From Stigmatella aurantiaca (lineage in GTDB: Bacteria; Myxococcota; Myxococcia; Myxococcales; Myxococcaceae), in NCBI RefSeq assembly GCF_900109545.1, contig NZ_FOAP01000026.1:1-64000 (forward strand): 64,000 nucleotides of DNA, given 5' to 3'. Position 1 is the first letter of the stretch. Each line of letters opens with the position of its first letter. Positions 1-64,000 of this stretch are shown here, piece after piece. A program made the translations under genes and the position numbers. Under the pieces are notes generated by a model that did no database searches, was not told the origin of the DNA, and saw only the letters and a list, made by a program, of their open reading frames with translations.

Positions 1-2
1 TC

Positions 3-203
3 GATGCCCCACCTGCCACCACTCCCACTCCGAGCGTTCTGGGCGCAACCCGTTCGGCCTCCCCTTTCACCCTCTGGGACCCTGACTCAGTAGTGCTAAA
101 CGCGGACACGTCCTTCACGCTGGCGCTACGCGGCGAAGATGGCCGTAGCCTTAAGATTCCAGACGTGCGCTTCCCGAAAGCTGTGAGGGAGGGGGGGCAA
201 TGA
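3..203 (+). CDS. C-terminal tail of a DUF2381-like protein (5' end outside window)
   Basis: The frame is open from the window edge and ends in TGA at 201-203, giving about 66 residues. The last 40 residues (a hydrophobic strand, then GEDGRSLKIPDVRFP) resemble the end of the myxobacterial DUF2381/TIGR02268 paralogous family, which commonly closes with a 'GR..I..VRFP'-like strand. Genes of that family are often found directly beside Ser/Thr kinases in myxobacterial genomes, and here the stop overlaps the kinase start (ATGA, 200-203), implying translational coupling. The family function is unknown. The assignment rests on a short tail and is tentative; that this is a coding tail is more secure. 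Confidence 0.55.
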   Translation, partial: DAPPATTPTPSVLGATRSASPFTLWDPDSVVLNADTSFTLALRGEDGRSLKIPDVRFPKAVREGGQ

Positions 204-1939
204 CAGCAAATCTGCTGAGGCTGCCATCTGGCGCCATTGTTGACGGCTGGCATGTTTCAAGGGAACTCGGCAATGGCGGCTTTGCCGTCGTCTATCTGGT
301 GGAGAAGAGCGGCAAGTCTTACGCGCTCAAGGTGGCGCGCCATCGCGAAGCCAGCGGAGACGACAAGCGGACACATGCCCGCATGGTGCGTGAGGCCACA
401 ACACTCCTCATGCTGAACCACCCCAACATCATCCGGCACTGGGGCAATGGTTATGCGGAAGCGGGCAACATGTATGTCGCGTTGGAATACGTGGACGGCT
501 GGACGCTGGCGGAGTGGAAGGAACGCAAGCACCCCACGGTCCATGAAATCCTAGGGGTCTTCGTCAAGCTCGCTTCCGCGCTGTCGTACATGCACGCGCG
601 GGGCGTGCTTCACCGGGATTTGAAGCTGGTCAACGTCCTGATCCGGAAGAGCGACGGAGAGCCCGTTATCATCGACTTTGGCTGCGCGACCTACTCACTG
701 GCTGAAGACCTCACGGAAGAAGGGTTGCCCCCGGGAACAGAGCGCTTCCGGGCACCGGAGCAGTTCAAGTTCCTACGTGAGCACAAGAACGAGCACCGGG
801 CGCGGTATGCCTTCAAGGTCGCTGACGAGATCTTCGCGTTAGGGGCCATGCTCTACGAACTGCTGACGGACCCGCGGCCGACGGAACACTACCGGCGCGT
901 GTCCTTGAACAACATCCACATGCCGCCCCCTTCGGCAGTGGATGTGAATCCCAGGATTCCCGAGGCGCTCAGCGCCTTGGTCGAGAAGATTCTTTCCCGG
1001 AACCCATCCGAGCGCCCCGTTGACACGGAGGCCCTCCGTCGCGAGCTGAAAGAGCATCTCGAAAGTTCGGGGGCCGAGTACAGGGTGCCCGCCCATGCCC
1101 CATCGGAACAGTTGCCTTCCGAGCTTTCCATGGCTGCGGGGGGCCCTGGGGTGCCTCCCAAGGGCCCTGCACCGCGAAAGGTGATCACGAAGGCGCTGGC
1201 TGCCGGCGCTGCACTGGTGGTGGTCCTGGCCGCAGCTGTGACCTTCTGGCGCGTCTCTGGAGACCTTCCTGCCCCGCTTCCGGACCATTCCGCACCGTTG
1301 ATGACTTCCCCCCCTGATATGTCCCCCCCCAGCCCCTCGCTGATGGTCATCCCCCCGGCAACGGACGCTGGCCAGAAGGAAGGTTCAACCGTGATGATGA
1401 CGACACCTGAAGTCCCGTCCCAAGGGCGCCCCCAGCGCGCACAGAAGCGGTTGAGCCCTGCCGAGTGCGCCGCGATGTCGCTCGTTGCGGCCCTGGCGGC
1501 AGGCTGCCCTGGCGCTCAGATTCGGCCCGAGTCCTTCACCTGCCCCTCTGGCGCCGCGCGTGCCATGGTACGCGACCTTCACTGGAAAATAGGTGACCAG
1601 TTCGCGCTCACTCTCGACGACCGGCACGACCGCGAGGAAATGATCTGGTTTACCCCCGGTTCCGATGTGGTGGGGGTTGTCCCCAAGTTGAAGGGCCTCC
1701 GCAGACGGCATTACGAAGTGGCGCCCCCTGGAACACGGTTCTACGGAAAGGCTTATTACCTGAAGAAGGGCTTCGACGGTGAGCCGTCGCTTCTTGTGAG
1801 GTACGACCGCGTGAAGCTCCCTGGGCAGGACGAGAGACCTGTTTGCTTCGTGGTGGAAAGCCGCTCTTACGGGTTCAAGGACGGTCGAGTTCAGGCTAGC
1901 AACTTCGACGGTGGCACCGTCGTAGAGCGCTGGCCTTGA
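200..1939 (+). CDS. Transmembrane Ser/Thr protein kinase (PknB-like)
   Basis: A 579-residue Hanks-type kinase. The Gly-rich loop (LGNGGF) is near residues 23-28, the ATP lysine at K44, the catalytic loop HRDLKLVN at 138-145 and DFG at 159-161, so all catalytic residues are present. A Pro/Gly-rich juxtamembrane stretch leads to one predicted membrane helix at about 331-350. After a Pro/Ser/Thr-rich spacer comes a C-terminal domain with paired cysteines (about 430-579) on the far side of the membrane. The ATG overlaps the upstream DUF2381-like stop. Kinase plus DUF2381 pairs recur in myxobacteria and may sense an extracytoplasmic cue, but the ligand and substrates are unknown. The next gene is a catalytically degenerate kinase, a possible partner. 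Confidence 0.9.
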   Translation: MTANLLRLPSGAIVDGWHVSRELGNGGFAVVYLVEKSGKSYALKVARHREASGDDKRTHARMVREATTLLMLNHPNIIRHWGNGYAEAGNMYVALEYVDGWTLAEWKERKHPTVHEILGVFVKLASALSYMHARGVLHRDLKLVNVLIRKSDGEPVIIDFGCATYSLAEDLTEEGLPPGTERFRAPEQFKFLREHKNEHRARYAFKVADEIFALGAMLYELLTDPRPTEHYRRVSLNNIHMPPPSAVDVNPRIPEALSALVEKILSRNPSERPVDTEALRRELKEHLESSGAEYRVPAHAPSEQLPSELSMAAGGPGVPPKGPAPRKVITKALAAGAALVVVLAAAVTFWRVSGDLPAPLPDHSAPLMTSPPDMSPPSPSLMVIPPATDAGQKEGSTVMMTTPEVPSQGRPQRAQKRLSPAECAAMSLVAALAAGCPGAQIRPESFTCPSGAARAMVRDLHWKIGDQFALTLDDRHDREEMIWFTPGSDVVGVVPKLKGLRRRHYEVAPPGTRFYGKAYYLKKGFDGEPSLLVRYDRVKLPGQDERPVCFVVESRSYGFKDGRVQASNFDGGTVVERWP

Positions 1940-2043
1940 GCCCGCGCGCCAGGACGCAACAGGTAGTCGTCTATTCGTCACCCCGTCGCACGCACCCCAC
2001 GGGCTCACCTTGCAGGTAGTTCCATTCCGCCCAATCCTGCGGG

Positions 2044-2049
2044 TAGTAT
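2044..2049 (+). promoter_or_regulatory. Possible -10 element (TAGTAT) for the pseudokinase gene
   Basis: TAGTAT lies in the 156-base gap after the kinase and 47 bases before the pseudokinase ATG. No convincing -35 hexamer is visible at 16-18 bases, so this is weak evidence that the second kinase gene can be transcribed on its own. Confidence 0.2.
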
Positions 2050-2095
2050 CTTCTTGCGTCGCGGCGGCTTGACGCCGTGCGAGCGGAGGAAGCAC

Positions 2096-3241
2096 ATGGC
2101 GACAGACAGTTTCGGGATTCCGAGCGGGGCGATTCTCTTCGAGCTGGATGGCGTTCAGTACGAGTTCCGCGAAAGCCTGGGAGAGGTCCAGCGCGGGATC
2201 AGTCACTTCGTCGGACGGCAGCTCATCGGTGGGATTCCCAAGAAAAGGGTGCTGATCAAGGCGGTGGGCCGTTCGAGTGGCGCTCCGATGACGAGGCTCC
2301 TGCGCGCCAGGGCGAAGCTGGAAGAGCAGGTGCGCTTGGCCAAGTATCTTGATCACCCTGGGATTCATCGGGTCCACGGGCTGAAGAAGGCTGAAGGGAC
2401 TTGGTATGTGGTCACCGAGTATCCGCGCGGAAACAGCTTGAGCAACCTGATCAACCTCGTGGCGGATTGCCGCCATTGGTACACGCCTCAATTCACCATG
2501 TATATCGGTGCCCGGTTGGCGGAAGTGCTGGCGTACGCGCACGCGGCAAAGGATGAGCAGGGGCGCCCCTTGAACGTCGTTCACCGCGCTATCGATGCGG
2601 ATCACGTGTTCCTGGACTGGAAGGGTGTTGTTCGAGTCTCTGACTTTGGGCTTTCCCTTTCCAGTCTTCCGGGCCGCACCCCTTCCACCGTTCTGCGCCT
2701 GCATGGGGATGGTTTCTACTCCTCGCCGGAAATGCTCTTGGGCAAGCGCGTTGACTCACGAGCGGATCTCTTCTCAACCGGTATGCTCATGCTCGAACTG
2801 GCGACCGGGAAGAACCTGCTCGATGCGCCGGACGAGGTGACGGCCAAGGTCAAGGCGTCCCTCTCGCAGTCGCAGCTCCGCCGGGTCAAGCGCGCCATCG
2901 AACGGGCGCAGCTTTCCGGATGCAGCCCCATGGTAGGGGATGCGATTTGGCGCGCGGCAACTTACACGGAAGCGGACGTCGAGCGGGTGACGGCCCATCT
3001 TCCAGAGGGCCTGCGGATGACGCTGCGCAAGCTCCTCCATCCCGAGTTGGGGAAGCGCTATCAGACGGCGGGGGAGCTGGTGGCCGATCTGCGCCACTGG
3101 CTCGGAGAGTTGGCCTTTGGTCCTGCCAAGGTGATCGAAGAGCTGACGAACACCATGGATGAGGCTGCGGAGAGCTTGGCTGAAACGGGATTGGAGACTC
3201 CCCTGACCTCCAAGCGTTTGGGGGAGAGCACCACGGCCTAG
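2096..3241 (+). CDS. Predicted pseudokinase of the Ser/Thr kinase family
   Basis: A 381-residue soluble protein with a kinase fold outline. The ATP lysine is retained (VLIKAV, K55) and DFG is intact (183-185), followed by a PEM-type P+1 segment near 211. The catalytic loop reads HRAIDADH (163-170) where active kinases have HRDxKxxN: the catalytic Asp is Ala, the Lys is Asp and the Mg-binding Asn is His. The Gly-rich loop is also lost. Phosphotransfer is therefore unlikely, so an allosteric or scaffold role is inferred. I chose the ATG at 2096 because GGAGGA lies just upstream; an earlier in-frame TTG (2054) lacks such a site. There is no membrane segment. It follows an active kinase gene, suggesting a kinase-pseudokinase pair. 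Confidence 0.8.
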   Translation: MATDSFGIPSGAILFELDGVQYEFRESLGEVQRGISHFVGRQLIGGIPKKRVLIKAVGRSSGAPMTRLLRARAKLEEQVRLAKYLDHPGIHRVHGLKKAEGTWYVVTEYPRGNSLSNLINLVADCRHWYTPQFTMYIGARLAEVLAYAHAAKDEQGRPLNVVHRAIDADHVFLDWKGVVRVSDFGLSLSSLPGRTPSTVLRLHGDGFYSSPEMLLGKRVDSRADLFSTGMLMLELATGKNLLDAPDEVTAKVKASLSQSQLRRVKRAIERAQLSGCSPMVGDAIWRAATYTEADVERVTAHLPEGLRMTLRKLLHPELGKRYQTAGELVADLRHWLGELAFGPAKVIEELTNTMDEAAESLAETGLETPLTSKRLGESTTA

Positions 3242-3391
3242 CCACGGGCCTCCCTGCTGGGCCGCGAAGCTTCGAGGAGCGGCAAGCCCATCGGCCGCCC
3301 CCCCCAGCGGAGGTGATGAAGCAGGGCATTGGCGGACGCGCGGCGGCCCGCGAGGCGGGGCTCGCAGAGCCCATCCTCCGCCGTCACCCCT

Positions 3392-5629
3392 TCAATAGAA
3401 AGAGGAGAGAACGGGCGTGTATGCGCAGTCGGTAGGTCCGCCATCGCCAATCTGGCCGTATCCGTTGGACCCCCACCCCCACAGGGTGCCGTCCGAGCGC
3501 ACCATCAGCGAGTGCTTGGAGCCCGCCGCCACGGCCTCCACCCCGCTCAGGCCTGGCACCACCACAGGCACTGAGCGTTGGCTCGTGGTTTCATCTCCCA
3601 ACTGCCCGTATTCGTTGTCCCCCCAGGCCCACACGGTGTCGTCCGAGCGCACCGCCAGCGAGTGCTTGGAACCCGCTGCCACGGTCACCACCCCGCTCAG
3701 GCCTTGCACCGCCACGGGCACCAAGCTTCGGCTCCGGGTGCCATCCCCCACCTGGCCGGAGTAGTTGTCCCCCCAGGCCCACACGGTGCCGTCCGAGCGC
3801 ACCGCCAGCGAGTGGGAGTAGCCCGCCGCTACGGTCACCACCCCGCTCAGGCCTGGCACCGCCACGGGCACCGTGCGTTGGAGCGTGGTGCCATCCCCCA
3901 CCTGGCCGTCGTAGTTGTACCCCCAGGCCCACACGGTGCCGTCTGAGCGCACCGCCAGCGAGTGGGATTGGCCCACTGCCACGGCCACCACCCCGCTCAG
4001 GCCTTGCACCGCCACAGGCACCAAGCGTTGGTTCCTGGTGCCATCCCCCAACTGGCCGTTTCCGTTGATCCCCCAGGCCCACACGGTGCCGTCCGAGCGC
4101 AACGCCAGCGAGTGCTTGGAACCCGCCGCCACGGCCACCACCCCGCTCAGGCCTTGCACCGCCACAGGCACTGGGCGGTCATTCGTGGTGCCATCCCCCA
4201 GCTGGCCGCCTCCGTTGGTCCCCCAGGCCCACACCGTGCCGTCCGAGCGCACTGCCAGCGAGTGGTAGTGGCCCGCCGCCACGGCCACCACCCCGCTCAG
4301 GCCTGGCACCGCCACGGGCACCGTGCGTGGGTTCATGGTGCCATCCCCCACTTGGCCGTAGTAGTTGTCCCCCCAGGACCATACGGTGCCGTCCGAGCGC
4401 ACTGCCACCGAGTGGGAGTCGCCCGCCGCCACGGCCACCACCCCGCTCAGGCCTGGCACCCCTCCAGGCACCGCGCGCCGGCTCGTGGTGCCATCCCCCA
4501 ACTGGCCGCTTCCGTTGTGCCCCCACCCCCACAGGGTGCCGTCCGAGCGCACCGCCAGCGAGTGGGAGGAGCCCGCCGCCACGGCCACCACCCCGCTCAG
4601 GCCTTGCACCGCCACAGGCACCAAGCGTTGGCTCCTGGTGCCATCCCCCAACTGCCCTCTGTAGTTGTCCCCCCAGGCCCACACGGTGTCGTCCGAGCGC
4701 ACCGCCAGCGAGTGGTTGGAGTTCGCCGCCACGGCCACCACCCCACTCAGGCCTGGCACCGCCACGGGCACCGTGCGCCATCTCGTGGTGCCATCCCCCA
4801 ACTGGCCGTAGGCGTTGTACCCCCAGGCCCACACGGTGCCATCCGAGCGCAACGCCAGCGAGTGGGCGGTGCCCGCCGCCACGGCCACCACCCCGCTCAG
4901 GCTTGGCACCGCCACAGGCACCAGGCGTTGGCTCATGGTGCCATCCCCCAGCTGGCCGTAGGCGTTGTACCCCCAGGCCCACACGGAGCCGTCCGAGCGC
5001 ATCGCCAGCGAGTGGGAGGAGCCCGCCGCCACGGCCACCACCCCGCTCAGGCCTTGTACCGCCACAGGCACCAAGCGTTGGCTCCTGGTGCCATCCCCCA
5101 ACTGGCCGTTGGCGTTGTCCCCCCAGGCCCACACGGTGCCGTCCGAGCGCACCGCCAGCGAGTGGGAGTGGCCCGCTACCACGGCCACCACCCCGCTCAG
5201 GCCTGGCACCGCCACAGGCACTGGGCGCCGGCTCGTGGTGCCATCCCCCACCTGGCCGTAGGCGTTGTACCCCCAGGCCCACACGGTGCCGTCCGAGCGC
5301 AACGCCAGCGAGTGGTAGTGGCTCGACGCCACGGCCACCACCCCGCTCAGGCCTGGCACCGCCACAGGCACTGGGTGGTGGCTCGTGGTGCCAGTTCCCA
5401 ACTGGCCGTAGGAGTTGGACCCCCAGGCCCACACGGTGCCGTCTGGACGCACCGCCAAGGAGTGAGCAGTCCCTGCGGTGAAACGGGACCTCGCCTGAGA
5501 GCCCCAGAGAGGCGAAAGACGCAAGGCCTGCTCTTCCGTCTCCACCGTGGCCTGCCCGCAGCCAACGGCCAGCCAAAGCCCAAGCCATACGCTCAACATC
5601 TTCCTCACCCATCCTTGACTGCTCTGCAT
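3392..5629 (-). CDS. RCC1-repeat lipoprotein
   Basis: 745 residues. The N-terminus has a signal peptide with a likely lipobox (LAVGC near residue 24), predicting export as a lipoprotein. The rest is about 14 tandem RCC1-type repeats of roughly 50 residues, each with HSLAVRSDGTVWAWG, a variable N..GQLGDGT segment and VPVAVPGLSGVVAVAAG. The RCC1 family forms seven-bladed propellers, so 14 repeats could make two. RCC1 proteins are binding scaffolds rather than enzymes; the ligand here is unknown. AAGGAG sits 5 bases before the ATG, supporting this start, though an ATG ten codons in is also possible. It is convergent with the pseudokinase gene and divergent from the metalloprotease gene. Confidence 0.9.
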   Translation of the reverse strand: MQSSQGWVRKMLSVWLGLWLAVGCGQATVETEEQALRLSPLWGSQARSRFTAGTAHSLAVRPDGTVWAWGSNSYGQLGTGTTSHHPVPVAVPGLSGVVAVASSHYHSLALRSDGTVWAWGYNAYGQVGDGTTSRRPVPVAVPGLSGVVAVVAGHSHSLAVRSDGTVWAWGDNANGQLGDGTRSQRLVPVAVQGLSGVVAVAAGSSHSLAMRSDGSVWAWGYNAYGQLGDGTMSQRLVPVAVPSLSGVVAVAAGTAHSLALRSDGTVWAWGYNAYGQLGDGTTRWRTVPVAVPGLSGVVAVAANSNHSLAVRSDDTVWAWGDNYRGQLGDGTRSQRLVPVAVQGLSGVVAVAAGSSHSLAVRSDGTLWGWGHNGSGQLGDGTTSRRAVPGGVPGLSGVVAVAAGDSHSVAVRSDGTVWSWGDNYYGQVGDGTMNPRTVPVAVPGLSGVVAVAAGHYHSLAVRSDGTVWAWGTNGGGQLGDGTTNDRPVPVAVQGLSGVVAVAAGSKHSLALRSDGTVWAWGINGNGQLGDGTRNQRLVPVAVQGLSGVVAVAVGQSHSLAVRSDGTVWAWGYNYDGQVGDGTTLQRTVPVAVPGLSGVVTVAAGYSHSLAVRSDGTVWAWGDNYSGQVGDGTRSRSLVPVAVQGLSGVVTVAAGSKHSLAVRSDDTVWAWGDNEYGQLGDETTSQRSVPVVVPGLSGVEAVAAGSKHSLMVRSDGTLWGWGSNGYGQIGDGGPTDCAYTPVLSSFY
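3420..5480. repeat. Tandem ~150-bp coding repeat array (14 units)
   Basis: The DNA encoding the RCC1 repeats has a clear 150-base period. The same blocks (for example CACCACCCCGCTCAGGCC and GTCCGAGCGC) return every 150 bases, with changes concentrated at the few variable codons. The similarity at nucleotide level points to recent unequal crossing over or gene conversion. The opposite strand also stays open through the array, which creates long false ORFs. Confidence 0.92.
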
Positions 5630-5797
5630 CCGGGCTCCTTGGTCCTGACGCGCGATACGCGGCTACTCGTTAGCCAACGAGATGCCATCGACCCAACACG
5701 AGCAAGAGCACCCGGCACCGGCCTGCACACCGAGTCCAGGCGAAGATCTCTTGCAGCTTCGGCTCCGCTCCCACTTGGGGGAGCACCTTCCGCACCA

Positions 5798-5827
5798 CTT
5801 ACAGGAATCCTTTTTAACGACTATAAC
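5798..5827 (+). promoter_or_regulatory. Candidate sigma-70-type promoter of the metalloprotease gene
   Basis: CTTACA (5798-5803) and TATAAC (5822-5827) are separated by 18 bases, 28 bases before the start codon. The -10 matches 5 of 6 consensus positions and the -35 matches 4 of 6. The element lies in the 225-base divergent gap between the RCC1 and metalloprotease genes, in a locally AT-rich stretch unusual for this DNA. Confidence 0.4.
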
Positions 5828-5854
5828 CGGTTTTCACGGACAGGGGAGAATTCC

Positions 5855-6808
5855 ATGGCGAGGCCGGTAGGGTTGAAGATGCGCATTCTCAGAGCCAGTG
5901 TGCTGTCCCTGTTACTGGGTGGTGCCGGTTGTGATGCAGGTGAGCCCCATTCTCCACAGCGCCTGGAGGAGGTGACGGAACGCCTGGCGGCGTTTTCCTG
6001 TCCTGCGGCCCGCGCCACGGCCGACCGGGCCGACAGCACCGCGGATTACAAGGTGAAGTTCCTCTACGTGCTGCCCTCGGACGGATTGGACCGGGCGCTC
6101 GACACCAACGGGGCCATCTGCCGGTCCGTGCAGGCGCAATACAACTGGTTCATCGCTCAAACGATGAACGGCGCTTCCCTGCGCTATGACGTGTCTCAGT
6201 CCGCGTTGGACATCCAATTCGTGCGCTTGTCGAAAACCGATGCCCAGATGAAGGGCACGGGAAACACGGGCGACATCAACACCGGTTATGCCTTCGTGCG
6301 CGACAGAATCGAGCGGGAGTTGGTGGCCATGGGCGTCATCAATAACGCCCGGAAGCTGTACGCCGTCTACTACGGTGGCACCAGTGAGTGGGCCTGTGGT
6401 GGGGCCTCGTGGCCTCCCCTGCTCATCGGCAAGGTGGTCGCGCTCTACCTCAATGGGCTCCCGGGCAGCCCGGCCCCGTGCGCGTCCAACCCCGTGGGAG
6501 GTTCCAGCACGGTGCCTGGGTATATCGAATACGCCATGCTCCATGAGACGCTGCATGGGCTGGGCTTCGTGGCCGATGCCGCGCCCAACGAGCATGCCAG
6601 TGGCCACACCTATCACCCCGCGAGGGACTTGATGTACGCGGCCCGGCCGGGCACGTCGGATCCGTACTGGGACATCTACTCCGGGGCAGTGGTTCTGGAC
6701 TCCGGGCACGACCAGTACTACGGCCATGGAGGCAGTTACCTCGATCTGGCCAGGAGTGCGTTCCTGGACCCGCTTCCCGCCGGCGCGGTGGCTCCACCGG
6801 GCTGGTAG
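5855..6808 (+). CDS. Putative secreted zinc metalloprotease lipoprotein (HExxH)
   Basis: 317 residues starting MARPVGLKMRILRAS, with a hydrophobic signal and lipobox-like GGAGC near residue 27. The likely zinc site is HETLHGLGF in the C-terminal half, followed by a His-rich stretch (HASGHTYH) and DLMYAA, which resembles the Met-turn of metzincins. In classical metzincins the third ligand is at position 11 of HExxHxxGxx(H/D); here that position is Ala and the next is Asp, so the third ligand is uncertain. An AGGGGAGA-like ribosome site precedes the ATG; an internal ATG eight codons later is an alternative. The substrate is unknown. A long in-frame extension upstream is antisense to the RCC1 repeats and is not real coding. 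Confidence 0.75.
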   Translation: MARPVGLKMRILRASVLSLLLGGAGCDAGEPHSPQRLEEVTERLAAFSCPAARATADRADSTADYKVKFLYVLPSDGLDRALDTNGAICRSVQAQYNWFIAQTMNGASLRYDVSQSALDIQFVRLSKTDAQMKGTGNTGDINTGYAFVRDRIERELVAMGVINNARKLYAVYYGGTSEWACGGASWPPLLIGKVVALYLNGLPGSPAPCASNPVGGSSTVPGYIEYAMLHETLHGLGFVADAAPNEHASGHTYHPARDLMYAARPGTSDPYWDIYSGAVVLDSGHDQYYGHGGSYLDLARSAFLDPLPAGAVAPPGW

Positions 6809-6863
6809 GACCTACGGGGCGTTACGCAACGTGCCTTTTCTCTCCCTTTGCCTGGAGCACCCA

Positions 6864-7949
6864 TTGGCTCTCAACAGCTACCTCACCCTCGGCCACTCTG
6901 GCCTGCGCGTCAGCCCCTTCTGTCTCGGTACCATGACGTTCGGCGAAGATCTTGGCTGGGGCAGCAGCGTTGCTACCTCCAATGGCCTCATGGACCGTTT
7001 CATCGAGCGCGGGGGCAACTTCCTCGATACCGCGAACCAGTACACGCGCGGCCACTCGGAGAAGATCATCGGCGATCACCTCGGCAAGGCTCCGGGCAAG
7101 CGCCACCGCGTCGTCATCGCCACCAAGTTCTTCAGCAACCTCTTCCCGGAAGACCCCAACGGCGGTGGCACGGGGCGCAAGTCCCTGATGGCGGCGTGCG
7201 ATGAGTCCCTGCGCCGGCTGCAGACGGACTACATCGACCTGTACTGGATGCACCTCTATGACGCGAATACGCCCATCGAGGAGACGATGCGGGCGCTGGA
7301 CGACCTGGTGCGGGTGGGCAAGGTCCGCTACATCGGTTTCTCGGATACGCCGGCGTGGAAGGTGGCGCAGGCGCAGCTCCTGGCGCAGTTCAAGGGCTGG
7401 TCGCCCCTGATCGCCTTGCAGATCGAGTACTCGCTGCTGGAGCGTACCGTGGAGGGAGAGCTGACCCCGATGGCACGGGAGCTGGGGTTGGGCATCACCC
7501 CGTGGTCGCCGCTCAAGGGCGGAGTGCTCAGCGGCAAGTACACGCGCCAGAACGCGGGCAAGGTGAAGTCCGATCGCGGCATGTGGGTGGAGGGCAACCT
7601 CAGCGAGAAGGCCTACGCCATCGTCGAGGTGCTGCAGAGGGTGGCCCAGGAGCTGAACTCCACCGTGGCGCGCGTGGCGCTGGCGTGGGTGCAGGGCCGG
7701 CCCGGTGTCGCCTCGACCCTCATCGGTGCGCGCACGCTGGAGCAGCTCGACGACAACCTGGGCGCGCTGGACCTGACGCTGACGCCGCGGCAGGTGGCGG
7801 CCCTGGACGAGGTCTCCCAACCGGTGCTCAACTTCCCGGCCGGCCTCCTCCCGAACGCGCCCATGATCATGCACCCGGGCCTCACGGTGAATGGCATCAC
7901 CGCGCCGCCCTTCTCCATGGCGCCCCCCTCCGACAGGGAGCGCTGGTAA
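6864..7949 (+). CDS. Aldo/keto reductase
   Basis: 361 residues of an NADPH-dependent AKR-fold oxidoreductase. The catalytic tetrad is visible: Asp and Tyr in FLDTANQY, Lys in VIATKF, and His in YWMHLYD. The C-terminal cofactor segment (LIGARTLEQLDDN) is typical. The open frame begins before the previous stop, but similarity to the family starts at LNSYLTLGHSGLRVS. I therefore chose TTG at 6864, which has TGGAG six bases upstream; GTG at 6831 is the main alternative. The gene is 55 bases after the metalloprotease gene on the same strand. The substrate cannot be read from the sequence. Confidence 0.88.
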   Translation: MALNSYLTLGHSGLRVSPFCLGTMTFGEDLGWGSSVATSNGLMDRFIERGGNFLDTANQYTRGHSEKIIGDHLGKAPGKRHRVVIATKFFSNLFPEDPNGGGTGRKSLMAACDESLRRLQTDYIDLYWMHLYDANTPIEETMRALDDLVRVGKVRYIGFSDTPAWKVAQAQLLAQFKGWSPLIALQIEYSLLERTVEGELTPMARELGLGITPWSPLKGGVLSGKYTRQNAGKVKSDRGMWVEGNLSEKAYAIVEVLQRVAQELNSTVARVALAWVQGRPGVASTLIGARTLEQLDDNLGALDLTLTPRQVAALDEVSQPVLNFPAGLLPNAPMIMHPGLTVNGITAPPFSMAPPSDRERW

Positions 7950-8164
7950 GGGAGCCCCTCCGGAGCGAATGGCCGCCGGACGTTTGAGTCAGGGGGTCCA
8001 GGGGGACCCATCCCGAAGGAGGGGGCTGGGCTTGCCGGGACAGAAAGCGGCCCTGTCTCCTCAGCACGGGGGCCCCCTGAATGGATACGCTTCAGGTGCT
8101 GACCTCATCCGTTGACTCGGTCACGTCATCGCAGGTGCCGCTCGCTTGCTGAGGACCCCCAACC

Positions 8165-11100
8165 ATGTTGGACATTCCCGGCTACAAGGTTCTTGGCACC
8201 ATCCGAGCGACTGGCTCGAATGTGCTCTTCCACGCGGTGCGTGAGGCCGATGGCTTGCCCGTCATCCTCAAGACGCCCATGGCGCCCACGCCAGGTCCCA
8301 GCGAGCGCGAACGCTACCGCCGGGAATTTGGAATCCTGCAGCGGCTCCGGGATGTGCGCGGCGTGGCCAAGCCCTATGCCTGTGAACTCATCCGCGAGCG
8401 GCCGGTGCTCCTGTTGGAGAGGATTCAGGGCGAGCCCTTGTCTGAGTTCGTGGCCCGGCCGCTGGGGGTCCCCCGGTGTCTCGCTGTGGCCGTCTCCCTG
8501 GCCTCGGCCCTGGCGGAGATTCACTGCCGCAATGTCATCCACAAGGACATCAAGCCCTCGAACCTCATCCTCGAACCCTCCGGCGAGGCGCGGCTCATCG
8601 ACTTCGGGGCTGCCACGCTGCAAAAGATCGAGCATCTGGATGCCGCGCCTGCTCACCTGATCGAGGGAACGCTTGCGTACATGTCGCCCGAGCAGACGGG
8701 GCGGATGAACCGGGCGGTGGACTATCGGACGGACTTCTACTCCCTGGGCGTGACGCTCTATGAGCTGCTCACGGGCCAGAGGCCTTTCCAAGGGCGTGAT
8801 GCGCTCGAGTGGTTTCACGCGCACATGGCTCAGATTCCGAGGCCGCTGCACGAGCTCAACCCCAGCGTGCCGCAAGCCCTGACGGCCATTGTGGAGAAGC
8901 TGCTGGCCAAGGTGGCCGAGGAGCGTTACCAAAGCGCCGAGGGCTTGAAGGCTGATCTCGAGCAGTGCCGCGAAGGATTGCTCCAGGACACGTTGGAAGG
9001 ATTCACTCCAGGCGCGCACGATATCCCTCACCAGTTCCAGCTGCCGCAGCGGCTCTATGGGCGGGAAGCGCAGGTCTCCACGCTGATCCAGGGCTTCGAG
9101 CGCGTCATCTCGAGCGGCAAGCCGGAGCTCTTCCTGGTCAGTGGCTACTCCGGCATCGGCAAGTCCTCGGTGGTGCATGAGCTGCACAGGCCGGTGGTGC
9201 AGCGGCGCGGGTTCTTCCTGAGCGGGAAGTTCGATCAGTTCCAACGGGACATTCCCTACGCGACCCTGGCGCAGGCCATCCGGGGGCTGATGCAGCAGCT
9301 CCTGGCGGGAGCGGATGCGGAAGTGGCGAAGTGGCGGGAGCGGCTGAATCAGGCGTGGGAGGGCGATGGCCAGGCGCTCGTGGACTTGGTGCCTCAGCTG
9401 GAGGTGTTGGTGGGCAAGCAGCCACCGCTCCAGGCGCTGCCTCCCAGTGAGACGCAGTACCGCTTCCACCGGGTGATCCGCCAGTTCCTGCAGGTGTTCG
9501 CCACTCCTGAACACCCGCTCGTGATCTTCCTCGATGATTTGCAGTGGGCAGACCTGGCGAGCCTTCAGCTCATCCAACAGGTGTTGTCCCAGCCGGACTT
9601 CCTCACCGTGCAGTGGATTGGCGCCTACCGCGACAACGAGGTGAGCCCCTCTCATCCGCTGACGCTGGTGTTGAATGAGGTGAGCAAGGCCGGTGCACGG
9701 ATCACCCGGATAGGCCTGGAGCCCTTGAGCCTGACACAGGTTGAGCAGCTGATTGGCGATACGCTCCCGGGAGTGAGGCAGGACATGGCCATCCCCCTCT
9801 CTGTCTTGGTTCACGAGAAGACCGGCGGCAACCCGTTCTTCCTCCTCCAGTGGATGGTGACGTTGAACCAAGACGGCCTGCTGGTGCGCGAGCCAGGGGG
9901 GGGCTGGCGGTGGGATGCCGCAAGCGTTCAGGCCAAGGGCTACTCGGACAATGTCGTCGACTTCATGGTGGGCAAGCTGCGCCAGCTGCCTTCCGGGTCG
10001 CAGCACCTGTTGAGGCTGGCGGCGTGCGTGGGCAATGACTTCTCACTCCAGATGCTGGGAACACTGGCGGGCCTGGAGGAGGTGGGAGACGTGGAGCAAG
10101 GGCTCGAGTCCGCGCTCCAGGAAGGCATGCTGACGCGCACGGGGCCGGAGAAGTACCGCTTCCTCCACGACCGCATCCAGCAGGCGGCCCACGCGCTCAT
10201 CTCCCAGGCGGAAGGCAGGTCCGTCCACCTGCGCATCGGCCGGTTGCTGCTGAAGAGCCTGCCACCCGGACAGGTGGGCGAGGCGATCTTCGACGTCGTG
10301 AGCCAGCTCAACGTTGGGGCGGAGCTGATGGATGAGCCTGGGGAGCGCCACCTCGCCGCGCGGCTGAACGCTGAAGCGGGCAGGAAGGCCGCTGCCGCAA
10401 TGGCGCCCCTGCCTGCCATCACCTACCTCACGGCCGCTTTCGCGCTCATTCCAGGCAACCCATGGCAGACGGATTACGGGCTGGCCTTCACAGTGCTTTC
10501 CTCCCGGGCGAAGTGCGAGCTCCAGTGCGGCAATGCCGCCGGGGCGCGCCAACTGGCGGAGGAGCTCCTTTTCCAGGCACGGACACGTGCGGACACCACC
10601 GCCGCCTACTGCCTGAAGAGCACCAGCTGTCTGGTCTCTGGCGAGATTCAGGAGGGGACTGCCTGCATGCTGGAGTGCTTGGCGAAGCTGGGCATGCCCA
10701 TGTCACAGAACCCCGCCTGGAATGAAGTCCTGGAGGCCCACGAGGAGGTATGGACGCTGCTGGGGGAGCGCTCCATCGAGAGCCTCATTGACCTGCCGCC
10801 CATGACGGACCCGGACATGAAGATGGTGATGGATGCGCTCTCCACCGCCTTCACGTCGGCCTACTTCTCCGGCCCCCAATTGCTCATCATCGTCCTGAGC
10901 CGGATGGTCTCCCTCACCTTTCGTCACGGTTTCACGGAAACGGCGATGAGAGGACTGGGTTGGTTCGGGGTGCTGACCGGCTTCATGTTCAAGCGGTACC
11001 AGGAAGGCGCTGCCCTGGGGAGGCTCGCCTATGGCCTCGTCGAGCGGCACAACATGGCCACCTGCCGCGCACAGGTGCTCTCCAGCCTGGAGAACATCAG

Positions 11101-13456
11101 CTACTGGACCCAACCTTTCTCCGCCGTGCAGGAGATCGCCCTCAGTGGGCTCCACCACGCGCTCCAGCTGGGAGACTTTCAGTCCGCGAGTTTTTTCAGC
11201 GTTTCGACCCTGGGGAATCGTCTGGTTTTGGGGCATGCCCTGGCGGACATCCACCAGGAGTCGGTCTCGCGCGGTGAGTTCCTGCACAAGGCCGGGTTTC
11301 AGGATTGCCAGGACATGCTGCTCATCTACCAGCGCTACGTGCAGCAGTTGCGCGGACACTCGCTCTCCTTCGGTACCCTGAGCGGAGAGGGCTTCGATGA
11401 GCAGGCCTTCGAGGCCAGGTTGACCTCCGGGCGCATGCCCCCCCTGCGGTGCATGTACTGGATTGTCAAACTCCAATCGCGCTTCATGTGCGGCTCTTGG
11501 GGCGAAGCACGCGAAGCCGCCGGCCGGGCTGCTGGGCTGCTGGGCTCCATGATGGGCTCCATCCTCATCAAGGATTACCACTTCTTCAGCGCCCTGACCC
11601 TGGCCGCGTGCTTTGACGAGGAAGCCCCCGGGCAGCAGCAGCAGTCCCTCCAGGCCATCCGGAGCCATCACCAGCAGCTCGTGGAGTGGGCGGAGCAGTG
11701 CGCCGAAAACTTCCGCGCGTTGGAGCGGATGGTGGCCGGTGAGCTGGCCCGTCTCGAGGGGAGGGGGGATGAGGCAACGTGTGCTTACGAGGAGGCCATC
11801 TGCGCGGCGAGAGAGCGCGGTGCCATCCACTGTGTGGCGCTGGCCAGCGAGCTGGCGGCAAACTTCTGGCGCACGCGGAAGGCGTCCATCGTCTCTCATG
11901 CGTTCGCGCGCGAGGCCCGGGCGGCGTATCTGCGATGGGGCGCCCGGGGCAAGGTTCAGCACCTGGATGCGCAGTGGCCGCACATCGAGGCGCCGGTGCC
12001 GGCCGACGGCAGCAGTACCAGCAGCACGGAATCAGCCCAGATCGACGCCATCACGGTGGTCAAGACCCAGCAAGCCATCTCGGGTGAGATTGTCCTGGAG
12101 CGGCTGGTGACCACGCTGCTCCAGGCAGCCATCGAGAATGCAGGCGCTCAGCGAGGCGCCCTGTTGCTGCCGGGCGGGGATGCGCTCTCGGTGGCGGCCA
12201 CCTCCAGCGCTTTGCCGGGCAATCCCTTTGCCCCGCCAGGGCAGGACTCGATGCAGGCGTTGCCGTGGACGATCCTCACCTATGTCCGGCGCACCCATGA
12301 GGCGGTGCTCATTGGGGATGCCTCCAAGCCCCACCCGTTCTCGTCTGATGCGTATCTGACGCGCAGCAAGGCGCGCTCGGTGTTGTGCCTGCCGTTGATG
12401 CGCCAGGAGCAATTCTCCGGAGCGCTGTATCTGGAGAACAACCTGGCCACCAACGCCTTCAGTCCCGCGCGTCTGGCGTTGCTCGGACACATTGCCTCGC
12501 AGGCGGCTATCTCCATTGAGAATGCACGGCTCTATGCGGACGTGGAGCGTGCCCGGGCGGAGCTGCGGGAGGCGAACGATGCGCTTGAGCAGCGGGTGAA
12601 CGAACGCACGCGCGAGCTCACGCAGGCTCAGGCCCGGCTGGTGGACACCGCGCGCGCGGTCGGAATGGCCGAGGTGGCCTCCAACGTGCTGCACAACGTG
12701 GGCAACGTGCTCACCAGCGCCGTCATCAACCTGGAGATGATGCAGCACGCGGCCGGCTCCTCACGCATCGGCCGGTTGAAGCAGGCCACCACCCTGCTCC
12801 TGAAGCACCGCGAGGGCTTGGCGGACTTCCTGGCCCCAGGGGCGCGCGGTGGCAAACTGCCGGGCTATCTGGCCGCGCTGGCTGAAGAGCTCATCGGAGA
12901 GCAGACGCGCTTGGTGGAAGACATCGACGCGATGAGCCGGCACATCGCGCACATCCGTGCCATCGTCCATGTGCAGCAGACGTATGCCAGGACGTCGCTG
13001 CTGACGGAGGAGTGCAGCCTGGCCCAGCTCATCGAGGATGCCCTGCGCATCCAGATGGCGGCGCTCAACCGTCACGGGGTGGCCGTCCGGCGCGAGATAG
13101 CTCCGGTCCCCACGCTGAAGGTGGACAAGCACAAGGTGTTGCAGATTCTCATCAACCTCATCAGCAATGCGAAGCACGCGCTGGACGGGGTGCCCGAGGG
13201 AAATCGCAACATGTGTGTGCGGCTGGTGGTGGAGGGCAACCGGGTACGTATTCAAATAGAGGATGATGGCAGGGGCATCACACCGGAGATACGGGAGAAG
13301 CTCTTCACGCACGGCTTCACCACGCGTCATGACGGCCACGGCTTCGGCTTGCACTCGAGCGCGCTGGCGGCGCAGATGCTGGGGGGCCACCTCACGCTGG
13401 AGAGTGAGGGCGCGGGCAAGGGCGCCGTGGCCACGCTTGAGTTTCCGCTCTCTTGA
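8165..13456 (+). CDS. Trifunctional Ser/Thr kinase / AAA ATPase / GAF-histidine kinase
   Basis: 1763 residues with the architecture common in myxobacteria. A protein kinase domain spans about 1-275, with the catalytic loop reading HKDIKPSN (126-133) and DFG at 146-148. An AAA/NACHT-like ATPase begins near 290, with Walker A GYSGIGKSS near 328 and IFLDDLQWAD. A long helical TPR-like region spans about 550-1280. A GAF domain spans about 1300-1460, followed by a coiled coil. The histidine kinase part has HNVGN near 1510 as the likely phospho-acceptor box, then NLISNAKHAL, DDGRGI and GHGFGLH in the ATPase domain. There is no membrane segment, so it is a cytoplasmic sensor. GAGGA lies 9 bases before the ATG. 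No response regulator gene is adjacent, so its partner is unlinked. Confidence 0.93.
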   Translation: MLDIPGYKVLGTIRATGSNVLFHAVREADGLPVILKTPMAPTPGPSERERYRREFGILQRLRDVRGVAKPYACELIRERPVLLLERIQGEPLSEFVARPLGVPRCLAVAVSLASALAEIHCRNVIHKDIKPSNLILEPSGEARLIDFGAATLQKIEHLDAAPAHLIEGTLAYMSPEQTGRMNRAVDYRTDFYSLGVTLYELLTGQRPFQGRDALEWFHAHMAQIPRPLHELNPSVPQALTAIVEKLLAKVAEERYQSAEGLKADLEQCREGLLQDTLEGFTPGAHDIPHQFQLPQRLYGREAQVSTLIQGFERVISSGKPELFLVSGYSGIGKSSVVHELHRPVVQRRGFFLSGKFDQFQRDIPYATLAQAIRGLMQQLLAGADAEVAKWRERLNQAWEGDGQALVDLVPQLEVLVGKQPPLQALPPSETQYRFHRVIRQFLQVFATPEHPLVIFLDDLQWADLASLQLIQQVLSQPDFLTVQWIGAYRDNEVSPSHPLTLVLNEVSKAGARITRIGLEPLSLTQVEQLIGDTLPGVRQDMAIPLSVLVHEKTGGNPFFLLQWMVTLNQDGLLVREPGGGWRWDAASVQAKGYSDNVVDFMVGKLRQLPSGSQHLLRLAACVGNDFSLQMLGTLAGLEEVGDVEQGLESALQEGMLTRTGPEKYRFLHDRIQQAAHALISQAEGRSVHLRIGRLLLKSLPPGQVGEAIFDVVSQLNVGAELMDEPGERHLAARLNAEAGRKAAAAMAPLPAITYLTAAFALIPGNPWQTDYGLAFTVLSSRAKCELQCGNAAGARQLAEELLFQARTRADTTAAYCLKSTSCLVSGEIQEGTACMLECLAKLGMPMSQNPAWNEVLEAHEEVWTLLGERSIESLIDLPPMTDPDMKMVMDALSTAFTSAYFSGPQLLIIVLSRMVSLTFRHGFTETAMRGLGWFGVLTGFMFKRYQEGAALGRLAYGLVERHNMATCRAQVLSSLENISYWTQPFSAVQEIALSGLHHALQLGDFQSASFFSVSTLGNRLVLGHALADIHQESVSRGEFLHKAGFQDCQDMLLIYQRYVQQLRGHSLSFGTLSGEGFDEQAFEARLTSGRMPPLRCMYWIVKLQSRFMCGSWGEAREAAGRAAGLLGSMMGSILIKDYHFFSALTLAACFDEEAPGQQQQSLQAIRSHHQQLVEWAEQCAENFRALERMVAGELARLEGRGDEATCAYEEAICAARERGAIHCVALASELAANFWRTRKASIVSHAFAREARAAYLRWGARGKVQHLDAQWPHIEAPVPADGSSTSSTESAQIDAITVVKTQQAISGEIVLERLVTTLLQAAIENAGAQRGALLLPGGDALSVAATSSALPGNPFAPPGQDSMQALPWTILTYVRRTHEAVLIGDASKPHPFSSDAYLTRSKARSVLCLPLMRQEQFSGALYLENNLATNAFSPARLALLGHIASQAAISIENARLYADVERARAELREANDALEQRVNERTRELTQAQARLVDTARAVGMAEVASNVLHNVGNVLTSAVINLEMMQHAAGSSRIGRLKQATTLLLKHREGLADFLAPGARGGKLPGYLAALAEELIGEQTRLVEDIDAMSRHIAHIRAIVHVQQTYARTSLLTEECSLAQLIEDALRIQMAALNRHGVAVRREIAPVPTLKVDKHKVLQILINLISNAKHALDGVPEGNRNMCVRLVVEGNRVRIQIEDDGRGITPEIREKLFTHGFTTRHDGHGFGLHSSALAAQMLGGHLTLESEGAGKGAVATLEFPLS

Positions 13457-13516
13457 GTCCGGGCACCGCCGGATGCCGTCCGGTACGCCAGGACGGGCAC
13501 GGCGAACGTGTACGGA

Positions 13517-13708
13517 CTAAGGAGTCTCCAACGGCGCGATGCGCGCGCGCAGCCGGGCTGCCTCCTGCCGCGTTTTCTCCAGGGCGAGTTGGAGGGCCTT
13601 CTGCTCGCGCGCATGCCGTGCCCGCTGCTGGTCCATCTCGGCCCGGACCTGCTGAAGCTCCTTCTTGACCGCGCCCAGCTTGTCGCGAAGCTCCTGGGCG
13701 TCGCTCAT
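13517..13708 (-). CDS. Small coiled-coil protein (63 residues)
   Basis: Starts MSDAQELRDKLGAVKKELQQ and is charged and heptad-like throughout, so almost wholly a predicted coiled coil. Its ATG overlaps the stop of the upstream gene (ATGA, 13705-13708), strongly suggesting translational coupling. Aligned without gaps, about 24 of 55 residues match the N-terminus of that upstream gene product, so it looks like a duplicated oligomerisation module. The function is unknown; it could hetero-oligomerise with its neighbour. It is the last gene of the alaS-led operon and converges on the large histidine kinase gene. Confidence 0.7.
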   Translation of the reverse strand: MSDAQELRDKLGAVKKELQQVRAEMDQQRARHAREQKALQLALEKTRQEAARLRARIAPLETP

Positions 13709-14703
13709 GGCCACACCCGCTGCTTCACCGCCTGGAAGAGCAGCTCCGCGAAGAGTTCCTGGCCTCGCTCCTCGTGGACCAGGGGCAGGCTGAAGCGGGG
13801 CAGGGCCAGGAGCCGATCGTCCCGGACGGCCTGCGGCGCCCGTTGATGCAGCTCGCCCGTCAGATTGTGCAGGCTCTCGTGCAGGGAGGCTCCCCGGCGT
13901 GCGCCCAGGCCCTGGAACTGGGTGCCCTGGGTGAAGACCACCCGGAGTCCTTCGACGTAGGCCCAGAGGAACTGGCTGTGCTCTTCCTTTTTGACCTCCT
14001 GCACCTTCAGCTCCTGGGCGGAGAAGCCCCTTCGGCCGACCAGGGGCTGGGCTTCTGGAAGGGTCCACTCCAGTTGTTTCTCCACCGAGAGGGTGAGCCG
14101 CCGGCCCCGGACCAGCAGCTTCAGGCTGTCATAGGGCAGTTGCTCGCGCCGGCCCCGGGCATCCTCCAGGTGAAGGGCCTGCGCCTCCAGCGTGAAGCGG
14201 CGCACGGTCATCACCCCTCCGGCGGAAGGGTGGGGGATTTCACGGCTCACCGCCAGGAAGCCCTCGGCGTGGAGCGCCTGGCGCATCGCCTCCGCCTCGG
14301 CAACGGACGCGCGCGCCATGACGCAGGGCAGGGGCATGGCGGCCCGCAGCCGCACATCGGCGGGAGGCAATCCGGTCAGCCGAGACAGGGCGGGCACGGC
14401 CGGCTCCAACGGCTCGGGACGCCGGACGAGCGCGACGAGCACGGAGGGCGGCACCGGCGGGGGCGCTGGGAGGAGCACCGCTTGCTGCAGGGCCTCGGCC
14501 TTCCGCTGCGCTTGGGCTTGCAGGGCTTCTTCGTGACGGCGCTGGAGCGCCGCCACCTCTCGCCGCGCCGCTTCCAGCTCCTGCTGGAGCGCGTCCCGCT
14601 CCCGTTCGTGGTACCTGCGCAGCTTCTCGAGGTGGGCCTTGGAGCGCTGAAGCTCCGCCTGGGCGGCTTCCAACCGGGTGCGCAGCTCACGGGTTCCGCT
14701 CAT
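13705..14703 (-). CDS. Hypothetical protein with N-terminal coiled coil
   Basis: 332 residues. Residues 1-75 form a long charged coiled coil rich in Glu, Arg, Gln and Ala. A Pro-rich hinge (PAPPPVPPS) leads to a globular alpha/beta region of about 240 residues that I do not recognise. There is no signal peptide or membrane helix, so it is probably cytoplasmic. Its start is one base after the stop of the PilZ-Hsp70 gene, and its own stop overlaps the small coiled-coil gene. Operon context suggests work with the Hsp70-like protein, for example as a client adaptor; this is inference only. Confidence 0.75.
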   Translation of the reverse strand: MSGTRELRTRLEAAQAELQRSKAHLEKLRRYHERERDALQQELEAARREVAALQRRHEEALQAQAQRKAEALQQAVLLPAPPPVPPSVLVALVRRPEPLEPAVPALSRLTGLPPADVRLRAAMPLPCVMARASVAEAEAMRQALHAEGFLAVSREIPHPSAGGVMTVRRFTLEAQALHLEDARGRREQLPYDSLKLLVRGRRLTLSVEKQLEWTLPEAQPLVGRRGFSAQELKVQEVKKEEHSQFLWAYVEGLRVVFTQGTQFQGLGARRGASLHESLHNLTGELHQRAPQAVRDDRLLALPRFSLPLVHEERGQELFAELLFQAVKQRVWP

Positions 14704-14704
14704 G

Positions 14705-17077
14705 TCAGCGCTTCCCGAAGAGCTTCTTCAGCCCGGAGAAAAGGCCACTGGGGCGCGCCTCGGGCTCGCTGGGCAGCGGCGAGCGGGCGAAGAGCGCCTC
14801 CTTGCCCGCATCGTCCAGGTCCCCGGAGGCCAGCGGGGCGGGTTGCCGCTTCGCGCCGGGCAGGGTGGTCTCCAGGGAGAGGATGCCGTCCTGGGAGAGC
14901 GAGAAGTGAAACTCCGCCTCTCCCGCGCGCTCGAGCGGGAAGCTGAGCTCTCCCAGGTACTCGTTCTCCAGCGCGAGCAGCGAGGTGCCCTGGAAGAGCG
15001 CCAGGGTCAGCGGCCCGGGCGTGACGGGAAGCACGAGCGTCTTGTCCGCGGGCAGCCGGGTGTTGCGCTCGAAGACCCGGCGGAAGGCGCCGCCCTGGTC
15101 CGCCACGCCCAGGGGAACCGAGAGGACATCCGAGATGGTGGCCCCCGGCTTGCCGGATTCGATCTCCAGCAAGGAGCGCCCCAGCAACGCGGCGCCCTGG
15201 GCGGCGGCGCTCAGCGGGTCCACATCCGCGCGGACCGGCACGCCCAGGCTCTCCTCCAGCCGCCGGCGGACCAGGGGCGCCCGGCTCTGGCCTCCCACGA
15301 GCACCACGGCATCCAGGCCCTGGGGCGTCAGGGCGCTCGACTCCAGCACCTGCCGGGTGACCTCCGTCACGCGGTGCGCGAGGTCCGCGGTGAGCGCTTC
15401 GAGGCGCTCCCGGCTCAGGCTGGCCGTGACGCCGGGCGCCAGCGGAACGGACGTCTCCTCCTGCTCACTGAGGGCCACCTTGGCGGTCTCGGCGGCGGCG
15501 CGCAGGGGGTTCCAGTCGAGCGGGTGCTCGGGCAGGGGCAAGCCCCGGTCGCGCAGCTCCCCGAGCAGGGCCTCCGCGATGCGCGCGTCGAAGTCCATGC
15601 CGCCCAGCGTCGCGTCCCAGCCGGTGGTGACGACCTCCAGGTCATCTCCCGTGACCTGGATGACGGAGACTTCGAGGCCGCCGCCGCCGAGATCCACCAC
15701 GAGGACGCGCTTGCGCGCCAGGCCCCGGCCATGGCCGTAGGCGAGCGTCGCCGCCACGGGGGCATTGAGCATGCGGGGGACGGTCAGCCCCGCGCGCTCG
15801 GCCGCCTCGCGCAGGACCGCGCGCTGCCGGGCATCGAAGTAGGCGGGAACGCACAGCACCGCGCGCGTGACGTCCCGGCCCAGGAACGCGCTGGCGGTGG
15901 CCCTGAGCTCTCCGAGCAGGTGGGCCGCGAACTCGCCCAGGGAGAGGACGCGGCCCTGGAGCTCGACGCTCGCGTCACCGGAGGCATCGGCCGTGAGGGT
16001 CAGGGGCAGCCCCACGAAGCCACGGAGCCGGGGCGAGCTGGCGCGCAGCCCGAGCAGGCGCTTGAGGCCGGTGGCGGCATGGCGGGGGGCCCGGGTGGCC
16101 TCGGCCTGCGCGGCCTCTCCGGCGAGCAGGTGCCCCGCTGCGCTCACCCCCATCATGGAGGGAACCGCCCAGGCTCCGGTGTCCCCCACGGGGATGAGCT
16201 GGGCCTCCCCTTCGTGGAACACCGCGACCCGGGACTGCGCCGTCCCGAGATCAATGCCCAGCACCACCTCGGGTCCGGCAGGGGCGGCCGGAAGGCGATC
16301 GGGCACTTCGAGCACGCTCCGGCGGCGGCTCCGGAATTCGGGTCCCTTGCGAAGGGGCTCGGGCGCAAGAGGCGTGCCGGCGGGAGGTGCTTCCGGTGTG
16401 GGCGCTGAAGGCGGAGGCGCGGGGGCAGGAAGGACTTCGTGGACGGGCGCCTGCGCCGGAGGAGGCGCGGGCGCCTGGAACGGTGCAGGCGTGGGCGCCA
16501 CCGGCCGGAAGGACATCATGGGCTCTGGCGGCGGCGCGGCGGGCGCCGGCAGGGGCACGGGCACCGGCGTGGGCGTGGGGCCGCGGGCCATGGGCGGAGG
16601 TTCGACGGGGGCCGGAGGCCGGGAAACCGCCGCCGGGACCGTGGCCTTGCGGATCAACCCGGGCGGGGGCGCCACAGGGGCCGCTGGAGAAGGCGGCGCC
16701 GGAGCCTGCTGGGGCGGCTCCTCGGCGGGAGCGCTGACCTCGGGCGAAGGGAGGGGCTCACCGTTGCGCCGGGCCACCACCCGGTCCAGCAGGGCCTTGC
16801 TGGGGGCATCCAGCTTCGTGAAGCGCACCGTCATCCCCGAGCGCCCGCCGCCCTCGTCCAGCTGCGCCTTCACGACGATGCCCTCGCCCCGCAGCAGGCG
16901 CGCGCCCCCGGCGAGGACGAACTCAAAGGCCAGCGCGGTGCCCTCTTCCTTGGGTGCCCGGGTGGCGATGAACACCCCACCGCGCGCCACGTTGGCGCCG
17001 TACTTGTCGATGAACTCCTCGTCCGTGGTGTACGGAAGGCGGATGCGCAGCGGGATGAGCTTGGGCGCGACCGTCAC
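14705..17077 (-). CDS. PilZ-like domain fused to an Hsp70 (DnaK-type) protein
   Basis: 790 residues. Residues 1-105 resemble the myxobacterial TIGR02266 PilZ-like family (NVARGGVFI), but the c-di-GMP signature is imperfect: Ala replaces the usual Ser and no clear RxxxR is visible. A Pro/Ala-rich linker of about 150 residues follows. The Hsp70 nucleotide-binding domain starts near 270 (VLGIDLGTAQSRVAVF), with VLVVDLGGGG and VVLVGGQSRAP as phosphate and adenosine motifs. A beta-type substrate domain follows, without the helical lid or the EEVD-like end of DnaK. The C-terminus (LFSGLKKLFGKR) is basic. The start is GTG. The gene is 21 bases after a lipoprotein gene and one base before a coiled-coil gene. 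A specialised chaperone is inferred; the client is unknown. Confidence 0.85.
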   Translation of the reverse strand: MTVAPKLIPLRIRLPYTTDEEFIDKYGANVARGGVFIATRAPKEEGTALAFEFVLAGGARLLRGEGIVVKAQLDEGGGRSGMTVRFTKLDAPSKALLDRVVARRNGEPLPSPEVSAPAEEPPQQAPAPPSPAAPVAPPPGLIRKATVPAAVSRPPAPVEPPPMARGPTPTPVPVPLPAPAAPPPEPMMSFRPVAPTPAPFQAPAPPPAQAPVHEVLPAPAPPPSAPTPEAPPAGTPLAPEPLRKGPEFRSRRRSVLEVPDRLPAAPAGPEVVLGIDLGTAQSRVAVFHEGEAQLIPVGDTGAWAVPSMMGVSAAGHLLAGEAAQAEATRAPRHAATGLKRLLGLRASSPRLRGFVGLPLTLTADASGDASVELQGRVLSLGEFAAHLLGELRATASAFLGRDVTRAVLCVPAYFDARQRAVLREAAERAGLTVPRMLNAPVAATLAYGHGRGLARKRVLVVDLGGGGLEVSVIQVTGDDLEVVTTGWDATLGGMDFDARIAEALLGELRDRGLPLPEHPLDWNPLRAAAETAKVALSEQEETSVPLAPGVTASLSRERLEALTADLAHRVTEVTRQVLESSALTPQGLDAVVLVGGQSRAPLVRRRLEESLGVPVRADVDPLSAAAQGAALLGRSLLEIESGKPGATISDVLSVPLGVADQGGAFRRVFERNTRLPADKTLVLPVTPGPLTLALFQGTSLLALENEYLGELSFPLERAGEAEFHFSLSQDGILSLETTLPGAKRQPAPLASGDLDDAGKEALFARSPLPSEPEARPSGLFSGLKKLFGKR

Positions 17078-17098
17078 CGTTGCCGCCTCACGGAGGGT

Positions 17099-17737
17099 TC
17101 ACTGGAGCGCGAGGCGGACATCTCCGCTGGGGGAGGGAAGCACCAGCGTCAGTCCAGCACCCAGGGCCGAGGGTGGAACTTCGAAAAAGAGGATGACTTC
17201 GGAGCGCTCGTCCGGGCTCCAGGTCCGCTGCAACGGCCGCGTCCCGGCGACGATCTGAACGTCCCGGGCCACGGCGTAAATCTGGCCCGCTGGGTCCACC
17301 AGCTTCACCGGGTCCAGGGACAGGGCGGTGGCCGCGGGCCCCACGTTCTGGGTGATGAGCTGAACGCGAAGGAACAGGTCCTCGGTGGTGAGCGCGACCT
17401 TCCCGGAGCCCTGGACGCCGTGCGAGGCCTCCATGCCCAGGAGCTTCACGGCCACCGAGCCCACGTGCACGGTCTCGTTCGGCTCGGGGGGAAAGAGCTT
17501 CTGCTTCTGGGCGTACTCCTGGCCCGAGGCCAGGCCCGCCAGGGCCGCGTTGGGATCCTCGGGGGCGGACGGCGTTCCCCGAGGCCCGGACGGCGTCCCA
17601 CCGCGCCCCACGCGGTCCACCTCGGCCCGCAGCTTGGAGAGCGTGCGGTCCTCGGAAGGTGGAGCCTCCTCCTTCGGACAGCCCCCCACGAGGGCCGCCG
17701 TCAGGAGGAGCGGGGCGAGGCGGGAGCGCACCCTCAT
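17099..17737 (-). CDS. Putative lipoprotein of unknown function
   Basis: 212 residues. The N-terminal signal (MRVRSRLAPLLLTAALVGGC) ends in a lipobox, so membrane anchoring by lipidation is likely. A Gly/Pro/Ser-rich linker with two similar GTPSGPRGTPSAP-like units leads to a beta-rich domain with NETVHVGSVAVKLLGME and WSPDERSEVILFFEVP, resembling DUF4352-like extracellular beta domains. The ATG overlaps the alaS stop (ATGA, 17734-17737). A longer in-frame extension inside alaS is rejected in favour of this start with its clear signal peptide. Confidence 0.78.
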   Translation of the reverse strand: MRVRSRLAPLLLTAALVGGCPKEEAPPSEDRTLSKLRAEVDRVGRGGTPSGPRGTPSAPEDPNAALAGLASGQEYAQKQKLFPPEPNETVHVGSVAVKLLGMEASHGVQGSGKVALTTEDLFLRVQLITQNVGPAATALSLDPVKLVDPAGQIYAVARDVQIVAGTRPLQRTWSPDERSEVILFFEVPPSALGAGLTLVLPSPSGDVRLALQ

Positions 17738-20427
17738 GCCGCGCCCGGGCCCTTCGTCAGCTCGTAGAGCTTGTCGAGCGCCGCGGGCAGCTTGGACGCA
17801 TCCGGACCGCCGGCCTGCGCCATGTCCGCCTTGCCGCCGCCCTTGCCGCCCACTTCCTTGGCCATCTCGCGCACGAGGTTGCCGGCGCTGAAGCCCTTCT
17901 CCACCACGTCCTTGGTCACGGCCACGAGGATGAGCGCCTTGCCGTCCTTCTCGCCGCCAATGGCCACCACGCCCGAGCGGATCCGGTCCCGGAGCTGGTC
18001 GGCCAGGCCGCGGTAGACCTTGTCGTCGGCCGGGTCCACGCGGATGGCCAGCACCTTCATGCCGTTCACCTCGCGCGCCTGCTCCAGCACGTCCTTGTTG
18101 GACGCCGTCTGGGCCTTGACGGCCACCTCCTCGACCTTGCGCTCCAGCTCCTTCACGCGCTTCTGGGTGGCCTCCACGCGCTTGGACAGCTCCTTGGGGC
18201 TCGTCTTGAGCAGGTCGGCCGCGCGGCGCAGCTCGCGCTCGGTCTCGCGCAGGTACTGGAGCGCGCCCAGGCCCGTCACGGCGGTGATGCGCCGCACGCC
18301 CGAGGCGATGCCGCCCTCGCTGAGAATCTTGAACAGCCCGATGTCGCCGCTGCGCCGCACGTGCGTGCCGCCGCACAGCTCGGTGGACTGCGGGTGCACG
18401 GTGACGACGCGCACCGTCTCGCCGTACTTCTCACCGAACATGGCCACCGCGCCGGACTTCTTCGCCTCGTCCAGCTTCATGATGCGCGTCTGGGCCTCGG
18501 TGTTCTCCCGGACCCACGTGTTGACGATGTCCTCCACCTGCTCGAGCTGCTCGGCGGTGGGCACCGAGAAGTGCGAGAAGTCGAAGCGCAGGAAGTCCGG
18601 GGCCACCACGGAGCCGGCCTGCTTCACGTGGTCGCCCAGCACCATCTTGAGCGCCTTGTGCAAGAGGTGCGTGGCCGAGTGGTTGGCGCGGATGGACTTG
18701 CGCCGCTGGTTGTCCACGCCGGCCTGCACCATCTCGCCCACCTGGAAGGTGCCCTCCTTCACCTGCACGTGGTGGACGATGAGGCCCGGCACGGGGCGCT
18801 GCACGTCCTGCACCTGCGCCACGGCCTTGCCGCCATGGCCGGTGATCTGCCCCGAGTCGCCCTGCTGGCCGCCGGACTCGCCGTAGAACGGGGTGCGGTC
18901 CAGCACCAGCTCCACCGTCTCGCCCGCGGTGGCCTGGCCCACCTCGTGCCCGTCCTTGAGGATGGCGCGCACGGAGCCCTCGCCCTCGTGGCCCTCGCCC
19001 TCGTAGCCGAGGAACTCGGAGGGGCCCAGGCGCTCGGAGAGCGTCTGGTAGATGGAGTTGACCGCCTTGTCGCCGGAGCCGCCGAACTTGTTCTTGTCGG
19101 CCTCCTTCTCCATCTCCTTCCAGAAGCCGTCCAGGTCCGCGTCATAGCCGCGCTCGCGCAGGATGATCTGCGTCAAGTCCCACGGGAAGCCGTAGGTGCC
19201 GTGCAGGTAGAAGACCTCGGCGCCCGAGAGCTTCTTCTCGCCGGACTGGTTGAGCTTGGCGATGCCCTCGTCGATGAGCTTCATGCCGCGGTCGAGCGTG
19301 CGGCGGAACGTCTCCTCCTCGTGGCGGCAGACCTCCAGCACGAACGTGCGGCCCTCGCGCAGCTCGGGGTAGGCGTCGCTCATCAGCTCGATGACGCGGT
19401 CCACGACCTTGAAGAAGAACAGCTCGCTCAGGCCCAGCAGCGAGCCGTGGCGGATGGCCCGGCGCATGATCCGGCGCAGCACGTAGCCGCGGCCCTCGTT
19501 GGAGGGCTGCACGCCGTCGGAGATGAGGAAGGCGGCCGAGCGGCTGTGGTCCGCGATGACGCGCATGGAGGCGCCGCCCTCCTGGGTGTAGGGCTTGCCC
19601 ACCAGCTCGCTCACGCGCGAGAGGATGCCCTGGAACAGGTCCGTGTCGTAGTTGGAGCGCTTGCCCTGGACGACGGAGGCGATGCGCTCCAGCCCCGCGC
19701 CCGTGTCGATGGACGGCTTGGGCAGGGGGATGAGCGGCGCGTCCTTCTCCTTGCGCTCGAACTGCATGAACACCAGGTTCCAGATCTCCAGCCACCGGTC
19801 GCAGTCACACGCCACGCCCTGGCACGGCTTGCCCGCGGCCACCTCGGCGCACGGAATGTCATCGCCCTGGTGGAAGTGGATCTCCGAGCACGGGCCACAC
19901 GGCCCCGTGTCGCCCATGGCCCAGAAGTTGTCCTTGTAGCCGAGCTTCAGGATGCGGTCGCGCGAGACCCCCTGCTTGGCCCACAGCTCGAAGGCCTCCT
20001 CGTCCCAGGGCACGCCCTGCTCGCCGTTGAAGACGGTGACGGCCAGGCGCTCGACGGGCAGCCCCAGCGTCTTGGTCACGAACTCCCAGGCGAAGGCGAT
20101 GGCCTCGGCCTTGAAGTAGTCGCCGAAGGAGAAGTTGCCGAGCATCTCGAAGAACGTATGGTGGCGGGCGGTGTAGCCCACGTTGTCGAGATCGTTGTGC
20201 TTGCCGCCCGCGCGCACGCACTTCTGGGAGGTGGTGGCCCGGGAGGAGTCGCGCTTCTCGCGGCCGGTGAAGACGTCCTTGAACTGCACCATGCCGGCGT
20301 TGGTGAAGAGCAGGGTCGGGTCGTTCTGGGGGACCAGCGGGGAGGAGGCCACCCGGCGGTGGCCGCGCTCCTCGAAGAACTTGAGGAACGCCTCGCGGAT
20401 TTGGGAGGCGGTAAGGGCGGAAGGCAT
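17734..20427 (-). CDS. alaS: Alanine--tRNA ligase
   Basis: 897 residues, close to the usual length of about 875. It charges tRNA-Ala with alanine. The N-terminal catalytic domain starts MPSALTASQIREAFLKFFEE, with motif 1 features HRRVASSPLVP and TNAGMVQFKD. The editing domain has the zinc-type motifs HSATHLLH and CGGTH, and the C-terminal oligomerisation region follows. The frame runs 25 codons further upstream, but the family begins at MPSAL. TATACC lies exactly six bases before the ATG with no obvious Shine-Dalgarno, suggesting a leaderless mRNA. It heads a minus-strand operon with a lipoprotein, a PilZ-Hsp70 and coiled-coil genes. Confidence 0.98.
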   Translation of the reverse strand: MPSALTASQIREAFLKFFEERGHRRVASSPLVPQNDPTLLFTNAGMVQFKDVFTGREKRDSSRATTSQKCVRAGGKHNDLDNVGYTARHHTFFEMLGNFSFGDYFKAEAIAFAWEFVTKTLGLPVERLAVTVFNGEQGVPWDEEAFELWAKQGVSRDRILKLGYKDNFWAMGDTGPCGPCSEIHFHQGDDIPCAEVAAGKPCQGVACDCDRWLEIWNLVFMQFERKEKDAPLIPLPKPSIDTGAGLERIASVVQGKRSNYDTDLFQGILSRVSELVGKPYTQEGGASMRVIADHSRSAAFLISDGVQPSNEGRGYVLRRIMRRAIRHGSLLGLSELFFFKVVDRVIELMSDAYPELREGRTFVLEVCRHEEETFRRTLDRGMKLIDEGIAKLNQSGEKKLSGAEVFYLHGTYGFPWDLTQIILRERGYDADLDGFWKEMEKEADKNKFGGSGDKAVNSIYQTLSERLGPSEFLGYEGEGHEGEGSVRAILKDGHEVGQATAGETVELVLDRTPFYGESGGQQGDSGQITGHGGKAVAQVQDVQRPVPGLIVHHVQVKEGTFQVGEMVQAGVDNQRRKSIRANHSATHLLHKALKMVLGDHVKQAGSVVAPDFLRFDFSHFSVPTAEQLEQVEDIVNTWVRENTEAQTRIMKLDEAKKSGAVAMFGEKYGETVRVVTVHPQSTELCGGTHVRRSGDIGLFKILSEGGIASGVRRITAVTGLGALQYLRETERELRRAADLLKTSPKELSKRVEATQKRVKELERKVEEVAVKAQTASNKDVLEQAREVNGMKVLAIRVDPADDKVYRGLADQLRDRIRSGVVAIGGEKDGKALILVAVTKDVVEKGFSAGNLVREMAKEVGGKGGGKADMAQAGGPDASKLPAALDKLYELTKGPGAA

Positions 20428-20439
20428 GGTGTGGGTATA
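20428..20439 (-). promoter_or_regulatory. -10-like TATACC six bases before the alaS ATG
   Basis: On the minus strand TATACC is followed by six bases and then the alaS start. The same TATACC-N6-ATG arrangement precedes ribF. With no ribosome site visible, it may drive a leaderless transcript. No good -35 was found. Confidence 0.35.
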
Positions 20440-20605
20440 TGCCACAAGAGCCCGCTGCGCAGGAGTTCTTGGTCCCCCCGTCCTTGAGGGGCCAGCGGTC
20501 AAGCGTGAAGGTAGGAACGGGGGCTACCCCGGGGCGGGAAGGGTAGGGAAGTCTCCGCGTTCCTCACCGCGAGTGCAGTCAAGCAAGCTAGAGTGGTGCA
20601 CACCC

Positions 20606-21337
20606 ATGCGGTTTCTTTTCATCGCGCTCTTGCTGTGGTCCCTGCCTGCGCTCGCGCAGGTGGATTCGCGCGTGGCGTTCCTGAGCCGGCAGTTGGAGAA
20701 GGGCAAGGACCCACGTGTTCGCTCCCAGGCGGCGCTGGTGCTCGGGGCCACGGAGGAGCCGGAGGCCGTGGGGCCCCTGTGCGCCGGGCTCAAGGACGCC
20801 AGTGAGGTGGTGCGGGCGGCCGCCGCCAAGGGGCTCGCCACCTTGAAAGAGGATGCCGGGCTGGAGTGCCTCAAGGCACACCAGGAAGAGGACGCGGCCA
20901 CCCTGGGGGCCATCCGGGATGCCATCAAGACGCTGGAGGACTTCCAGTCCCGTGCGCCGCGCCTGTACGTGGCCCTGGAGAGCGTGAAGGACGCGACGGG
21001 CAAGCTGTCTCCGGAGCTGATGAAGGCCACGGAGGAGCGTCTGAAGCGCCGGCTCATCCTGCGGGGGGCGAAGCTCGCGCCCAAGAAGGAGCCGAAGAAG
21101 GCCGCCCAGGGGGTTCTCCAGAAGCACGGTATCTCCGGGTACCGGCTCAGCGCGGAGATCCAGGCCACCGAGAACGGGGGCCTGCGCATCGCCCTCATCT
21201 GTCTCAGCTATCCGGATCTGGCACTGCTCGGGCAGGTGGACGTGCAGGCAGCCGGCGCCGAACCCGCGGAACTCCTCAAGGCGCTGGTGCCCAAGGCCGT
21301 CGAGGAGGTCGCGTCAACCTTCGAGTGGAGCACTTGA
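20606..21337 (+). CDS. Secreted HEAT-repeat protein
   Basis: 243 residues with a typical signal peptide (MRFLFIALLLWSLPALAQ) and no lipobox, so probably periplasmic. Residues 20-115 form HEAT-like repeats (DPRVRSQAALVLG, SEVVRAAAAKGLATL). The C-terminal half has a domain with LYVALESVKDATGKL and a hydrophobic strand set. The start at 20606 matches the signal peptide; the frame extends upstream into the divergent gap without support. TAGAGT lies 12 bases before the ATG as a possible -10. The next gene starts 3 bases after this stop, so they form an operon. The function is unknown. Confidence 0.82.
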   Translation: MRFLFIALLLWSLPALAQVDSRVAFLSRQLEKGKDPRVRSQAALVLGATEEPEAVGPLCAGLKDASEVVRAAAAKGLATLKEDAGLECLKAHQEEDAATLGAIRDAIKTLEDFQSRAPRLYVALESVKDATGKLSPELMKATEERLKRRLILRGAKLAPKKEPKKAAQGVLQKHGISGYRLSAEIQATENGGLRIALICLSYPDLALLGQVDVQAAGAEPAELLKALVPKAVEEVASTFEWST

Positions 21338-21340
21338 GTC

Positions 21341-22069
21341 ATGTCCAAGTACCCCCAGGATCCCAGCAAGAAGCGCCGGTGGCGCAACTTCCTCATCGAG
21401 CCGCGCGTTCAGTTCAAGTTCGCCATCTACCTGGTCTCCGTGTCGATGGTGCTGGCCGCGCTCTTGGGCGCCTTCCTCTTCCAGAGCGCCCAGGCGCTGG
21501 TGAACGAGGCCAGCGCCTCGCTGAATGCCCGCTCGCTCGCCGCCCAGGCCAGCCGCGAGCTGTCCAACGCCACGCTCTCCAACGAACTGCTCCAGAAGAT
21601 GGGGGACCCCGTCTTCGTGGCCCAGCTCCAGGCCACCTCCAAGGCCATTGACGAGCGCTACGAGGCGGAGCGTGCCGCGGTGGCCGCTCAGGGCGCGGCG
21701 CTGGTGCGCCGCCAGCAGCTCATGTGGCTCGTCTTCGTGGGGTGCCTCATCGGCTTCATCGTCATCATCTCCCTGACGACCATCGTGCTGACGCACCGGG
21801 TGGCCGGGCCCCTGATGCGCATCCGGCGCATGGTGGCCGAGGTGTCCGCGGGGCAGTTCCGCCCGCCGCCCTACGGCCTGCGCGAGAAGGACGAGCTGAA
21901 GGACATCTTCGATGCGACGCGGAACATGATCGCCGGGCTGCGCAAGCAGCAGGAGGACGATGCGCTGGTGCTTCAGCACGCGCTGGAGCGCGCGAAGCAG
22001 CAGGGCATCCAGGGCGACTGGGTGGAGGACCTCAAGGGCCTGGAGAGCCGGTTCCGCTCCCGGCTGTAG
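21341..22069 (+). CDS. Two-helix membrane protein with HAMP domain, no output domain
   Basis: 242 residues. A basic N-terminus precedes a membrane helix (about 28-48). A periplasmic helical stretch of about 75 residues follows, then a second membrane helix (about 127-150) and a HAMP linker beginning THRVAGPLMRIRRMVAEV. The remaining 50 residues form a helical tail with no kinase, methyl-accepting or GGDEF domain. HAMP domains pass conformational signals between membrane and cytoplasm, so an output partner must be separate. It is cotranscribed with the HEAT-repeat gene, suggesting a periplasmic sensor and membrane relay. Confidence 0.8.
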   Translation: MSKYPQDPSKKRRWRNFLIEPRVQFKFAIYLVSVSMVLAALLGAFLFQSAQALVNEASASLNARSLAAQASRELSNATLSNELLQKMGDPVFVAQLQATSKAIDERYEAERAAVAAQGAALVRRQQLMWLVFVGCLIGFIVIISLTTIVLTHRVAGPLMRIRRMVAEVSAGQFRPPPYGLREKDELKDIFDATRNMIAGLRKQQEDDALVLQHALERAKQQGIQGDWVEDLKGLESRFRSRL

Positions 22070-22077
22070 GCCCCAGC

Positions 22078-22095
22078 GCCCCCGGGACAGGGGGC
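22078..22095. terminator. Bidirectional hairpin between convergent genes
   Basis: GCCCCC and GGGGGC form a 6-bp stem with a 6-base loop in the 27-base gap between the convergent HAMP and DinG-type genes. There is no T tract, so efficiency is uncertain. Confidence 0.4.
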
Positions 22096-22096
22096 T

Positions 22097-25042
22097 TCAG
22101 GAGCGGGGGCGCTCCACGGTGAGCCCCATCTCCTGGAGCTCCGTGTGCAGCTTGCGCCGGGCCAGGGCCCAGGGCAGCGCCTCCACCCGGTAGCCGGCCA
22201 GCGCGTCGAGCAGGTGCTGGCGGTAGCTCGGGTGGCCCGGGTCGGCGATCACCACCACCCCCCGGTCGGCGTGGGCGCGGATGAGCCGCCCAACGCCCTG
22301 CCGGAGCAGCAGCAGCGCCCGGGGCATCCGGTACTGGAGGAAGCCCAGGTACTCGCTGCCGCCGCGGGCCAGCGTCTCCTCCCGGGCGGCCACCAGGGGC
22401 CGGGAGGCGGGCTCCAGCGGCAGCTTGTCGATGAAGACGCACCCCACGCCCCGGCCGGGGATGTCCACCCCCTGCCAGAAGCTCTTGGTCCCCAGGAGCA
22501 CCGTGCCCGAGTCCCGCTCCTGGCGGGCCGCCAGGGAGCGGCCGTGCCCCCGCGTCTGCCGCATCACCTCGATGCCCCAGGGATCCAACCGCGTCTGCAC
22601 GTCCCGGGCGATGCGCTCCATGCGCCGGGTGGAGGCGAACAGGCCCAGCACCCGGCCGCCCATGACCTGGGCGAGCCCGGAGATGCGCAGGGCGGCCCAC
22701 TCGATGAACGGCTCCTCGTGGGCGCGGGGCGCATCCGTCACCAGCACCACCAGCGCCTGCTTCCGGAGCTGGAACGGGGAGGGGGCGCGCAGGAGCTGGG
22801 GCGGGGGCACCTCGCCGCGCGCCAGCAGCCCCAGCCGCTTGAGGACGAAGGGGCTCTCGGGCCCCGTGCTCAGCGTGGCGGAGGTGAGCACCAGGGCCCG
22901 CTTCTGCGCGGCGAACTCCGTCGAGACGAAGGCGGAGATGTCCACCGGCTGGGCCCCCAGGCTCCAGCGGCCCCGCCGTGGCTCCGCCGTGGCCGCGTAG
23001 CACCGGCTCCGGGAGGGCTCCCCGGAGAGCTCCTCCGCCAGCACCGTCAGCTCGGCCAGCTCGGAGACCGCCCCGGACAGCTCCCGCTCCACCGCGGGTT
23101 GCTTCGCCGCCAGCTCCGGGAGCAGCTCCAGGGTGCGCACCGCGAGCAGCTTGTGAAGCTCCTTCAGGACCTCGCCCATGTCCTGCAAGCCCTCGTGCAC
23201 GGGGGCCCAGGTGGGCCAGGCCCGCACGGCCGCCGTCACCCGGAGCTCCGGCGCATAGGCCGTCTCGTCCGAGTCCTCGGAGGGGGAGGCCGCGGGCTCG
23301 CACAGGGCCGTCACCCGCTCGCCCAAGTCCCTGGCCACGGCGAGCACGGCGTGGAGCGCGGACTCCACCTCGCCCATCAGCACCTTGGCCTCGGCCCGGC
23401 GCGTGCTGGAGAGGGCCCGCCGCAGCTCCGCGAAGAAGCCATGCCGCCCGTCCCGGCCATGGAGCCGCTCGGTGAGCCGGGCGAAGGCGGTGTCCGACAG
23501 CTCCCGCGTGAGCGCGGTGGTGGCCACGTCCTCCACCTCGTGCGCCTCGTCCAGCACCAGGTGGTCCAGCTTCGGGTAGCGCTGCGGCCAGGCGAAGGCG
23601 AGGGACTGGTTGATGACGAGCACGTCCGCGGCGCGCGCCTGGGCCACCGCCGAGTGGTAGTAGCAGCGGCGGTGGTGCGGGCACTTCTCGCCCAGCGTGG
23701 TGGAGGCCTCGGAGCGCACCGAGGGCACCAGCGCGCCCAGCACCGGGAAGCGCTCGCGGAACCAGTGGCTCAGCTTGTCCAGGTCCCCATCCGGGCTGCG
23801 GCGCAGGAAGGCCCGCAGGTAGGCGCGGGGGGCCCGGGCCTCGTGCCGCATGCCCGGCTCGGCCAGCGTGGCATCCAGCGCGCGCCGGCGGCAGAGGTAG
23901 TTCGTCTGGCCCTTGAGCAGCGCGTAGCCGAAGGCGCCGCCGGTGGCGCGGTGCAGCCGGGGCAAGTCCTTGTCGATGAGCTGGTCCTGCAGCGTCTTCG
24001 TGTGTGGGGCCACGCCGACTTTGCGCCCATTGCGCGCGGCGAACAGCGCCGCCGGGGCCAGGTAGGCCAGGGACTTGCCCGTGCCGGTGCCCGCCTCCAC
24101 CGCGAGCCGGCCCCCTTCCGACAGCGTGCGGGCCACCGCCTGCGCCATGTCGAGCTGCGCGGGCCGGCTGGCGAAGCCCTCCACCGTGCGCTCCAGCGCG
24201 CCGCCCGGTCCCAGCAGGGCCTGCACCTCCTCGGCCCGCACCGGCTGCACGGGGGTGCCCTCCTCGGGCTCGGCGGGCGCCTGGGCCCCTCCGGCGCGCA
24301 GGCGCTCGGGCTGGCCTGGGAGGAAGCCGCCGGTGCGCTCCAGTGATAGCGCCACGGCCGTGCTCCGGCAGGCGTCCCACAGGCGGCGCAAGAGCGCGAG
24401 CAGGGGCTGCTCTTCCGAGGCGGCCTCCGCCACGGCCTCGCCTGCCTCCACCTGGGCGAGCCGCAATCCGCCCCGCGCCTGTGGGTCCAGGATGGCGAGC
24501 AGGTCCGAGACGTCATCGGCCCGCCCGGTCCGGATGCACTCGCCCAGGGCGTGCATCAGCACCGCGGCGGTGGCCTCGCAGTCCGTCTCCGCGCGGTGGG
24601 TGCTGCGCGGCTTGAGCCCCGCCCAGCGCATCATCGCCTCCAGCGAGTGGCTGGACAGCTCCGGGTGCAGGTAGTGCAGCAGCTCGCACGAGTCGATCAC
24701 CGGGGCGCGGATGGGGCCCAGCAGCCTCGGCAGGAAGCCCTTCTCGAAGGGGGCGTTGTGCGCCACCACCGTCCAGCCGGTGAGCGCCTCGCGCAGATCG
24801 TTCAGGTCGCTGCCGAAGCGAGGCTTGCCGGCGAGCATCGCATCGTCGATGCCCGTGAGCCGGCGGATGGTGAGGGGCAGAGGACGGGAGGGCGCGTACA
24901 GCCGGGTGAGGCGGCGCACCTCCTGGCCGTGCTCGAAGAAGAGCGCCCCCAGCTCGATGACCTCATCCACACGCGGGTCGAGCCCCGTGGTTTCGAGATC
25001 CAGGAAGACGTGCCGTGTGAACAGGTCCGCCGCGCGGCTCAT
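22097..25042 (-). CDS. DinG/XPD-type ATP-dependent helicase with N-terminal DEDD exonuclease
   Basis: 981 residues. The N-terminal 180 residues form a DnaQ-like 3'-5' exonuclease with VFLDLETTGLD, VAHNAPFE and HRAETDCEA, holding all expected acidic residues. The helicase part has Walker A GTGTGKSLAYL near residue 320, the DEAH box VLDEAHEVED, and the C-terminal motif GVDIPGRGV. Cysteines at NYLC and in KCPHHRRC suggest the Fe-S cluster of the XPD/DinG group; three are obvious and the fourth is not certain. This resembles the exonuclease-helicase fusions known from Firmicutes DinG. It probably repairs or unwinds damaged DNA or R-loops. It is last in a minus-strand gene group, 20 bases after the cupredoxin-like gene. 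Confidence 0.9.
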   Translation of the reverse strand: MSRAADLFTRHVFLDLETTGLDPRVDEVIELGALFFEHGQEVRRLTRLYAPSRPLPLTIRRLTGIDDAMLAGKPRFGSDLNDLREALTGWTVVAHNAPFEKGFLPRLLGPIRAPVIDSCELLHYLHPELSSHSLEAMMRWAGLKPRSTHRAETDCEATAAVLMHALGECIRTGRADDVSDLLAILDPQARGGLRLAQVEAGEAVAEAASEEQPLLALLRRLWDACRSTAVALSLERTGGFLPGQPERLRAGGAQAPAEPEEGTPVQPVRAEEVQALLGPGGALERTVEGFASRPAQLDMAQAVARTLSEGGRLAVEAGTGTGKSLAYLAPAALFAARNGRKVGVAPHTKTLQDQLIDKDLPRLHRATGGAFGYALLKGQTNYLCRRRALDATLAEPGMRHEARAPRAYLRAFLRRSPDGDLDKLSHWFRERFPVLGALVPSVRSEASTTLGEKCPHHRRCYYHSAVAQARAADVLVINQSLAFAWPQRYPKLDHLVLDEAHEVEDVATTALTRELSDTAFARLTERLHGRDGRHGFFAELRRALSSTRRAEAKVLMGEVESALHAVLAVARDLGERVTALCEPAASPSEDSDETAYAPELRVTAAVRAWPTWAPVHEGLQDMGEVLKELHKLLAVRTLELLPELAAKQPAVERELSGAVSELAELTVLAEELSGEPSRSRCYAATAEPRRGRWSLGAQPVDISAFVSTEFAAQKRALVLTSATLSTGPESPFVLKRLGLLARGEVPPPQLLRAPSPFQLRKQALVVLVTDAPRAHEEPFIEWAALRISGLAQVMGGRVLGLFASTRRMERIARDVQTRLDPWGIEVMRQTRGHGRSLAARQERDSGTVLLGTKSFWQGVDIPGRGVGCVFIDKLPLEPASRPLVAAREETLARGGSEYLGFLQYRMPRALLLLRQGVGRLIRAHADRGVVVIADPGHPSYRQHLLDALAGYRVEALPWALARRKLHTELQEMGLTVERPRS

Positions 25043-25062
25043 GAGACGCGCCTGGCTTTGCC

Positions 25063-25500
25063 TTACTCGACCAGGAAGGTGCCGCTGATCATCTGCCCCA
25101 TGGCGCAGCCATAGGTCAGGGTGCCGGCCTGGGTGGGCGTGAAGGCGATCTCCACCGGCTCACCGAGGGGCAGCGGCGTGTTGATGCCGTAGTCCTTCAT
25201 GATGATTTCGGTGGCGCAGGTGTGGTCCGTCTTCCGGGTCACCACGAGCTTCACCGGCTCATCCTTGTTGAGCGTGATGGGGCTGGGCTCGTAGCCCTTC
25301 TCCGTGACGTCCAGGGGGATGACGCGGGGGCCCTCCCCGGGCGCGCGGGGCTTCGGGGCCGGAGCGGCAGCGGCGGCGGGGGCCGCGGCCGGGGCCTTGG
25401 CCTCCGTGCACCCCTGGGAGGCCTGGAGCATCAGCCCTGCGGCGGCCAGCGCCAGCAGGGGCTTGATGAGCTTGGAGAAGAAGTGCATCGACGGCCTCAT
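25063..25500 (-). CDS. Secreted cupredoxin-like protein
   Basis: 145 residues. The hydrophobic signal ends near QASQGC, a weak lipobox, and an Ala/Pro linker follows. The C-terminal 95 residues look like a plastocyanin-fold cupredoxin of the EfeO/CopC-like type: GYEPSPITLNKDEPVKLVV, then DHTC, and at the end YGCAMGQMISGTF. His, two Cys and Met are in plausible copper-site positions. The ATG overlaps the stop of the Hfq-like gene (ATGA, 25497-25500); a second ATG four codons in fits the signal equally well. A periplasmic electron-transfer or copper-binding role is inferred. Confidence 0.75.
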   Translation of the reverse strand: MRPSMHFFSKLIKPLLALAAAGLMLQASQGCTEAKAPAAAPAAAAAPAPKPRAPGEGPRVIPLDVTEKGYEPSPITLNKDEPVKLVVTRKTDHTCATEIIMKDYGINTPLPLGEPVEIAFTPTQAGTLTYGCAMGQMISGTFLVE

Positions 25501-26666
25501 GGCGTCTCGGGCTCGGGCTCCTGGGCGGCCGGCTCGAAGCGCAGGATGGCATGGAGGGGCACGAAGAGCTCGTTGCCCGGCTGGCCCAGGAGCAGGTCAA
25601 ACCGCCCTGCCTTGAGCAGGGGCTGGGTCAGCGTAATGCCGTTGCGCAGCACCAGCCGCACCTTCTGGCCCACCTGCGGAAGGAAAGGGCGCGGATCCGA
25701 GTAGGGGCGCTTGTCGGGCTGGCGCGCCACGTTGGCGGGCTTCTGGGTCAGCTTGGAGTCGCGCTCGAGGGTGGGCAGCAGCTTCTCCCACTCGCTGCGG
25801 CGCGTGAGCAGCACCACCTGGAGCTTCTCCATCCTCCCGGTCCGCTCGAAGGCGAAGGAGATGGGCTCCTCGGACACGAGCACGTCGAGCACGGTGCGCT
25901 CGGCGAGCACCACGGCCATCTCGGGCTTGGAGGCCACGAGCGCGGCGAGGAAGGCGGAGATGGCCTCGTTGTCCACCTCGCCCCGGGCCTGCTTGATGGC
26001 CGCCTTGCGCTGGGTGCGCTCCTTGCGGGCCATGAACTCGGCCACGGTCATCCCACTCTGGACGACGCCGAACCCATCGCCGAGCGACAGGCCGGGGTGC
26101 TGGCCCATGAGCGCGTACACCTGGTCGAAGCGCTTGGCCTCCTCGGCGTGGAGCTTGCGCCAGATGCGGCACTTCATCTTCCCTTCCAGCTCGCCCTTGG
26201 CGATGCGGGCCGGCACGTGCTCACGCTGGGCCAGGGCCAGGATCTGCTCGGGGGTGGGCGGCGGGCGGGGAGGGCCCGAGCGCATGGGCGGCCTGCCCCC
26301 CATGGGCCGGGGCGAGAACCCGGGGGCCGCTCCCGGCGCACGGGGCGCCACGGGCCCCCGGGGCACGGGCACGGTGGGCCGGGGGCTCGGCGAGGCGCTC
26401 GGCGTCACCGGCGCGCTGGGCGTGACGGGCGCGCTGGGCGCCACCGCCGTGCTGGGCGCCACCGCCGTGCTGGGCGTGACGGGGGCACTCGGCGCCACGG
26501 GGGCGCTTGGGGTGACCGGGGCCGCGCGCGGCGTGACGGGGCGAGGGGAGGGACTGGGACTGACGCCGGCGGTTTGCGTCGACGAGGGGGCACTCTGCGG
26601 GGTGGCTGCAGGGCGCCGGATGACCTCGACTGCGGGAGCTATCCGCCGTGGCTTCCGATCGTTCAC
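25497..26666 (-). CDS. Pro/Ala-rich protein with an Hfq/Sm-like C-terminal domain
   Basis: 389 residues, GTG start. Residues 18-125 are low-complexity Pro/Ala/Ser/Thr with repeated TPSAPV units. A central helical domain (about 135-320) begins TPEQILALAQREHVPARIAKGELEGK and contains a conserved-looking KCRIWRKLHAEEAKRFDQ. The last 55 residues include VRLVLRNGITL, FDLLLG and FVPLHAILRFEP, which follow the Sm1/Sm2 pattern of Hfq (VNGI.L, FD..LL, HAI...P). No signal peptide or membrane helix is seen, so it is cytoplasmic. RNA binding is inferred from the Sm resemblance and is unproven. The stop overlaps the cupredoxin-like gene start. Confidence 0.72.
   Translation of the reverse strand: MNDRKPRRIAPAVEVIRRPAATPQSAPSSTQTAGVSPSPSPRPVTPRAAPVTPSAPVAPSAPVTPSTAVAPSTAVAPSAPVTPSAPVTPSASPSPRPTVPVPRGPVAPRAPGAAPGFSPRPMGGRPPMRSGPPRPPPTPEQILALAQREHVPARIAKGELEGKMKCRIWRKLHAEEAKRFDQVYALMGQHPGLSLGDGFGVVQSGMTVAEFMARKERTQRKAAIKQARGEVDNEAISAFLAALVASKPEMAVVLAERTVLDVLVSEEPISFAFERTGRMEKLQVVLLTRRSEWEKLLPTLERDSKLTQKPANVARQPDKRPYSDPRPFLPQVGQKVRLVLRNGITLTQPLLKAGRFDLLLGQPGNELFVPLHAILRFEPAAQEPEPETP
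26395..26530 (-). repeat. Low-complexity repeat encoding TPSAPV/APSTAV units
   Basis: A degenerate array of GGCGTGACGGG/GCGCTGGGCGC-type blocks encodes the Pro/Ala/Ser/Thr linker of the Hfq-like protein. Unit borders are irregular, as expected from slippage in GC-rich coding DNA. Confidence 0.7.
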
Positions 26667-26711
26667 GGTTTCACGTTACCTGATAGCCAAGGGTCAGGGG
26701 AGCATCCTGGC

Positions 26712-27113
26712 TCATGGCTTGATGGAATCTGATAAATCAATCTTCCACTCGGAGTCCTCCCGGACCAGCCGGACCTCGCGAGTTTGACCTGAAAAAAGCA
26801 CGCGCACGGTTGCCTGGTCGCCCTCCTCCCGGAGGACCGTGGCCTCGGTGACATCCGGCGGCAACGCGGAATTCGAGAAGAACAGCTCGTAGGGCTCGGC
26901 CTTCACCGCGCCTCCCGAGGCCTGCTGGACGGCCTGGGCCTGGCTGGCGATCCGCTCCCGGGTGTCCCGGGAGAGGGCCGCGTAGGCCTTCTTGTAGTCG
27001 CGCTTCTGGACCTGGGCGTGGAAGGCCTTGTAGGCCGTCACGGGGGTGCTCTGGCCACAACCGGTGAGGGCCAGCACGGCCAGGAGCAGCAGGGACATCG
27101 CGGACGGTCGCAT
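26712..27113 (-). CDS. Small lipoprotein of unknown function
   Basis: 133 residues. The signal MRPSAMSLLLLAVLALTGC has a classical lipobox. The mature part begins with a helical segment (YKAFHAQVQKRDYKKAYAALS) and ends in a beta-rich part (ATVRVLFSGQTREVRLVRED), a layout like DUF4878-type lumazine-fold lipoproteins. I chose the ATG at 27113 because the frame further upstream has no signal peptide; an ATG five codons later is possible. It lies between the GGDEF gene and the Hfq-like gene on the same strand, with gaps of about 45 bases. Confidence 0.72.
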   Translation of the reverse strand: MRPSAMSLLLLAVLALTGCGQSTPVTAYKAFHAQVQKRDYKKAYAALSRDTRERIASQAQAVQQASGGAVKAEPYELFFSNSALPPDVTEATVLREEGDQATVRVLFSGQTREVRLVREDSEWKIDLSDSIKP

Positions 27114-27160
27114 GGCGGGAGATCTAGGCCAAAGCGGGCCGCGCGCAAAGCGGCATGGTG

Positions 27161-28201
27161 TCACTCCTCATGCTGGCGAACACGGTTCCGGCCCCCTTCC
27201 TTGGCCCGGTAGAGGCTCTCGTCCGCCGCGCGCATCAGGTCCTCGGCCGTCTGCAGGCCTGCGCTGGGCAGGGAGGCGAGCCCCAGGGAGGCCGTGCAGC
27301 GCACCGCCTGCTGCGTCCCGTCGCTCGCGCGGTACTCCAGGGTGAGCATCTCGATGGCCTCGCGCACCCGCTCGCACGCCCGCAGCGCATCGGCGGGCGG
27401 GGTCTCCGGCAGCAGGGCGATGAGCTCCTCTCCCCCGTAGCGGGCCAGCAGGTCCACCTCCCGCAACCGGGCCCGGGACGCCAGCGCCACGGCGCGCAGC
27501 ACCTCGTCGCCGAAGGGGTGGCCGTACGTGTCGTTGATGCGCTTGAAGTGGTCGATGTCCAGCATCACCAGCGACAGGGCCGAGCGGTAGCGCCGGGCCC
27601 GGGCGAACTCCTCGCCCAGCCGCTCCTCGAAGTAGCGGCGGTTGGACAGGCCGGTGAGGGGGTCGGTGCGGCTGAGCGTCAGCAGCTCCTCGCGCTTGCG
27701 CGCCAGCTCCTTGTTGGCCCGGTCCAGCTCGCGGTTCTTCTCGATGAGCGCGTCCTGGAGCGCCTTGAGGCGCAGCATGGACTTCACCCGCGCGGACAGC
27801 TCCAGCATGTCGAAGGGCTTGACCAGGTAGTCATCCGCCCCCAGCTCCAGCCCCTCCACCTTGCCGGCCGCCTGGCGCGCCGTCATGAGGATGACGGGGA
27901 TGAAGCCGAAGCCGCCCTCGCCCGCGTTGGCCTTGACGATGCGGCACACCTCCACCCCGCCCAGCCCCGGCATCTCCACGTCCATGAGGATGAGGTCCGG
28001 CCGGTGCTCGCGGATGGCCGACAGCGCCTGGGCGCCGTCGCGCGCCTCCCGGAAGCGGTAGCCCTGGGGCGCCAGCCCCTCGCGCACGTGCTGCACGTGC
28101 GCGGGGTCATCATCCACGATGAGCACGGTACGGCCCGTGCCCTCGCCCCCGGCGCGGCGGCCCCCCTCGGGCGTCCTCCTGTTGAAACTGTCCGGCGTCA
28201 T
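27161..28201 (-). CDS. Response regulator diguanylate cyclase (REC-GGDEF)
   Basis: 346 residues. The receiver domain spans about 24-140, with VLIVDDD, the phospho-acceptor Asp in LILMDVEMPG and the conserved Lys in DYLVKPF. A coiled-coil linker (about 145-175) leads to a GGDEF domain (about 175-340) with the active site GGEEL near 255 and an inhibitory-site RxxD (REVD) five residues before it. It should make c-di-GMP when phosphorylated and be feedback inhibited. The start at 28201 (MTPDSFN) is preferred over an upstream in-frame codon because the extra residues are unlike the family. It follows trmB by 87 bases. The partner kinase is not adjacent. Confidence 0.93.
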   Translation of the reverse strand: MTPDSFNRRTPEGGRRAGGEGTGRTVLIVDDDPAHVQHVREGLAPQGYRFREARDGAQALSAIREHRPDLILMDVEMPGLGGVEVCRIVKANAGEGGFGFIPVILMTARQAAGKVEGLELGADDYLVKPFDMLELSARVKSMLRLKALQDALIEKNRELDRANKELARKREELLTLSRTDPLTGLSNRRYFEERLGEEFARARRYRSALSLVMLDIDHFKRINDTYGHPFGDEVLRAVALASRARLREVDLLARYGGEELIALLPETPPADALRACERVREAIEMLTLEYRASDGTQQAVRCTASLGLASLPSAGLQTAEDLMRAADESLYRAKEGGRNRVRQHEE

Positions 28202-28288
28202 CACGCTGGGAGAACCCTCCTGCCGCGCAAGCCTTCCAATTCTCACTGGAGAAGCCGGAGATGCCAAGTCTCCCTTCTTGCAGGGCAC

Positions 28289-28909
28289 TCAGCCGGGCTT
28301 GACCAGCCGGCCCCGGTAGACGGGCTCGCCGCTCTGGAGGTAGCGGCGCTCCCGGGTGGAGGGCACTTCCTCGGGCTCGTACGGGTGGAAGACGCCTGGA
28401 CCCAGCGGGTTGTGGAAGCCCACCTCCTCCAGGATGGAGAGCATGGCCTGCCCCCGGTCCTCCACGTCCGTGCGCATGTCGAACCGGCCCCCGGGGGCGA
28501 GCTTGTCCAGGAGCACCCGGGCGAACTCGGGCAGGATGATGGCGCGCTTGAAGTGGGCGCGCTTCCACCAGGGATCCGGGAACTGCAGGTGGATGGCGGC
28601 CAGCGAGCCCGCGGCGAACAGGCGGGGCACCACCGCGCGGGCATCGGCCTCGAGCACGCGCAGGTTCTTCAGCCCCATCTTCTCCCCGCGGGCCTGGGTG
28701 TCGCGGGCGTACTTCTTGCGCCACTCGAAGGCCACGTAGCGCACGCCGGGGTTGCGGCGGCAGTACTCCAGGGCGTGGCCGCCCGCGCCGGAGCCGATCT
28801 CCAGCTCCAGGGGCCCCGGGAAGCCGAACTCGGCATCCCAGTCCGGAGGCGCTTCCAGGTTCATGAGCTTCAGCCCGACCGGGTCGGGCAGCAGGCGGGG
28901 ACGGGCCAT
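28289..28909 (-). CDS. trmB: tRNA (guanine-N7)-methyltransferase
   Basis: 206 residues. It methylates G46 in the variable loop of tRNA using S-adenosylmethionine. Visible are the SAM motif LELEIGSGAGGHAL, the acidic turn LRVLEADARA, and the family signature HLQFPDPWWKRAHFKRAI. The C-terminal TRERRYL motif is also typical. The ATG is clear. It is divergent from ribF across a 78-base gap and heads the minus-strand group that includes the GGDEF gene. Confidence 0.96.
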   Translation of the reverse strand: MARPRLLPDPVGLKLMNLEAPPDWDAEFGFPGPLELEIGSGAGGHALEYCRRNPGVRYVAFEWRKKYARDTQARGEKMGLKNLRVLEADARAVVPRLFAAGSLAAIHLQFPDPWWKRAHFKRAIILPEFARVLLDKLAPGGRFDMRTDVEDRGQAMLSILEEVGFHNPLGPGVFHPYEPEEVPSTRERRYLQSGEPVYRGRLVKPG

Positions 28910-28969
28910 GGCGTGGGCCGCGCTCTATGCACGAGGCAGCGGGTGTTGAACAGGGCAAAAGCGCGGGGA

Positions 28970-28987
28970 TGGGGGTATACCGGGGCC
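28970..28987 (+). promoter_or_regulatory. -10-like TATACC six bases before the ribF ATG
   Basis: TATACC (28976-28981) is followed by six bases and the ribF ATG. There is no Shine-Dalgarno. The spacing equals that at alaS, which suggests leaderless transcription. The -35 is unclear. Confidence 0.35.
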
Positions 28988-29914
28988 ATGAAGGTCTTCC
29001 ACTCGGTGGCGGAGGCGCGGGAGCTGGCTGGCGGGGCGCTCGCGTTGGGCAATTTCGATGGGGTGCATGTGGGCCACCAGGCCCTGTTCGCGGAGGCGCG
29101 CCGCCACGGCGTGGCCGCCGCCGCGTTCACCTTCCAGCCCCACCCGGGCAAGGTGCTCCAGCCGGAGCTGGCCCCCAAGCTCATCACCCAGCTGCCGCGT
29201 AAGCTGGAGCTCTTCGAGGCCTGCGGCCTGAGCGCCGCGGTGGTGCAGCCCTTCTCCCGGGACTACGCGCGCACCCCCGCCGAGGCCTTCGAGGAGGCGC
29301 TGCTGGACACGCTCGGCGTCAAGCACCTGGTGGTGGGCAGTGACTTCACCTACGGCGCCAAGCGCTCGGGCACGGTGGACACCCTGGTGCAGGCGGCGCA
29401 GCGCCGCGGGGCCCAGGTGCACAAGGTGGCCCCGGTCACCGTGGATGGCGTCGTGGCCTCCTCCAGCCGGGTGCGCGAGTACATCCTGGAGGGGCGCGTG
29501 GGCGCGGCGCAGCGGCTCCTGGGGCGGCCGTTTGATCTCGACGGCATGGTGGTGACGGGGGCCGGGCGGGGCCGGGGCATCGGGTTTCCCACCGCCAACG
29601 TGGACACCCAGAACGAGCTGCGGCCCGCGCCGGGCGTCTACGCCATCCGCGTGCACCTGAAGGACGAGCCTGCCCACCTCTGGCGCCCCGGGGCGGCCAA
29701 CATCGGCGTGAAGCCCACCTTCGGGGGCTCCGAGGTGACCATCGAGGCGCACCTGCTGGATTTCAGCGGCGACCTCTACGGCAAGGAACTGCGCGTCCAG
29801 TTCCTGGAGCGGCTCCGCGCCGAGCAGCGTTTTGGCTCCGTGGCAGAGCTGACCGGGCAGATCAAGCGGGACGTCGAGGCTGCTCGCACGGTGATTGCCC
29901 GGGCAGACATCTGA
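28988..29914 (+). CDS. ribF: Bifunctional riboflavin kinase / FAD synthetase
   Basis: 308 residues. It phosphorylates riboflavin to FMN and adenylylates FMN to FAD. The N-terminal adenylyltransferase has LGNFDGVHVGHQ and FTFQPHP, and SSSRVREYI at the domain end. The C-terminal kinase has GRGRGIGFPTANV, PGVYAIRV and ANIGVKPTFGG. The length is normal. The long upstream open frame is antisense to trmB and the GGDEF gene and is not coding. The gene is divergent from trmB and upstream of pilB, from which it is separated by 195 bases with a separate promoter. Confidence 0.97.
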   Translation: MKVFHSVAEARELAGGALALGNFDGVHVGHQALFAEARRHGVAAAAFTFQPHPGKVLQPELAPKLITQLPRKLELFEACGLSAAVVQPFSRDYARTPAEAFEEALLDTLGVKHLVVGSDFTYGAKRSGTVDTLVQAAQRRGAQVHKVAPVTVDGVVASSSRVREYILEGRVGAAQRLLGRPFDLDGMVVTGAGRGRGIGFPTANVDTQNELRPAPGVYAIRVHLKDEPAHLWRPGAANIGVKPTFGGSEVTIEAHLLDFSGDLYGKELRVQFLERLRAEQRFGSVAELTGQIKRDVEAARTVIARADI

Positions 29915-29971
29915 GGAATTTCCCGTGTCCATTCAATGGTTTGGCCCACCTGAACGAATTGGGCGGTTACC

Positions 29972-30001
29972 TTGACAGGCCACGGCTCCATTCCATCTAA
30001 T
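29972..30001 (+). promoter_or_regulatory. Strong sigma-70-type promoter for pilB
   Basis: A perfect TTGACA (29972-29977) and TCTAAT (29996-30001, 5 of 6) are separated by 18 bases, 108 bases before the pilB ATG. This is the best vegetative-type promoter in the window and would start the pilBTCSR run. Confidence 0.6.
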
Positions 30002-30109
30002 CCTTCACGGATTTTCTCCCGTAGGTCCCCCTCTTTAAGACTGCCTTCCGCCAGCGCCGCGCGCTCCGGGAGGCCCCGCTCGTCCTTTCTCATCGCACGA
30101 GGCTCCTGA

Positions 30110-31813
<1,704 letters not shown>

Positions 31814-31867
31814 CCCTCCTCCCACCGCTTCCGCAGTCTCTCACCGCATCCCGAAGGATTCCTTACC

Positions 31868-32977
<1,110 letters not shown>

Positions 32978-33030
32978 TTATGGCAATTTTTGACGCGCGG
33001 TAGACTGCCGTCTCCCCGCGGAGGATACGC

Positions 33031-34272
33031 ATGGCTGCACCAGCATTGCAGAAGTCTGCACCGGTCAAGAAGACCACCCAGTGGCTCTGGGAGGCGAAAA
33101 CCAAGGGTGGGGAGACCAAGAAGGGAGAGATGGAGGCGGGGGACGCCGAGGCGGTCAACGCCCGCCTGAAGTCCCTGGGGCTCAACCCCGTCAAGGTCAA
33201 GAAGAAGCCCATGGAGATCAACCTCTCCCTGGGCAGTGGCGTCACCGGCAAGGACATCCTCATCTTCACGCGGCAGTTCGCCACGATGATCGATGCCGGT
33301 CTGCCCCTGGTGCAGTGTCTGGACATCCTGGGCAGCCAGATGGAGAACCCGGCCTTCAAGAAGGTCGTCTTCGCCATCAAGGGCAAGGTCGAGCAGGGCT
33401 CCACCTTCGCGGACGCACTGAAGGACCACCCCAAGGTCTTCGACGAACTCTTCGTGCAGCTGTGCGCCGCGGGCGAGGTGGGCGGTATCCTCGACACCAT
33501 CCTCAACCGGCTCGCGACCTACCGCGAGAAGGCCGAGAAGCTCAAGGGCAAGGTCAAGAGCGCGATGACCTACCCCTCGGTCGTTATCTGCGTGGCCATC
33601 GGCGTGACGGCGCTGCTGCTGCTCAAGGTGACGCCCGTTTTCGAGAAGATGTTCAAGGACTTCGGCTCGGAGCTGCCGGGGCCCACCCAGTTCGTGGTGG
33701 ACATGTCCAACTGGCTCCAGGCGTGGATCCTCCACATGGTGGCCGGCATCGCCGCCTTCATCTTCTCGGTCGTCTACACCTACCGCCACCCCAAGGGGCG
33801 CAAGGTGATGGACAAGATGATCCTCATGGCGCCGCTGTTTGGCCCCGTCATCCGCAAGGTGGCCGTGGCGCGCTTCACCCGCACCCTGGGAACGATGATC
33901 TCCTCGGGCGTGCCCATCCTCGACGCGCTGGACGTGACGGCGAAGACGGCCGGTAACCGCACCATCGAAGAGGCCATCTACTACGTGCGCGGGAAGATCG
34001 CCGAGGGCAAGAACATCGCCGGGCCGCTCCTGGAGACGGGCGTGTTCCCCTCCATGGTGGTGCAGATGATCGGCGTGGGTGAGGCCACGGGCGCCATGGA
34101 CGCGATGCTCAACAAGATCGCCGACTTCTACGACGACGAGGTGGATGCGGCCGTCGCGGGCCTCACGGCGATGATCGAACCGTTGCTCATGGTGTTCCTG
34201 GGCGGCGTGGTGGGTGGCTTCCTCATCGCCATGTACCTGCCCATCTTCTCGATCGCCGGTGCCATCAAGTAG
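33031..34272 (+). CDS. pilC: Type IV pilus inner-membrane platform protein
   Basis: 413 residues. PilC is the platform through which PilB and PilT act. Two GspF-type helical domains are seen, the first near FTRQFATMIDAGLPLVQCLD and the second near FTRTLGTMISSGVPILDALD. Three membrane helices lie at about 185-205, 230-250 and 380-405. GGAGGATA is placed ideally before the ATG. TAGACT, 30 bases before the start (33001-33006), resembles a -10 but lacks a good -35, so read-through from pilBT is probably the main source. Confidence 0.96.
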   Translation: MAAPALQKSAPVKKTTQWLWEAKTKGGETKKGEMEAGDAEAVNARLKSLGLNPVKVKKKPMEINLSLGSGVTGKDILIFTRQFATMIDAGLPLVQCLDILGSQMENPAFKKVVFAIKGKVEQGSTFADALKDHPKVFDELFVQLCAAGEVGGILDTILNRLATYREKAEKLKGKVKSAMTYPSVVICVAIGVTALLLLKVTPVFEKMFKDFGSELPGPTQFVVDMSNWLQAWILHMVAGIAAFIFSVVYTYRHPKGRKVMDKMILMAPLFGPVIRKVAVARFTRTLGTMISSGVPILDALDVTAKTAGNRTIEEAIYYVRGKIAEGKNIAGPLLETGVFPSMVVQMIGVGEATGAMDAMLNKIADFYDDEVDAAVAGLTAMIEPLLMVFLGGVVGGFLIAMYLPIFSIAGAIK

Positions 34273-34315
34273 GGCCGCGGGGCCCGTCCCTTCACCGGGC
34301 GAGCATGACCTGCGG

Positions 34316-35908
34316 GTGCGGCTGACGTGGCTGTCCATCTTCCGGACAGTCGCGACCACGCTGCTGCTGGGCGTCACCGCCCTGCGGCTGCTGGCGGCGC
34401 CCCCGCAGGAGCTGTCACGCAGGGACTCGCTGGCCTTCGCGGTCATCGGCCTGGTCTACGTCCTCACCCTCATCTACGGGCTGTGGCTGCGGCGCGGACG
34501 GGTGGGCAAGTCCGCCGCGGCGGTGCAGGTGGTGGGTGACATCCTCATCGCCTCTGCCCTCATCTCGCTGACGGGCGGGGCCGACTCGCCGTTCGTCTTC
34601 ACCTACTCGCTGGCGGTCATCAGCGCCTCCATCCTCCTGTCCCAGCGGGGGGCGTTCGTGACGGCCGCCGCGTGCTCGGGGATGTACGGCGTGCTGGTGC
34701 TGAACCACCTGCTGCGGCTCGGGGCCCCGGCCTCGTCCGCCATCCTGGCGCGCACGGGCTTCCACTTCGCCAGCAACGTGCTGGCGCACTTCCTCATCGC
34801 CGCGTTGGCCGGCTACCTGAGCCGCCAGCTCCTGGCGGCGGGAGGGCGGCTGTCCGCGAGCCAGGCGGATCTGCGGCGGCTGTCCACGCTGCACGGGCAG
34901 ATTCTCGACAGCACCCCGTCGGGGCTGCTGACGTGCGAGGCGGAGGGGCACATCACCTTCATCAACCGGGCGGCCCTGAGCATCCTGGGCCTGGACGACG
35001 CCACCGCTAGGGCGATGCCCGTGGAGACCTTGCTGCCGGGCCTCCGGGGGCTGGAGCGGGTGCCCCGGGCCGAGCTGAAGGTGGAGACGCCCCGGGGGCC
35101 GCGCATTCTCGGGCTCACGCTCGCCCCGCTGGAGGGAGCGGGCCAGTCCTCGCGGCTCATCGTCTTCCAGGACTTGACGGCGCTGCGGCGCGCGGAGGAC
35201 GAGCTGCGGCGGGCCGACCGGCTCGCGGCGCTGGGCACGCTGGCGGCGCAGCTCGCCCACGAGATTCGCAACCCGCTGGCGGCCATGCGCGGCTCGGCGC
35301 AGATGCTGGCCCAGGATGGGGCGGAGGACCCCAGCGTGGTCCGGCTCACCAACATCCTGCTGCGCGAGTCGGACCGGCTGTCGCGGCTGGTGGAGGAGTT
35401 CCTGCGCTTCGCCCGCCCGCCGCCTCCCCAGCGGCGGGCCATCGCCCTGGAGGAGCTCATCCGCGAGACGGTGGAGATGCTCCAGGCGGACCCGCAGCGC
35501 CGGGGCGTCCACCTGAGCCTGGCGCTGCAGCCGGTCCTGGCGCTGGTGGATCCGGATCAGCTGCGCCAGGTGCTGATCAACCTGCTGCGCAATGCGTTCG
35601 AGGCCGTGGGCGCGGAGGGCCAGACGCGGGTCTCCTTGTCGGTGGGGGCGGGCCACAAGGCGCTGCTGTCCGTCTGGGACTCGGCGGGCGCCATCCCGGA
35701 GGCGCACCTGGGGCGCATCTTCGAGCCGTTCTTCACGACGCGCAGCGGGGGCACTGGCCTGGGGCTTGCTACGGCCTATTCCATCGTGAGGGCCCACGAG
35801 GGCAATCTTCACGTGACGTCCTCGCCAAAGACGGGGACGGAATTCACAGTCGAGCTGCCGCTGGCGGCGGCCGAGGAGATGCAAGGTGCACGTGCTGGTG
35901 GTGGATGA
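34316..35908 (+). CDS. pilS: Pilin sensor histidine kinase
   Basis: About 530 residues. The N-terminal 190 residues hold six predicted membrane helices. A PAS domain follows (about 200-290), then the His box LAHEIRNPLAAM (H near 313) and an ATPase domain with NLLRNAFEAV, DSAG and GGTGLGLA. In relatives PilS phosphorylates PilR to control pilA and monitors pilin in the membrane. The open frame begins inside pilC; GTG at 34316 is chosen because it falls after the pilC stop and just before the first helix. The Shine-Dalgarno is weak. The 3' end overlaps the pilR start by 23 bases. Confidence 0.93.
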   Translation: MRLTWLSIFRTVATTLLLGVTALRLLAAPPQELSRRDSLAFAVIGLVYVLTLIYGLWLRRGRVGKSAAAVQVVGDILIASALISLTGGADSPFVFTYSLAVISASILLSQRGAFVTAAACSGMYGVLVLNHLLRLGAPASSAILARTGFHFASNVLAHFLIAALAGYLSRQLLAAGGRLSASQADLRRLSTLHGQILDSTPSGLLTCEAEGHITFINRAALSILGLDDATARAMPVETLLPGLRGLERVPRAELKVETPRGPRILGLTLAPLEGAGQSSRLIVFQDLTALRRAEDELRRADRLAALGTLAAQLAHEIRNPLAAMRGSAQMLAQDGAEDPSVVRLTNILLRESDRLSRLVEEFLRFARPPPPQRRAIALEELIRETVEMLQADPQRRGVHLSLALQPVLALVDPDQLRQVLINLLRNAFEAVGAEGQTRVSLSVGAGHKALLSVWDSAGAIPEAHLGRIFEPFFTTRSGGTGLGLATAYSIVRAHEGNLHVTSSPKTGTEFTVELPLAAAEEMQGARAGGG

Positions 35909-37283
35909 CGAGCTGTCGATGCGCGAGTACCTCGAGGTACTGCTGACACGGGTGGGGTACCGCGTCAGCCTCGCGGGCAATGAGAAGACGGCCATCGAGA
36001 CGCTGGGCGGCAGCGGGGTGGACGTGGTCATCTCCGACATGAAGCTGGGGCAGGGCAGTGGCTTGAACGTGCTCAAGGCAGCCCGGGCCCTCTCCGCCCC
36101 GCCCGAGGTGGTCCTCATCACCGCCTTCGGGACGCCCGCGGCCGCCGTGGAGGCCATGCGGGCGGGCGCCTACGACTACATCTGCAAGCCGTTCGACAAC
36201 GAGGAGCTCAAGCTGCTCGTCCAGAAGGCCCTGGAGAAGCGCGGGCTGCGCGAGGAGAACCGGCAACTGCGCCGCTCCCTGAGCGGGGGCCGGGGCGGGC
36301 TGTGGGTGGGCGAGAGCCAGGCGATGAAGTCGGTCTGGGGGCTGGTGGAGAAGGTGGCCCCCAGCCGGACCACCGTCCTCATCACCGGCGAGAGTGGAAC
36401 GGGCAAGGAGCTGGTGGCGCGGGCGCTCCACCTGCGCAGCACCCGGGCGGGGGCCCCCTTCCTGCCCGTCAACTGCGCGGCGCTCAACGAGGGCGTCCTG
36501 GAGAGCGAGCTGTTTGGCCACGTGAAGGGGGCCTTCACGGGGGCCCAGGCGGACCGCTCCGGCATCCTCGTCTCGGCGGGCGAGGGCACGGTGTTCCTCG
36601 ACGAGATTGGCGAGGTGCCGCTCGCCACGCAGGTGAAGCTGCTGCGCGTGTTGCAGGAGCGGCGGGTGAAGCCCGTGGGCAGCTCCACCGAGGTGCCCTT
36701 CCAGGCGCGGGTGGTGGCCGCCACCAACAAGCGGCTGGAGGCCGAGGTGAAGGCAGGGCGCTTCCGGGAGGATCTGCTCTACCGGCTCAACGTCATCACC
36801 GTGGACTTGCCCCCGCTCCGGGAGCGGCAGGGCGACATCTCCCTGCTGGCGAGGCACTTCCTGGCGAAGATGCGCGAGGAGCTGGGGCGGCCCAACCTGG
36901 AGTTCTCCGCCGAGGCGGTGCAGGTGCTGGAGCGGTATGCTTTCCCGGGCAACGTGCGCCAGCTGCAGAACATCGTGGAGCGCGCGGCCACGCTCGCCGA
37001 CAGTGACACGCTGGGGCCGGACACCTTGCCCTCCGCGCTGAGGGGCGAGCGGGAGCCGGAGCCGCAGGTGGTGGGCGAGGTGACCCTGCCCGTGGGCTTC
37101 TCGCTCGAGCGCCACCTGGACGAGGCGGAGCGGCGGTACCTCGTGGCGGCGCTCCAGCGCTCGGAAGGGGTGAAGACGCGGGCGGCGGAGCTGCTGGGCC
37201 TGAGCTTCCGTTCCTTCCGGTACCGGCTGGCCAAGCACGGCCTGTCGGAGCGCGAGGATGGCGGCGAGCCGGCTGGCGGGTAG
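35886..37283 (+). CDS. pilR: Sigma-54-dependent response regulator for pilin expression
   Basis: 465 residues with a GTG start inside the pilS end, so coupled translation is likely. The receiver domain has VLVVDDE and Asp near 51 (VVISDMKLG). The AAA+ domain has Walker A GESGTGKE near 167, the sigma-54 contact loop GAFTGA near 216, Walker B VFLDEIG and NVRQLQNI. The C-terminal Fis-type helix-turn-helix (KTRAAELLGLSFRSFRYR) binds DNA. It should activate the sigma-54 promoter seen upstream of pilA in this window. Confidence 0.97.
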   Translation: MHVLVVDDELSMREYLEVLLTRVGYRVSLAGNEKTAIETLGGSGVDVVISDMKLGQGSGLNVLKAARALSAPPEVVLITAFGTPAAAVEAMRAGAYDYICKPFDNEELKLLVQKALEKRGLREENRQLRRSLSGGRGGLWVGESQAMKSVWGLVEKVAPSRTTVLITGESGTGKELVARALHLRSTRAGAPFLPVNCAALNEGVLESELFGHVKGAFTGAQADRSGILVSAGEGTVFLDEIGEVPLATQVKLLRVLQERRVKPVGSSTEVPFQARVVAATNKRLEAEVKAGRFREDLLYRLNVITVDLPPLRERQGDISLLARHFLAKMREELGRPNLEFSAEAVQVLERYAFPGNVRQLQNIVERAATLADSDTLGPDTLPSALRGEREPEPQVVGEVTLPVGFSLERHLDEAERRYLVAALQRSEGVKTRAAELLGLSFRSFRYRLAKHGLSEREDGGEPAGG

Positions 37284-37297
37284 GCCCGGCCGGTGCC

Positions 37298-37319
37298 AGG
37301 GGAGCCCTGGGGCTCCCCT
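37298..37319. terminator. Strong bidirectional terminator between pilR and pilI
   Basis: A perfect 10-bp inverted repeat (AGGGGAGCCC with its complement) and a 2-base gap fill the 44-base gap between the convergent pilR and pilI genes. It lacks a long T tract but is symmetrical, as expected for a shared stop. Confidence 0.6.
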
Positions 37320-37327
37320 CGAAACGG

Positions 37328-38098
37328 CTACTTGAAGTCGCGGCGCGTGAAGAGGAAGACCGCGATGACGATCATCACCGTGGCGTAGGCCACCGCGTAC
37401 AGCATGGACGGGAGGAGCTCGCCCAGGGGCGTGGGCAGCTCGTAGGTGGCCTGGACGCGGTAGTTGAGCCGCGAGAGGTTGGGCAGCGCGTAGTAGACGG
37501 CCTTGCCCAGCCATTGGAAGGCGCTGCTCTCCGCCTTGCTCGACAGCTCATAGATGTCCCCGCTGAGGTGCCCAGCGAAGTACGCGCCCACCGTCACCGT
37601 GGCGGACACCATCTGGCTGGAGAAGCTGGACATCGCGAAGCCGATGCTGCTGAGCACCAGCAGCTCGAAGAAGAGCATGCCGATGGCCACGAACTGGGCC
37701 TGGGTGATGAGCGTGCCGTAGAGGGCCACCTGCCCGAAGAAGAGCACCCCCATGGCCAGCAGCAGCACCCCCAGCGTCAGCATGTTCCCCGCGAAGCGGG
37801 CGGTGAGAAACAGGCTGCGGGAGATGGGCTTGGAGACGATGAGAAAGAGCGTCTTGCGCTCGATCTCCCGGCTCAGCATGCCGCTGGACAGGAAGATGGA
37901 GAGCAGCACCAGGACGATGCTCATGACGCCCAGGCCCACGTCGGTGAGCACCCGGTCGAACGTGGAGACGCTCAGGTTGGTGAGCAGCGTGGAGGCCACC
38001 AGCAGGCCGAACGCGAAGGCGCCGACCACCACGGTCACCCGGTTGCGGCGGGCCTCCCGGAAGCCATTGAGCGTGAGGGCGAGGAACGGCCGCATCAT
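37328..38098 (-). CDS. pilI: ABC transporter permease of the pilus cluster
   Basis: 256 residues with about six membrane helices of the ABC-2 type (N-terminal FLALTNGFREARRNRV-like start, then paired helices). Its ATG overlaps the stop of the ATPase gene (ATGA, 38095-38098). In M. xanthus PilG, PilH and PilI are needed for pilus assembly; the exported substrate is not known. It is the last gene of the pilin operon block. Confidence 0.88.
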   Translation of the reverse strand: MMRPFLALTLNGFREARRNRVTVVVGAFAFGLLVASTLLTNLSVSTFDRVLTDVGLGVMSIVLVLLSIFLSSGMLSREIERKTLFLIVSKPISRSLFLTARFAGNMLTLGVLLLAMGVLFFGQVALYGTLITQAQFVAIGMLFFELLVLSSIGFAMSSFSSQMVSATVTVGAYFAGHLSGDIYELSSKAESSAFQWLGKAVYYALPNLSRLNYRVQATYELPTPLGELLPSMLYAVAYATVMIVIAVFLFTRRDFK

Positions 38099-39066
38099 GA
38101 TGTGATTTCTCCTCCCACGGTCCCATGCCGCGCCTCGCTCATCGCCTGGAGGAACAGATCCTCCAGCGAGAAGCGGGCCGACTGGAGCTGAGTGACGCGG
38201 CCGCCCGCATCCAGCACGCTCTTGAGCAGGGGCTGCACGTGCGTGTTGCTGGCCCGGACGAGGACGCGATTGGTCAAATCCTGCGCCTGCTCGAGCGGGT
38301 GGCCCAGGTTGCGCACGGCCTCCAGGCCCAGCCCCTCGATGGTGAGCTCCACCACCGGCACCTGCGTGGTGAGCAGCTCCTGCACGCTGCCCTCCCGGGC
38401 CAGCCGGCCGTTGACGAGCACCGCGACCCGGTTACAGAGCGCCTCCACGTCCGGGATGATGTGGGTGCAGAAGAGCACCGTGGTGCCGCGCTCGCGCTCC
38501 TGGAGGATGAGGTCTCGAATCTCGCGCCGGCCCACCGGATCCAACCCGCTGGTGGGCTCGTCCAGCACCAGGAGCTTGGGGCGGCCGACGATGGCCTGGG
38601 CCAGCCCCACGCGCTGGACCATGCCCTTGGAGTAGCGGCGGATTTGCAGGCCCGCGGTCCGGGACATGCCCACCGCGCCCAGCACCTCCTTCACGCGCTG
38701 GTCCAGCTCCTGGCCGCTCAGCCCCACGAGCTGGCCGGCCAGCCGCACGAACTCCTCGCCCGTCAGGTACTCGTACGGCGCGGGGTTCTCGGGCAGGAAG
38801 CCGACATGGCGGCGGGCCTCCTTGGACTCGGGCGGATGCCCGAAGATGGAGGCCGAGCCGCTCGTCGCCTGGACGAGGTTCATGAGGATCTTGATGGTGG
38901 TGGACTTGCCGGCCCCGTTGGGGCCGAGCAGCCCGTACACCTGTCCAGGCTGGATGTTGAGGGTGAGCCCTTGAAGGGCCAGCACCCGTTTGTTCATCCA
39001 GAATCCCAGCCGGTACGTCTTCGACAGATCCCGGGTCTCGATGGCCAGCGTCTCGGGGGCGCTCAT
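38095..39066 (-). CDS. pilH: ABC transporter ATPase of the pilus cluster
   Basis: 323 residues. Walker A is GPNGAGKST, the signature is YSKGMVQRVGLAQ, Walker B is LLVLDEPTSGLDP, and the His switch is in FCTHIIPDVEAL. The C-terminal 100 residues are an extra domain common in drug and lipid exporters. ATGA overlaps join it to pilG upstream and pilI downstream, so the three are made together. It energises transport with PilI. Confidence 0.93.
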   Translation of the reverse strand: MSAPETLAIETRDLSKTYRLGFWMNKRVLALQGLTLNIQPGQVYGLLGPNGAGKSTTIKILMNLVQATSGSASIFGHPPESKEARRHVGFLPENPAPYEYLTGEEFVRLAGQLVGLSGQELDQRVKEVLGAVGMSRTAGLQIRRYSKGMVQRVGLAQAIVGRPKLLVLDEPTSGLDPVGRREIRDLILQERERGTTVLFCTHIIPDVEALCNRVAVLVNGRLAREGSVQELLTTQVPVVELTIEGLGLEAVRNLGHPLEQAQDLTNRVLVRASNTHVQPLLKSVLDAGGRVTQLQSARFSLEDLFLQAMSEARHGTVGGEITS

Positions 39067-39992
39067 GGGGTGTCCGGTGCTTCCTGGTTGGCGGCTGCTT
39101 TGGCCTTTTCCCGCTCAAGGGCCTTCTTGCGGTAGTCGATGGGCTCCAGGCGCAGGGTGCTGGAGGTCGAGGCGCTGCGCCCATCCTGGCCGATATAAAT
39201 GACGCCGCCCATCGGATCCTGCGGCACGCGGGGCAGGTCTCCCCGGGCCACCAGCTCGCTGACGGACTGGGGCGGACGCTGCTCCCGGCGCTGGAAGGCC
39301 TTGATGGCGTCATCCACCTGCATGAGGACCCGCTCCAGGTAGATTTCCTGGAGGCGCTCCTCGAACATCTGGCGCATCTCGGGATCCTGTTCGGCATCCC
39401 GGAAGGACTCCACCAGCGCCAGGGCGGCATCGAAGCGGCGGTTGAAGGCCAGCAGGCGCGAGGCCATCTCCGGGATGTACCGGTTCGCGTCGGGCAGCGT
39501 GGCGGCGATGCGCAGGTGCTCCGCCGCGGCGGCATGCTCGTTGTGGAAGTAGCTCAGGTTGTAGGCCAGGAACAGGCGCAGGTTGGAGTCGTTGGGGAAG
39601 TGCTTCACCCCTTTTTCGAGGATCTTCCGCGCCTCCGCGGTGTTCACCCACGTCTCCCGGCCCAGGTTGGTGGGGATGGTGTTGCCCGCGTACAGGTAGA
39701 CTTTCAGGAACTGGGGATCCAGGTCCGTGACCAGGTCCGCGTAATAGAAGAGGTCCAGGTAGCGCGTGGCCTCGAGGCTTTGCCCACCCCTGCCCGCGGC
39801 CTGGATGGCCTGCAGCCAGTAGTAGTCGGTCACGAGCGAGCGCTGCCCCGCTCCAATGACGCGCAGCATCTCGAGCCGGGGAAGCAGGGGCGCCTGATAA
39901 GGCCCCCGGGGGAGCGCTCGCGGCGGCTCGGACAACAGGGCCACCGCGCCAAGCCCCACGCCGAAGAGTGCCAGGGAGAGGAAGGACTTCAT
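39063..39992 (-). CDS. pilG: PilG-like TPR protein of the pilus cluster
   Basis: 309 residues. The N-terminal hydrophobic segment (MKSFLSLALFGVGLGAVALL) looks like an uncleaved anchor or signal peptide. The rest is helical with TPR-like repeats (RKILEKGVKHFPNDSNLRLFLAY, FRDAEQDPEMRQMFEERL). The ATG at 39992 is preferred; a GTG five codons upstream (40007) is possible, and neither has a strong ribosome site. It follows the second pilin gene after a strong hairpin. In M. xanthus PilG works with PilH and PilI in pilus formation. Confidence 0.85.
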   Translation of the reverse strand: MKSFLSLALFGVGLGAVALLSEPPRALPRGPYQAPLLPRLEMLRVIGAGQRSLVTDYYWLQAIQAAGRGGQSLEATRYLDLFYYADLVTDLDPQFLKVYLYAGNTIPTNLGRETWVNTAEARKILEKGVKHFPNDSNLRLFLAYNLSYFHNEHAAAAEHLRIAATLPDANRYIPEMASRLLAFNRRFDAALALVESFRDAEQDPEMRQMFEERLQEIYLERVLMQVDDAIKAFQRREQRPPQSVSELVARGDLPRVPQDPMGGVIYIGQDGRSASTSSTLRLEPIDYRKKALEREKAKAAANQEAPDTP

Positions 39993-40051
39993 TGCCGTGG
40001 CCTGCACCTTAACCGCGAACCGGGGATGGCGGGAGCGGTTTGAAGAGGAAG

Positions 40052-40074
40052 GGCAGGCCAGGCCCTGGCCTGCC
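40052..40074 (-). terminator. Hairpin after the second pilin gene
   Basis: A perfect 10-bp stem (GGCAGGCCAG and complement) with a 3-base loop abuts the pilin stop codon. On the minus strand it is followed by a pyrimidine-rich stretch (CTTCCTCTTC) and then pilG. It may reduce pilGHI expression relative to the pilins. Confidence 0.55.
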
Positions 40075-40712
40075 TAATCGCAGTCCACGTCATTGCTGAC
40101 ATTGAACGGCTCGCCCGCGGCATTGGTGAGGGGCTCCGCCACGGCCGGGCACATCTGCTGAAGCTTCCCATCCGACGAGGAGATGAGCCAGCTGTCCGAG
40201 GAGTCCGCGAACGTGCTGTCCACATCTCCGGCTGCGTAAGCGATGAAGTCCCACTCGAGGCCCGTCCCGTAGAGGCCGGCCTGGGCGCCCATGCCATGGG
40301 CGGTCGCGCGGGTGGACCACTCGAAGGAAGAGGGGATGACCCTTTCGGGCAGACCCTGCATCTCCATGCCGAACTTGAACCGGTCCGTCTGGATGCAATC
40401 GTCGGTGTTGTGCTGCTCTGTATCCACGGCGTCGCGGATCTCGGCCGTGGTGCAGGTGGCCGCCATGTAATAGCTGTAGCGGTTGCCGCGCTCGGGGGCG
40501 AAGCCGGGGACACGGATGTGAGATTGCGGCCGCTTGGCCAGGGTCCTCATGCCGGTGAACAGCGACTTCAGGTTGGCATTGACCTCGGACTGCCGGGCAC
40601 GGGCCTGGAAGCGGAGAAAGCTCGGGATGGCGATGGCGGCGAGGATGCCGATGATGGCCACCACGATCATCAACTCGATGAGCGTGAAACCGTTCTGGGA
40701 ACGCCGGGTCAC
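40074..40712 (-). CDS. Second type IV pilin (pilA paralog)
   Basis: 212 residues, GTG start with GGGAGGT six bases upstream. The leader of 8 residues ends in Gly before FTLIELMIVVA, with Glu at +5, a PilD cleavage site. The first 49 mature residues differ from the neighbouring PilA at only about four positions, while the C-terminal globular part diverges but keeps WDF.AYAAGDVD, AAGEPFN and the cysteine pattern. It is therefore a tandem duplication under divergence. Its ribosome site lies just after the big hairpin that ends pilA, so it probably depends on read-through. It could be a minor or alternative pilin. Confidence 0.93.
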   Translation of the reverse strand: MTRRSQNGFTLIELMIVVAIIGILAAIAIPSFLRFQARARQSEVNANLKSLFTGMRTLAKRPQSHIRVPGFAPERGNRYSYYMAATCTTAEIRDAVDTEQHNTDDCIQTDRFKFGMEMQGLPERVIPSSFEWSTRATAHGMGAQAGLYGTGLEWDFIAYAAGDVDSTFADSSDSWLISSSDGKLQQMCPAVAEPLTNAAGEPFNVSNDVDCD

Positions 40713-40733
40713 GTGAGTACCTCCCAAAATACG

Positions 40734-40767
40734 AACAGGCTGGGATGAACGCTCATCCCAGCCTGTT
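40734..40767 (-). terminator. Large hairpin between the two pilin genes
   Basis: A perfect 15-bp stem (AACAGGCTGGGATGA and its complement) with a 4-base loop lies 27 bases after the pilA stop. On the minus strand it is followed by CGTATTTT. This is the strongest terminator-like element in the window. It may both stabilise the pilA mRNA 3' end and limit read-through into the second pilin. Confidence 0.72.
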
Positions 40768-40793
40768 TCAGGCACTTGCGATGTGAAGCGCGA

Positions 40794-41447
40794 TTACGGA
40801 GCGCCGCAGTTCACGTCGTTGAAGATGTTGAACGGCTCGCCGGCGGCGACGGTCTCATCCTCGGTGACCTGGGGGCACACGGACTGGAGCGAGCCGTCCG
40901 CGGAGGCGATCGACCAGCTGTCGGCGCCGTCGGTGTCGATGGTGTTGTCCACGTCACCCGCGGCGTAGGCCAGGAAGTCCCAGCTGGCGTTGTCGCCGTA
41001 GACGCCGGGGGCCATGGTCAGGCCGTTGTCCGTGCCCTTCTTGTTCCAGGTCGCGGTGGACAGCGGAACGACCTCGAACTTGCCGAGGGCCGGGAAGCCG
41101 TCGCCGAACTTGAACACGTCGGCGCCGATGCAGGTGTCGTCGTTGTGCTGCTCGGCGTCGATGGCCGTACGGTCCTCGGTGGCCGCGCAGTCACCGATCA
41201 TGTAGGTGTAGCGGTTGCCGCGCTCGGGGGCGAAGCCAGTGGCGCGGATGCTGGTGGGCGGCTTCTTCTGCTGGGTGCGCAGACCCGTGAAGAGGCTCTT
41301 GAGGTTGGTGTTCACCTCGGACTGGCGGGCGCGGGCCTGGAACCGGATGAAGTTCGGGATCGCGATGGCGGCCAGGATGCCGATGATGGCAACCACGATC
41401 ATCAGCTCGATGAGGGTGAAGCCACGGTTGCGACGGGTCTGGGTCAT
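40794..41447 (-). CDS. pilA: Major type IV pilin
   Basis: 217 residues, the length of myxobacterial PilA. The short basic leader MTQTRRNRG precedes FTLIELMIVVAIIGIL, with Gly at -1 and Glu at +5. Mature pilin has the N-terminal helix and a beta-rich head with four cysteines, including DDTC and the terminal NDVNCGAP. AAGGAG lies nine bases before the ATG. A near-consensus sigma-54 promoter lies 58 bases upstream of the start, consistent with PilR control. The pilus fibre drives social motility after PilT retraction. Confidence 0.97.
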   Translation of the reverse strand: MTQTRRNRGFTLIELMIVVAIIGILAAIAIPNFIRFQARARQSEVNTNLKSLFTGLRTQQKKPPTSIRATGFAPERGNRYTYMIGDCAATEDRTAIDAEQHNDDTCIGADVFKFGDGFPALGKFEVVPLSTATWNKKGTDNGLTMAPGVYGDNASWDFLAYAAGDVDNTIDTDGADSWSIASADGSLQSVCPQVTEDETVAAGEPFNIFNDVNCGAP

Positions 41448-41504
41448 GATCTGATGCTCCTTACAGTCGGCGAGGACTGGGGGTGAACGACGGGTTCAAG
41501 TCAT

Positions 41505-41520
41505 AGCAAAGGTCGCGCCA
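41505..41520 (-). promoter_or_regulatory. Sigma-54 (-24/-12) promoter of pilA
   Basis: On the minus strand TGGCGCGACCTTTGCT matches TGGCACGNNNNTTGCW at every specified position except one. GG and GC are correctly 10 bases apart. The predicted start is near 41494, leaving a leader of about 47 bases. Sigma-54 and PilR dependence is established for pilA of M. xanthus. Confidence 0.85.
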
Positions 41521-41603
41521 TCCACGCTAGGGGGGGCCAAATGCCCTGCGCCCCTCGGAAGGGCGGGGCCGTGGAGACGAAAAGGGGCCCGGCGGATCGA
41601 CAA

Positions 41604-41634
41604 AATTTGGCACCCGGCGACGAATTTGGGCACC
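41604..41634. promoter_or_regulatory. Direct repeats, candidate PilR upstream activator sites
   Basis: AATTTGGCACC (41604-41614) and AATTTGGGCACC (41623-41634) start 19 bases apart, near two helical turns. They sit about 110-140 bases upstream of the predicted pilA start, where an enhancer-binding protein normally binds. They also lie just upstream of pilD and could affect both genes. Binding by PilR is inferred. Confidence 0.45.
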
Positions 41635-41654
41635 TGCGCGGGAGCGGCTAGCCT
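41626..41654 (+). promoter_or_regulatory. Candidate promoter of pilD
   Basis: TTGGGC (41626-41631) and TAGCCT (41649-41654) are 17 bases apart; the ATG of pilD follows 13 bases later. No ribosome site is visible, so the transcript may have a very short leader. The -35 overlaps the second direct repeat, which could tie pilD to PilR control. Confidence 0.35.
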
Positions 41655-41667
41655 CGCGGGCCTCATC

Positions 41668-42684
41668 ATGGACCCGGAGCTGACCCCTTTTCCTTCCGCG
41701 CTGCTGGCGAGCTGGCTCTTTGTCCTGGGCCTGTGCGTTGGCAGTTTCCTGAATGTCGTCATCGCCCGCGTCCCCGCGGGCCAGAGCATCGTCCGTCCCC
41801 GCTCGCGCTGCCCGAAGTGTGGATACACGCTTACCTGGTACGACAACATCCCGCTCGTGTCGTGGCTGATGCTCCGGGGCCGGTGCCGGGGGTGCGCGGC
41901 GCCCATTTCCGTCCGCTACCCCTTGGTGGAGCTGGCCACCGGGCTGCTGTTCCTGGCGTGTTGGCGCCGGTTCGGCCTGTCCTGGGAGCTGCTCTCGGGG
42001 CTCGTGCTCATCACGCTGTTGATCCCGCTCACCTTTATTGATCTGGAGCATTGGATCCTCCCGTTCTCGCTCACGGTGCCGGGCATCGTCCTGGGGGTGG
42101 GGCTCGCCGGGCTCCTGGGCGTGGAGGCCCTGCGCGATGCGGCCGTGGGCGCGGCGGTGGGGTTCCTCGTCTTCCGGCTGATGGAGTACCTGGGCTGGAA
42201 GTTGCTGCGGAAGGAGGCGCTGGGCGGCGGCGACAAGTACCTGGTCGCGATGCTGGGTGGCTTTCTGACGTGGCGGTCGCTGCTGGGGATCCTCTTTCTC
42301 TCGTCGTTCCAGGGGGCGGTGGTGGGCATCCTGCTCATTGTGCTCACCGGGCGGGCCGGTCCCCGGGCAGAGGGGCAGGGGGACGCGCAGGAGCCAGCTC
42401 AGGAGGCGCCCGAGCCCGAGCTGACGATGACGTGGGAGTTCCTCAAGCCTGGGATTCCCCTGTGGCGCCGCCTGCTCTGGGCGCCGGTGTGCCTGCTGTT
42501 TCAGCCCATCCCCGATGAGCCGAAGGACGAGGAGGGGCAGGAGATCGACTGGGTGCCGGGCAAGACGAACATCCCCTTCGGTCCGTGGTTGGCCTTGGCG
42601 GGCCTGGAGATCCTCCTGCTGGGCCCCTGGCTGACGCGAGTGCTGCCCCCGAACCTGGCGCTGCTGGTGGGGGGCCTGCCGTGA
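41668..42684 (+). CDS. pilD: Prepilin peptidase / N-methyltransferase
   Basis: 338 residues. It cleaves prepilin leaders and methylates the new N-terminus. The cytoplasmic zinc motif is CPKCG near 48 and CRGC about 24 residues later. The two catalytic aspartates are in FIDLEHW (near 122) and GGGDKYL (near 187). About eight membrane helices are present. A hydrophilic stretch of roughly 65 residues before the last helix (about 235-305), rich in Glu, Pro and Gln, is larger than in typical PilD proteins. I chose ATG 41668 over an upstream in-frame codon because the family starts with the hydrophobic helix. Confidence 0.94.
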   Translation: MDPELTPFPSALLASWLFVLGLCVGSFLNVVIARVPAGQSIVRPRSRCPKCGYTLTWYDNIPLVSWLMLRGRCRGCAAPISVRYPLVELATGLLFLACWRRFGLSWELLSGLVLITLLIPLTFIDLEHWILPFSLTVPGIVLGVGLAGLLGVEALRDAAVGAAVGFLVFRLMEYLGWKLLRKEALGGGDKYLVAMLGGFLTWRSLLGILFLSSFQGAVVGILLIVLTGRAGPRAEGQGDAQEPAQEAPEPELTMTWEFLKPGIPLWRRLLWAPVCLLFQPIPDEPKDEEGQEIDWVPGKTNIPFGPWLALAGLEILLLGPWLTRVLPPNLALLVGGLP

Positions 42685-42700
42685 GGCCTCCCGGGGCGCC

Positions 42701-43819
42701 ATGAAGTGGCGCATCGCCAGCGTGGCGTTCCTCCTGGGCTCGCTGGCCACGGGGCTGTCGTGGCTCACCCTGCTGCCCACGTTGCTTCATCTGATGGACG
42801 TGGCGCGCCGGTGGGTGCCCTCCGAGGGAGTGGAGGCCGCGGTGCTGTCCCGGGTGCGGGGGTTTCTGCCCTTCGCGCTCGGGTTGGATCTGCTGGTGCT
42901 GGTCATCCTGGCGTACATCGTGCTCGAGTTCACCGTGGGCCGGCCGCTCCGGGCCACGGAGCTGGCGGTGGGACAACTGGAGCGGCTCGAGCTGGACCTG
43001 ACGCCGATCTCCCAGGGCGGCCCCTTCCTGTCGCGCATCCAGAGCGCGCTGAACCGGATGGCGGAGGCGCTTCGCCGGGAGCAGGCGCTGACGCGCTCGC
43101 AGCTGGAGGCGCTCCGGCAGGCCAACGCCCGGCTGTCGCGGGCCCAGACGGAGCTGGTGTCCGCGGAGCGCCTGGCCACCGTGGGGCGGCTGGCCGCGGG
43201 CGTGGCGCACGAGGTGGGCAACCCGTTGGCGGGGATTCTCGGCTACCTCTCGCTGGCCCGGATGCGCGCGCCCACCGCGGAGCTGAAGGACTTCCTGGAC
43301 CGGATTGATCATGAGGTCCACCGCATCGATGGCATCGTCCGGGGGCTGCTGGACCTGGGACGTCCGCGCTCCGGCCCGTTGGCGCCCGTGGATCTGGGCC
43401 AGGTGGTGGAGACCTGCGTGCGGCTGGTCCGCGCCGGGCCTGAGCTGTCGCGCGTGGAGGTGGGCTTCGCGCTGGCGCCCGGGCTGCTGGCGCGCGCGGA
43501 TCCGGGCCCCCTCTCCCAGATTGTCATCAACCTGCTGCTGAACGCCGCGCAGGCCATGGGCGGGCAGGGAACGGTGCGCGTCTCCACCGGCCGGGAGGCG
43601 AACGAGGTGTGGCTGACGGTGGAGGACACGGGGCCGGGCCTGACGGCGGAGGTGATGGCGCGCCTGTTCGAGCCGTTCTTCACCACCAAGGAAGGCAAGG
43701 GGACGGGGCTGGGATTGGCCGTGTCGCTCCACCTGGCGCAGGGCATGGGCGGCAAGCTCACCGCGGAGAACGCTCCGGGCGGGGGCGCCCGGTTCACGCT
43801 CTGGCTGACGGCCGCCTGA
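42701..43819 (+). CDS. pilS2: Second pilus-cluster sensor histidine kinase
   Basis: 372 residues. Two membrane helices (about 5-25 and 58-78) enclose a short periplasmic loop of about 30 residues, followed by a HAMP-like linker and coiled coil. The His box is VAHEVGNPLAGI (H near 169), and the ATPase domain has NLLLNAAQAM, DTGPGL and GTGLGLAVS. Its domain plan differs from the six-helix PilS. It begins 16 bases after pilD and precedes its cognate regulator, the order reported for M. xanthus pilS2-pilR2. The signal sensed is unknown. Confidence 0.9.
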   Translation: MKWRIASVAFLLGSLATGLSWLTLLPTLLHLMDVARRWVPSEGVEAAVLSRVRGFLPFALGLDLLVLVILAYIVLEFTVGRPLRATELAVGQLERLELDLTPISQGGPFLSRIQSALNRMAEALRREQALTRSQLEALRQANARLSRAQTELVSAERLATVGRLAAGVAHEVGNPLAGILGYLSLARMRAPTAELKDFLDRIDHEVHRIDGIVRGLLDLGRPRSGPLAPVDLGQVVETCVRLVRAGPELSRVEVGFALAPGLLARADPGPLSQIVINLLLNAAQAMGGQGTVRVSTGREANEVWLTVEDTGPGLTAEVMARLFEPFFTTKEGKGTGLGLAVSLHLAQGMGGKLTAENAPGGGARFTLWLTAA

Positions 43820-43868
43820 GCCGGGAACTACCCTGCGTCAGGACGCTGGGGGATGATTCCCGGCGCCC

Positions 43869-45272
43869 ATGCCTCTTTTCCGCTCCATTCTCGTCGCGGA
43901 TGACGAGCCCTCCATCCGTCATGTGCTCACCCTGGTGCTCACCGACCATGGCTACGAGGTGCGGGCCGTGGCGGATGGCGAGGAGGCCCTGCGCGAGCTG
44001 AGCGCCCGCAGCTATGACGTGCTCCTGTGCGATGTGCGGATGCCCCGGCGGGATGGCCTGTCGGTGCTGCGCCAGGCGATCGCCGAGCACCCGGGGCTCA
44101 CCGCGCTGGTGATGAGCGCCTATGGCTCCCAGGAGCAGGCGCTCGAGGCGGTGGGCGCGGGGGCCTACGACTACGTTCAGAAGCCCTTCAAGCCCGAGGA
44201 GATCGTCTTCGTCCTGCGCAAGGCGGAGGAGCGCGAGCGCCTGGTGCGCGAGAACCGGCGCCTGCGGACCGCGGGCGCCGTGCCGCCAGGAGGGATTCTC
44301 GGGGAGAGCGAGGGGCTGCGCGCGGTGCTTCGCCAGGTGGACCGGCTCGCCCCGGTGAACACCACGGTCCTCATCACCGGGGAGAGCGGCACGGGCAAGG
44401 AGCTCATCGCCCGGGCGCTCCACGAGCGCTCCCGCCGGGTGGCGCTGCCCTTCGTCGCCGTCAACTGCGGGGCCATCCCCGCGGGGCTCATCGAGAGCGA
44501 GCTGTTCGGCCATGCGAAGGGGGCCTTCACCGATGCCCGGGCCGCGAAGCAGGGGCTGTTCAGCGAGGCCGACGGGGGCACGCTCTTCCTGGACGAGGTG
44601 GGCGAGCTGCCCCTGCCGGCCCAGGTGAAGCTGCTGCGCGTGCTCCAGGAGGGAGAGATCCGCCCGGTGGGCGAGAACCGCCCGGAGTCCGTGGACGTGC
44701 GCGTCATCGCCGCGACCCTCAGGGACCTGGGCAAGCTGGTGGAGCGGGGGGAGTTCCGGGAGGACCTCTACTACCGCCTCAACGTGGTGAACCTGCGGGT
44801 GCCGCCCTTGAGGGAGCGCCGCGAGGACATCCTCCCTCTGGCGCGCGCCTTCCTCGCCCGCTTCAACCGGGAGTTCAACCGCGAGCCGCCCGTGCAGGGC
44901 TTCAGCCCCGAGGCCGAGGCGCTCCTGTGCGCCTACTCCTGGCCCGGCAACGTGCGCGAGCTGGAGAATGCCATGGAGCGCGCGGTGCTCCTGGTGGAGG
45001 GGGCGGAGCTGGTGCCCTCCAGCCTGCCGGAGCGGTTGTGGGCGCATGCCTCACCCGCGGAGGCCTCCGTGCCCGGGCAACAGCCTGGGAGCGACCTGTC
45101 GCTCAAGCGTGCCATGCGAGAGCTGGAGGAAAACTACATCCGGGCTGCCCTGCGCCGCACCCGGGGAAACCGGACCCGGGCCGCCGAGGTGCTGGACATC
45201 AGCCATCGGGCGCTTCTGTACAAGATCAAGGAGTACGGAATCGACCCGGATGCCGAGGCCGAAAAGGGCTAA
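43869..45272 (+). CDS. pilR2: Second sigma-54-type response regulator of the pilus cluster
   Basis: 467 residues. The receiver has ILVADDE, Asp near 54 (LLCDVRMP) and KPF. The AAA+ domain has Walker A GESGTGKE near 171, Walker B LFLDEVG and SWPGNVRELENA. The sigma-54 contact loop reads GAFTDA near 218 where PilR has GAFTGA, which may weaken or change polymerase contact. The C-terminal Fis-type helix-turn-helix is NRTRAAEVLDISHRALLYK. It is paired with pilS2. Target promoters are not evident in this window. Confidence 0.92.
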   Translation: MPLFRSILVADDEPSIRHVLTLVLTDHGYEVRAVADGEEALRELSARSYDVLLCDVRMPRRDGLSVLRQAIAEHPGLTALVMSAYGSQEQALEAVGAGAYDYVQKPFKPEEIVFVLRKAEERERLVRENRRLRTAGAVPPGGILGESEGLRAVLRQVDRLAPVNTTVLITGESGTGKELIARALHERSRRVALPFVAVNCGAIPAGLIESELFGHAKGAFTDARAAKQGLFSEADGGTLFLDEVGELPLPAQVKLLRVLQEGEIRPVGENRPESVDVRVIAATLRDLGKLVERGEFREDLYYRLNVVNLRVPPLRERREDILPLARAFLARFNREFNREPPVQGFSPEAEALLCAYSWPGNVRELENAMERAVLLVEGAELVPSSLPERLWAHASPAEASVPGQQPGSDLSLKRAMRELEENYIRAALRRTRGNRTRAAEVLDISHRALLYKIKEYGIDPDAEAEKG

Positions 45273-45313
45273 GCAAGCGGCGGAGCGTGCCGGGGGGATT
45301 TGACGGGAAGCGC

Positions 45314-45337
45314 CCGAGGCCGGAAAATCGGCCCCGG
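45314..45337 (+). terminator. Weak hairpin after pilR2
   Basis: An 8-bp stem with one mismatch and a GAAAAT loop lies 40 bases after the pilR2 stop. There is no T tract. It may separate pilDS2R2 from the pilM operon. Confidence 0.3.
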
Positions 45338-45445
45338 CAGCGCTGTCTGGCATCGAGGGGAGCGGACGAAGGGCCCGGATCCACCGCTCGTGCGGCTGGG
45401 GAGCGGGCGGGCGCCGGTCAACTTTTAGGCGGGGTTGCGTGCCAG

Positions 45446-45454
45446 TGCTACGCT
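45446..45454 (+). promoter_or_regulatory. Candidate extended -10 for the pilMNOPQ operon
   Basis: TGCTACGCT lies 25 bases before the pilM ATG in a 207-base gap, the largest in the plus-strand pilus run. It fits an extended -10 (TGnTAnnnT). The -35 is poor, as is usual for such promoters. An internal promoter is likely because pilM-pilQ are structural genes needed in amounts unlike the regulators. Confidence 0.35.
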
Positions 45455-45479
45455 GGCCGTCTCTGCACGGGAGTACTGA

Positions 45480-46562
45480 ATGGCGAAGGGCAAACTGGCA
45501 CTCGGTCTGGATATCGGATCGACCTCGGTGAAGATGATTCTCCTCAAGGAGCAGCGCAAGCGCGGCGAGGTGGGTTATGCGCTGCAGAGCTTCGGCATGA
45601 AGCCGCTGCCTCCCGAGGCCATCGTCGATGGCGCGCTCATGAACTCGACGGCCATCGTCCAGGCCGTGCAGGAGCTGATGAACGAGCTGAAGGTGAAGTC
45701 CAAGGAGGTCGCCATCGGCGTCTCCGGCCACTCGGTCATCATCAAGAAGATCCAGATGCCCCGCATGAGCCAGGAAGAGCTCGAGGAGAGCATCCAGTGG
45801 GAGGCCGAGCAGTACATCCCCTTCGACGTGAAGGACGTGAACATCGACACGCAGATCCTCGACTCGGGCGCCAATGACGCCACCGGGCAGATGGATGTGC
45901 TGCTGGTGGCGGCCAAGAAGGACATGATCAACGACTACACCACGGTGGTCTCCGAGGCGGGGCTGCAGCCGGTGGTGGTGGATGTGGACGCCTTCGCCGT
46001 CCAGAACATGTTCTCCACGAACTACGACGTGCCGGAGAAGGAGACCGTGGTGCTCATCAACGCGGGCGCCTCGGTGGTGAACATCAACATCATCGCCAAC
46101 GGCATCACCGTCTTCACGCGCGACGTGACGATCGGCGGCAACCAGTTCACCGAGGAGATCCAGAAGCAGCTCAACGTCTCCTACGAGGAGGCGGAGGCGC
46201 TGAAGCTCGGCGGCAACGGCACGGACGCGGACGCCGTGGTGCCCCAGGACGTGGAGCGCGTGCTGCTCAGCGTGGCCGAGCAGGTCGCCGGCGAAATCCA
46301 GCGCTCGCTGGACTTCTACGCGGGCACCGCCGCGGACGCGAACTTCAGCAAGGTTTTCCTGTCGGGCGGAACGGCGAAGATTCCCGCGCTGTTCAAGACC
46401 ATCGAAGCCCGCGTGGGCGTGCCGGTGGAGATCCTCAATCCGTTCCGGAAGATTGACGTGGACAACCGCAAGTTCGACCCCGCGTTCATCATGGACGTGG
46501 CCCCCGTGGCAGCCGTGGCGGTGGGGCTGGCGCTGCGCAAGCCCGGTGACAAGCTGAGCTGA
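45480..46562 (+). CDS. pilM: Type IV pilus assembly ATPase-fold protein
   Basis: 360 residues with an FtsA/actin-like fold. Motifs are LGLDIGSTSVKMILL at the start, VVDVDAFAVQNMF, VLINAGASVVNI and VFLSGGTAKIP. It is cytoplasmic and binds the N-terminal tail of PilN, linking the alignment complex to PilB and PilC. The gene opens the pilMNOPQ run and is followed by pilN after 32 bases. Confidence 0.97.
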   Translation: MAKGKLALGLDIGSTSVKMILLKEQRKRGEVGYALQSFGMKPLPPEAIVDGALMNSTAIVQAVQELMNELKVKSKEVAIGVSGHSVIIKKIQMPRMSQEELEESIQWEAEQYIPFDVKDVNIDTQILDSGANDATGQMDVLLVAAKKDMINDYTTVVSEAGLQPVVVDVDAFAVQNMFSTNYDVPEKETVVLINAGASVVNINIIANGITVFTRDVTIGGNQFTEEIQKQLNVSYEEAEALKLGGNGTDADAVVPQDVERVLLSVAEQVAGEIQRSLDFYAGTAADANFSKVFLSGGTAKIPALFKTIEARVGVPVEILNPFRKIDVDNRKFDPAFIMDVAPVAAVAVGLALRKPGDKLS

Positions 46563-46594
46563 TACCCTCCCTCTCCCTGAAGGAACCGACGCAT

Positions 46595-47284
46595 ATGATG
46601 ATCCGCATCAACCTGCTGCCCGTCCGGGTGGCGAAAAAACGGGAGATGGGCCGGCAGATCCTGGTCCTCTTCGCCGCCGTCATTCTGGCCGCCATCGTGG
46701 GCAACTACATGTGGTACGGGCGCCTGGCCGACGAGGTCTCCGCCAACGCCACCGGTATCGCGGCCGTGAAGACGAAGATCACCGAGCTGGAGAAGGTCAT
46801 CGGTGAGGTGAGCACCATCAACGACCGCAAGGCCGAGGTGGAGAAGAAGCTCGCGGTGCTCGACAACCTGCGCCGCGGCCGCTCCGGGCCGGTGCGCATG
46901 CTGGACGCGCTCTCGCTGGCCATGCCCAAGAAGCTGTGGCTGGAGAACTTCTCCGAGGAGAAGGGTGGGGTGAAGATCGTCGGCAGCGCGGTGAGCCACG
47001 ACGAGGTGGCCGAGTTCATGCGCAGCCTGGGCGGCATGGTGTGGACGCCCAAGGGCATGGGCCGGCTGGTGGAGCAGCGCCGGGACGCCAAGACGTCGCG
47101 CGTGGAGCTGCTCACCCCGGATGCCACCATCGAGGAGTTCCCGGTGGCCACCATCAAGCCGTTCTTCTCCAACATCGACCTGAAGGACGCGACGCAGCAG
47201 GTGTCGAAGGTGGGCGGAACCGAGCTGAGCCCGCTGACCACCGTCAAGTTCAACCTCATGCTCACGGCCAACTACGCCATCTGA
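46595..47284 (+). CDS. pilN: Type IV pilus alignment protein PilN
   Basis: 229 residues. The cytoplasmic tail MMIRINLLPVR carries the INLLP motif that binds PilM. One membrane helix (about 24-43) is followed by a coiled coil and a ferredoxin-like periplasmic domain. It forms heterodimers with PilO, whose gene starts 16 bases later. Confidence 0.95.
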   Translation: MMIRINLLPVRVAKKREMGRQILVLFAAVILAAIVGNYMWYGRLADEVSANATGIAAVKTKITELEKVIGEVSTINDRKAEVEKKLAVLDNLRRGRSGPVRMLDALSLAMPKKLWLENFSEEKGGVKIVGSAVSHDEVAEFMRSLGGMVWTPKGMGRLVEQRRDAKTSRVELLTPDATIEEFPVATIKPFFSNIDLKDATQQVSKVGGTELSPLTTVKFNLMLTANYAI

Positions 47285-47300
47285 AGAGGACCAGCGATCC

Positions 47301-47930
47301 ATGGAACAGTACCTGGACAAGATTGCGAAGGCCCCGGCGGGCGTGAAGTACGGCGGCCTGGCCGGTGTGGTGGTGCTCCTCACGGTGGCCAACTACTTTG
47401 GGCTCGTTCAGCCCACCGAAGCCCAGATCAAGAAGCAGGTGGAGCAGCGCCGGAAGCTCGATCTGGACCTCGCCGAGAAGAGCGAGATCGCCCAGAACCT
47501 CAACGAGCGCCGGCGTGAACTCGACGTGCTGGATCAGAAGCTCGCCGAGGCCCTCACGGAGCTGCCCGAGAAGCGCGACCTGGACGAGCTGCTCGCCCAG
47601 ATCAACGACATCGGCAAGAAGTCGGGCCTGGAGATCTCCCGCGTGGAGCCGGGCAAGGAGTCCGTGGGCGGAGGCGAGTTCTTCGCCCGGATTCCGCTCA
47701 AGATGACGGTGAGCGGCAACTACCACGAGATCGCCATGTTCATGCAGGAGATCGCGAACATGCGCCGCATCGTCAACGTGAACGGCATCAAGCTCGATAA
47801 GCCGACGATCAAGAACGAGAAGGTCATTCTCGAGAGTTCCTTCGTGGCCACTACCTTCCGGTTCGTGGAACAGAAGGCAGCGGCCGATTCCAAGCAAACG
47901 GGCAAGAAAGTTGCGTCGCCCAAGAAGTAG
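47301..47930 (+). CDS. pilO: Type IV pilus alignment protein PilO
   Basis: 209 residues. A short cytoplasmic end, one membrane helix (about 19-37), a long coiled coil (about 45-100) and a ferredoxin-like domain match PilO. The Lys-rich C-terminus (KQTGKKVASPKK) is an extension. It partners PilN and contacts PilP. Confidence 0.95.
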   Translation: MEQYLDKIAKAPAGVKYGGLAGVVVLLTVANYFGLVQPTEAQIKKQVEQRRKLDLDLAEKSEIAQNLNERRRELDVLDQKLAEALTELPEKRDLDELLAQINDIGKKSGLEISRVEPGKESVGGGEFFARIPLKMTVSGNYHEIAMFMQEIANMRRIVNVNGIKLDKPTIKNEKVILESSFVATTFRFVEQKAAADSKQTGKKVASPKK

Positions 47931-47952
47931 GGCGAGAACGAGGATCCAGAGG

Positions 47953-48516
47953 ATGAAGACTCTCAAGTTCAAGATGACCACGGCTGCGTTGGCGCTCACG
48001 GTGGTGGCATGTGGCGGAGGCAGTGCCTCGCCCAAGGCCGCCAAGCCCACCGCGTCCAAGGCGGCGCCTGCCGCGGCGGCGGAGACGCCGAAGGAGACGG
48101 TCGTCGAGTCCTCCGTGACTTATACGTACAACCCTGTCGGCAAGCGGGATCCGTTCCGCAGCCCCCTCGAGGAGCTGGGGCCGTCGCAGCAGACCGTGCA
48201 GGTGTCGGCCTGCAGCGAGCCGCTGTGCGCGTTTGATCTCGACCAGCTCAAGCTGGTGGCGGTCGTCACCGGGGATGCCAATCCGATTGCCATGGTGGAG
48301 GACCCCGTGGGCCGGGGCCACATCGTCCGGCGCAACGCGCGCATGGGCCGCCAGGGCGGACGGGTGACGCAGATCCTCCGGGACTCGGTGACGGTGACCG
48401 AGTACATCCCGACGGAGGGGAAAGTCATCCCCAACCCGGTGAGCCTCCAGCTCAAGCAGGACAATAAGCGGGACCCAGCGTATGACCTGATGCAGGGCAG
48501 AAACTGGGGCGAGTAG
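47953..48516 (+). CDS. pilP: Type IV pilus lipoprotein PilP
   Basis: 187 residues. The signal has a lipobox at VVACGGG, then an Ala/Lys-rich disordered linker, then the conserved YNPVGKRDPFRSPL and a small beta-sandwich domain ending in PNPVSLQLKQ. It bridges the inner-membrane PilNO complex to PilQ. ATG 47953 follows AGAGG and is preferred over a longer frame overlapping pilO. Confidence 0.94.
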   Translation: MKTLKFKMTTAALALTVVACGGGSASPKAAKPTASKAAPAAAAETPKETVVESSVTYTYNPVGKRDPFRSPLEELGPSQQTVQVSACSEPLCAFDLDQLKLVAVVTGDANPIAMVEDPVGRGHIVRRNARMGRQGGRVTQILRDSVTVTEYIPTEGKVIPNPVSLQLKQDNKRDPAYDLMQGRNWGE

Positions 48517-48564
48517 CACTTCGGGCTGGCGGCTCGGCCCGATTACAACTTGTAGAGGGGTAGC

Positions 48565-51252
48565 ATGCTCGGAAAGAGCGATGTGACGAGGGGCAAGTGG
48601 GTGATAGCGGCTGTGCTGTCGGCCGCCATCGCGGGTGCCAACGCCGAAGGCGCTGAACTCAACACGCTTCGGGACCTGAAGGTCGTTCAAACAGGTTCCG
48701 GAGCACAGGTGGTCGTTGCTGGGACACGTCCCCCTACCTTCACGGTCTTCCGGCTCAGTGGGCCGGAGCGCCTGGTGGTGGACCTCTCCTCGGCGGACGC
48801 CACCGGCATCAAGGGCCACCACAGTGGCACGGGGCCCGTGACGGGCATCGTCGCCTCGCAATTCTCCGACGAGCGCGCCAGCGTGGGCCGCGTCCTGGTC
48901 GCCCTGGACAAGGCCTCTCAGTACGACGTGCGCGCCGACGGCAACCGCGTCGTCATCTCGGTGGATGGGGCCTCGGAGCCGAAGGCCTCCGCCGAAGTGG
49001 CCCCGGCGCCGTCCGCCCCGCAGGCGGCCCCGGCCGTGGCGCAAGCCCCCGCGCCCGCCCCCGCCGCGGAGCCGGTCAAGCCCCAGGCCCCGGCGCTTGC
49101 CGAGAACGTGGTGGCCGCCGAGGCCGACGAGCGTGAGGTCGCCCATCCGGCCCGGTCGATCACCGGCATCACCTTCGCCCGGGACACGCTGGCCATCCGC
49201 ACCGACGGGGAGATCTCCCGCTACGAGGTGCTCGAGCTGGCGGATCCGCCGCGGCTGGCGGTGGATGTGTACGGGGTGGGCCTGGAGGCCCGCGCCCCGC
49301 GCGTGCGCGGCGGAAGCTTGAAGGGCGTGCGCGTGGGTGCGCACGCGGAGAAGGTCCGCCTGGTCCTGGATGTCCGCCAGGGCATGCCGGCCTACCGGGT
49401 GGACCGGGCCGCGCGCGGCCTGGAGGTGGTGTTGGGCGCGGCGGTCGCGCGCAAGCCGGCCCCCGCGGCCGCGCAAGAGCCCCAGGAGCGGGTGGCCGAG
49501 AGCGCGCCCCTGCTGGCGGCCCCCTCGGCGCCGGTGGCCGCCCAGGCCTCCGTGGCCGAGGTGAAGGAGCTCACCTTCGACGAGAGCGACGCCGGTGGCC
49601 GCGTGCAGCTCAAGCTGTCCAGCGCCGTGACGTGGAAGGTGGACCGCCCGGATCCGCGCAGCGCGGTGCTGACGCTGGAGAACGCGAAGCTTCCGCGCCG
49701 CCTGGAGCGCAGCCTGGACACCAGCGCGCTGGAGACGCCGGTGAAGATGATCAGCGCCTTCTCGGTCCCCGGCGACGGGCACCGCGTGCGCGTGGTGGTG
49801 GCCGCCGATGGGGCCATCGACGAGTCGGTGACCCAGGGCTCGGGGACGCTGAGCTGGAACCTGTCGGTGCAGGGGGTGAAGACGGAGCAGGTGGCCGTGT
49901 CCCAGCGCACCGCGGGCTTCTCCGCCGAGGCCCCGTCCTACGCCGCCGAGGGCGCGCCCCAGCAGGCCCGTTACCGGGGCAAGCGGGTCTCCTTCGAGTT
50001 CAAGGACATCGAGATCCAGAACCTGCTGCGCGTCATCGCGGAGATCTCCAAGAAGAACATCGTGGTCGCCGACGACGTGAGCGGCAAGGTGACGATCCGC
50101 CTGCGCAACGTGCCCTGGGATCAGGCGTTGGACCTCATCCTGCGCACCAAGAGCCTGGGCAAGGAAGAGGTCGGCAACATCGTCCGCATCGCCCCCCTGA
50201 AGACGCTGGAGGAGGAGGCGCGGCTGCTGCAGGAGCGCCGCAAGTCGATGCAGCAGCAGGAGGACCTGCTCGTCAACCTCATCCCGGTGAACTACGCCGT
50301 GGCCGGTGACATGCAGGCGCGGGTGAAGGACATCCTGTCGGACCGGGGCTCGGTGACGGTGGATGCCCGCACCAACGTCCTCATCGTGAAGGATGTGCGC
50401 GCCAACATCGAGAAGGCCCGGGCGCTCGTGCGCAACCTGGACACGCAGACCCCGCAGGTGCTGATCGAGAGCCGCATCGTGGAGGCGACGACCTCCTTCA
50501 CCCGGTCCATCGGTGTGCAGTGGGGTGGCCGGGGCCAGGCGAGCGCGGCCACGGGCAACGCCACGGGCCTCGTCTTCCCGAACTCGTTCGGCATCTTCGG
50601 CTCCGCGGGCGGCGGCGCCCCCGGTGGCTTCTCCGGGGATCCGGGCTTCGCCGTCAACCTGCCGGCGCCGACGACGCTGGGCCAGGGTGGCGCGCTGGGC
50701 TTCACCTTCGGCTCGGCCGGTGGGGCGCTGGGGCTCAACCTGCGTCTGTCCGCCGCAGAGAGCGATGGTTTCGTGAAGACCATCTCCGCGCCCAAGGTGA
50801 CGACGCTCGACAACAACACCGCGCGCATCAGCCAGGGTGTGTCCATTCCCTTCAGCCAGACCTCCGCCAACGGCGCGAACACGACCTTCGTGGAAGCGCG
50901 CCTGTCGCTGGAAGTCACCCCGCACATCACCCAGGACGGCAGCATCCTGATGAGCATCGTCGCCCAGAACAACCAGCCGGACCTGGCGAACACGGGTGCC
51001 AACGGTCAGCCCGCCATCCAGCGCAAGGAGGCCAACACGCAGGTGCTCGTCAAGGACGGCGATACGACGGTCATCGGCGGTATCTACGTGCGCCGGGGCG
51101 GTACGAGCTCCGCGTCGATTCCCTTCCTCTCGAAGATCCCGGTGCTGGGCTTCTTCTTCCGGCAGACCACGGAGCGCGACGACCGGCAGGAGTTGCTGAT
51201 CTTCATCACGCCCCGGATCCTCAACCGGCAGACCATTGCTCAGTCGCTGTAA
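48565..51252 (+). CDS. pilQ: Type IV pilus secretin
   Basis: 895 residues, close to M. xanthus PilQ. A signal peptide is followed by AMIN-like peptidoglycan-binding domains: two clear (about 30-125 and 195-285) and a third likely (about 335-440), separated by Ala/Pro linkers. The secretin N0 domain begins VSFEFKDIEIQNLLRVI (about 475), then the N1 domain with LIPVNYAVAGDM. The outer-membrane barrel has VQWGGRGQAS, EVTPHITQDGSI, TQVLVKDGDTTVIGGI and the end IPFLSKIPVLGFFFR. It forms the outer-membrane pore. GAGGGGTAGC precedes the ATG. Confidence 0.97.
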   Translation: MLGKSDVTRGKWVIAAVLSAAIAGANAEGAELNTLRDLKVVQTGSGAQVVVAGTRPPTFTVFRLSGPERLVVDLSSADATGIKGHHSGTGPVTGIVASQFSDERASVGRVLVALDKASQYDVRADGNRVVISVDGASEPKASAEVAPAPSAPQAAPAVAQAPAPAPAAEPVKPQAPALAENVVAAEADEREVAHPARSITGITFARDTLAIRTDGEISRYEVLELADPPRLAVDVYGVGLEARAPRVRGGSLKGVRVGAHAEKVRLVLDVRQGMPAYRVDRAARGLEVVLGAAVARKPAPAAAQEPQERVAESAPLLAAPSAPVAAQASVAEVKELTFDESDAGGRVQLKLSSAVTWKVDRPDPRSAVLTLENAKLPRRLERSLDTSALETPVKMISAFSVPGDGHRVRVVVAADGAIDESVTQGSGTLSWNLSVQGVKTEQVAVSQRTAGFSAEAPSYAAEGAPQQARYRGKRVSFEFKDIEIQNLLRVIAEISKKNIVVADDVSGKVTIRLRNVPWDQALDLILRTKSLGKEEVGNIVRIAPLKTLEEEARLLQERRKSMQQQEDLLVNLIPVNYAVAGDMQARVKDILSDRGSVTVDARTNVLIVKDVRANIEKARALVRNLDTQTPQVLIESRIVEATTSFTRSIGVQWGGRGQASAATGNATGLVFPNSFGIFGSAGGGAPGGFSGDPGFAVNLPAPTTLGQGGALGFTFGSAGGALGLNLRLSAAESDGFVKTISAPKVTTLDNNTARISQGVSIPFSQTSANGANTTFVEARLSLEVTPHITQDGSILMSIVAQNNQPDLANTGANGQPAIQRKEANTQVLVKDGDTTVIGGIYVRRGGTSSASIPFLSKIPVLGFFFRQTTERDDRQELLIFITPRILNRQTIAQSL

Positions 51253-51267
51253 CTGGGAGCCCTCTTC

Positions 51268-51882
51268 ATGGAGTCCACTTCGATGAAGCGTTTGTTGCTG
51301 ATGGCGGCACTCACGATGGGTGCCTCGGCCTGTGTCAACGGGAACGAGGCCATCATGATCCTGGGCACGACCCCGGTGGGGCCTGACTGTGCCCCGCTCA
51401 CGGAGGCAAGCCCAGTCAGCGGCTCCCTGCGGGCCGGCGGTGACAGTTTTTTCACGAGCTTCAACATTGCGTCGTCCCTTCCCGCGAGGACCGGCACGTC
51501 CGGTGAGCGCAATGATTTCTACGGGGAAGAAATCATCTTCAGCTACCGGGCCGAGACCAATGGGGAGCCAGCTGAGATCGGCGGGAAGAAGGTCAGCTTC
51601 GAGGATGAGAGCCTGCCGATCTCCTTCTTCATCGCGGTGGGGTCCAGCACCAACGTGCTGGTCCTGGATCTGATCGCCAGCGACGCGAAGGCGACGGTCC
51701 CCAACCTGGACCCGGGCAGCACGCTGTTCGTGACCGTGAAGCTCAAGGGCAAGACGTCCGGGGGCGGTTCGGTGGAGTCGAACGAGGCGACCTATCCCAT
51801 CCAGATTGTCAATCCCAATGACTGCGATCGCGCCCCTAACGAGGGCGCGGGAGCCTGTGGCAACAACCCCGCTCAGTGTTGA
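51268..51882 (+). CDS. Small lipoprotein downstream of pilQ
   Basis: 204 residues. The signal ends in a lipobox (GASAC near residue 22). The mature protein is acidic and beta-rich with several cysteines, including four close to the C-terminus (NDCDRAP, GACGNNPAQC). I do not recognise the family. GGGAG precedes the ATG, and the gene starts 15 bases after the pilQ stop, so it is in the pilM-pilQ operon and followed by a terminator. The position suggests an outer-membrane partner of the secretin, such as a pilotin-like or surface factor; this is inference. Confidence 0.8.
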   Translation: MESTSMKRLLLMAALTMGASACVNGNEAIMILGTTPVGPDCAPLTEASPVSGSLRAGGDSFFTSFNIASSLPARTGTSGERNDFYGEEIIFSYRAETNGEPAEIGGKKVSFEDESLPISFFIAVGSSTNVLVLDLIASDAKATVPNLDPGSTLFVTVKLKGKTSGGGSVESNEATYPIQIVNPNDCDRAPNEGAGACGNNPAQC

Positions 51883-51898
51883 TTCGTTTCCCCGGGGC

Positions 51899-51921
51899 AG
51901 GCCGCCTGAACCGGGCGGCCT
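51899..51921 (+). terminator. Terminator of the pilM-pilQ operon
   Basis: An 8-bp perfect stem (AGGCCGCC and complement) with a 7-base loop is followed by CTTCCGTT, just 17 bases after the lipoprotein stop. Confidence 0.6.
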
Positions 51922-51953
51922 CTTCCGTTCACGAACACTGAAAGTCTGCTGAC

Positions 51954-52316
51954 ATGTCCTTCCGTGCACACCTGGAGTCGGTGGTCAATCAGGTCGATGG
52001 CGCCCTCGCGTGCAGCGTGATGGGCTTCGACGGCATCTCGGTCGAGACCTATCAAAAGGATGACGCGGCGGAGCTGGAGCTGGGCGGGGCCTGGGTGGAG
52101 TACGCCAACCTGCTCACCCAGCTCAAGAACGCCGCCGAGGTGCTCAAGACGGGCACCGTGACGGAGCTGAGCGTCAACAGCGACAAGGTGCTGACGCTCA
52201 TCCGCATGGTGTCCCCGGAGTACTTCCTCATCCTGGCGCTCCGGGCCGAGGGCAACTACGGCAAGGGCCGCTACGTGCTGCGGGTCACCGCGCCGAAGGT
52301 CCGCGCCGAATTGTAG
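51954..52316 (+). CDS. Roadblock/LC7-domain protein (MglB-like fold)
   Basis: 120 residues forming one Roadblock/LC7 domain: MSFRAHLESVVNQVDGALACSVMGFDGISVE, then the long helix, and SPEYFLILALRAEGNYGKGRYVL at the end. Proteins of this fold dimerise and regulate small GTPases; MglB is the GAP of MglA in M. xanthus. The gene lies between pilQ and sgmX, whose product is an MglA effector, so a polarity role is attractive. It is not MglB itself, because no mglA follows. It has its own short gap downstream of a terminator. Confidence 0.85.
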   Translation: MSFRAHLESVVNQVDGALACSVMGFDGISVETYQKDDAAELELGGAWVEYANLLTQLKNAAEVLKTGTVTELSVNSDKVLTLIRMVSPEYFLILALRAEGNYGKGRYVLRVTAPKVRAEL

Positions 52317-52351
52317 GGTGGCCGGGCAGCCGACGCGCTGCCCCACTGCTT

Positions 52352-52369
52352 TCCCCTTTCCAAAGGGGA
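52352..52369 (+). terminator. Hairpin after the Roadblock gene
   Basis: TCCCCTTT and its complement form an 8-bp stem with a 2-base gap, 36 bases after the stop. There is no T run. TTTCCA inside it plus TAGACA (52381) 18 bases later could also form a weak efp promoter. Confidence 0.4.
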
Positions 52370-52389
52370 GTGCCATCGGCTAGACACCC

Positions 52390-52409
52390 CGGACTTTTTC
52401 AGTAGTCCG
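52390..52409 (+). promoter_or_regulatory. Hairpin directly before the efp ribosome site
   Basis: CGGACT and AGTCCG form a 6-bp stem with an 8-base loop, ending one base before the AAGGAG of efp. Such a structure could modulate translation initiation. Confidence 0.4.
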
Positions 52410-52422
52410 AAGGAGCTGTCCC

Positions 52423-53001
52423 ATGGCCGGTGTCATTGATACCTCCGAGTTCCGCAAGGGCCTCAAGATCGAGATCGACGGCGAGCCGTTCGAAATCGTC
52501 GAGTTCCAGCACGTCAAGCCCGGCAAGGGCTCCGCGTTCGTGCGTACGACGATCCGCAGCCTGCTGACGGGACGGGTTCTCCAGCCCACCCTGAAGTCCG
52601 GTGAGAAGGTGGGCAAGCCCGACATCGAGGAGAAGGAGATGCAGTACCTGTATCTCCAGGGCGAGGACTACTACTTCATGGACACGAAGAGCTTCGAGCA
52701 GACCTTCCTCAGCGAGAAGGTGCTCGGCGAGTCCAAGAACTTCCTGAAGGAGAACATCAACGCTTCGGTGCTCTTCTACAACGGCAAGGCCATCGGCGTG
52801 ACGCTGCCCAACTCGGTGGACCTGAAGGTCACCAAGTGCGATCCGGGCGTGCGCGGCGACACGGTGTCGGGTGCGCTGAAGCCCGCGGAGCTGGAGACGG
52901 GCTACTCGGTCAACGTTCCGCTCTTCATCAACGAGGGCGACGTGCTGAAAATCGATACGCGTGATGGCAAGTACCTCACGCGCGTGGCCACGGCGGGCTG
53001 A
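52423..53001 (+). CDS. efp: Elongation factor P
   Basis: 192 residues. It relieves ribosome stalling at polyproline. Three beta domains are present, and the tip loop reads VKPGKGSAF with Lys35 at the position modified in many species. The C-terminal family motif is VNVPLFINEGDVLKIDTRDGKYL. Many proteins in this window are Pro-rich, which fits a need for EF-P. AAGGAG lies seven bases before the ATG. accB starts 30 bases after its stop, so efp-accB-accC form an operon. Confidence 0.98.
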   Translation: MAGVIDTSEFRKGLKIEIDGEPFEIVEFQHVKPGKGSAFVRTTIRSLLTGRVLQPTLKSGEKVGKPDIEEKEMQYLYLQGEDYYFMDTKSFEQTFLSEKVLGESKNFLKENINASVLFYNGKAIGVTLPNSVDLKVTKCDPGVRGDTVSGALKPAELETGYSVNVPLFINEGDVLKIDTRDGKYLTRVATAG

Positions 53002-53031
53002 GCCGGTCACGGTTCCGGACGGAGGGGATTC

Positions 53032-53613
53032 ATGGCGACGAAGCGCAAGGTGTCCCGGTCGGAGGGTGGAGCCGCACCTGCCGGTGGGGAGCGAGAAGCA
53101 GGGGCGGTGACGTCCCTGGACGTGGAGGCACTCCGGCAGATCGTGGAGATGCTGGAAGCCTCGGACGTGACGCGGCTGGTGTGGCAGCGGGGCGATGAGC
53201 GGCTGTACATCCGCCGGGGCCATGGTCCCGCGCCCACGATCGTTCATGCGGCGCCGGTGAGCCCCTCGGTGAGCCCGGTTCCCGCGGCGGAGTACCCGGC
53301 GTCCGCGCCCGCGCGAGCCCACGCTCCGGCGCCCGCGGCGGCGGCGGCCCCCGCGGCGGCCGCGCAGAAGCCCGGCCAGCTCATCACCAGCCCGTTCGTG
53401 GGGACGTTCTACCGGACCCCGGCCCCGGACCAGCCCTCCTTCGTGGAGGTGGGCACGGTGGTGAAGAAGGGCCAGGTGCTCTGCATCGTCGAGGCCATGA
53501 AGTTGATGAACGAGATCGAGTCCGAGACGGCGGGCCGGGTGGCGGAGATCCTGGTCGAGAACGGGCAGCCCGTCGAGTTCGGTCAAGCGCTCTTCCGAGT
53601 CGAGCCAGCGTAG
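53032..53613 (+). CDS. accB: Biotin carboxyl carrier protein of acetyl-CoA carboxylase
   Basis: 193 residues. It carries biotin between carboxylase and transferase parts of the enzyme that makes malonyl-CoA. The biotinyl domain at the C-terminus has EAMKLMNE, with Lys near 157. An N-terminal helical domain and a Pro/Ala linker are typical, and [14 protein letters not shown] marks the domain start. It is longer than E. coli AccB at the N-terminus by about 25 residues. Confidence 0.96.
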
Positions 53614-53619
53614 CCCCCG

Positions 53620-53643
53620 GGACCGGCCCCGGAGGGCCGGTCC
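53620..53643 (+). terminator. Hairpin between accB and accC
   Basis: A perfect 10-bp stem (GGACCGGCCC and complement) with a 4-base loop fills most of the 56-base gap, followed by TTGCG. With no T tract it is more likely an attenuator or mRNA processing site that sets the accB/accC ratio than a full stop. Confidence 0.55.
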
Positions 53644-53669
53644 TTGCGTAGCCGCGAGGAGTTCTGAGC

Positions 53670-55055
<1,386 letters not shown>

Positions 55056-55082
55056 GCCCGCCTGCCTGCCCGCCCGTCATGC

Positions 55083-55120
55083 AGCCTGCTGCTCCTTCTT
55101 GGAGCAGGCAGGCTCGATTT
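55083..55120 (+). terminator. Terminator of the efp-accBC operon
   Basis: A 13-bp stem with one bulged base and a TTCTT loop is followed by CGATTT. It lies 27 bases after the accC stop. Confidence 0.68.
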
Positions 55121-55121
55121 C

Positions 55122-55151
55122 TTGACCCGCGTTGGAGGATTCCGATAGCCT
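55122..55151 (+). promoter_or_regulatory. Candidate promoter of sgmX
   Basis: TTGACC (55122-55127, 5 of 6) and TAGCCT (55146-55151) are 18 bases apart, directly after the accC terminator and 83 bases before the sgmX ATG. Confidence 0.5.
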
Positions 55152-55234
55152 CCTCTCCTCTCGCCTTTCATTCTCTTGGAGTGCAGGAACCCCAAGTGGT
55201 TTCAAGGGGTTAGCCTGGTCGGAAGCCCTGCTCG

Positions 55235-58200
55235 ATGGACAAGAACAAGATCATCGAAGCCGCCGCGAAGCTCGTCGCGAAGGGCGCCTACGACAAGGCC
55301 ATCAAGGAGTACCAGAAGGTCCTGGAGGCCGACCCGAAGGACGTGCGGGTCCTCCAGAAGATGGGCGAGCTGTACCAGAAGAAGAACGACAACGTTCAGG
55401 CCGCGCACTTCTTCACCAAGGTCGCCGAGAGCTACTCCTCGGATGGCTTCTTCCTGAAGGCCGTCGCCCTCTACAAGCAGGTCCTCAAGCTCAACCCGAA
55501 CCTGCTGGATGTGAACCTGAAGCTGGCGGATCTCCACCAGCAGCTCGGGCTGATGTCCGAGGCGATGGCGTACTTCCAGATCGTCGCCAATCACTACGAC
55601 AAGGCGGGCGATACCAAGGCCTCGCTCGACACGCTCAAGCGGATGGTCGATCTCGACCCCGAGAACGTGGCGTCGAGGATCAAGCTGGCCGAGCTGTACG
55701 CGCGCGAGAACATGACGGCCGAGGCCGTGCAGGAGTTCACCCGCGCCGCCGAGTACCTCAAGAAGAATGCCCGGGCGGATGACTACCAGCGCGTGGCCGA
55801 GCGCCTGTCCGCGCTGGAGCCCGACAACATCGCGCTCGCCAAGGAGCTGGCCTCCGGGTACCTCGCCAAGGGCGACCAGAAGCGCGCCCTGGCCAAGCTC
55901 CAGGTGGCCTTCAAGGCCGATGGCCGGGACGTCGAGACGCTGAGCATGCTCGCCCAGGCGTTCCAGGGCCTGGGGCAGACCGCCAAGACGATCTCCGTCT
56001 ACAAGGAGCTGGCCAAGGTCCATCAGGACAATGGCAGCGCCCAGGAGGCCAACGGCGTCTGGGACAAGATCGCCGAGCTGGATCCCCAGGACCCGGAGCT
56101 GCTCGCGAGGAGTGTTCAGGCCGCGGCCGTCGCGCGTGCCCCGGCGCCTGCCCGTGCGCCCCCGCGCGCCGCCGCGCCCGCGCCCGTGCCGACCCCGGCG
56201 CCTGTTCCCGCGCCTGCGCGCGCCCCGGCGCCCGCGGCCCCCGTCGCGGCCTCCGCGCCCGCTCCAACCCCCGCGACCCCGGCCCCCGTGCCCCGGCCTG
56301 CCCCCGCCGCGGCGGCCCCGGCAACCCCGGCCCCCGTGGGGCTCACCCGGGATCAGCTCGCCAAGCTGCTCACGGAGACCGACGTCTACGTCAAGTACGG
56401 GCTCCACGACAAAGCGCTGGAGCACCTGCGGAAGATCTTCGCCGTCGATCCCGAGAACCTCGACGCGCACGAGAAGGCGTACAACATCTACGTCGCCGCG
56501 GGGAACACCGCGCAGTCCTCCGAGCAGCTCCTCAACGTGCTGCGGCTGTGCACGCGCCGCGCGGACGTGCAGCGCGCGCAGCCCTACCTGGCCACCATCC
56601 TCCAGCAGAACCCCTCGCACCCCGAGGTGCCCGCGTTCCTCGTGGTGCTCCGGCTGGAGCCGCAGGAAGTGCAGCAGGCGGCCCACGTGGAGTCCGTGGG
56701 CGAGGACGCCATCCTGGTCGAGTCCAACGACGAGGAGATCGTCGTCGCGGATCCGCCGGATGACGCGCTCGCGCAGCCTCCTGGGGACGATCTGGCGCTG
56801 GCGACCTTGTCGGGGATGGACTCCGACGAGATCGTCGACGAGGGCCACGAGTCCACGATCATCAGCGACGAGGCGCTGGTGGGCGAGACCATCGTCACGG
56901 GAGAGGACTCCTTCTACGGCTCCGATGACGAGATGCTGTCCCCCGAGGCCAGCGACGAGACGCTGGCCGGTGGGGTGGTGGTGGATGACGAGCCGTCGTC
57001 CACCTTCGTGGATGAGCCCCTCGTGGCGGGCAGTGAGGACGACACCTCCTTCGCCGACGTGAGGCCCGAGTCCTCCGAGTACCTGGTGGAGGCGCCCGCC
57101 GAGGACGATGAGCCCATCGTCTCCGAGACGGGCCTGGAGGGCATGGCCCTCGGCGATGAGGACGAGCCGCCCCCCACGCGTCCGTCCATGCCGTCGGCCG
57201 ATCTGCTCCAGCATGCCTCCGGGCAGCCCCTGCTGGGGGATGACGACGAGGAGCTGCCCACCCGCGTCGCGGCGCGTCCGCTGGACGACGAGCCGTTCGA
57301 CAGCGAGCCCGAGGTCTCCGTCTCCACCGGGCTGGACTACCCGGACGAGCCGGAGGAGGCCACCACCGTCGTGGGCGCCGTGCTGGCCATGGAGCCGCCC
57401 GCGGACGAGCCCTTCGCTCCGGAGGACGAGGCGCCTGCCGCCGAGCCCGTGGCGGAGGAAGAGCCTGCGTCCGAGGAGTGCGACGAGGCGAGCTTCTTCC
57501 TGGATCAGGGGCTGACCGAGGAGGCGCGGGAGATCCTCGAGACGGTGATGATCGCCTTCCCGGGCCACGCGCGCGCCAGCGAGCTGATGGCGCGGCTGGA
57601 GGCGCTGGAGGCGGGCGGCGAGGCCTCGACGACGCAGGAGACCGAGACGGCCGAGTCGGCGGTGCCCGCCGTGCAGCCGCTGGGCGAGGAGTCCGAGGGG
57701 CGCGACGCGTTCGACCTGGCGGCGGAGCTGGCCGGGGAGATCGACAACCTGGGCGGGACGCCCGCCCCGGCGGCGGAGGACGACTTCCAGTACTCGGTCG
57801 AAGAGGTGTTCGCCGAGTTCAAGAAGGGCCTGGAGAAGGTGGTGAAGCCCGAGGACGTGGACACCCACTACGACCTGGGCATCGCCTACAAGGAAATGGG
57901 GCTCACCGACGACGCGCTCGGGGAGTTCCGCGTGGCGCGCCAGGGCTGCGTGGGCAAGAAGCGCGAGCTGGACTGCATCACCATGCTCGGCATGCTCCAC
58001 GGCATGCGGGGCGAGCACGTCGAGGCGGTGGAGATCTTCCGCGAGGGCCTGGCCCATCCGCACGCCACGGGCGAGGCCGCGAAGGCGCTGGGCTTCGAGC
58101 TGGCCACGGCCTACGAGGGCACGGGAGAGAACGGCAAGGCGCTCTACCACTACCAGCACGTGGCCGCGCTCGACCCGAAGTACCGCGATGTCTCCTCCCA

Positions 58201-58330
58201 GGTGGCGCGTCTGGCGGAGCTGACCGAGCCCGAGGAGGACCCCCTGACGCCGGCTCCGGCCGCCGTCCCCCCGCGAGCGGCCACTTCCGGGGTGGGCGCC
58301 CCCAAGGCGCGCAAAGTAGGCTACGTTTAG
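55235..58330 (+). CDS. sgmX: SgmX-type TPR protein, activator of type IV pili
   Basis: 1031 residues. Residues 1-290 form TPR repeats (for example DKAIKEYQKVLEADPKDVRVLQKMGELY). An Ala/Pro-rich linker (about 295-365) leads to a further TPR segment (about 370-470). A long acidic Asp/Glu/Ser-rich stretch spans about 490-760. C-terminal TPRs follow (about 830-1000). The architecture and its place after efp-accB-accC near pilQ match M. xanthus SgmX, which binds active MglA at the leading pole and stimulates pilus formation. The acidic region is probably disordered. It is followed closely by an AAA ATPase gene. Confidence 0.88.
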   Translation: MDKNKIIEAAAKLVAKGAYDKAIKEYQKVLEADPKDVRVLQKMGELYQKKNDNVQAAHFFTKVAESYSSDGFFLKAVALYKQVLKLNPNLLDVNLKLADLHQQLGLMSEAMAYFQIVANHYDKAGDTKASLDTLKRMVDLDPENVASRIKLAELYARENMTAEAVQEFTRAAEYLKKNARADDYQRVAERLSALEPDNIALAKELASGYLAKGDQKRALAKLQVAFKADGRDVETLSMLAQAFQGLGQTAKTISVYKELAKVHQDNGSAQEANGVWDKIAELDPQDPELLARSVQAAAVARAPAPARAPPRAAAPAPVPTPAPVPAPARAPAPAAPVAASAPAPTPATPAPVPRPAPAAAAPATPAPVGLTRDQLAKLLTETDVYVKYGLHDKALEHLRKIFAVDPENLDAHEKAYNIYVAAGNTAQSSEQLLNVLRLCTRRADVQRAQPYLATILQQNPSHPEVPAFLVVLRLEPQEVQQAAHVESVGEDAILVESNDEEIVVADPPDDALAQPPGDDLALATLSGMDSDEIVDEGHESTIISDEALVGETIVTGEDSFYGSDDEMLSPEASDETLAGGVVVDDEPSSTFVDEPLVAGSEDDTSFADVRPESSEYLVEAPAEDDEPIVSETGLEGMALGDEDEPPPTRPSMPSADLLQHASGQPLLGDDDEELPTRVAARPLDDEPFDSEPEVSVSTGLDYPDEPEEATTVVGAVLAMEPPADEPFAPEDEAPAAEPVAEEEPASEECDEASFFLDQGLTEEAREILETVMIAFPGHARASELMARLEALEAGGEASTTQETETAESAVPAVQPLGEESEGRDAFDLAAELAGEIDNLGGTPAPAAEDDFQYSVEEVFAEFKKGLEKVVKPEDVDTHYDLGIAYKEMGLTDDALGEFRVARQGCVGKKRELDCITMLGMLHGMRGEHVEAVEIFREGLAHPHATGEAAKALGFELATAYEGTGENGKALYHYQHVAALDPKYRDVSSQVARLAELTEPEEDPLTPAPAAVPPRAATSGVGAPKARKVGYV

Positions 58331-58348
58331 TTCAGTCCGGCGGAGCCT

Positions 58349-59293
58349 ATGACGACCTACATCGATTTCTTCGAGCTCACGACGGAGCCGTTCTCCAACG
58401 CGCCGGTGAGCCGGTTCTATTACAACTCCGTCCAGCACTCGCAGGCCCTCACCCGGCTGATGCACGCCGTCAGCTACATGAAGGGCCTGTCCATCCTCGT
58501 GGGCGACATTGGCGCGGGGAAGACGACGCTGGCGCGGCGGATGCTCGATTCGCTGCCGGAGGCCGAGTACGAGGCGGCGCTGCTCGTCATCATCCACTCG
58601 GGCATCACCGCCAACTGGCTCCTGCGCCGCATTGCGCTCCAGCTCGGCGTGGAGAACCCCGCCCAGGAGAAGCTGGCGCTCCTGTCCCAGCTCTACCAGC
58701 GGCTCCTGCAGATCTACGAGTCCGGCAAGAAGGCCGTCGTCCTCATCGACGAGGCGCAGATGCTGGAGACCCGCGAGCTGATGGAGGAGTTCCGGGGGCT
58801 GCTGAACCTGGAGGTGCCCGAGCGCAAGCTCATCTCCTTCGTGTTCTTCGGGCTGCCGGAGATCGAGAAGAACCTCAAGCTGGACCCGCCGCTCGCCCAG
58901 CGGGTGGCCTTCCGCTACAAGCTGGAGCCGTTCACCGCCGAGTCTACCGAGGCCTACATCAAGCACCGGTTGCGGCTCGCGGGCTGCCCCCGCATGCCCT
59001 TTACACCGGAGGCCCTGCTGGCGGTCCATCAGGCCTCGGGGGGCACCCCCCGCGTCATCAACACCCTGTGCGACAACGCGCTCTTCGAGGCGTTCCTGTC
59101 GCGCCAGGAGTCCATCTCCGAGGAGTTGATTCGCCGGGTGGCGGACAATCTGGGCCTTCAGGGCTCGGTCAGTCCGGCTGCGGAGGGGGTGTCGAAGCCC
59201 ACCGCCTCCCTGGCGCCAAGCAGCCGGCCAAGCGGCTCCAAGGTGGACCTCGCGGAGATCGACCGCTACCTCGAGGGTCTCGGTAAGCTGTAG
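58349..59293 (+). CDS. ExeA/GspA-like AAA ATPase
   Basis: 314 residues. Walker A is GDIGAGKTTL near 51 and Walker B is VVLIDEAQ; GTPRVINTLCDNAL is typical of the ExeA-type AAA_22 family. ExeA/GspA proteins help insert secretin pores through peptidoglycan. This one has no membrane helix or peptidoglycan-binding domain; its C-terminal 50 residues are Ser/Pro-rich then a short helix (IDRYLEGL). It starts 18 bases after sgmX, so they are cotranscribed. A link to polar pilus machinery is inferred from context. Confidence 0.85.
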   Translation: MTTYIDFFELTTEPFSNAPVSRFYYNSVQHSQALTRLMHAVSYMKGLSILVGDIGAGKTTLARRMLDSLPEAEYEAALLVIIHSGITANWLLRRIALQLGVENPAQEKLALLSQLYQRLLQIYESGKKAVVLIDEAQMLETRELMEEFRGLLNLEVPERKLISFVFFGLPEIEKNLKLDPPLAQRVAFRYKLEPFTAESTEAYIKHRLRLAGCPRMPFTPEALLAVHQASGGTPRVINTLCDNALFEAFLSRQESISEELIRRVADNLGLQGSVSPAAEGVSKPTASLAPSSRPSGSKVDLAEIDRYLEGLGKL

Positions 59294-59298
59294 CGGTT

Positions 59299-62200
59299 TT
59301 GGCCACTCCGAGCCGTCAGGGCGCGCGCAAGGCGCTGCTGGGGATCCTCCTGCTCTTGCTGGGGGCCGTCCTGGTGCTGCGCACGTCCATGGCCTGGGAT
59401 GCGGCGTGCACGCTCGCGCGGCGGCAGTTGCCCGAGCTGCTCGGGCTGGATGTCGGCATTGGCCAGTGCGAGTTGGACCCGCTGGGCCAGCGGGTCATCC
59501 TGCGGGGCCTGTCCCTCTTCACCCCCGGCACCGACACGCCGCTGTTCGCCGCGGACATGGCCGAGGTGCGGCTGGGGTTCATCCGCCCCCTGTCCGGCAA
59601 GCTGAACCTGGAGCTGGTCCGCGTGCAGCGGCCGCGGGTGGCGCTGGATCTCTCCCGTCCCTCGGACGGGCCGAAGGAGGCGTCCACGTGCGGCCTGGGC
59701 CCCCTGGGGCGGCTGCGCATCTCCCGGCTGGCGCTCACGGGCGCCCAGGTCCGGCTGGCCCTGCCCGGCGGCAAGCGGGTGGAGGTGACGGACCTGGATG
59801 TGGAGTGGCGGGACCGCTGGGGCGTCGCCGAGTTCGACGTGGAGGCGCAGCGGGGCAAGGTGTGGCTGGGGCCGGACAGCGGGGAGGTGCCCCTCCGGCG
59901 CCTGGTGCTGTCCGGCGGCCTGGATGTGGACTCGGAGCTGGTGGAGTTCAACCGCGCCGAGGTGGCCCTGGATGAAGTCAGTGTGAACCTCTCGGGCCGC
60001 GTGGAGTCGTTCTGCGAGCCGCAGCTCGCGCTGGACGCGCAGGTGTTCTTGCCGCTGAGCGCGCTGTCGCGCACGGGCGTGTTGCCGCAGCCCGCCTCGG
60101 GGCACCTCTGGTCCCGGCTCACGGTGAATGGGCCTCCGGCGGCGCCCCACGTGAGCATGGAACTGTCGGCGAGCAACCTCGCCTATGACCGGTTCGGGCC
60201 CTCCTCGCTCTCGGCCCGGCTGCTCTATTCGGGGGAGCAGCTCCGGGTGGAGCAGCTGACGGTGCCCGTGGGCAATGGGCGGGCCGAGATTCGCGGCCTG
60301 GTGCGGCTCGTGCCGGGCTTCCCCGTGCAGGTGGAGGTGGCGACGTATGACGCGTCGCTGGGCCGCATCCTGGCGCAGGCGGGGCTCAAGGGCTCCTGGG
60401 TGGACTTCCCGGCCACCGCCAGCGGGAAGCTGTCGGGCTCCCTGTTTCCCCGCTTCCAGCTCGCGGGGGACATGGATGTGCGCACCGGGCGCTTCGTGCT
60501 GGCCACGCATGCCTTCGATGCTCCGGAGCGCGGCGGGCTCACGCTGCTGACGTTCGAGAAGGGCAGCGTGCAGACCCAGCTCAAGATTCTCCCGGACCGC
60601 GTGTCCTTCACCGGTGCCCAGGTGGAGTCAGGCCACTCCCGGCTGAACGCGGACGTGACGCTCTTCTACGACACGTCGCGGGGGCTGGAGGTCCGAGGGC
60701 AAGGGGAGGTGGACCTGTCGGACTACGGGGCCATCGCCGAGCTGGCCTGGGCGGGCAAGGGGACGGCGGGCTTCTCGGTGGTGGGGCCGTACAACGACGT
60801 GCGCGTGGATGCGAACCTCTCCCTGCGCGACCTCACCTTCTGGGGCTTCGGGCTGGGCGTGGTGCAGGGCAAGGTGACGTACGAGGACGGGGTCCTCGGC
60901 TTCCCGTCGCTGTCCGGGCAGAAGGGGCGCACGCCGTATTTTGGCAAGGCGGCGCTGACCTTTGGCACGTCGCTGCACGCCCGGGCCGAGGTGAACGTGC
61001 CGCAGGGGCGGACCGAGGACCTGCTCGACATCATCGCGGGCCTGCACCCGAACATGGCCCTCTTGCAGGGCACGCTCGCGGGCGCGGCCTCGGGACGGGT
61101 GGAGATCGACAGCCCGGTGGATCGTTTCGAGGGGCTGGTGGCGCTCGATTTCAAGGACACCACCTACTACGGGCGCCGGGTGGGGGAGGGCTCCACCCGG
61201 CTGCGCTTCGTGGATGGCAAGGCGATGGTGCTGGAGCGCACCGTGCTGGAGGGGCCGCTCGGGCGGAGCTGGGCCGAGGGCACCTTCACCTTCGCCGGAG
61301 ACCTGGACTACCGCTTCGGGATTGAGAACCTCTCGCTGGCGGAGATGGTGGGGCCGGAGCTGGCGGCACAGATGGGCATGCAGGGCGTGCTCACGCTGGA
61401 GGGCCGGGTGGAGGGCAACTCCGAGCTGCCGGTGACGGTGGCCTCCCTGCACAGCCCCCGCGTGACGTTCGCGGACCGGGATCTCGGCGAGCTGTTCCTG
61501 GAGGGCAAGCTGGAGGGCCGGGAGCTGGAGATCTCCGGCAAGCCCTTCCAGGACGCCAGCGGCGTGCTGTCGATGAAGGTCAAGGAGCCGTTCCCCTTCG
61601 AGGCCTCGGTGACGCTGGCGCTGCCGGAGATCCGCCCCCTGCTGCCCCAGCGGGTGGTGACCCAGGGCGTGTCCGGCGCGCTCTCGGCGTACCTCAGCGC
61701 GCAGGGCAACCTGCGCAACCTGGAGGCCATGCAGGTGAGCGGCACGGTGGACAAGCTCTCCCTGTCCCAGGGGCCCTTGAGCGGCCAGAACGAGGGCCCC
61801 ATCATCCTGAGCTACGCGGGCGGCCGGCTGGAGGTGCAGTCCTTTGCCTTCCGGGGCCCGGACACGGAGCTGTCGGCCTCGGGCTGGATGGGGCCGCGCG
61901 CGATGGACCTCAACCTGCGCGGCGCGGTGGACCTGCGGCTGATCGAAGCGCTGAGCCCCGAGGTGGAGCGCACCGCGGGCAAGATGGCCTTCCAGCTCCA
62001 GGCCACGGGCCCCCTGGAGAAGCCCTCCCTGGCGGGAGACGCGGAGCTCACCGACGTGCGGCTCTCCCTGCGGGGCCGGCCGCTGACGCTGCGCAACGTG
62101 TCCGGCCGGGCCACGTTCACGGACCAGTGGGTGCTGCTCAAGGGCTTCCGCGGCATGCTCAACGAGGGGACCATCACCGCCAGCGGCGAGCTCGTCCTCA

Positions 62201-63204
62201 AGCAGCTCCAGCTCGACAAGGTGTCGCTGGTGGCGGAGCTGGAGAACGCCACTTACCGCGTGCTGGACGACCTGCCCGTCACGCTGTCCGGCGCGCTGCA
62301 GCTCACCGGCACGCCCGACGCGCTGCTGCTCGCGGGCGATGTGGACGTGCTGCGGCTGCGCTACCAGAAGGGGTTGGATCTGGATGGCCTCCTCAAGAAC
62401 GCCGGGCGGCGCAGCGTGCTGCCCACCTCGGCGGAGAAGCCCCGGGAGTTCCTCTCCTTCGATGTGCGCACGCACCTGAAGGACGTGCGGGTGGACAACA
62501 ACCTGGCGCGGGCGCGGCTCCTGGGGGACTTGCGGCTGACGGGCACCAACGTGCGGCCGGGGCTCCTGGGCCGGGTGGAGGCCGCCGAGGGCAGCCAGGT
62601 GTTCTTCCGCAACAACCAGTTCGCCCTGAGCGAGGGGCAGGTCGAGTTCCGGGAGCGCTACGGCATCGACATGGTCTTCGACGTCCGGGCGCAGACCCTG
62701 GTGCGCGAGTACACCGTCAAGGTCCACGCCTTCGGCCGGCCCGCGGACCCCCAGGTGCTCTTCTCCTCGGAGCCCTCCCTGGCCGAGGGGGATGTGCTCT
62801 CGCTGCTCACCCTGGGCGTGACGAGCACGGACAAGGAGACCGCGGCCTCGGCCAGCGCGGGCCTGGCCGCGGAGGCGCTCTTCAATGCCTCGGGGCTGGA
62901 CCGGCAAGTGAAGCGCTTTTTGCCCAGCAACTCCATCTTGAAGGACCTGTCCTTCCAGATCTCCACCACCTACAACGACGCCACCCGTCAGGCGGAGCCG
63001 ACCGCACAACTGGAGTCGAAGATCCTCAGTGACCAGCTTAAGATCGGTATGACACAACCGGTCAGCGGGCGCGGGACGCGCGCCCGTGCCGAGTATCGCT
63101 TCGACAACCGCCTCTCCGCGCAGGCTCAGTGGGACAACGAGAACAACGAAGCCGCCCTGGGCAACCTCGGTCTCGAGCTCAAATTGAGCTGGGAGGTCGA
63201 GTAG
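59299..63204 (+). CDS. tamB: Translocation and assembly module protein TamB (DUF490/AsmA-like)
   Basis: 1301 residues. An N-terminal membrane anchor (about 10-30) precedes an extended beta-rich body, as in TamB/AsmA-like lipid-bridge proteins. The C-terminal DUF490 domain (about 950-1301) ends with LGLELKLSWEVE and includes FFRNNQFALSEGQVEFRERYG. TamB helps outer-membrane protein or lipid transport with an Omp85 partner, and an Omp85 gene follows directly. The start is TTG at 59299, which keeps the anchor; the first ATG (59389) would delete it. It begins five bases after the ATPase gene. Confidence 0.92.
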   Translation: MATPSRQGARKALLGILLLLLGAVLVLRTSMAWDAACTLARRQLPELLGLDVGIGQCELDPLGQRVILRGLSLFTPGTDTPLFAADMAEVRLGFIRPLSGKLNLELVRVQRPRVALDLSRPSDGPKEASTCGLGPLGRLRISRLALTGAQVRLALPGGKRVEVTDLDVEWRDRWGVAEFDVEAQRGKVWLGPDSGEVPLRRLVLSGGLDVDSELVEFNRAEVALDEVSVNLSGRVESFCEPQLALDAQVFLPLSALSRTGVLPQPASGHLWSRLTVNGPPAAPHVSMELSASNLAYDRFGPSSLSARLLYSGEQLRVEQLTVPVGNGRAEIRGLVRLVPGFPVQVEVATYDASLGRILAQAGLKGSWVDFPATASGKLSGSLFPRFQLAGDMDVRTGRFVLATHAFDAPERGGLTLLTFEKGSVQTQLKILPDRVSFTGAQVESGHSRLNADVTLFYDTSRGLEVRGQGEVDLSDYGAIAELAWAGKGTAGFSVVGPYNDVRVDANLSLRDLTFWGFGLGVVQGKVTYEDGVLGFPSLSGQKGRTPYFGKAALTFGTSLHARAEVNVPQGRTEDLLDIIAGLHPNMALLQGTLAGAASGRVEIDSPVDRFEGLVALDFKDTTYYGRRVGEGSTRLRFVDGKAMVLERTVLEGPLGRSWAEGTFTFAGDLDYRFGIENLSLAEMVGPELAAQMGMQGVLTLEGRVEGNSELPVTVASLHSPRVTFADRDLGELFLEGKLEGRELEISGKPFQDASGVLSMKVKEPFPFEASVTLALPEIRPLLPQRVVTQGVSGALSAYLSAQGNLRNLEAMQVSGTVDKLSLSQGPLSGQNEGPIILSYAGGRLEVQSFAFRGPDTELSASGWMGPRAMDLNLRGAVDLRLIEALSPEVERTAGKMAFQLQATGPLEKPSLAGDAELTDVRLSLRGRPLTLRNVSGRATFTDQWVLLKGFRGMLNEGTITASGELVLKQLQLDKVSLVAELENATYRVLDDLPVTLSGALQLTGTPDALLLAGDVDVLRLRYQKGLDLDGLLKNAGRRSVLPTSAEKPREFLSFDVRTHLKDVRVDNNLARARLLGDLRLTGTNVRPGLLGRVEAAEGSQVFFRNNQFALSEGQVEFRERYGIDMVFDVRAQTLVREYTVKVHAFGRPADPQVLFSSEPSLAEGDVLSLLTLGVTSTDKETAASASAGLAAEALFNASGLDRQVKRFLPSNSILKDLSFQISTTYNDATRQAEPTAQLESKILSDQLKIGMTQPVSGRGTRARAEYRFDNRLSAQAQWDNENNEAALGNLGLELKLSWEVE

Positions 63205-64000
63205 CGCTCGCGGTGTGCCTGCTCGCCGCCTGTGGGGTCCTGGCGAGCCCTCCCATCCCCGGGGAGGCGTTCTCCGCTCCCCCCAACGTGGTGGCGGTGG
63301 AGCTGGTGTTGCCCGAGGGCTCGGACACGCAGGGGCTGGCGGGGCTGGTGGAGGTGCGGCGCGGCCAGGTGCTCTCGCCCCGGGCGGTGCGCCAGAGCGT
63401 GGAGGGGCTGTGGAACACGGGCCGCTTCACCGACGTGGTGGCCCGGACGGTGGAGGTGCCCGGAGGGGTGAGGCTGGTGTTCCACCTCACGCCGGTCCAG
63501 CGGCTCACGCGGCTGGTCATCGAGGGGAACGTCGTCCTGAGCGACGAGGAGATTCGTGAGGCCAGCGGCCTGCAAGAGGGCACCCCGCTGGATCCCGATG
63601 CGCTGGATGCGGCCAAGGAGGCCATCGCCGCGGCCTACCGCCACAAGGGCTACCACCAGGCGCGGGTGGCGGACACCCAGGAGCCCGTGCCGGAGGGGGT
63701 CGTCCTGGTGTTCACGCTGGAGGAGGGCGAGCCGCTGCGCATCGGCCGGGTGACGTTCACGGGCAGCCCCGGCCTGGCCCTGCCCCGGCTGATGGAGTCC
63801 CTGGGGCTGGAGCTGGGCATGGTGTTCGACCAGGCGCGGCTGGAGGCCAGCCTGGAGCGGCTGCGGAGGCTGCTGCGGGAGCAGCGCTACTACCGCGCAC
63901 GGGTGGGCGCCCTCCAGGTGACGCAGGAGGACGGCCGCGCGGCGGTGACGGTGCCCCTGTCGGCGGGCCCGCGCTACGCCTTCCACTTCCATGGCAACCA
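63129..64000 (+). CDS. Omp85/BamA-TamA family protein, N-terminal part (cut by window end)
   Basis: The frame is open to the end of the window. A hydrophobic signal (GRVALAVCLLAACGVLAS) is followed by POTRA-like repeats: VAVELVLPEGSDTQGLAGL with LWNTGRFTDV, then LTRLVIEGNVVLSDEEIREA with YRHKGYHQARV, then LRIGRVTFTGSP with REQRYYRARV. The barrel would lie beyond the window. The start is uncertain: GTG 63129 gives a long basic n-region and overlaps tamB by 76 bases; GTG 63213 would give a signal without basic residues. Together with tamB this is probably a TamA/BamA-type pair. Confidence 0.85.
   Translation, partial: MGQREQRSRPGQPRSRAQIELGGRVALAVCLLAACGVLASPPIPGEAFSAPPNVVAVELVLPEGSDTQGLAGLVEVRRGQVLSPRAVRQSVEGLWNTGRFTDVVARTVEVPGGVRLVFHLTPVQRLTRLVIEGNVVLSDEEIREASGLQEGTPLDPDALDAAKEAIAAAYRHKGYHQARVADTQEPVPEGVVLVFTLEEGEPLRIGRVTFTGSPGLALPRLMESLGLELGMVFDQARLEASLERLRRLLREQRYYRARVGALQVTQEDGRAAVTVPLSAGPRYAFHFHGN

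Follow-up and report, generated by a model that had tools for sequence, protein, structure and literature searches.

An alaS-linked, lidless PilZ-Hsp70 fusion of the Myxococcaceae and the loss of conserved ATPase residues among its crown orthologues

The window analysed here, a 64,000-nucleotide stretch from the start of contig NZ_FOAP01000026.1 of Stigmatella aurantiaca, belongs to a myxobacterial genome of 9.37 Mb and carries five tightly spaced reading frames on its minus strand (Table 1). The gene for alanyl-tRNA synthetase, alaS, overlaps a lipoprotein gene by ATGA; a 21-base gap then precedes a gene encoding a PilZ-like domain fused to an Hsp70, which is followed after 1 base by the first of two genes for coiled-coil proteins (CC1 and CC2), themselves joined by another ATGA overlap. 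The frames and spacings agree with the initial annotation, which had described five genes with ATGA overlaps or gaps of 1-21 bases, and its tRNA synthetase and lipoprotein are borne out by a TIGR00344 match and a VGGC lipobox, respectively. A scan for sigma-70 promoters and terminators revealed nothing above chance.

Table 1. Genes and protein features of the alaS run (window positions; residue substitutions in E. coli DnaK numbering)
Feature	Position	Strand	Evidence
alaS, alanyl-tRNA synthetase, 897 aa, first operon gene	17734..20427	-	TIGR00344, E=3.8e-294
Predicted lipoprotein, 212 aa, signal with VGGC lipobox	17099..17737	-	Weak DUF4352 match, 19.4 bits, below its cut-off
PilZ-like / Pro-rich linker / lidless Hsp70 fusion, 790 aa, GTG start	14705..17077	-	Profile matches and AlphaFold model
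TIGR02266 PilZ-like domain, residues 8-104; NVARGG present, RxxxR absent	16766..17056	-	Profile; motif by eye in 29 orthologues
Pro/Ala-rich linker, residues 105-270, predicted disordered	16268..16765	-	Model pLDDT ~40
Hsp70 nucleotide-binding domain, residues 272-640; E171A, T199G, D201E	15158..16264	-	Model and alignment
Beta substrate-binding domain, residues 656-738; no helical lid	14864..15112	-	Profile and model
Conserved basic/hydrophobic C-terminal tail FSGLKKLFGKR, predicted short helix, low confidence	14708..14743	-	
CC1, coiled-coil protein 1, 332 aa: coiled coil and folded C-terminal region	13705..14703	-	
ClpS / ribosomal L7-L12-CTD-like domain of CC1, residues 85-157	14233..14451	-	VIA and Foldseek
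CC2, coiled-coil protein 2, 63 aa, truncated copy of the CC1 N-terminal coiled coil	13517..13708	-	

The fusion has the architecture of the CsdK-type PilZ-DnaK proteins, that is, an N-terminal PilZ-family domain followed by the nucleotide-binding and substrate-binding domains of an Hsp70. Its N-terminal part matched TIGR02266 with 90.3 bits against a cut-off of 68.7 (E=7e-26), the Pfam PilZ match falling just under its own cut-off, and the HSP70 profile matched with 285 bits (E=1e-84). The Pro-rich linker between the two parts was confirmed, as was the lack of a helical lid noted in the initial annotation: the HSP70 match covers positions 1-454 of 599, and in the AlphaFold model the nucleotide-binding domain and a beta domain are followed after residue 738 by short helices and a tail alone. 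The protein is thus no full-length Hsp70, having neither the alpha-helical lid nor the VLLL interdomain linker, which is replaced by A-T-V/I-S and in the window protein by A-T-I-S. DnaK and BiP are the closest solved structures, and the Hsp110 Sse1 (2qxl) is also among the structural matches. Whole-protein length in relatives ranges from 679 to about 1700 aa, mostly owing to the Pro/Ala-rich linker, and in the tail L786, F787 and G788 are invariant in 17 orthologues. The PilZ-like domain had been proposed to control the chaperone. However, RxxxR, the first half of the c-di-GMP motif, was missing by eye from all 29 orthologues, which makes control of the fusion by c-di-GMP unlikely as judged from sequence; the second motif is partly kept as NVARGG.

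Linkage of the fusion to alaS is real and old. In DNA fetched from downstream of alaS in relatives, at loci chosen to span genera and not as a random sample, the PilZ-like/Hsp70 fusion was observed in 29/29 loci with an intact protein, from 15 genera of Myxococcaceae; a thirtieth locus (L116, genus g16) carries only a short, 499-aa relative. The lipoprotein lies between alaS and the fusion in 11 of the 15 genera, the fusion directly follows alaS in three (g2, g11 and g17), and one other reading frame intervenes in g21; lipoprotein homologues were found in 85/96 family genomes. In most relatives the fusion gene is succeeded by a block that encodes, in order, a secreted protein weakly matching PagL, a member of the glutamate-cysteine-ligase family, a CysZ/EI24 protein and an S41 peptidase; in the window's own genome the ligase-family gene is on another contig. 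A peptide-pattern scan of 84,980 species, reaching only sequences that keep the patterns used, found no relative of the alaS-linked fusion beyond Myxococcaceae and bins carrying a related label. One scan record labelled Comamonas (L143) looks mislabelled. These gene orders indicate that alaS, the lipoprotein gene and the fusion gene form a vertically inherited core operon of Myxococcaceae, so that this part of the proposed five-gene module stands, but CC1 and CC2 are not conserved in it. The suggested tie to translation supply has no basis other than the operon shared with alaS, and nothing ties the fusion to alanine supply.

The genes for CC1 and CC2 follow the Hsp70 gene in only four genomes, the window's own (G000) and G036, G037 and G038, whereas a close CC1 homologue is located elsewhere in nine: G014 and G015 have it upstream of alaS on the opposite strand, and in G032-G035, G039, G040 and G042 it is unlinked. 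In G037 (L078) the pair sits between the Hsp70 gene and the PagL-like/ligase/CysZ/S41 block; CC1 and CC2 are thus a local, later insertion of the Stigmatella-like subclade. Conservation therefore does not make CC1 and CC2 the partners of the chaperone that they had been taken for; their relatives are scattered to other loci. As to the proteins themselves, both have coiled coils as annotated, but CC1 also has a folded region, and CC2 is a truncated duplicate of CC1, since it matches the N-terminus of a second, full-length tandem copy in G040 with 61% identity over 57 residues. The CC1 model (pLDDT 86) consists of a long helix (2-76), the domain at residues 85-157 and a beta-rich part. That domain, as modelled, has a ClpS fold (VIA against 9ayo, Z=11.1, rmsd 1.4 A, 71 residues), with the L7/L12 C-terminal domain matching nearly as well (Z 9.2), and Foldseek also detected the likeness. 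Unlike ClpS and L7/L12, the CC1 domain is flanked by a coiled coil and another C-terminal region and has almost no sequence similarity to them by profile; sequence profiles did not support membership of either family and found no similarity to E. coli ClpS. Many Myxococcaceae have a distant version of CC1 residues about 89-309 as a separate protein of ~268 aa, and so does the window's own genome, at another locus. Pfam matches of CC1 and CC2 were coiled-coil noise, and neither a phage origin of CC1 (no phage match) nor a defence origin (PADLOC matches, again coiled-coil noise) was retained.

The chaperone module was initially considered not to be a known system, but PilZ-DnaK fusions, CsdK1 and CsdK2, have already been described in Myxococcus xanthus (PMC10313047). 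Three PilZ-Hsp70 fusions each were found in the window's genome and in the two Myxococcus genomes examined (G062 and G078), and all alaS-linked Hsp70s group in a single clade (support 100/99), separately from CsdK1 and CsdK2. Of the three fusions in G078, which is M. xanthus strain AM003, one neighbours guaA/guaB and an NRPS/PKS gene, which fits CsdK1 (MXAN_3778, known to adjoin an NRPS/PKS gene; PMC7910581), a second has RxxxR, its R38 agreeing with the published numbering, which fits CsdK2 (MXAN_6605), and the third is the alaS-linked one. The window gene was rejected as either CsdK1 or CsdK2, as the window's genome has its own orthologues of both (contigs C2 and C5), and the alaS-linked fusion is by its phylogeny a third, separate CsdK-type paralogue. 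CsdK1 resembles the window protein in its N-terminal TIGR02266/PilZ domain without the first c-di-GMP motif, its lidless Hsp70 and its short basic tail (GFMEWLKGLFGRA), but it is about 39% identical, falls in a separate clade, lies beside guaB and the NRPS/PKS gene and retains E171, T199 and D201. CsdK2 likewise combines PilZ, a long Pro-rich linker, Hsp70 and a basic tail, but has a full RxxxR / NxSxxG c-di-GMP motif (R38 as published) and canonical catalytic residues.

In G062, which is collinear with M. xanthus, the alaS-linked gene is the sole PilZ/TIGR02266 match in the interval that the counterparts of MXAN_5707 and MXAN_6013 enclose, and its interpolated locus tag is 5803.7-5805.3, with a leave-one-out error of 1-20 kb for nearby anchors. 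Exactly one of the 24 published M. xanthus PilZ proteins, MXAN_5804, falls in that interval (PMC8316039); the M. xanthus orthologue is thus very probably MXAN_5804, an assignment by position and not read from the annotated DK1622 record. Deletion of MXAN_5804 caused no defect in motility, exopolysaccharide or development (PMC8316039); the gene was not studied further there, and the main text mentions neither the alaS operon nor lost ATPase residues. Counting back, we infer that alaS of M. xanthus would be MXAN_5802; MrpC binds upstream of that gene (PMC4320627). Heat does not induce most of the other Hsp70 genes of M. xanthus (PMC8265645).

Catalytic residues were compared, in E. coli DnaK numbering, among 7 early-branching, 20 crown and 2 long-branch (g11 and g21) orthologues. 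All seven early-branching orthologues keep K70, E171, T199 and D201, whereas E171 and T199 have been lost by all 20 crown orthologues examined, which is the new observation here: E171 is A in 17 and N in 3, T199 is G in 19 and A in 1, and D201 is E, D, Q or G, with K70 retained in 14/20. Both long-branch orthologues have lost E171 and K70 too. The window protein shares nucleotide-binding and beta substrate-binding domains with E. coli DnaK (31% identity over 521 structure-alignment columns), but has an extra PilZ-like domain, no lid and no VLLL linker, and with K70 present and the other three positions substituted it lacks the residue set of an active Hsp70 ATPase. In DnaK, T199A strongly lowers ATPase activity and E171 may position the attacking water (PMC13012618); loss of catalytic residues does not prove zero ATPase. 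Nucleotide contacts are mostly retained across the orthologues examined, D8, K270, S274 and G341 in 20/20 crown members, and the window protein has D8, G10, E267, K270, S274, G341, G342 and R345, a set of phosphate and adenosine contacts that suggests nucleotide binding. R167, a J-domain contact, is invariant in the crown group, so J-protein coupling could persist to some degree. For the Hsp70 part, crown pairs have a dN/dS of 0.12-0.30 and canonical pairs one of about 0.10; selection on the crown Hsp70 part is therefore somewhat relaxed, yet still purifying.

Taken together, the sequence, predicted structure and evolution of the fusion lead us to an account, with a probability of about 0.5 as a whole, of a lidless third paralogue in a vertically inherited core operon that lost its ATPase residues in the crown group and acts as a client-binding scaffold or holdase. 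We infer that the lidless beta domain would bind client proteins, and that the protein would hold ATP or ADP without productive hydrolysis, serving a few clients as a holdase or scaffold instead of cycling as a foldase. Carried on a long flexible linker, the PilZ-like domain would be a protein-docking adaptor and not a c-di-GMP sensor, and the basic tail may touch the membrane, a contact weakly supported because the hydrophobic moment of the tail is modest (0.17-0.55) and its model confidence is low. The shared operon would give steady expression, with no functional link to alanine charging implied. The known paralogues are client stabilisers, CsdK2 binding CdbS by its DnaK part and not its PilZ domain, and stabilisation of CdbS has been demonstrated for CsdK1 and CsdK2 only (PMC10313047).

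That the fusion is instead a decaying, dispensable leftover, passively syntenic with alaS, is unlikely: erosion of the catalytic residues and interdomain linker, the very variable linker length and the deletion of MXAN_5804 (assigned by position) without a tested phenotype (PMC8316039) would suit such decay, but the frame is intact in 29/29 Myxococcaceae loci, the PilZ part and tail are strongly conserved and dN/dS is well below 1. Retained ATP contacts beside lost hydrolysis residues, together with the match to Sse1, also suit a role in nucleotide exchange on, or regulation of, the true DnaKs of the cell, comparable to that of Hsp110/Sse1 for Hsp70; the fusion would then bind ATP without need of hydrolysis and act on another Hsp70. 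We consider this quite improbable, since the matches to DnaK and BiP are stronger, the helical C-terminal part used by Hsp110 in its complex is absent, and family genomes already have GrpE proteins (PMC10313047).

A normal CsdK-type chaperone, ATP-cycling, J-protein dependent and redundant with CsdK1 and CsdK2, is very unlikely in view of the missing E171 and T199 in every crown orthologue examined, Myxococcus included; MXAN_5804 is also absent from the text of the article on the partners of CdbS. The architecture is the same, R167 and D393/E are retained and early-branching orthologues have canonical residues at the catalytic sites, all of which would be in keeping with such a chaperone. Least probable is the initially proposed module of a signal-sensing PilZ-like domain, coiled-coil co-chaperones and a tie to translation supply, in which the close or overlapping genes and the L7/L12-ClpS-like fold of CC1 could be accommodated, but not readily the absent first-half c-di-GMP motif or the dispersal of CC1 and CC2. 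For the non-cycling scaffold or holdase, a more specific form is a tentative proposal that we hold possible rather than probable: a pseudo-ATPase lineage of bacterial Hsp70s, whose lidless and non-hydrolysing client scaffold is docked via a PilZ-like domain that does not bind c-di-GMP and perhaps attached to the membrane through the basic tail, fixed in the whole crown Myxococcaceae, with a catalytic loss assignable to a point on the family tree.

The usual picture of an Hsp70 is that of a cycling machine driven by ATP. The present results extend the CsdK-type PilZ-DnaK proteins, which act in heat-stress-linked cell death of Myxococcus, by a third member, and they suggest that redundancy may be one explanation of why deletion of MXAN_5804 was silent. 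One orthologous group, at the same gene position, holds both canonical early-branching members and crown members without the catalytic residues; thus, the shift from a cycling chaperone to a possible scaffold would be testable on natural orthologues.

The Pro/Ala-rich linker between the PilZ and Hsp70 domains is several-fold longer in Myxococcus and Corallococcus-type genomes (loci L088, L089, L090 and L115), and the whole protein there spans 1201 to 1711 aa, versus 679-691 aa in most early-branching genera. In one early-branching genus, a calpain-family protease domain was observed in the large protein encoded next after PilZ-Hsp70, and the gene in this position is of similar size at loci L093, L095 and L098. 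At the C-termini of several lidless Hsp70s from these genomes, both with and without PilZ, a short basic-hydrophobic tail stands in place of the lid; it is alike in L180, L182, L186 and the window protein, with GLKKLFGRR, WLKGLFGRA, FVKKALGRK and SIKSIFRRG as the tail sequences among them.

Coordinates of the neighboring and related genes
Feature	Location	Strand
Protein with calpain-family domain	L092:3041-4807	
Hsp70 and response-regulator/PilZ genes (L008)	G000:C16:78315-82958	
Hybrid protein gene	window 8165-13456	+

The gene convergent to the alaS-led operon encodes a 1763-aa hybrid protein; judged by eye, it begins as a serine/threonine kinase, contains an ATPase portion and ends as a histidine kinase. 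Elsewhere in the window's own genome (G000), an Hsp70 gene is directly followed by a response-regulator/PilZ gene, and the two match by position the M. xanthus neighbors MXAN_7025 and MXAN_7024. As this pair is the fourth case of an Hsp70 with a PilZ link, Hsp70s and PilZ-family domains are paired four times in one genome.
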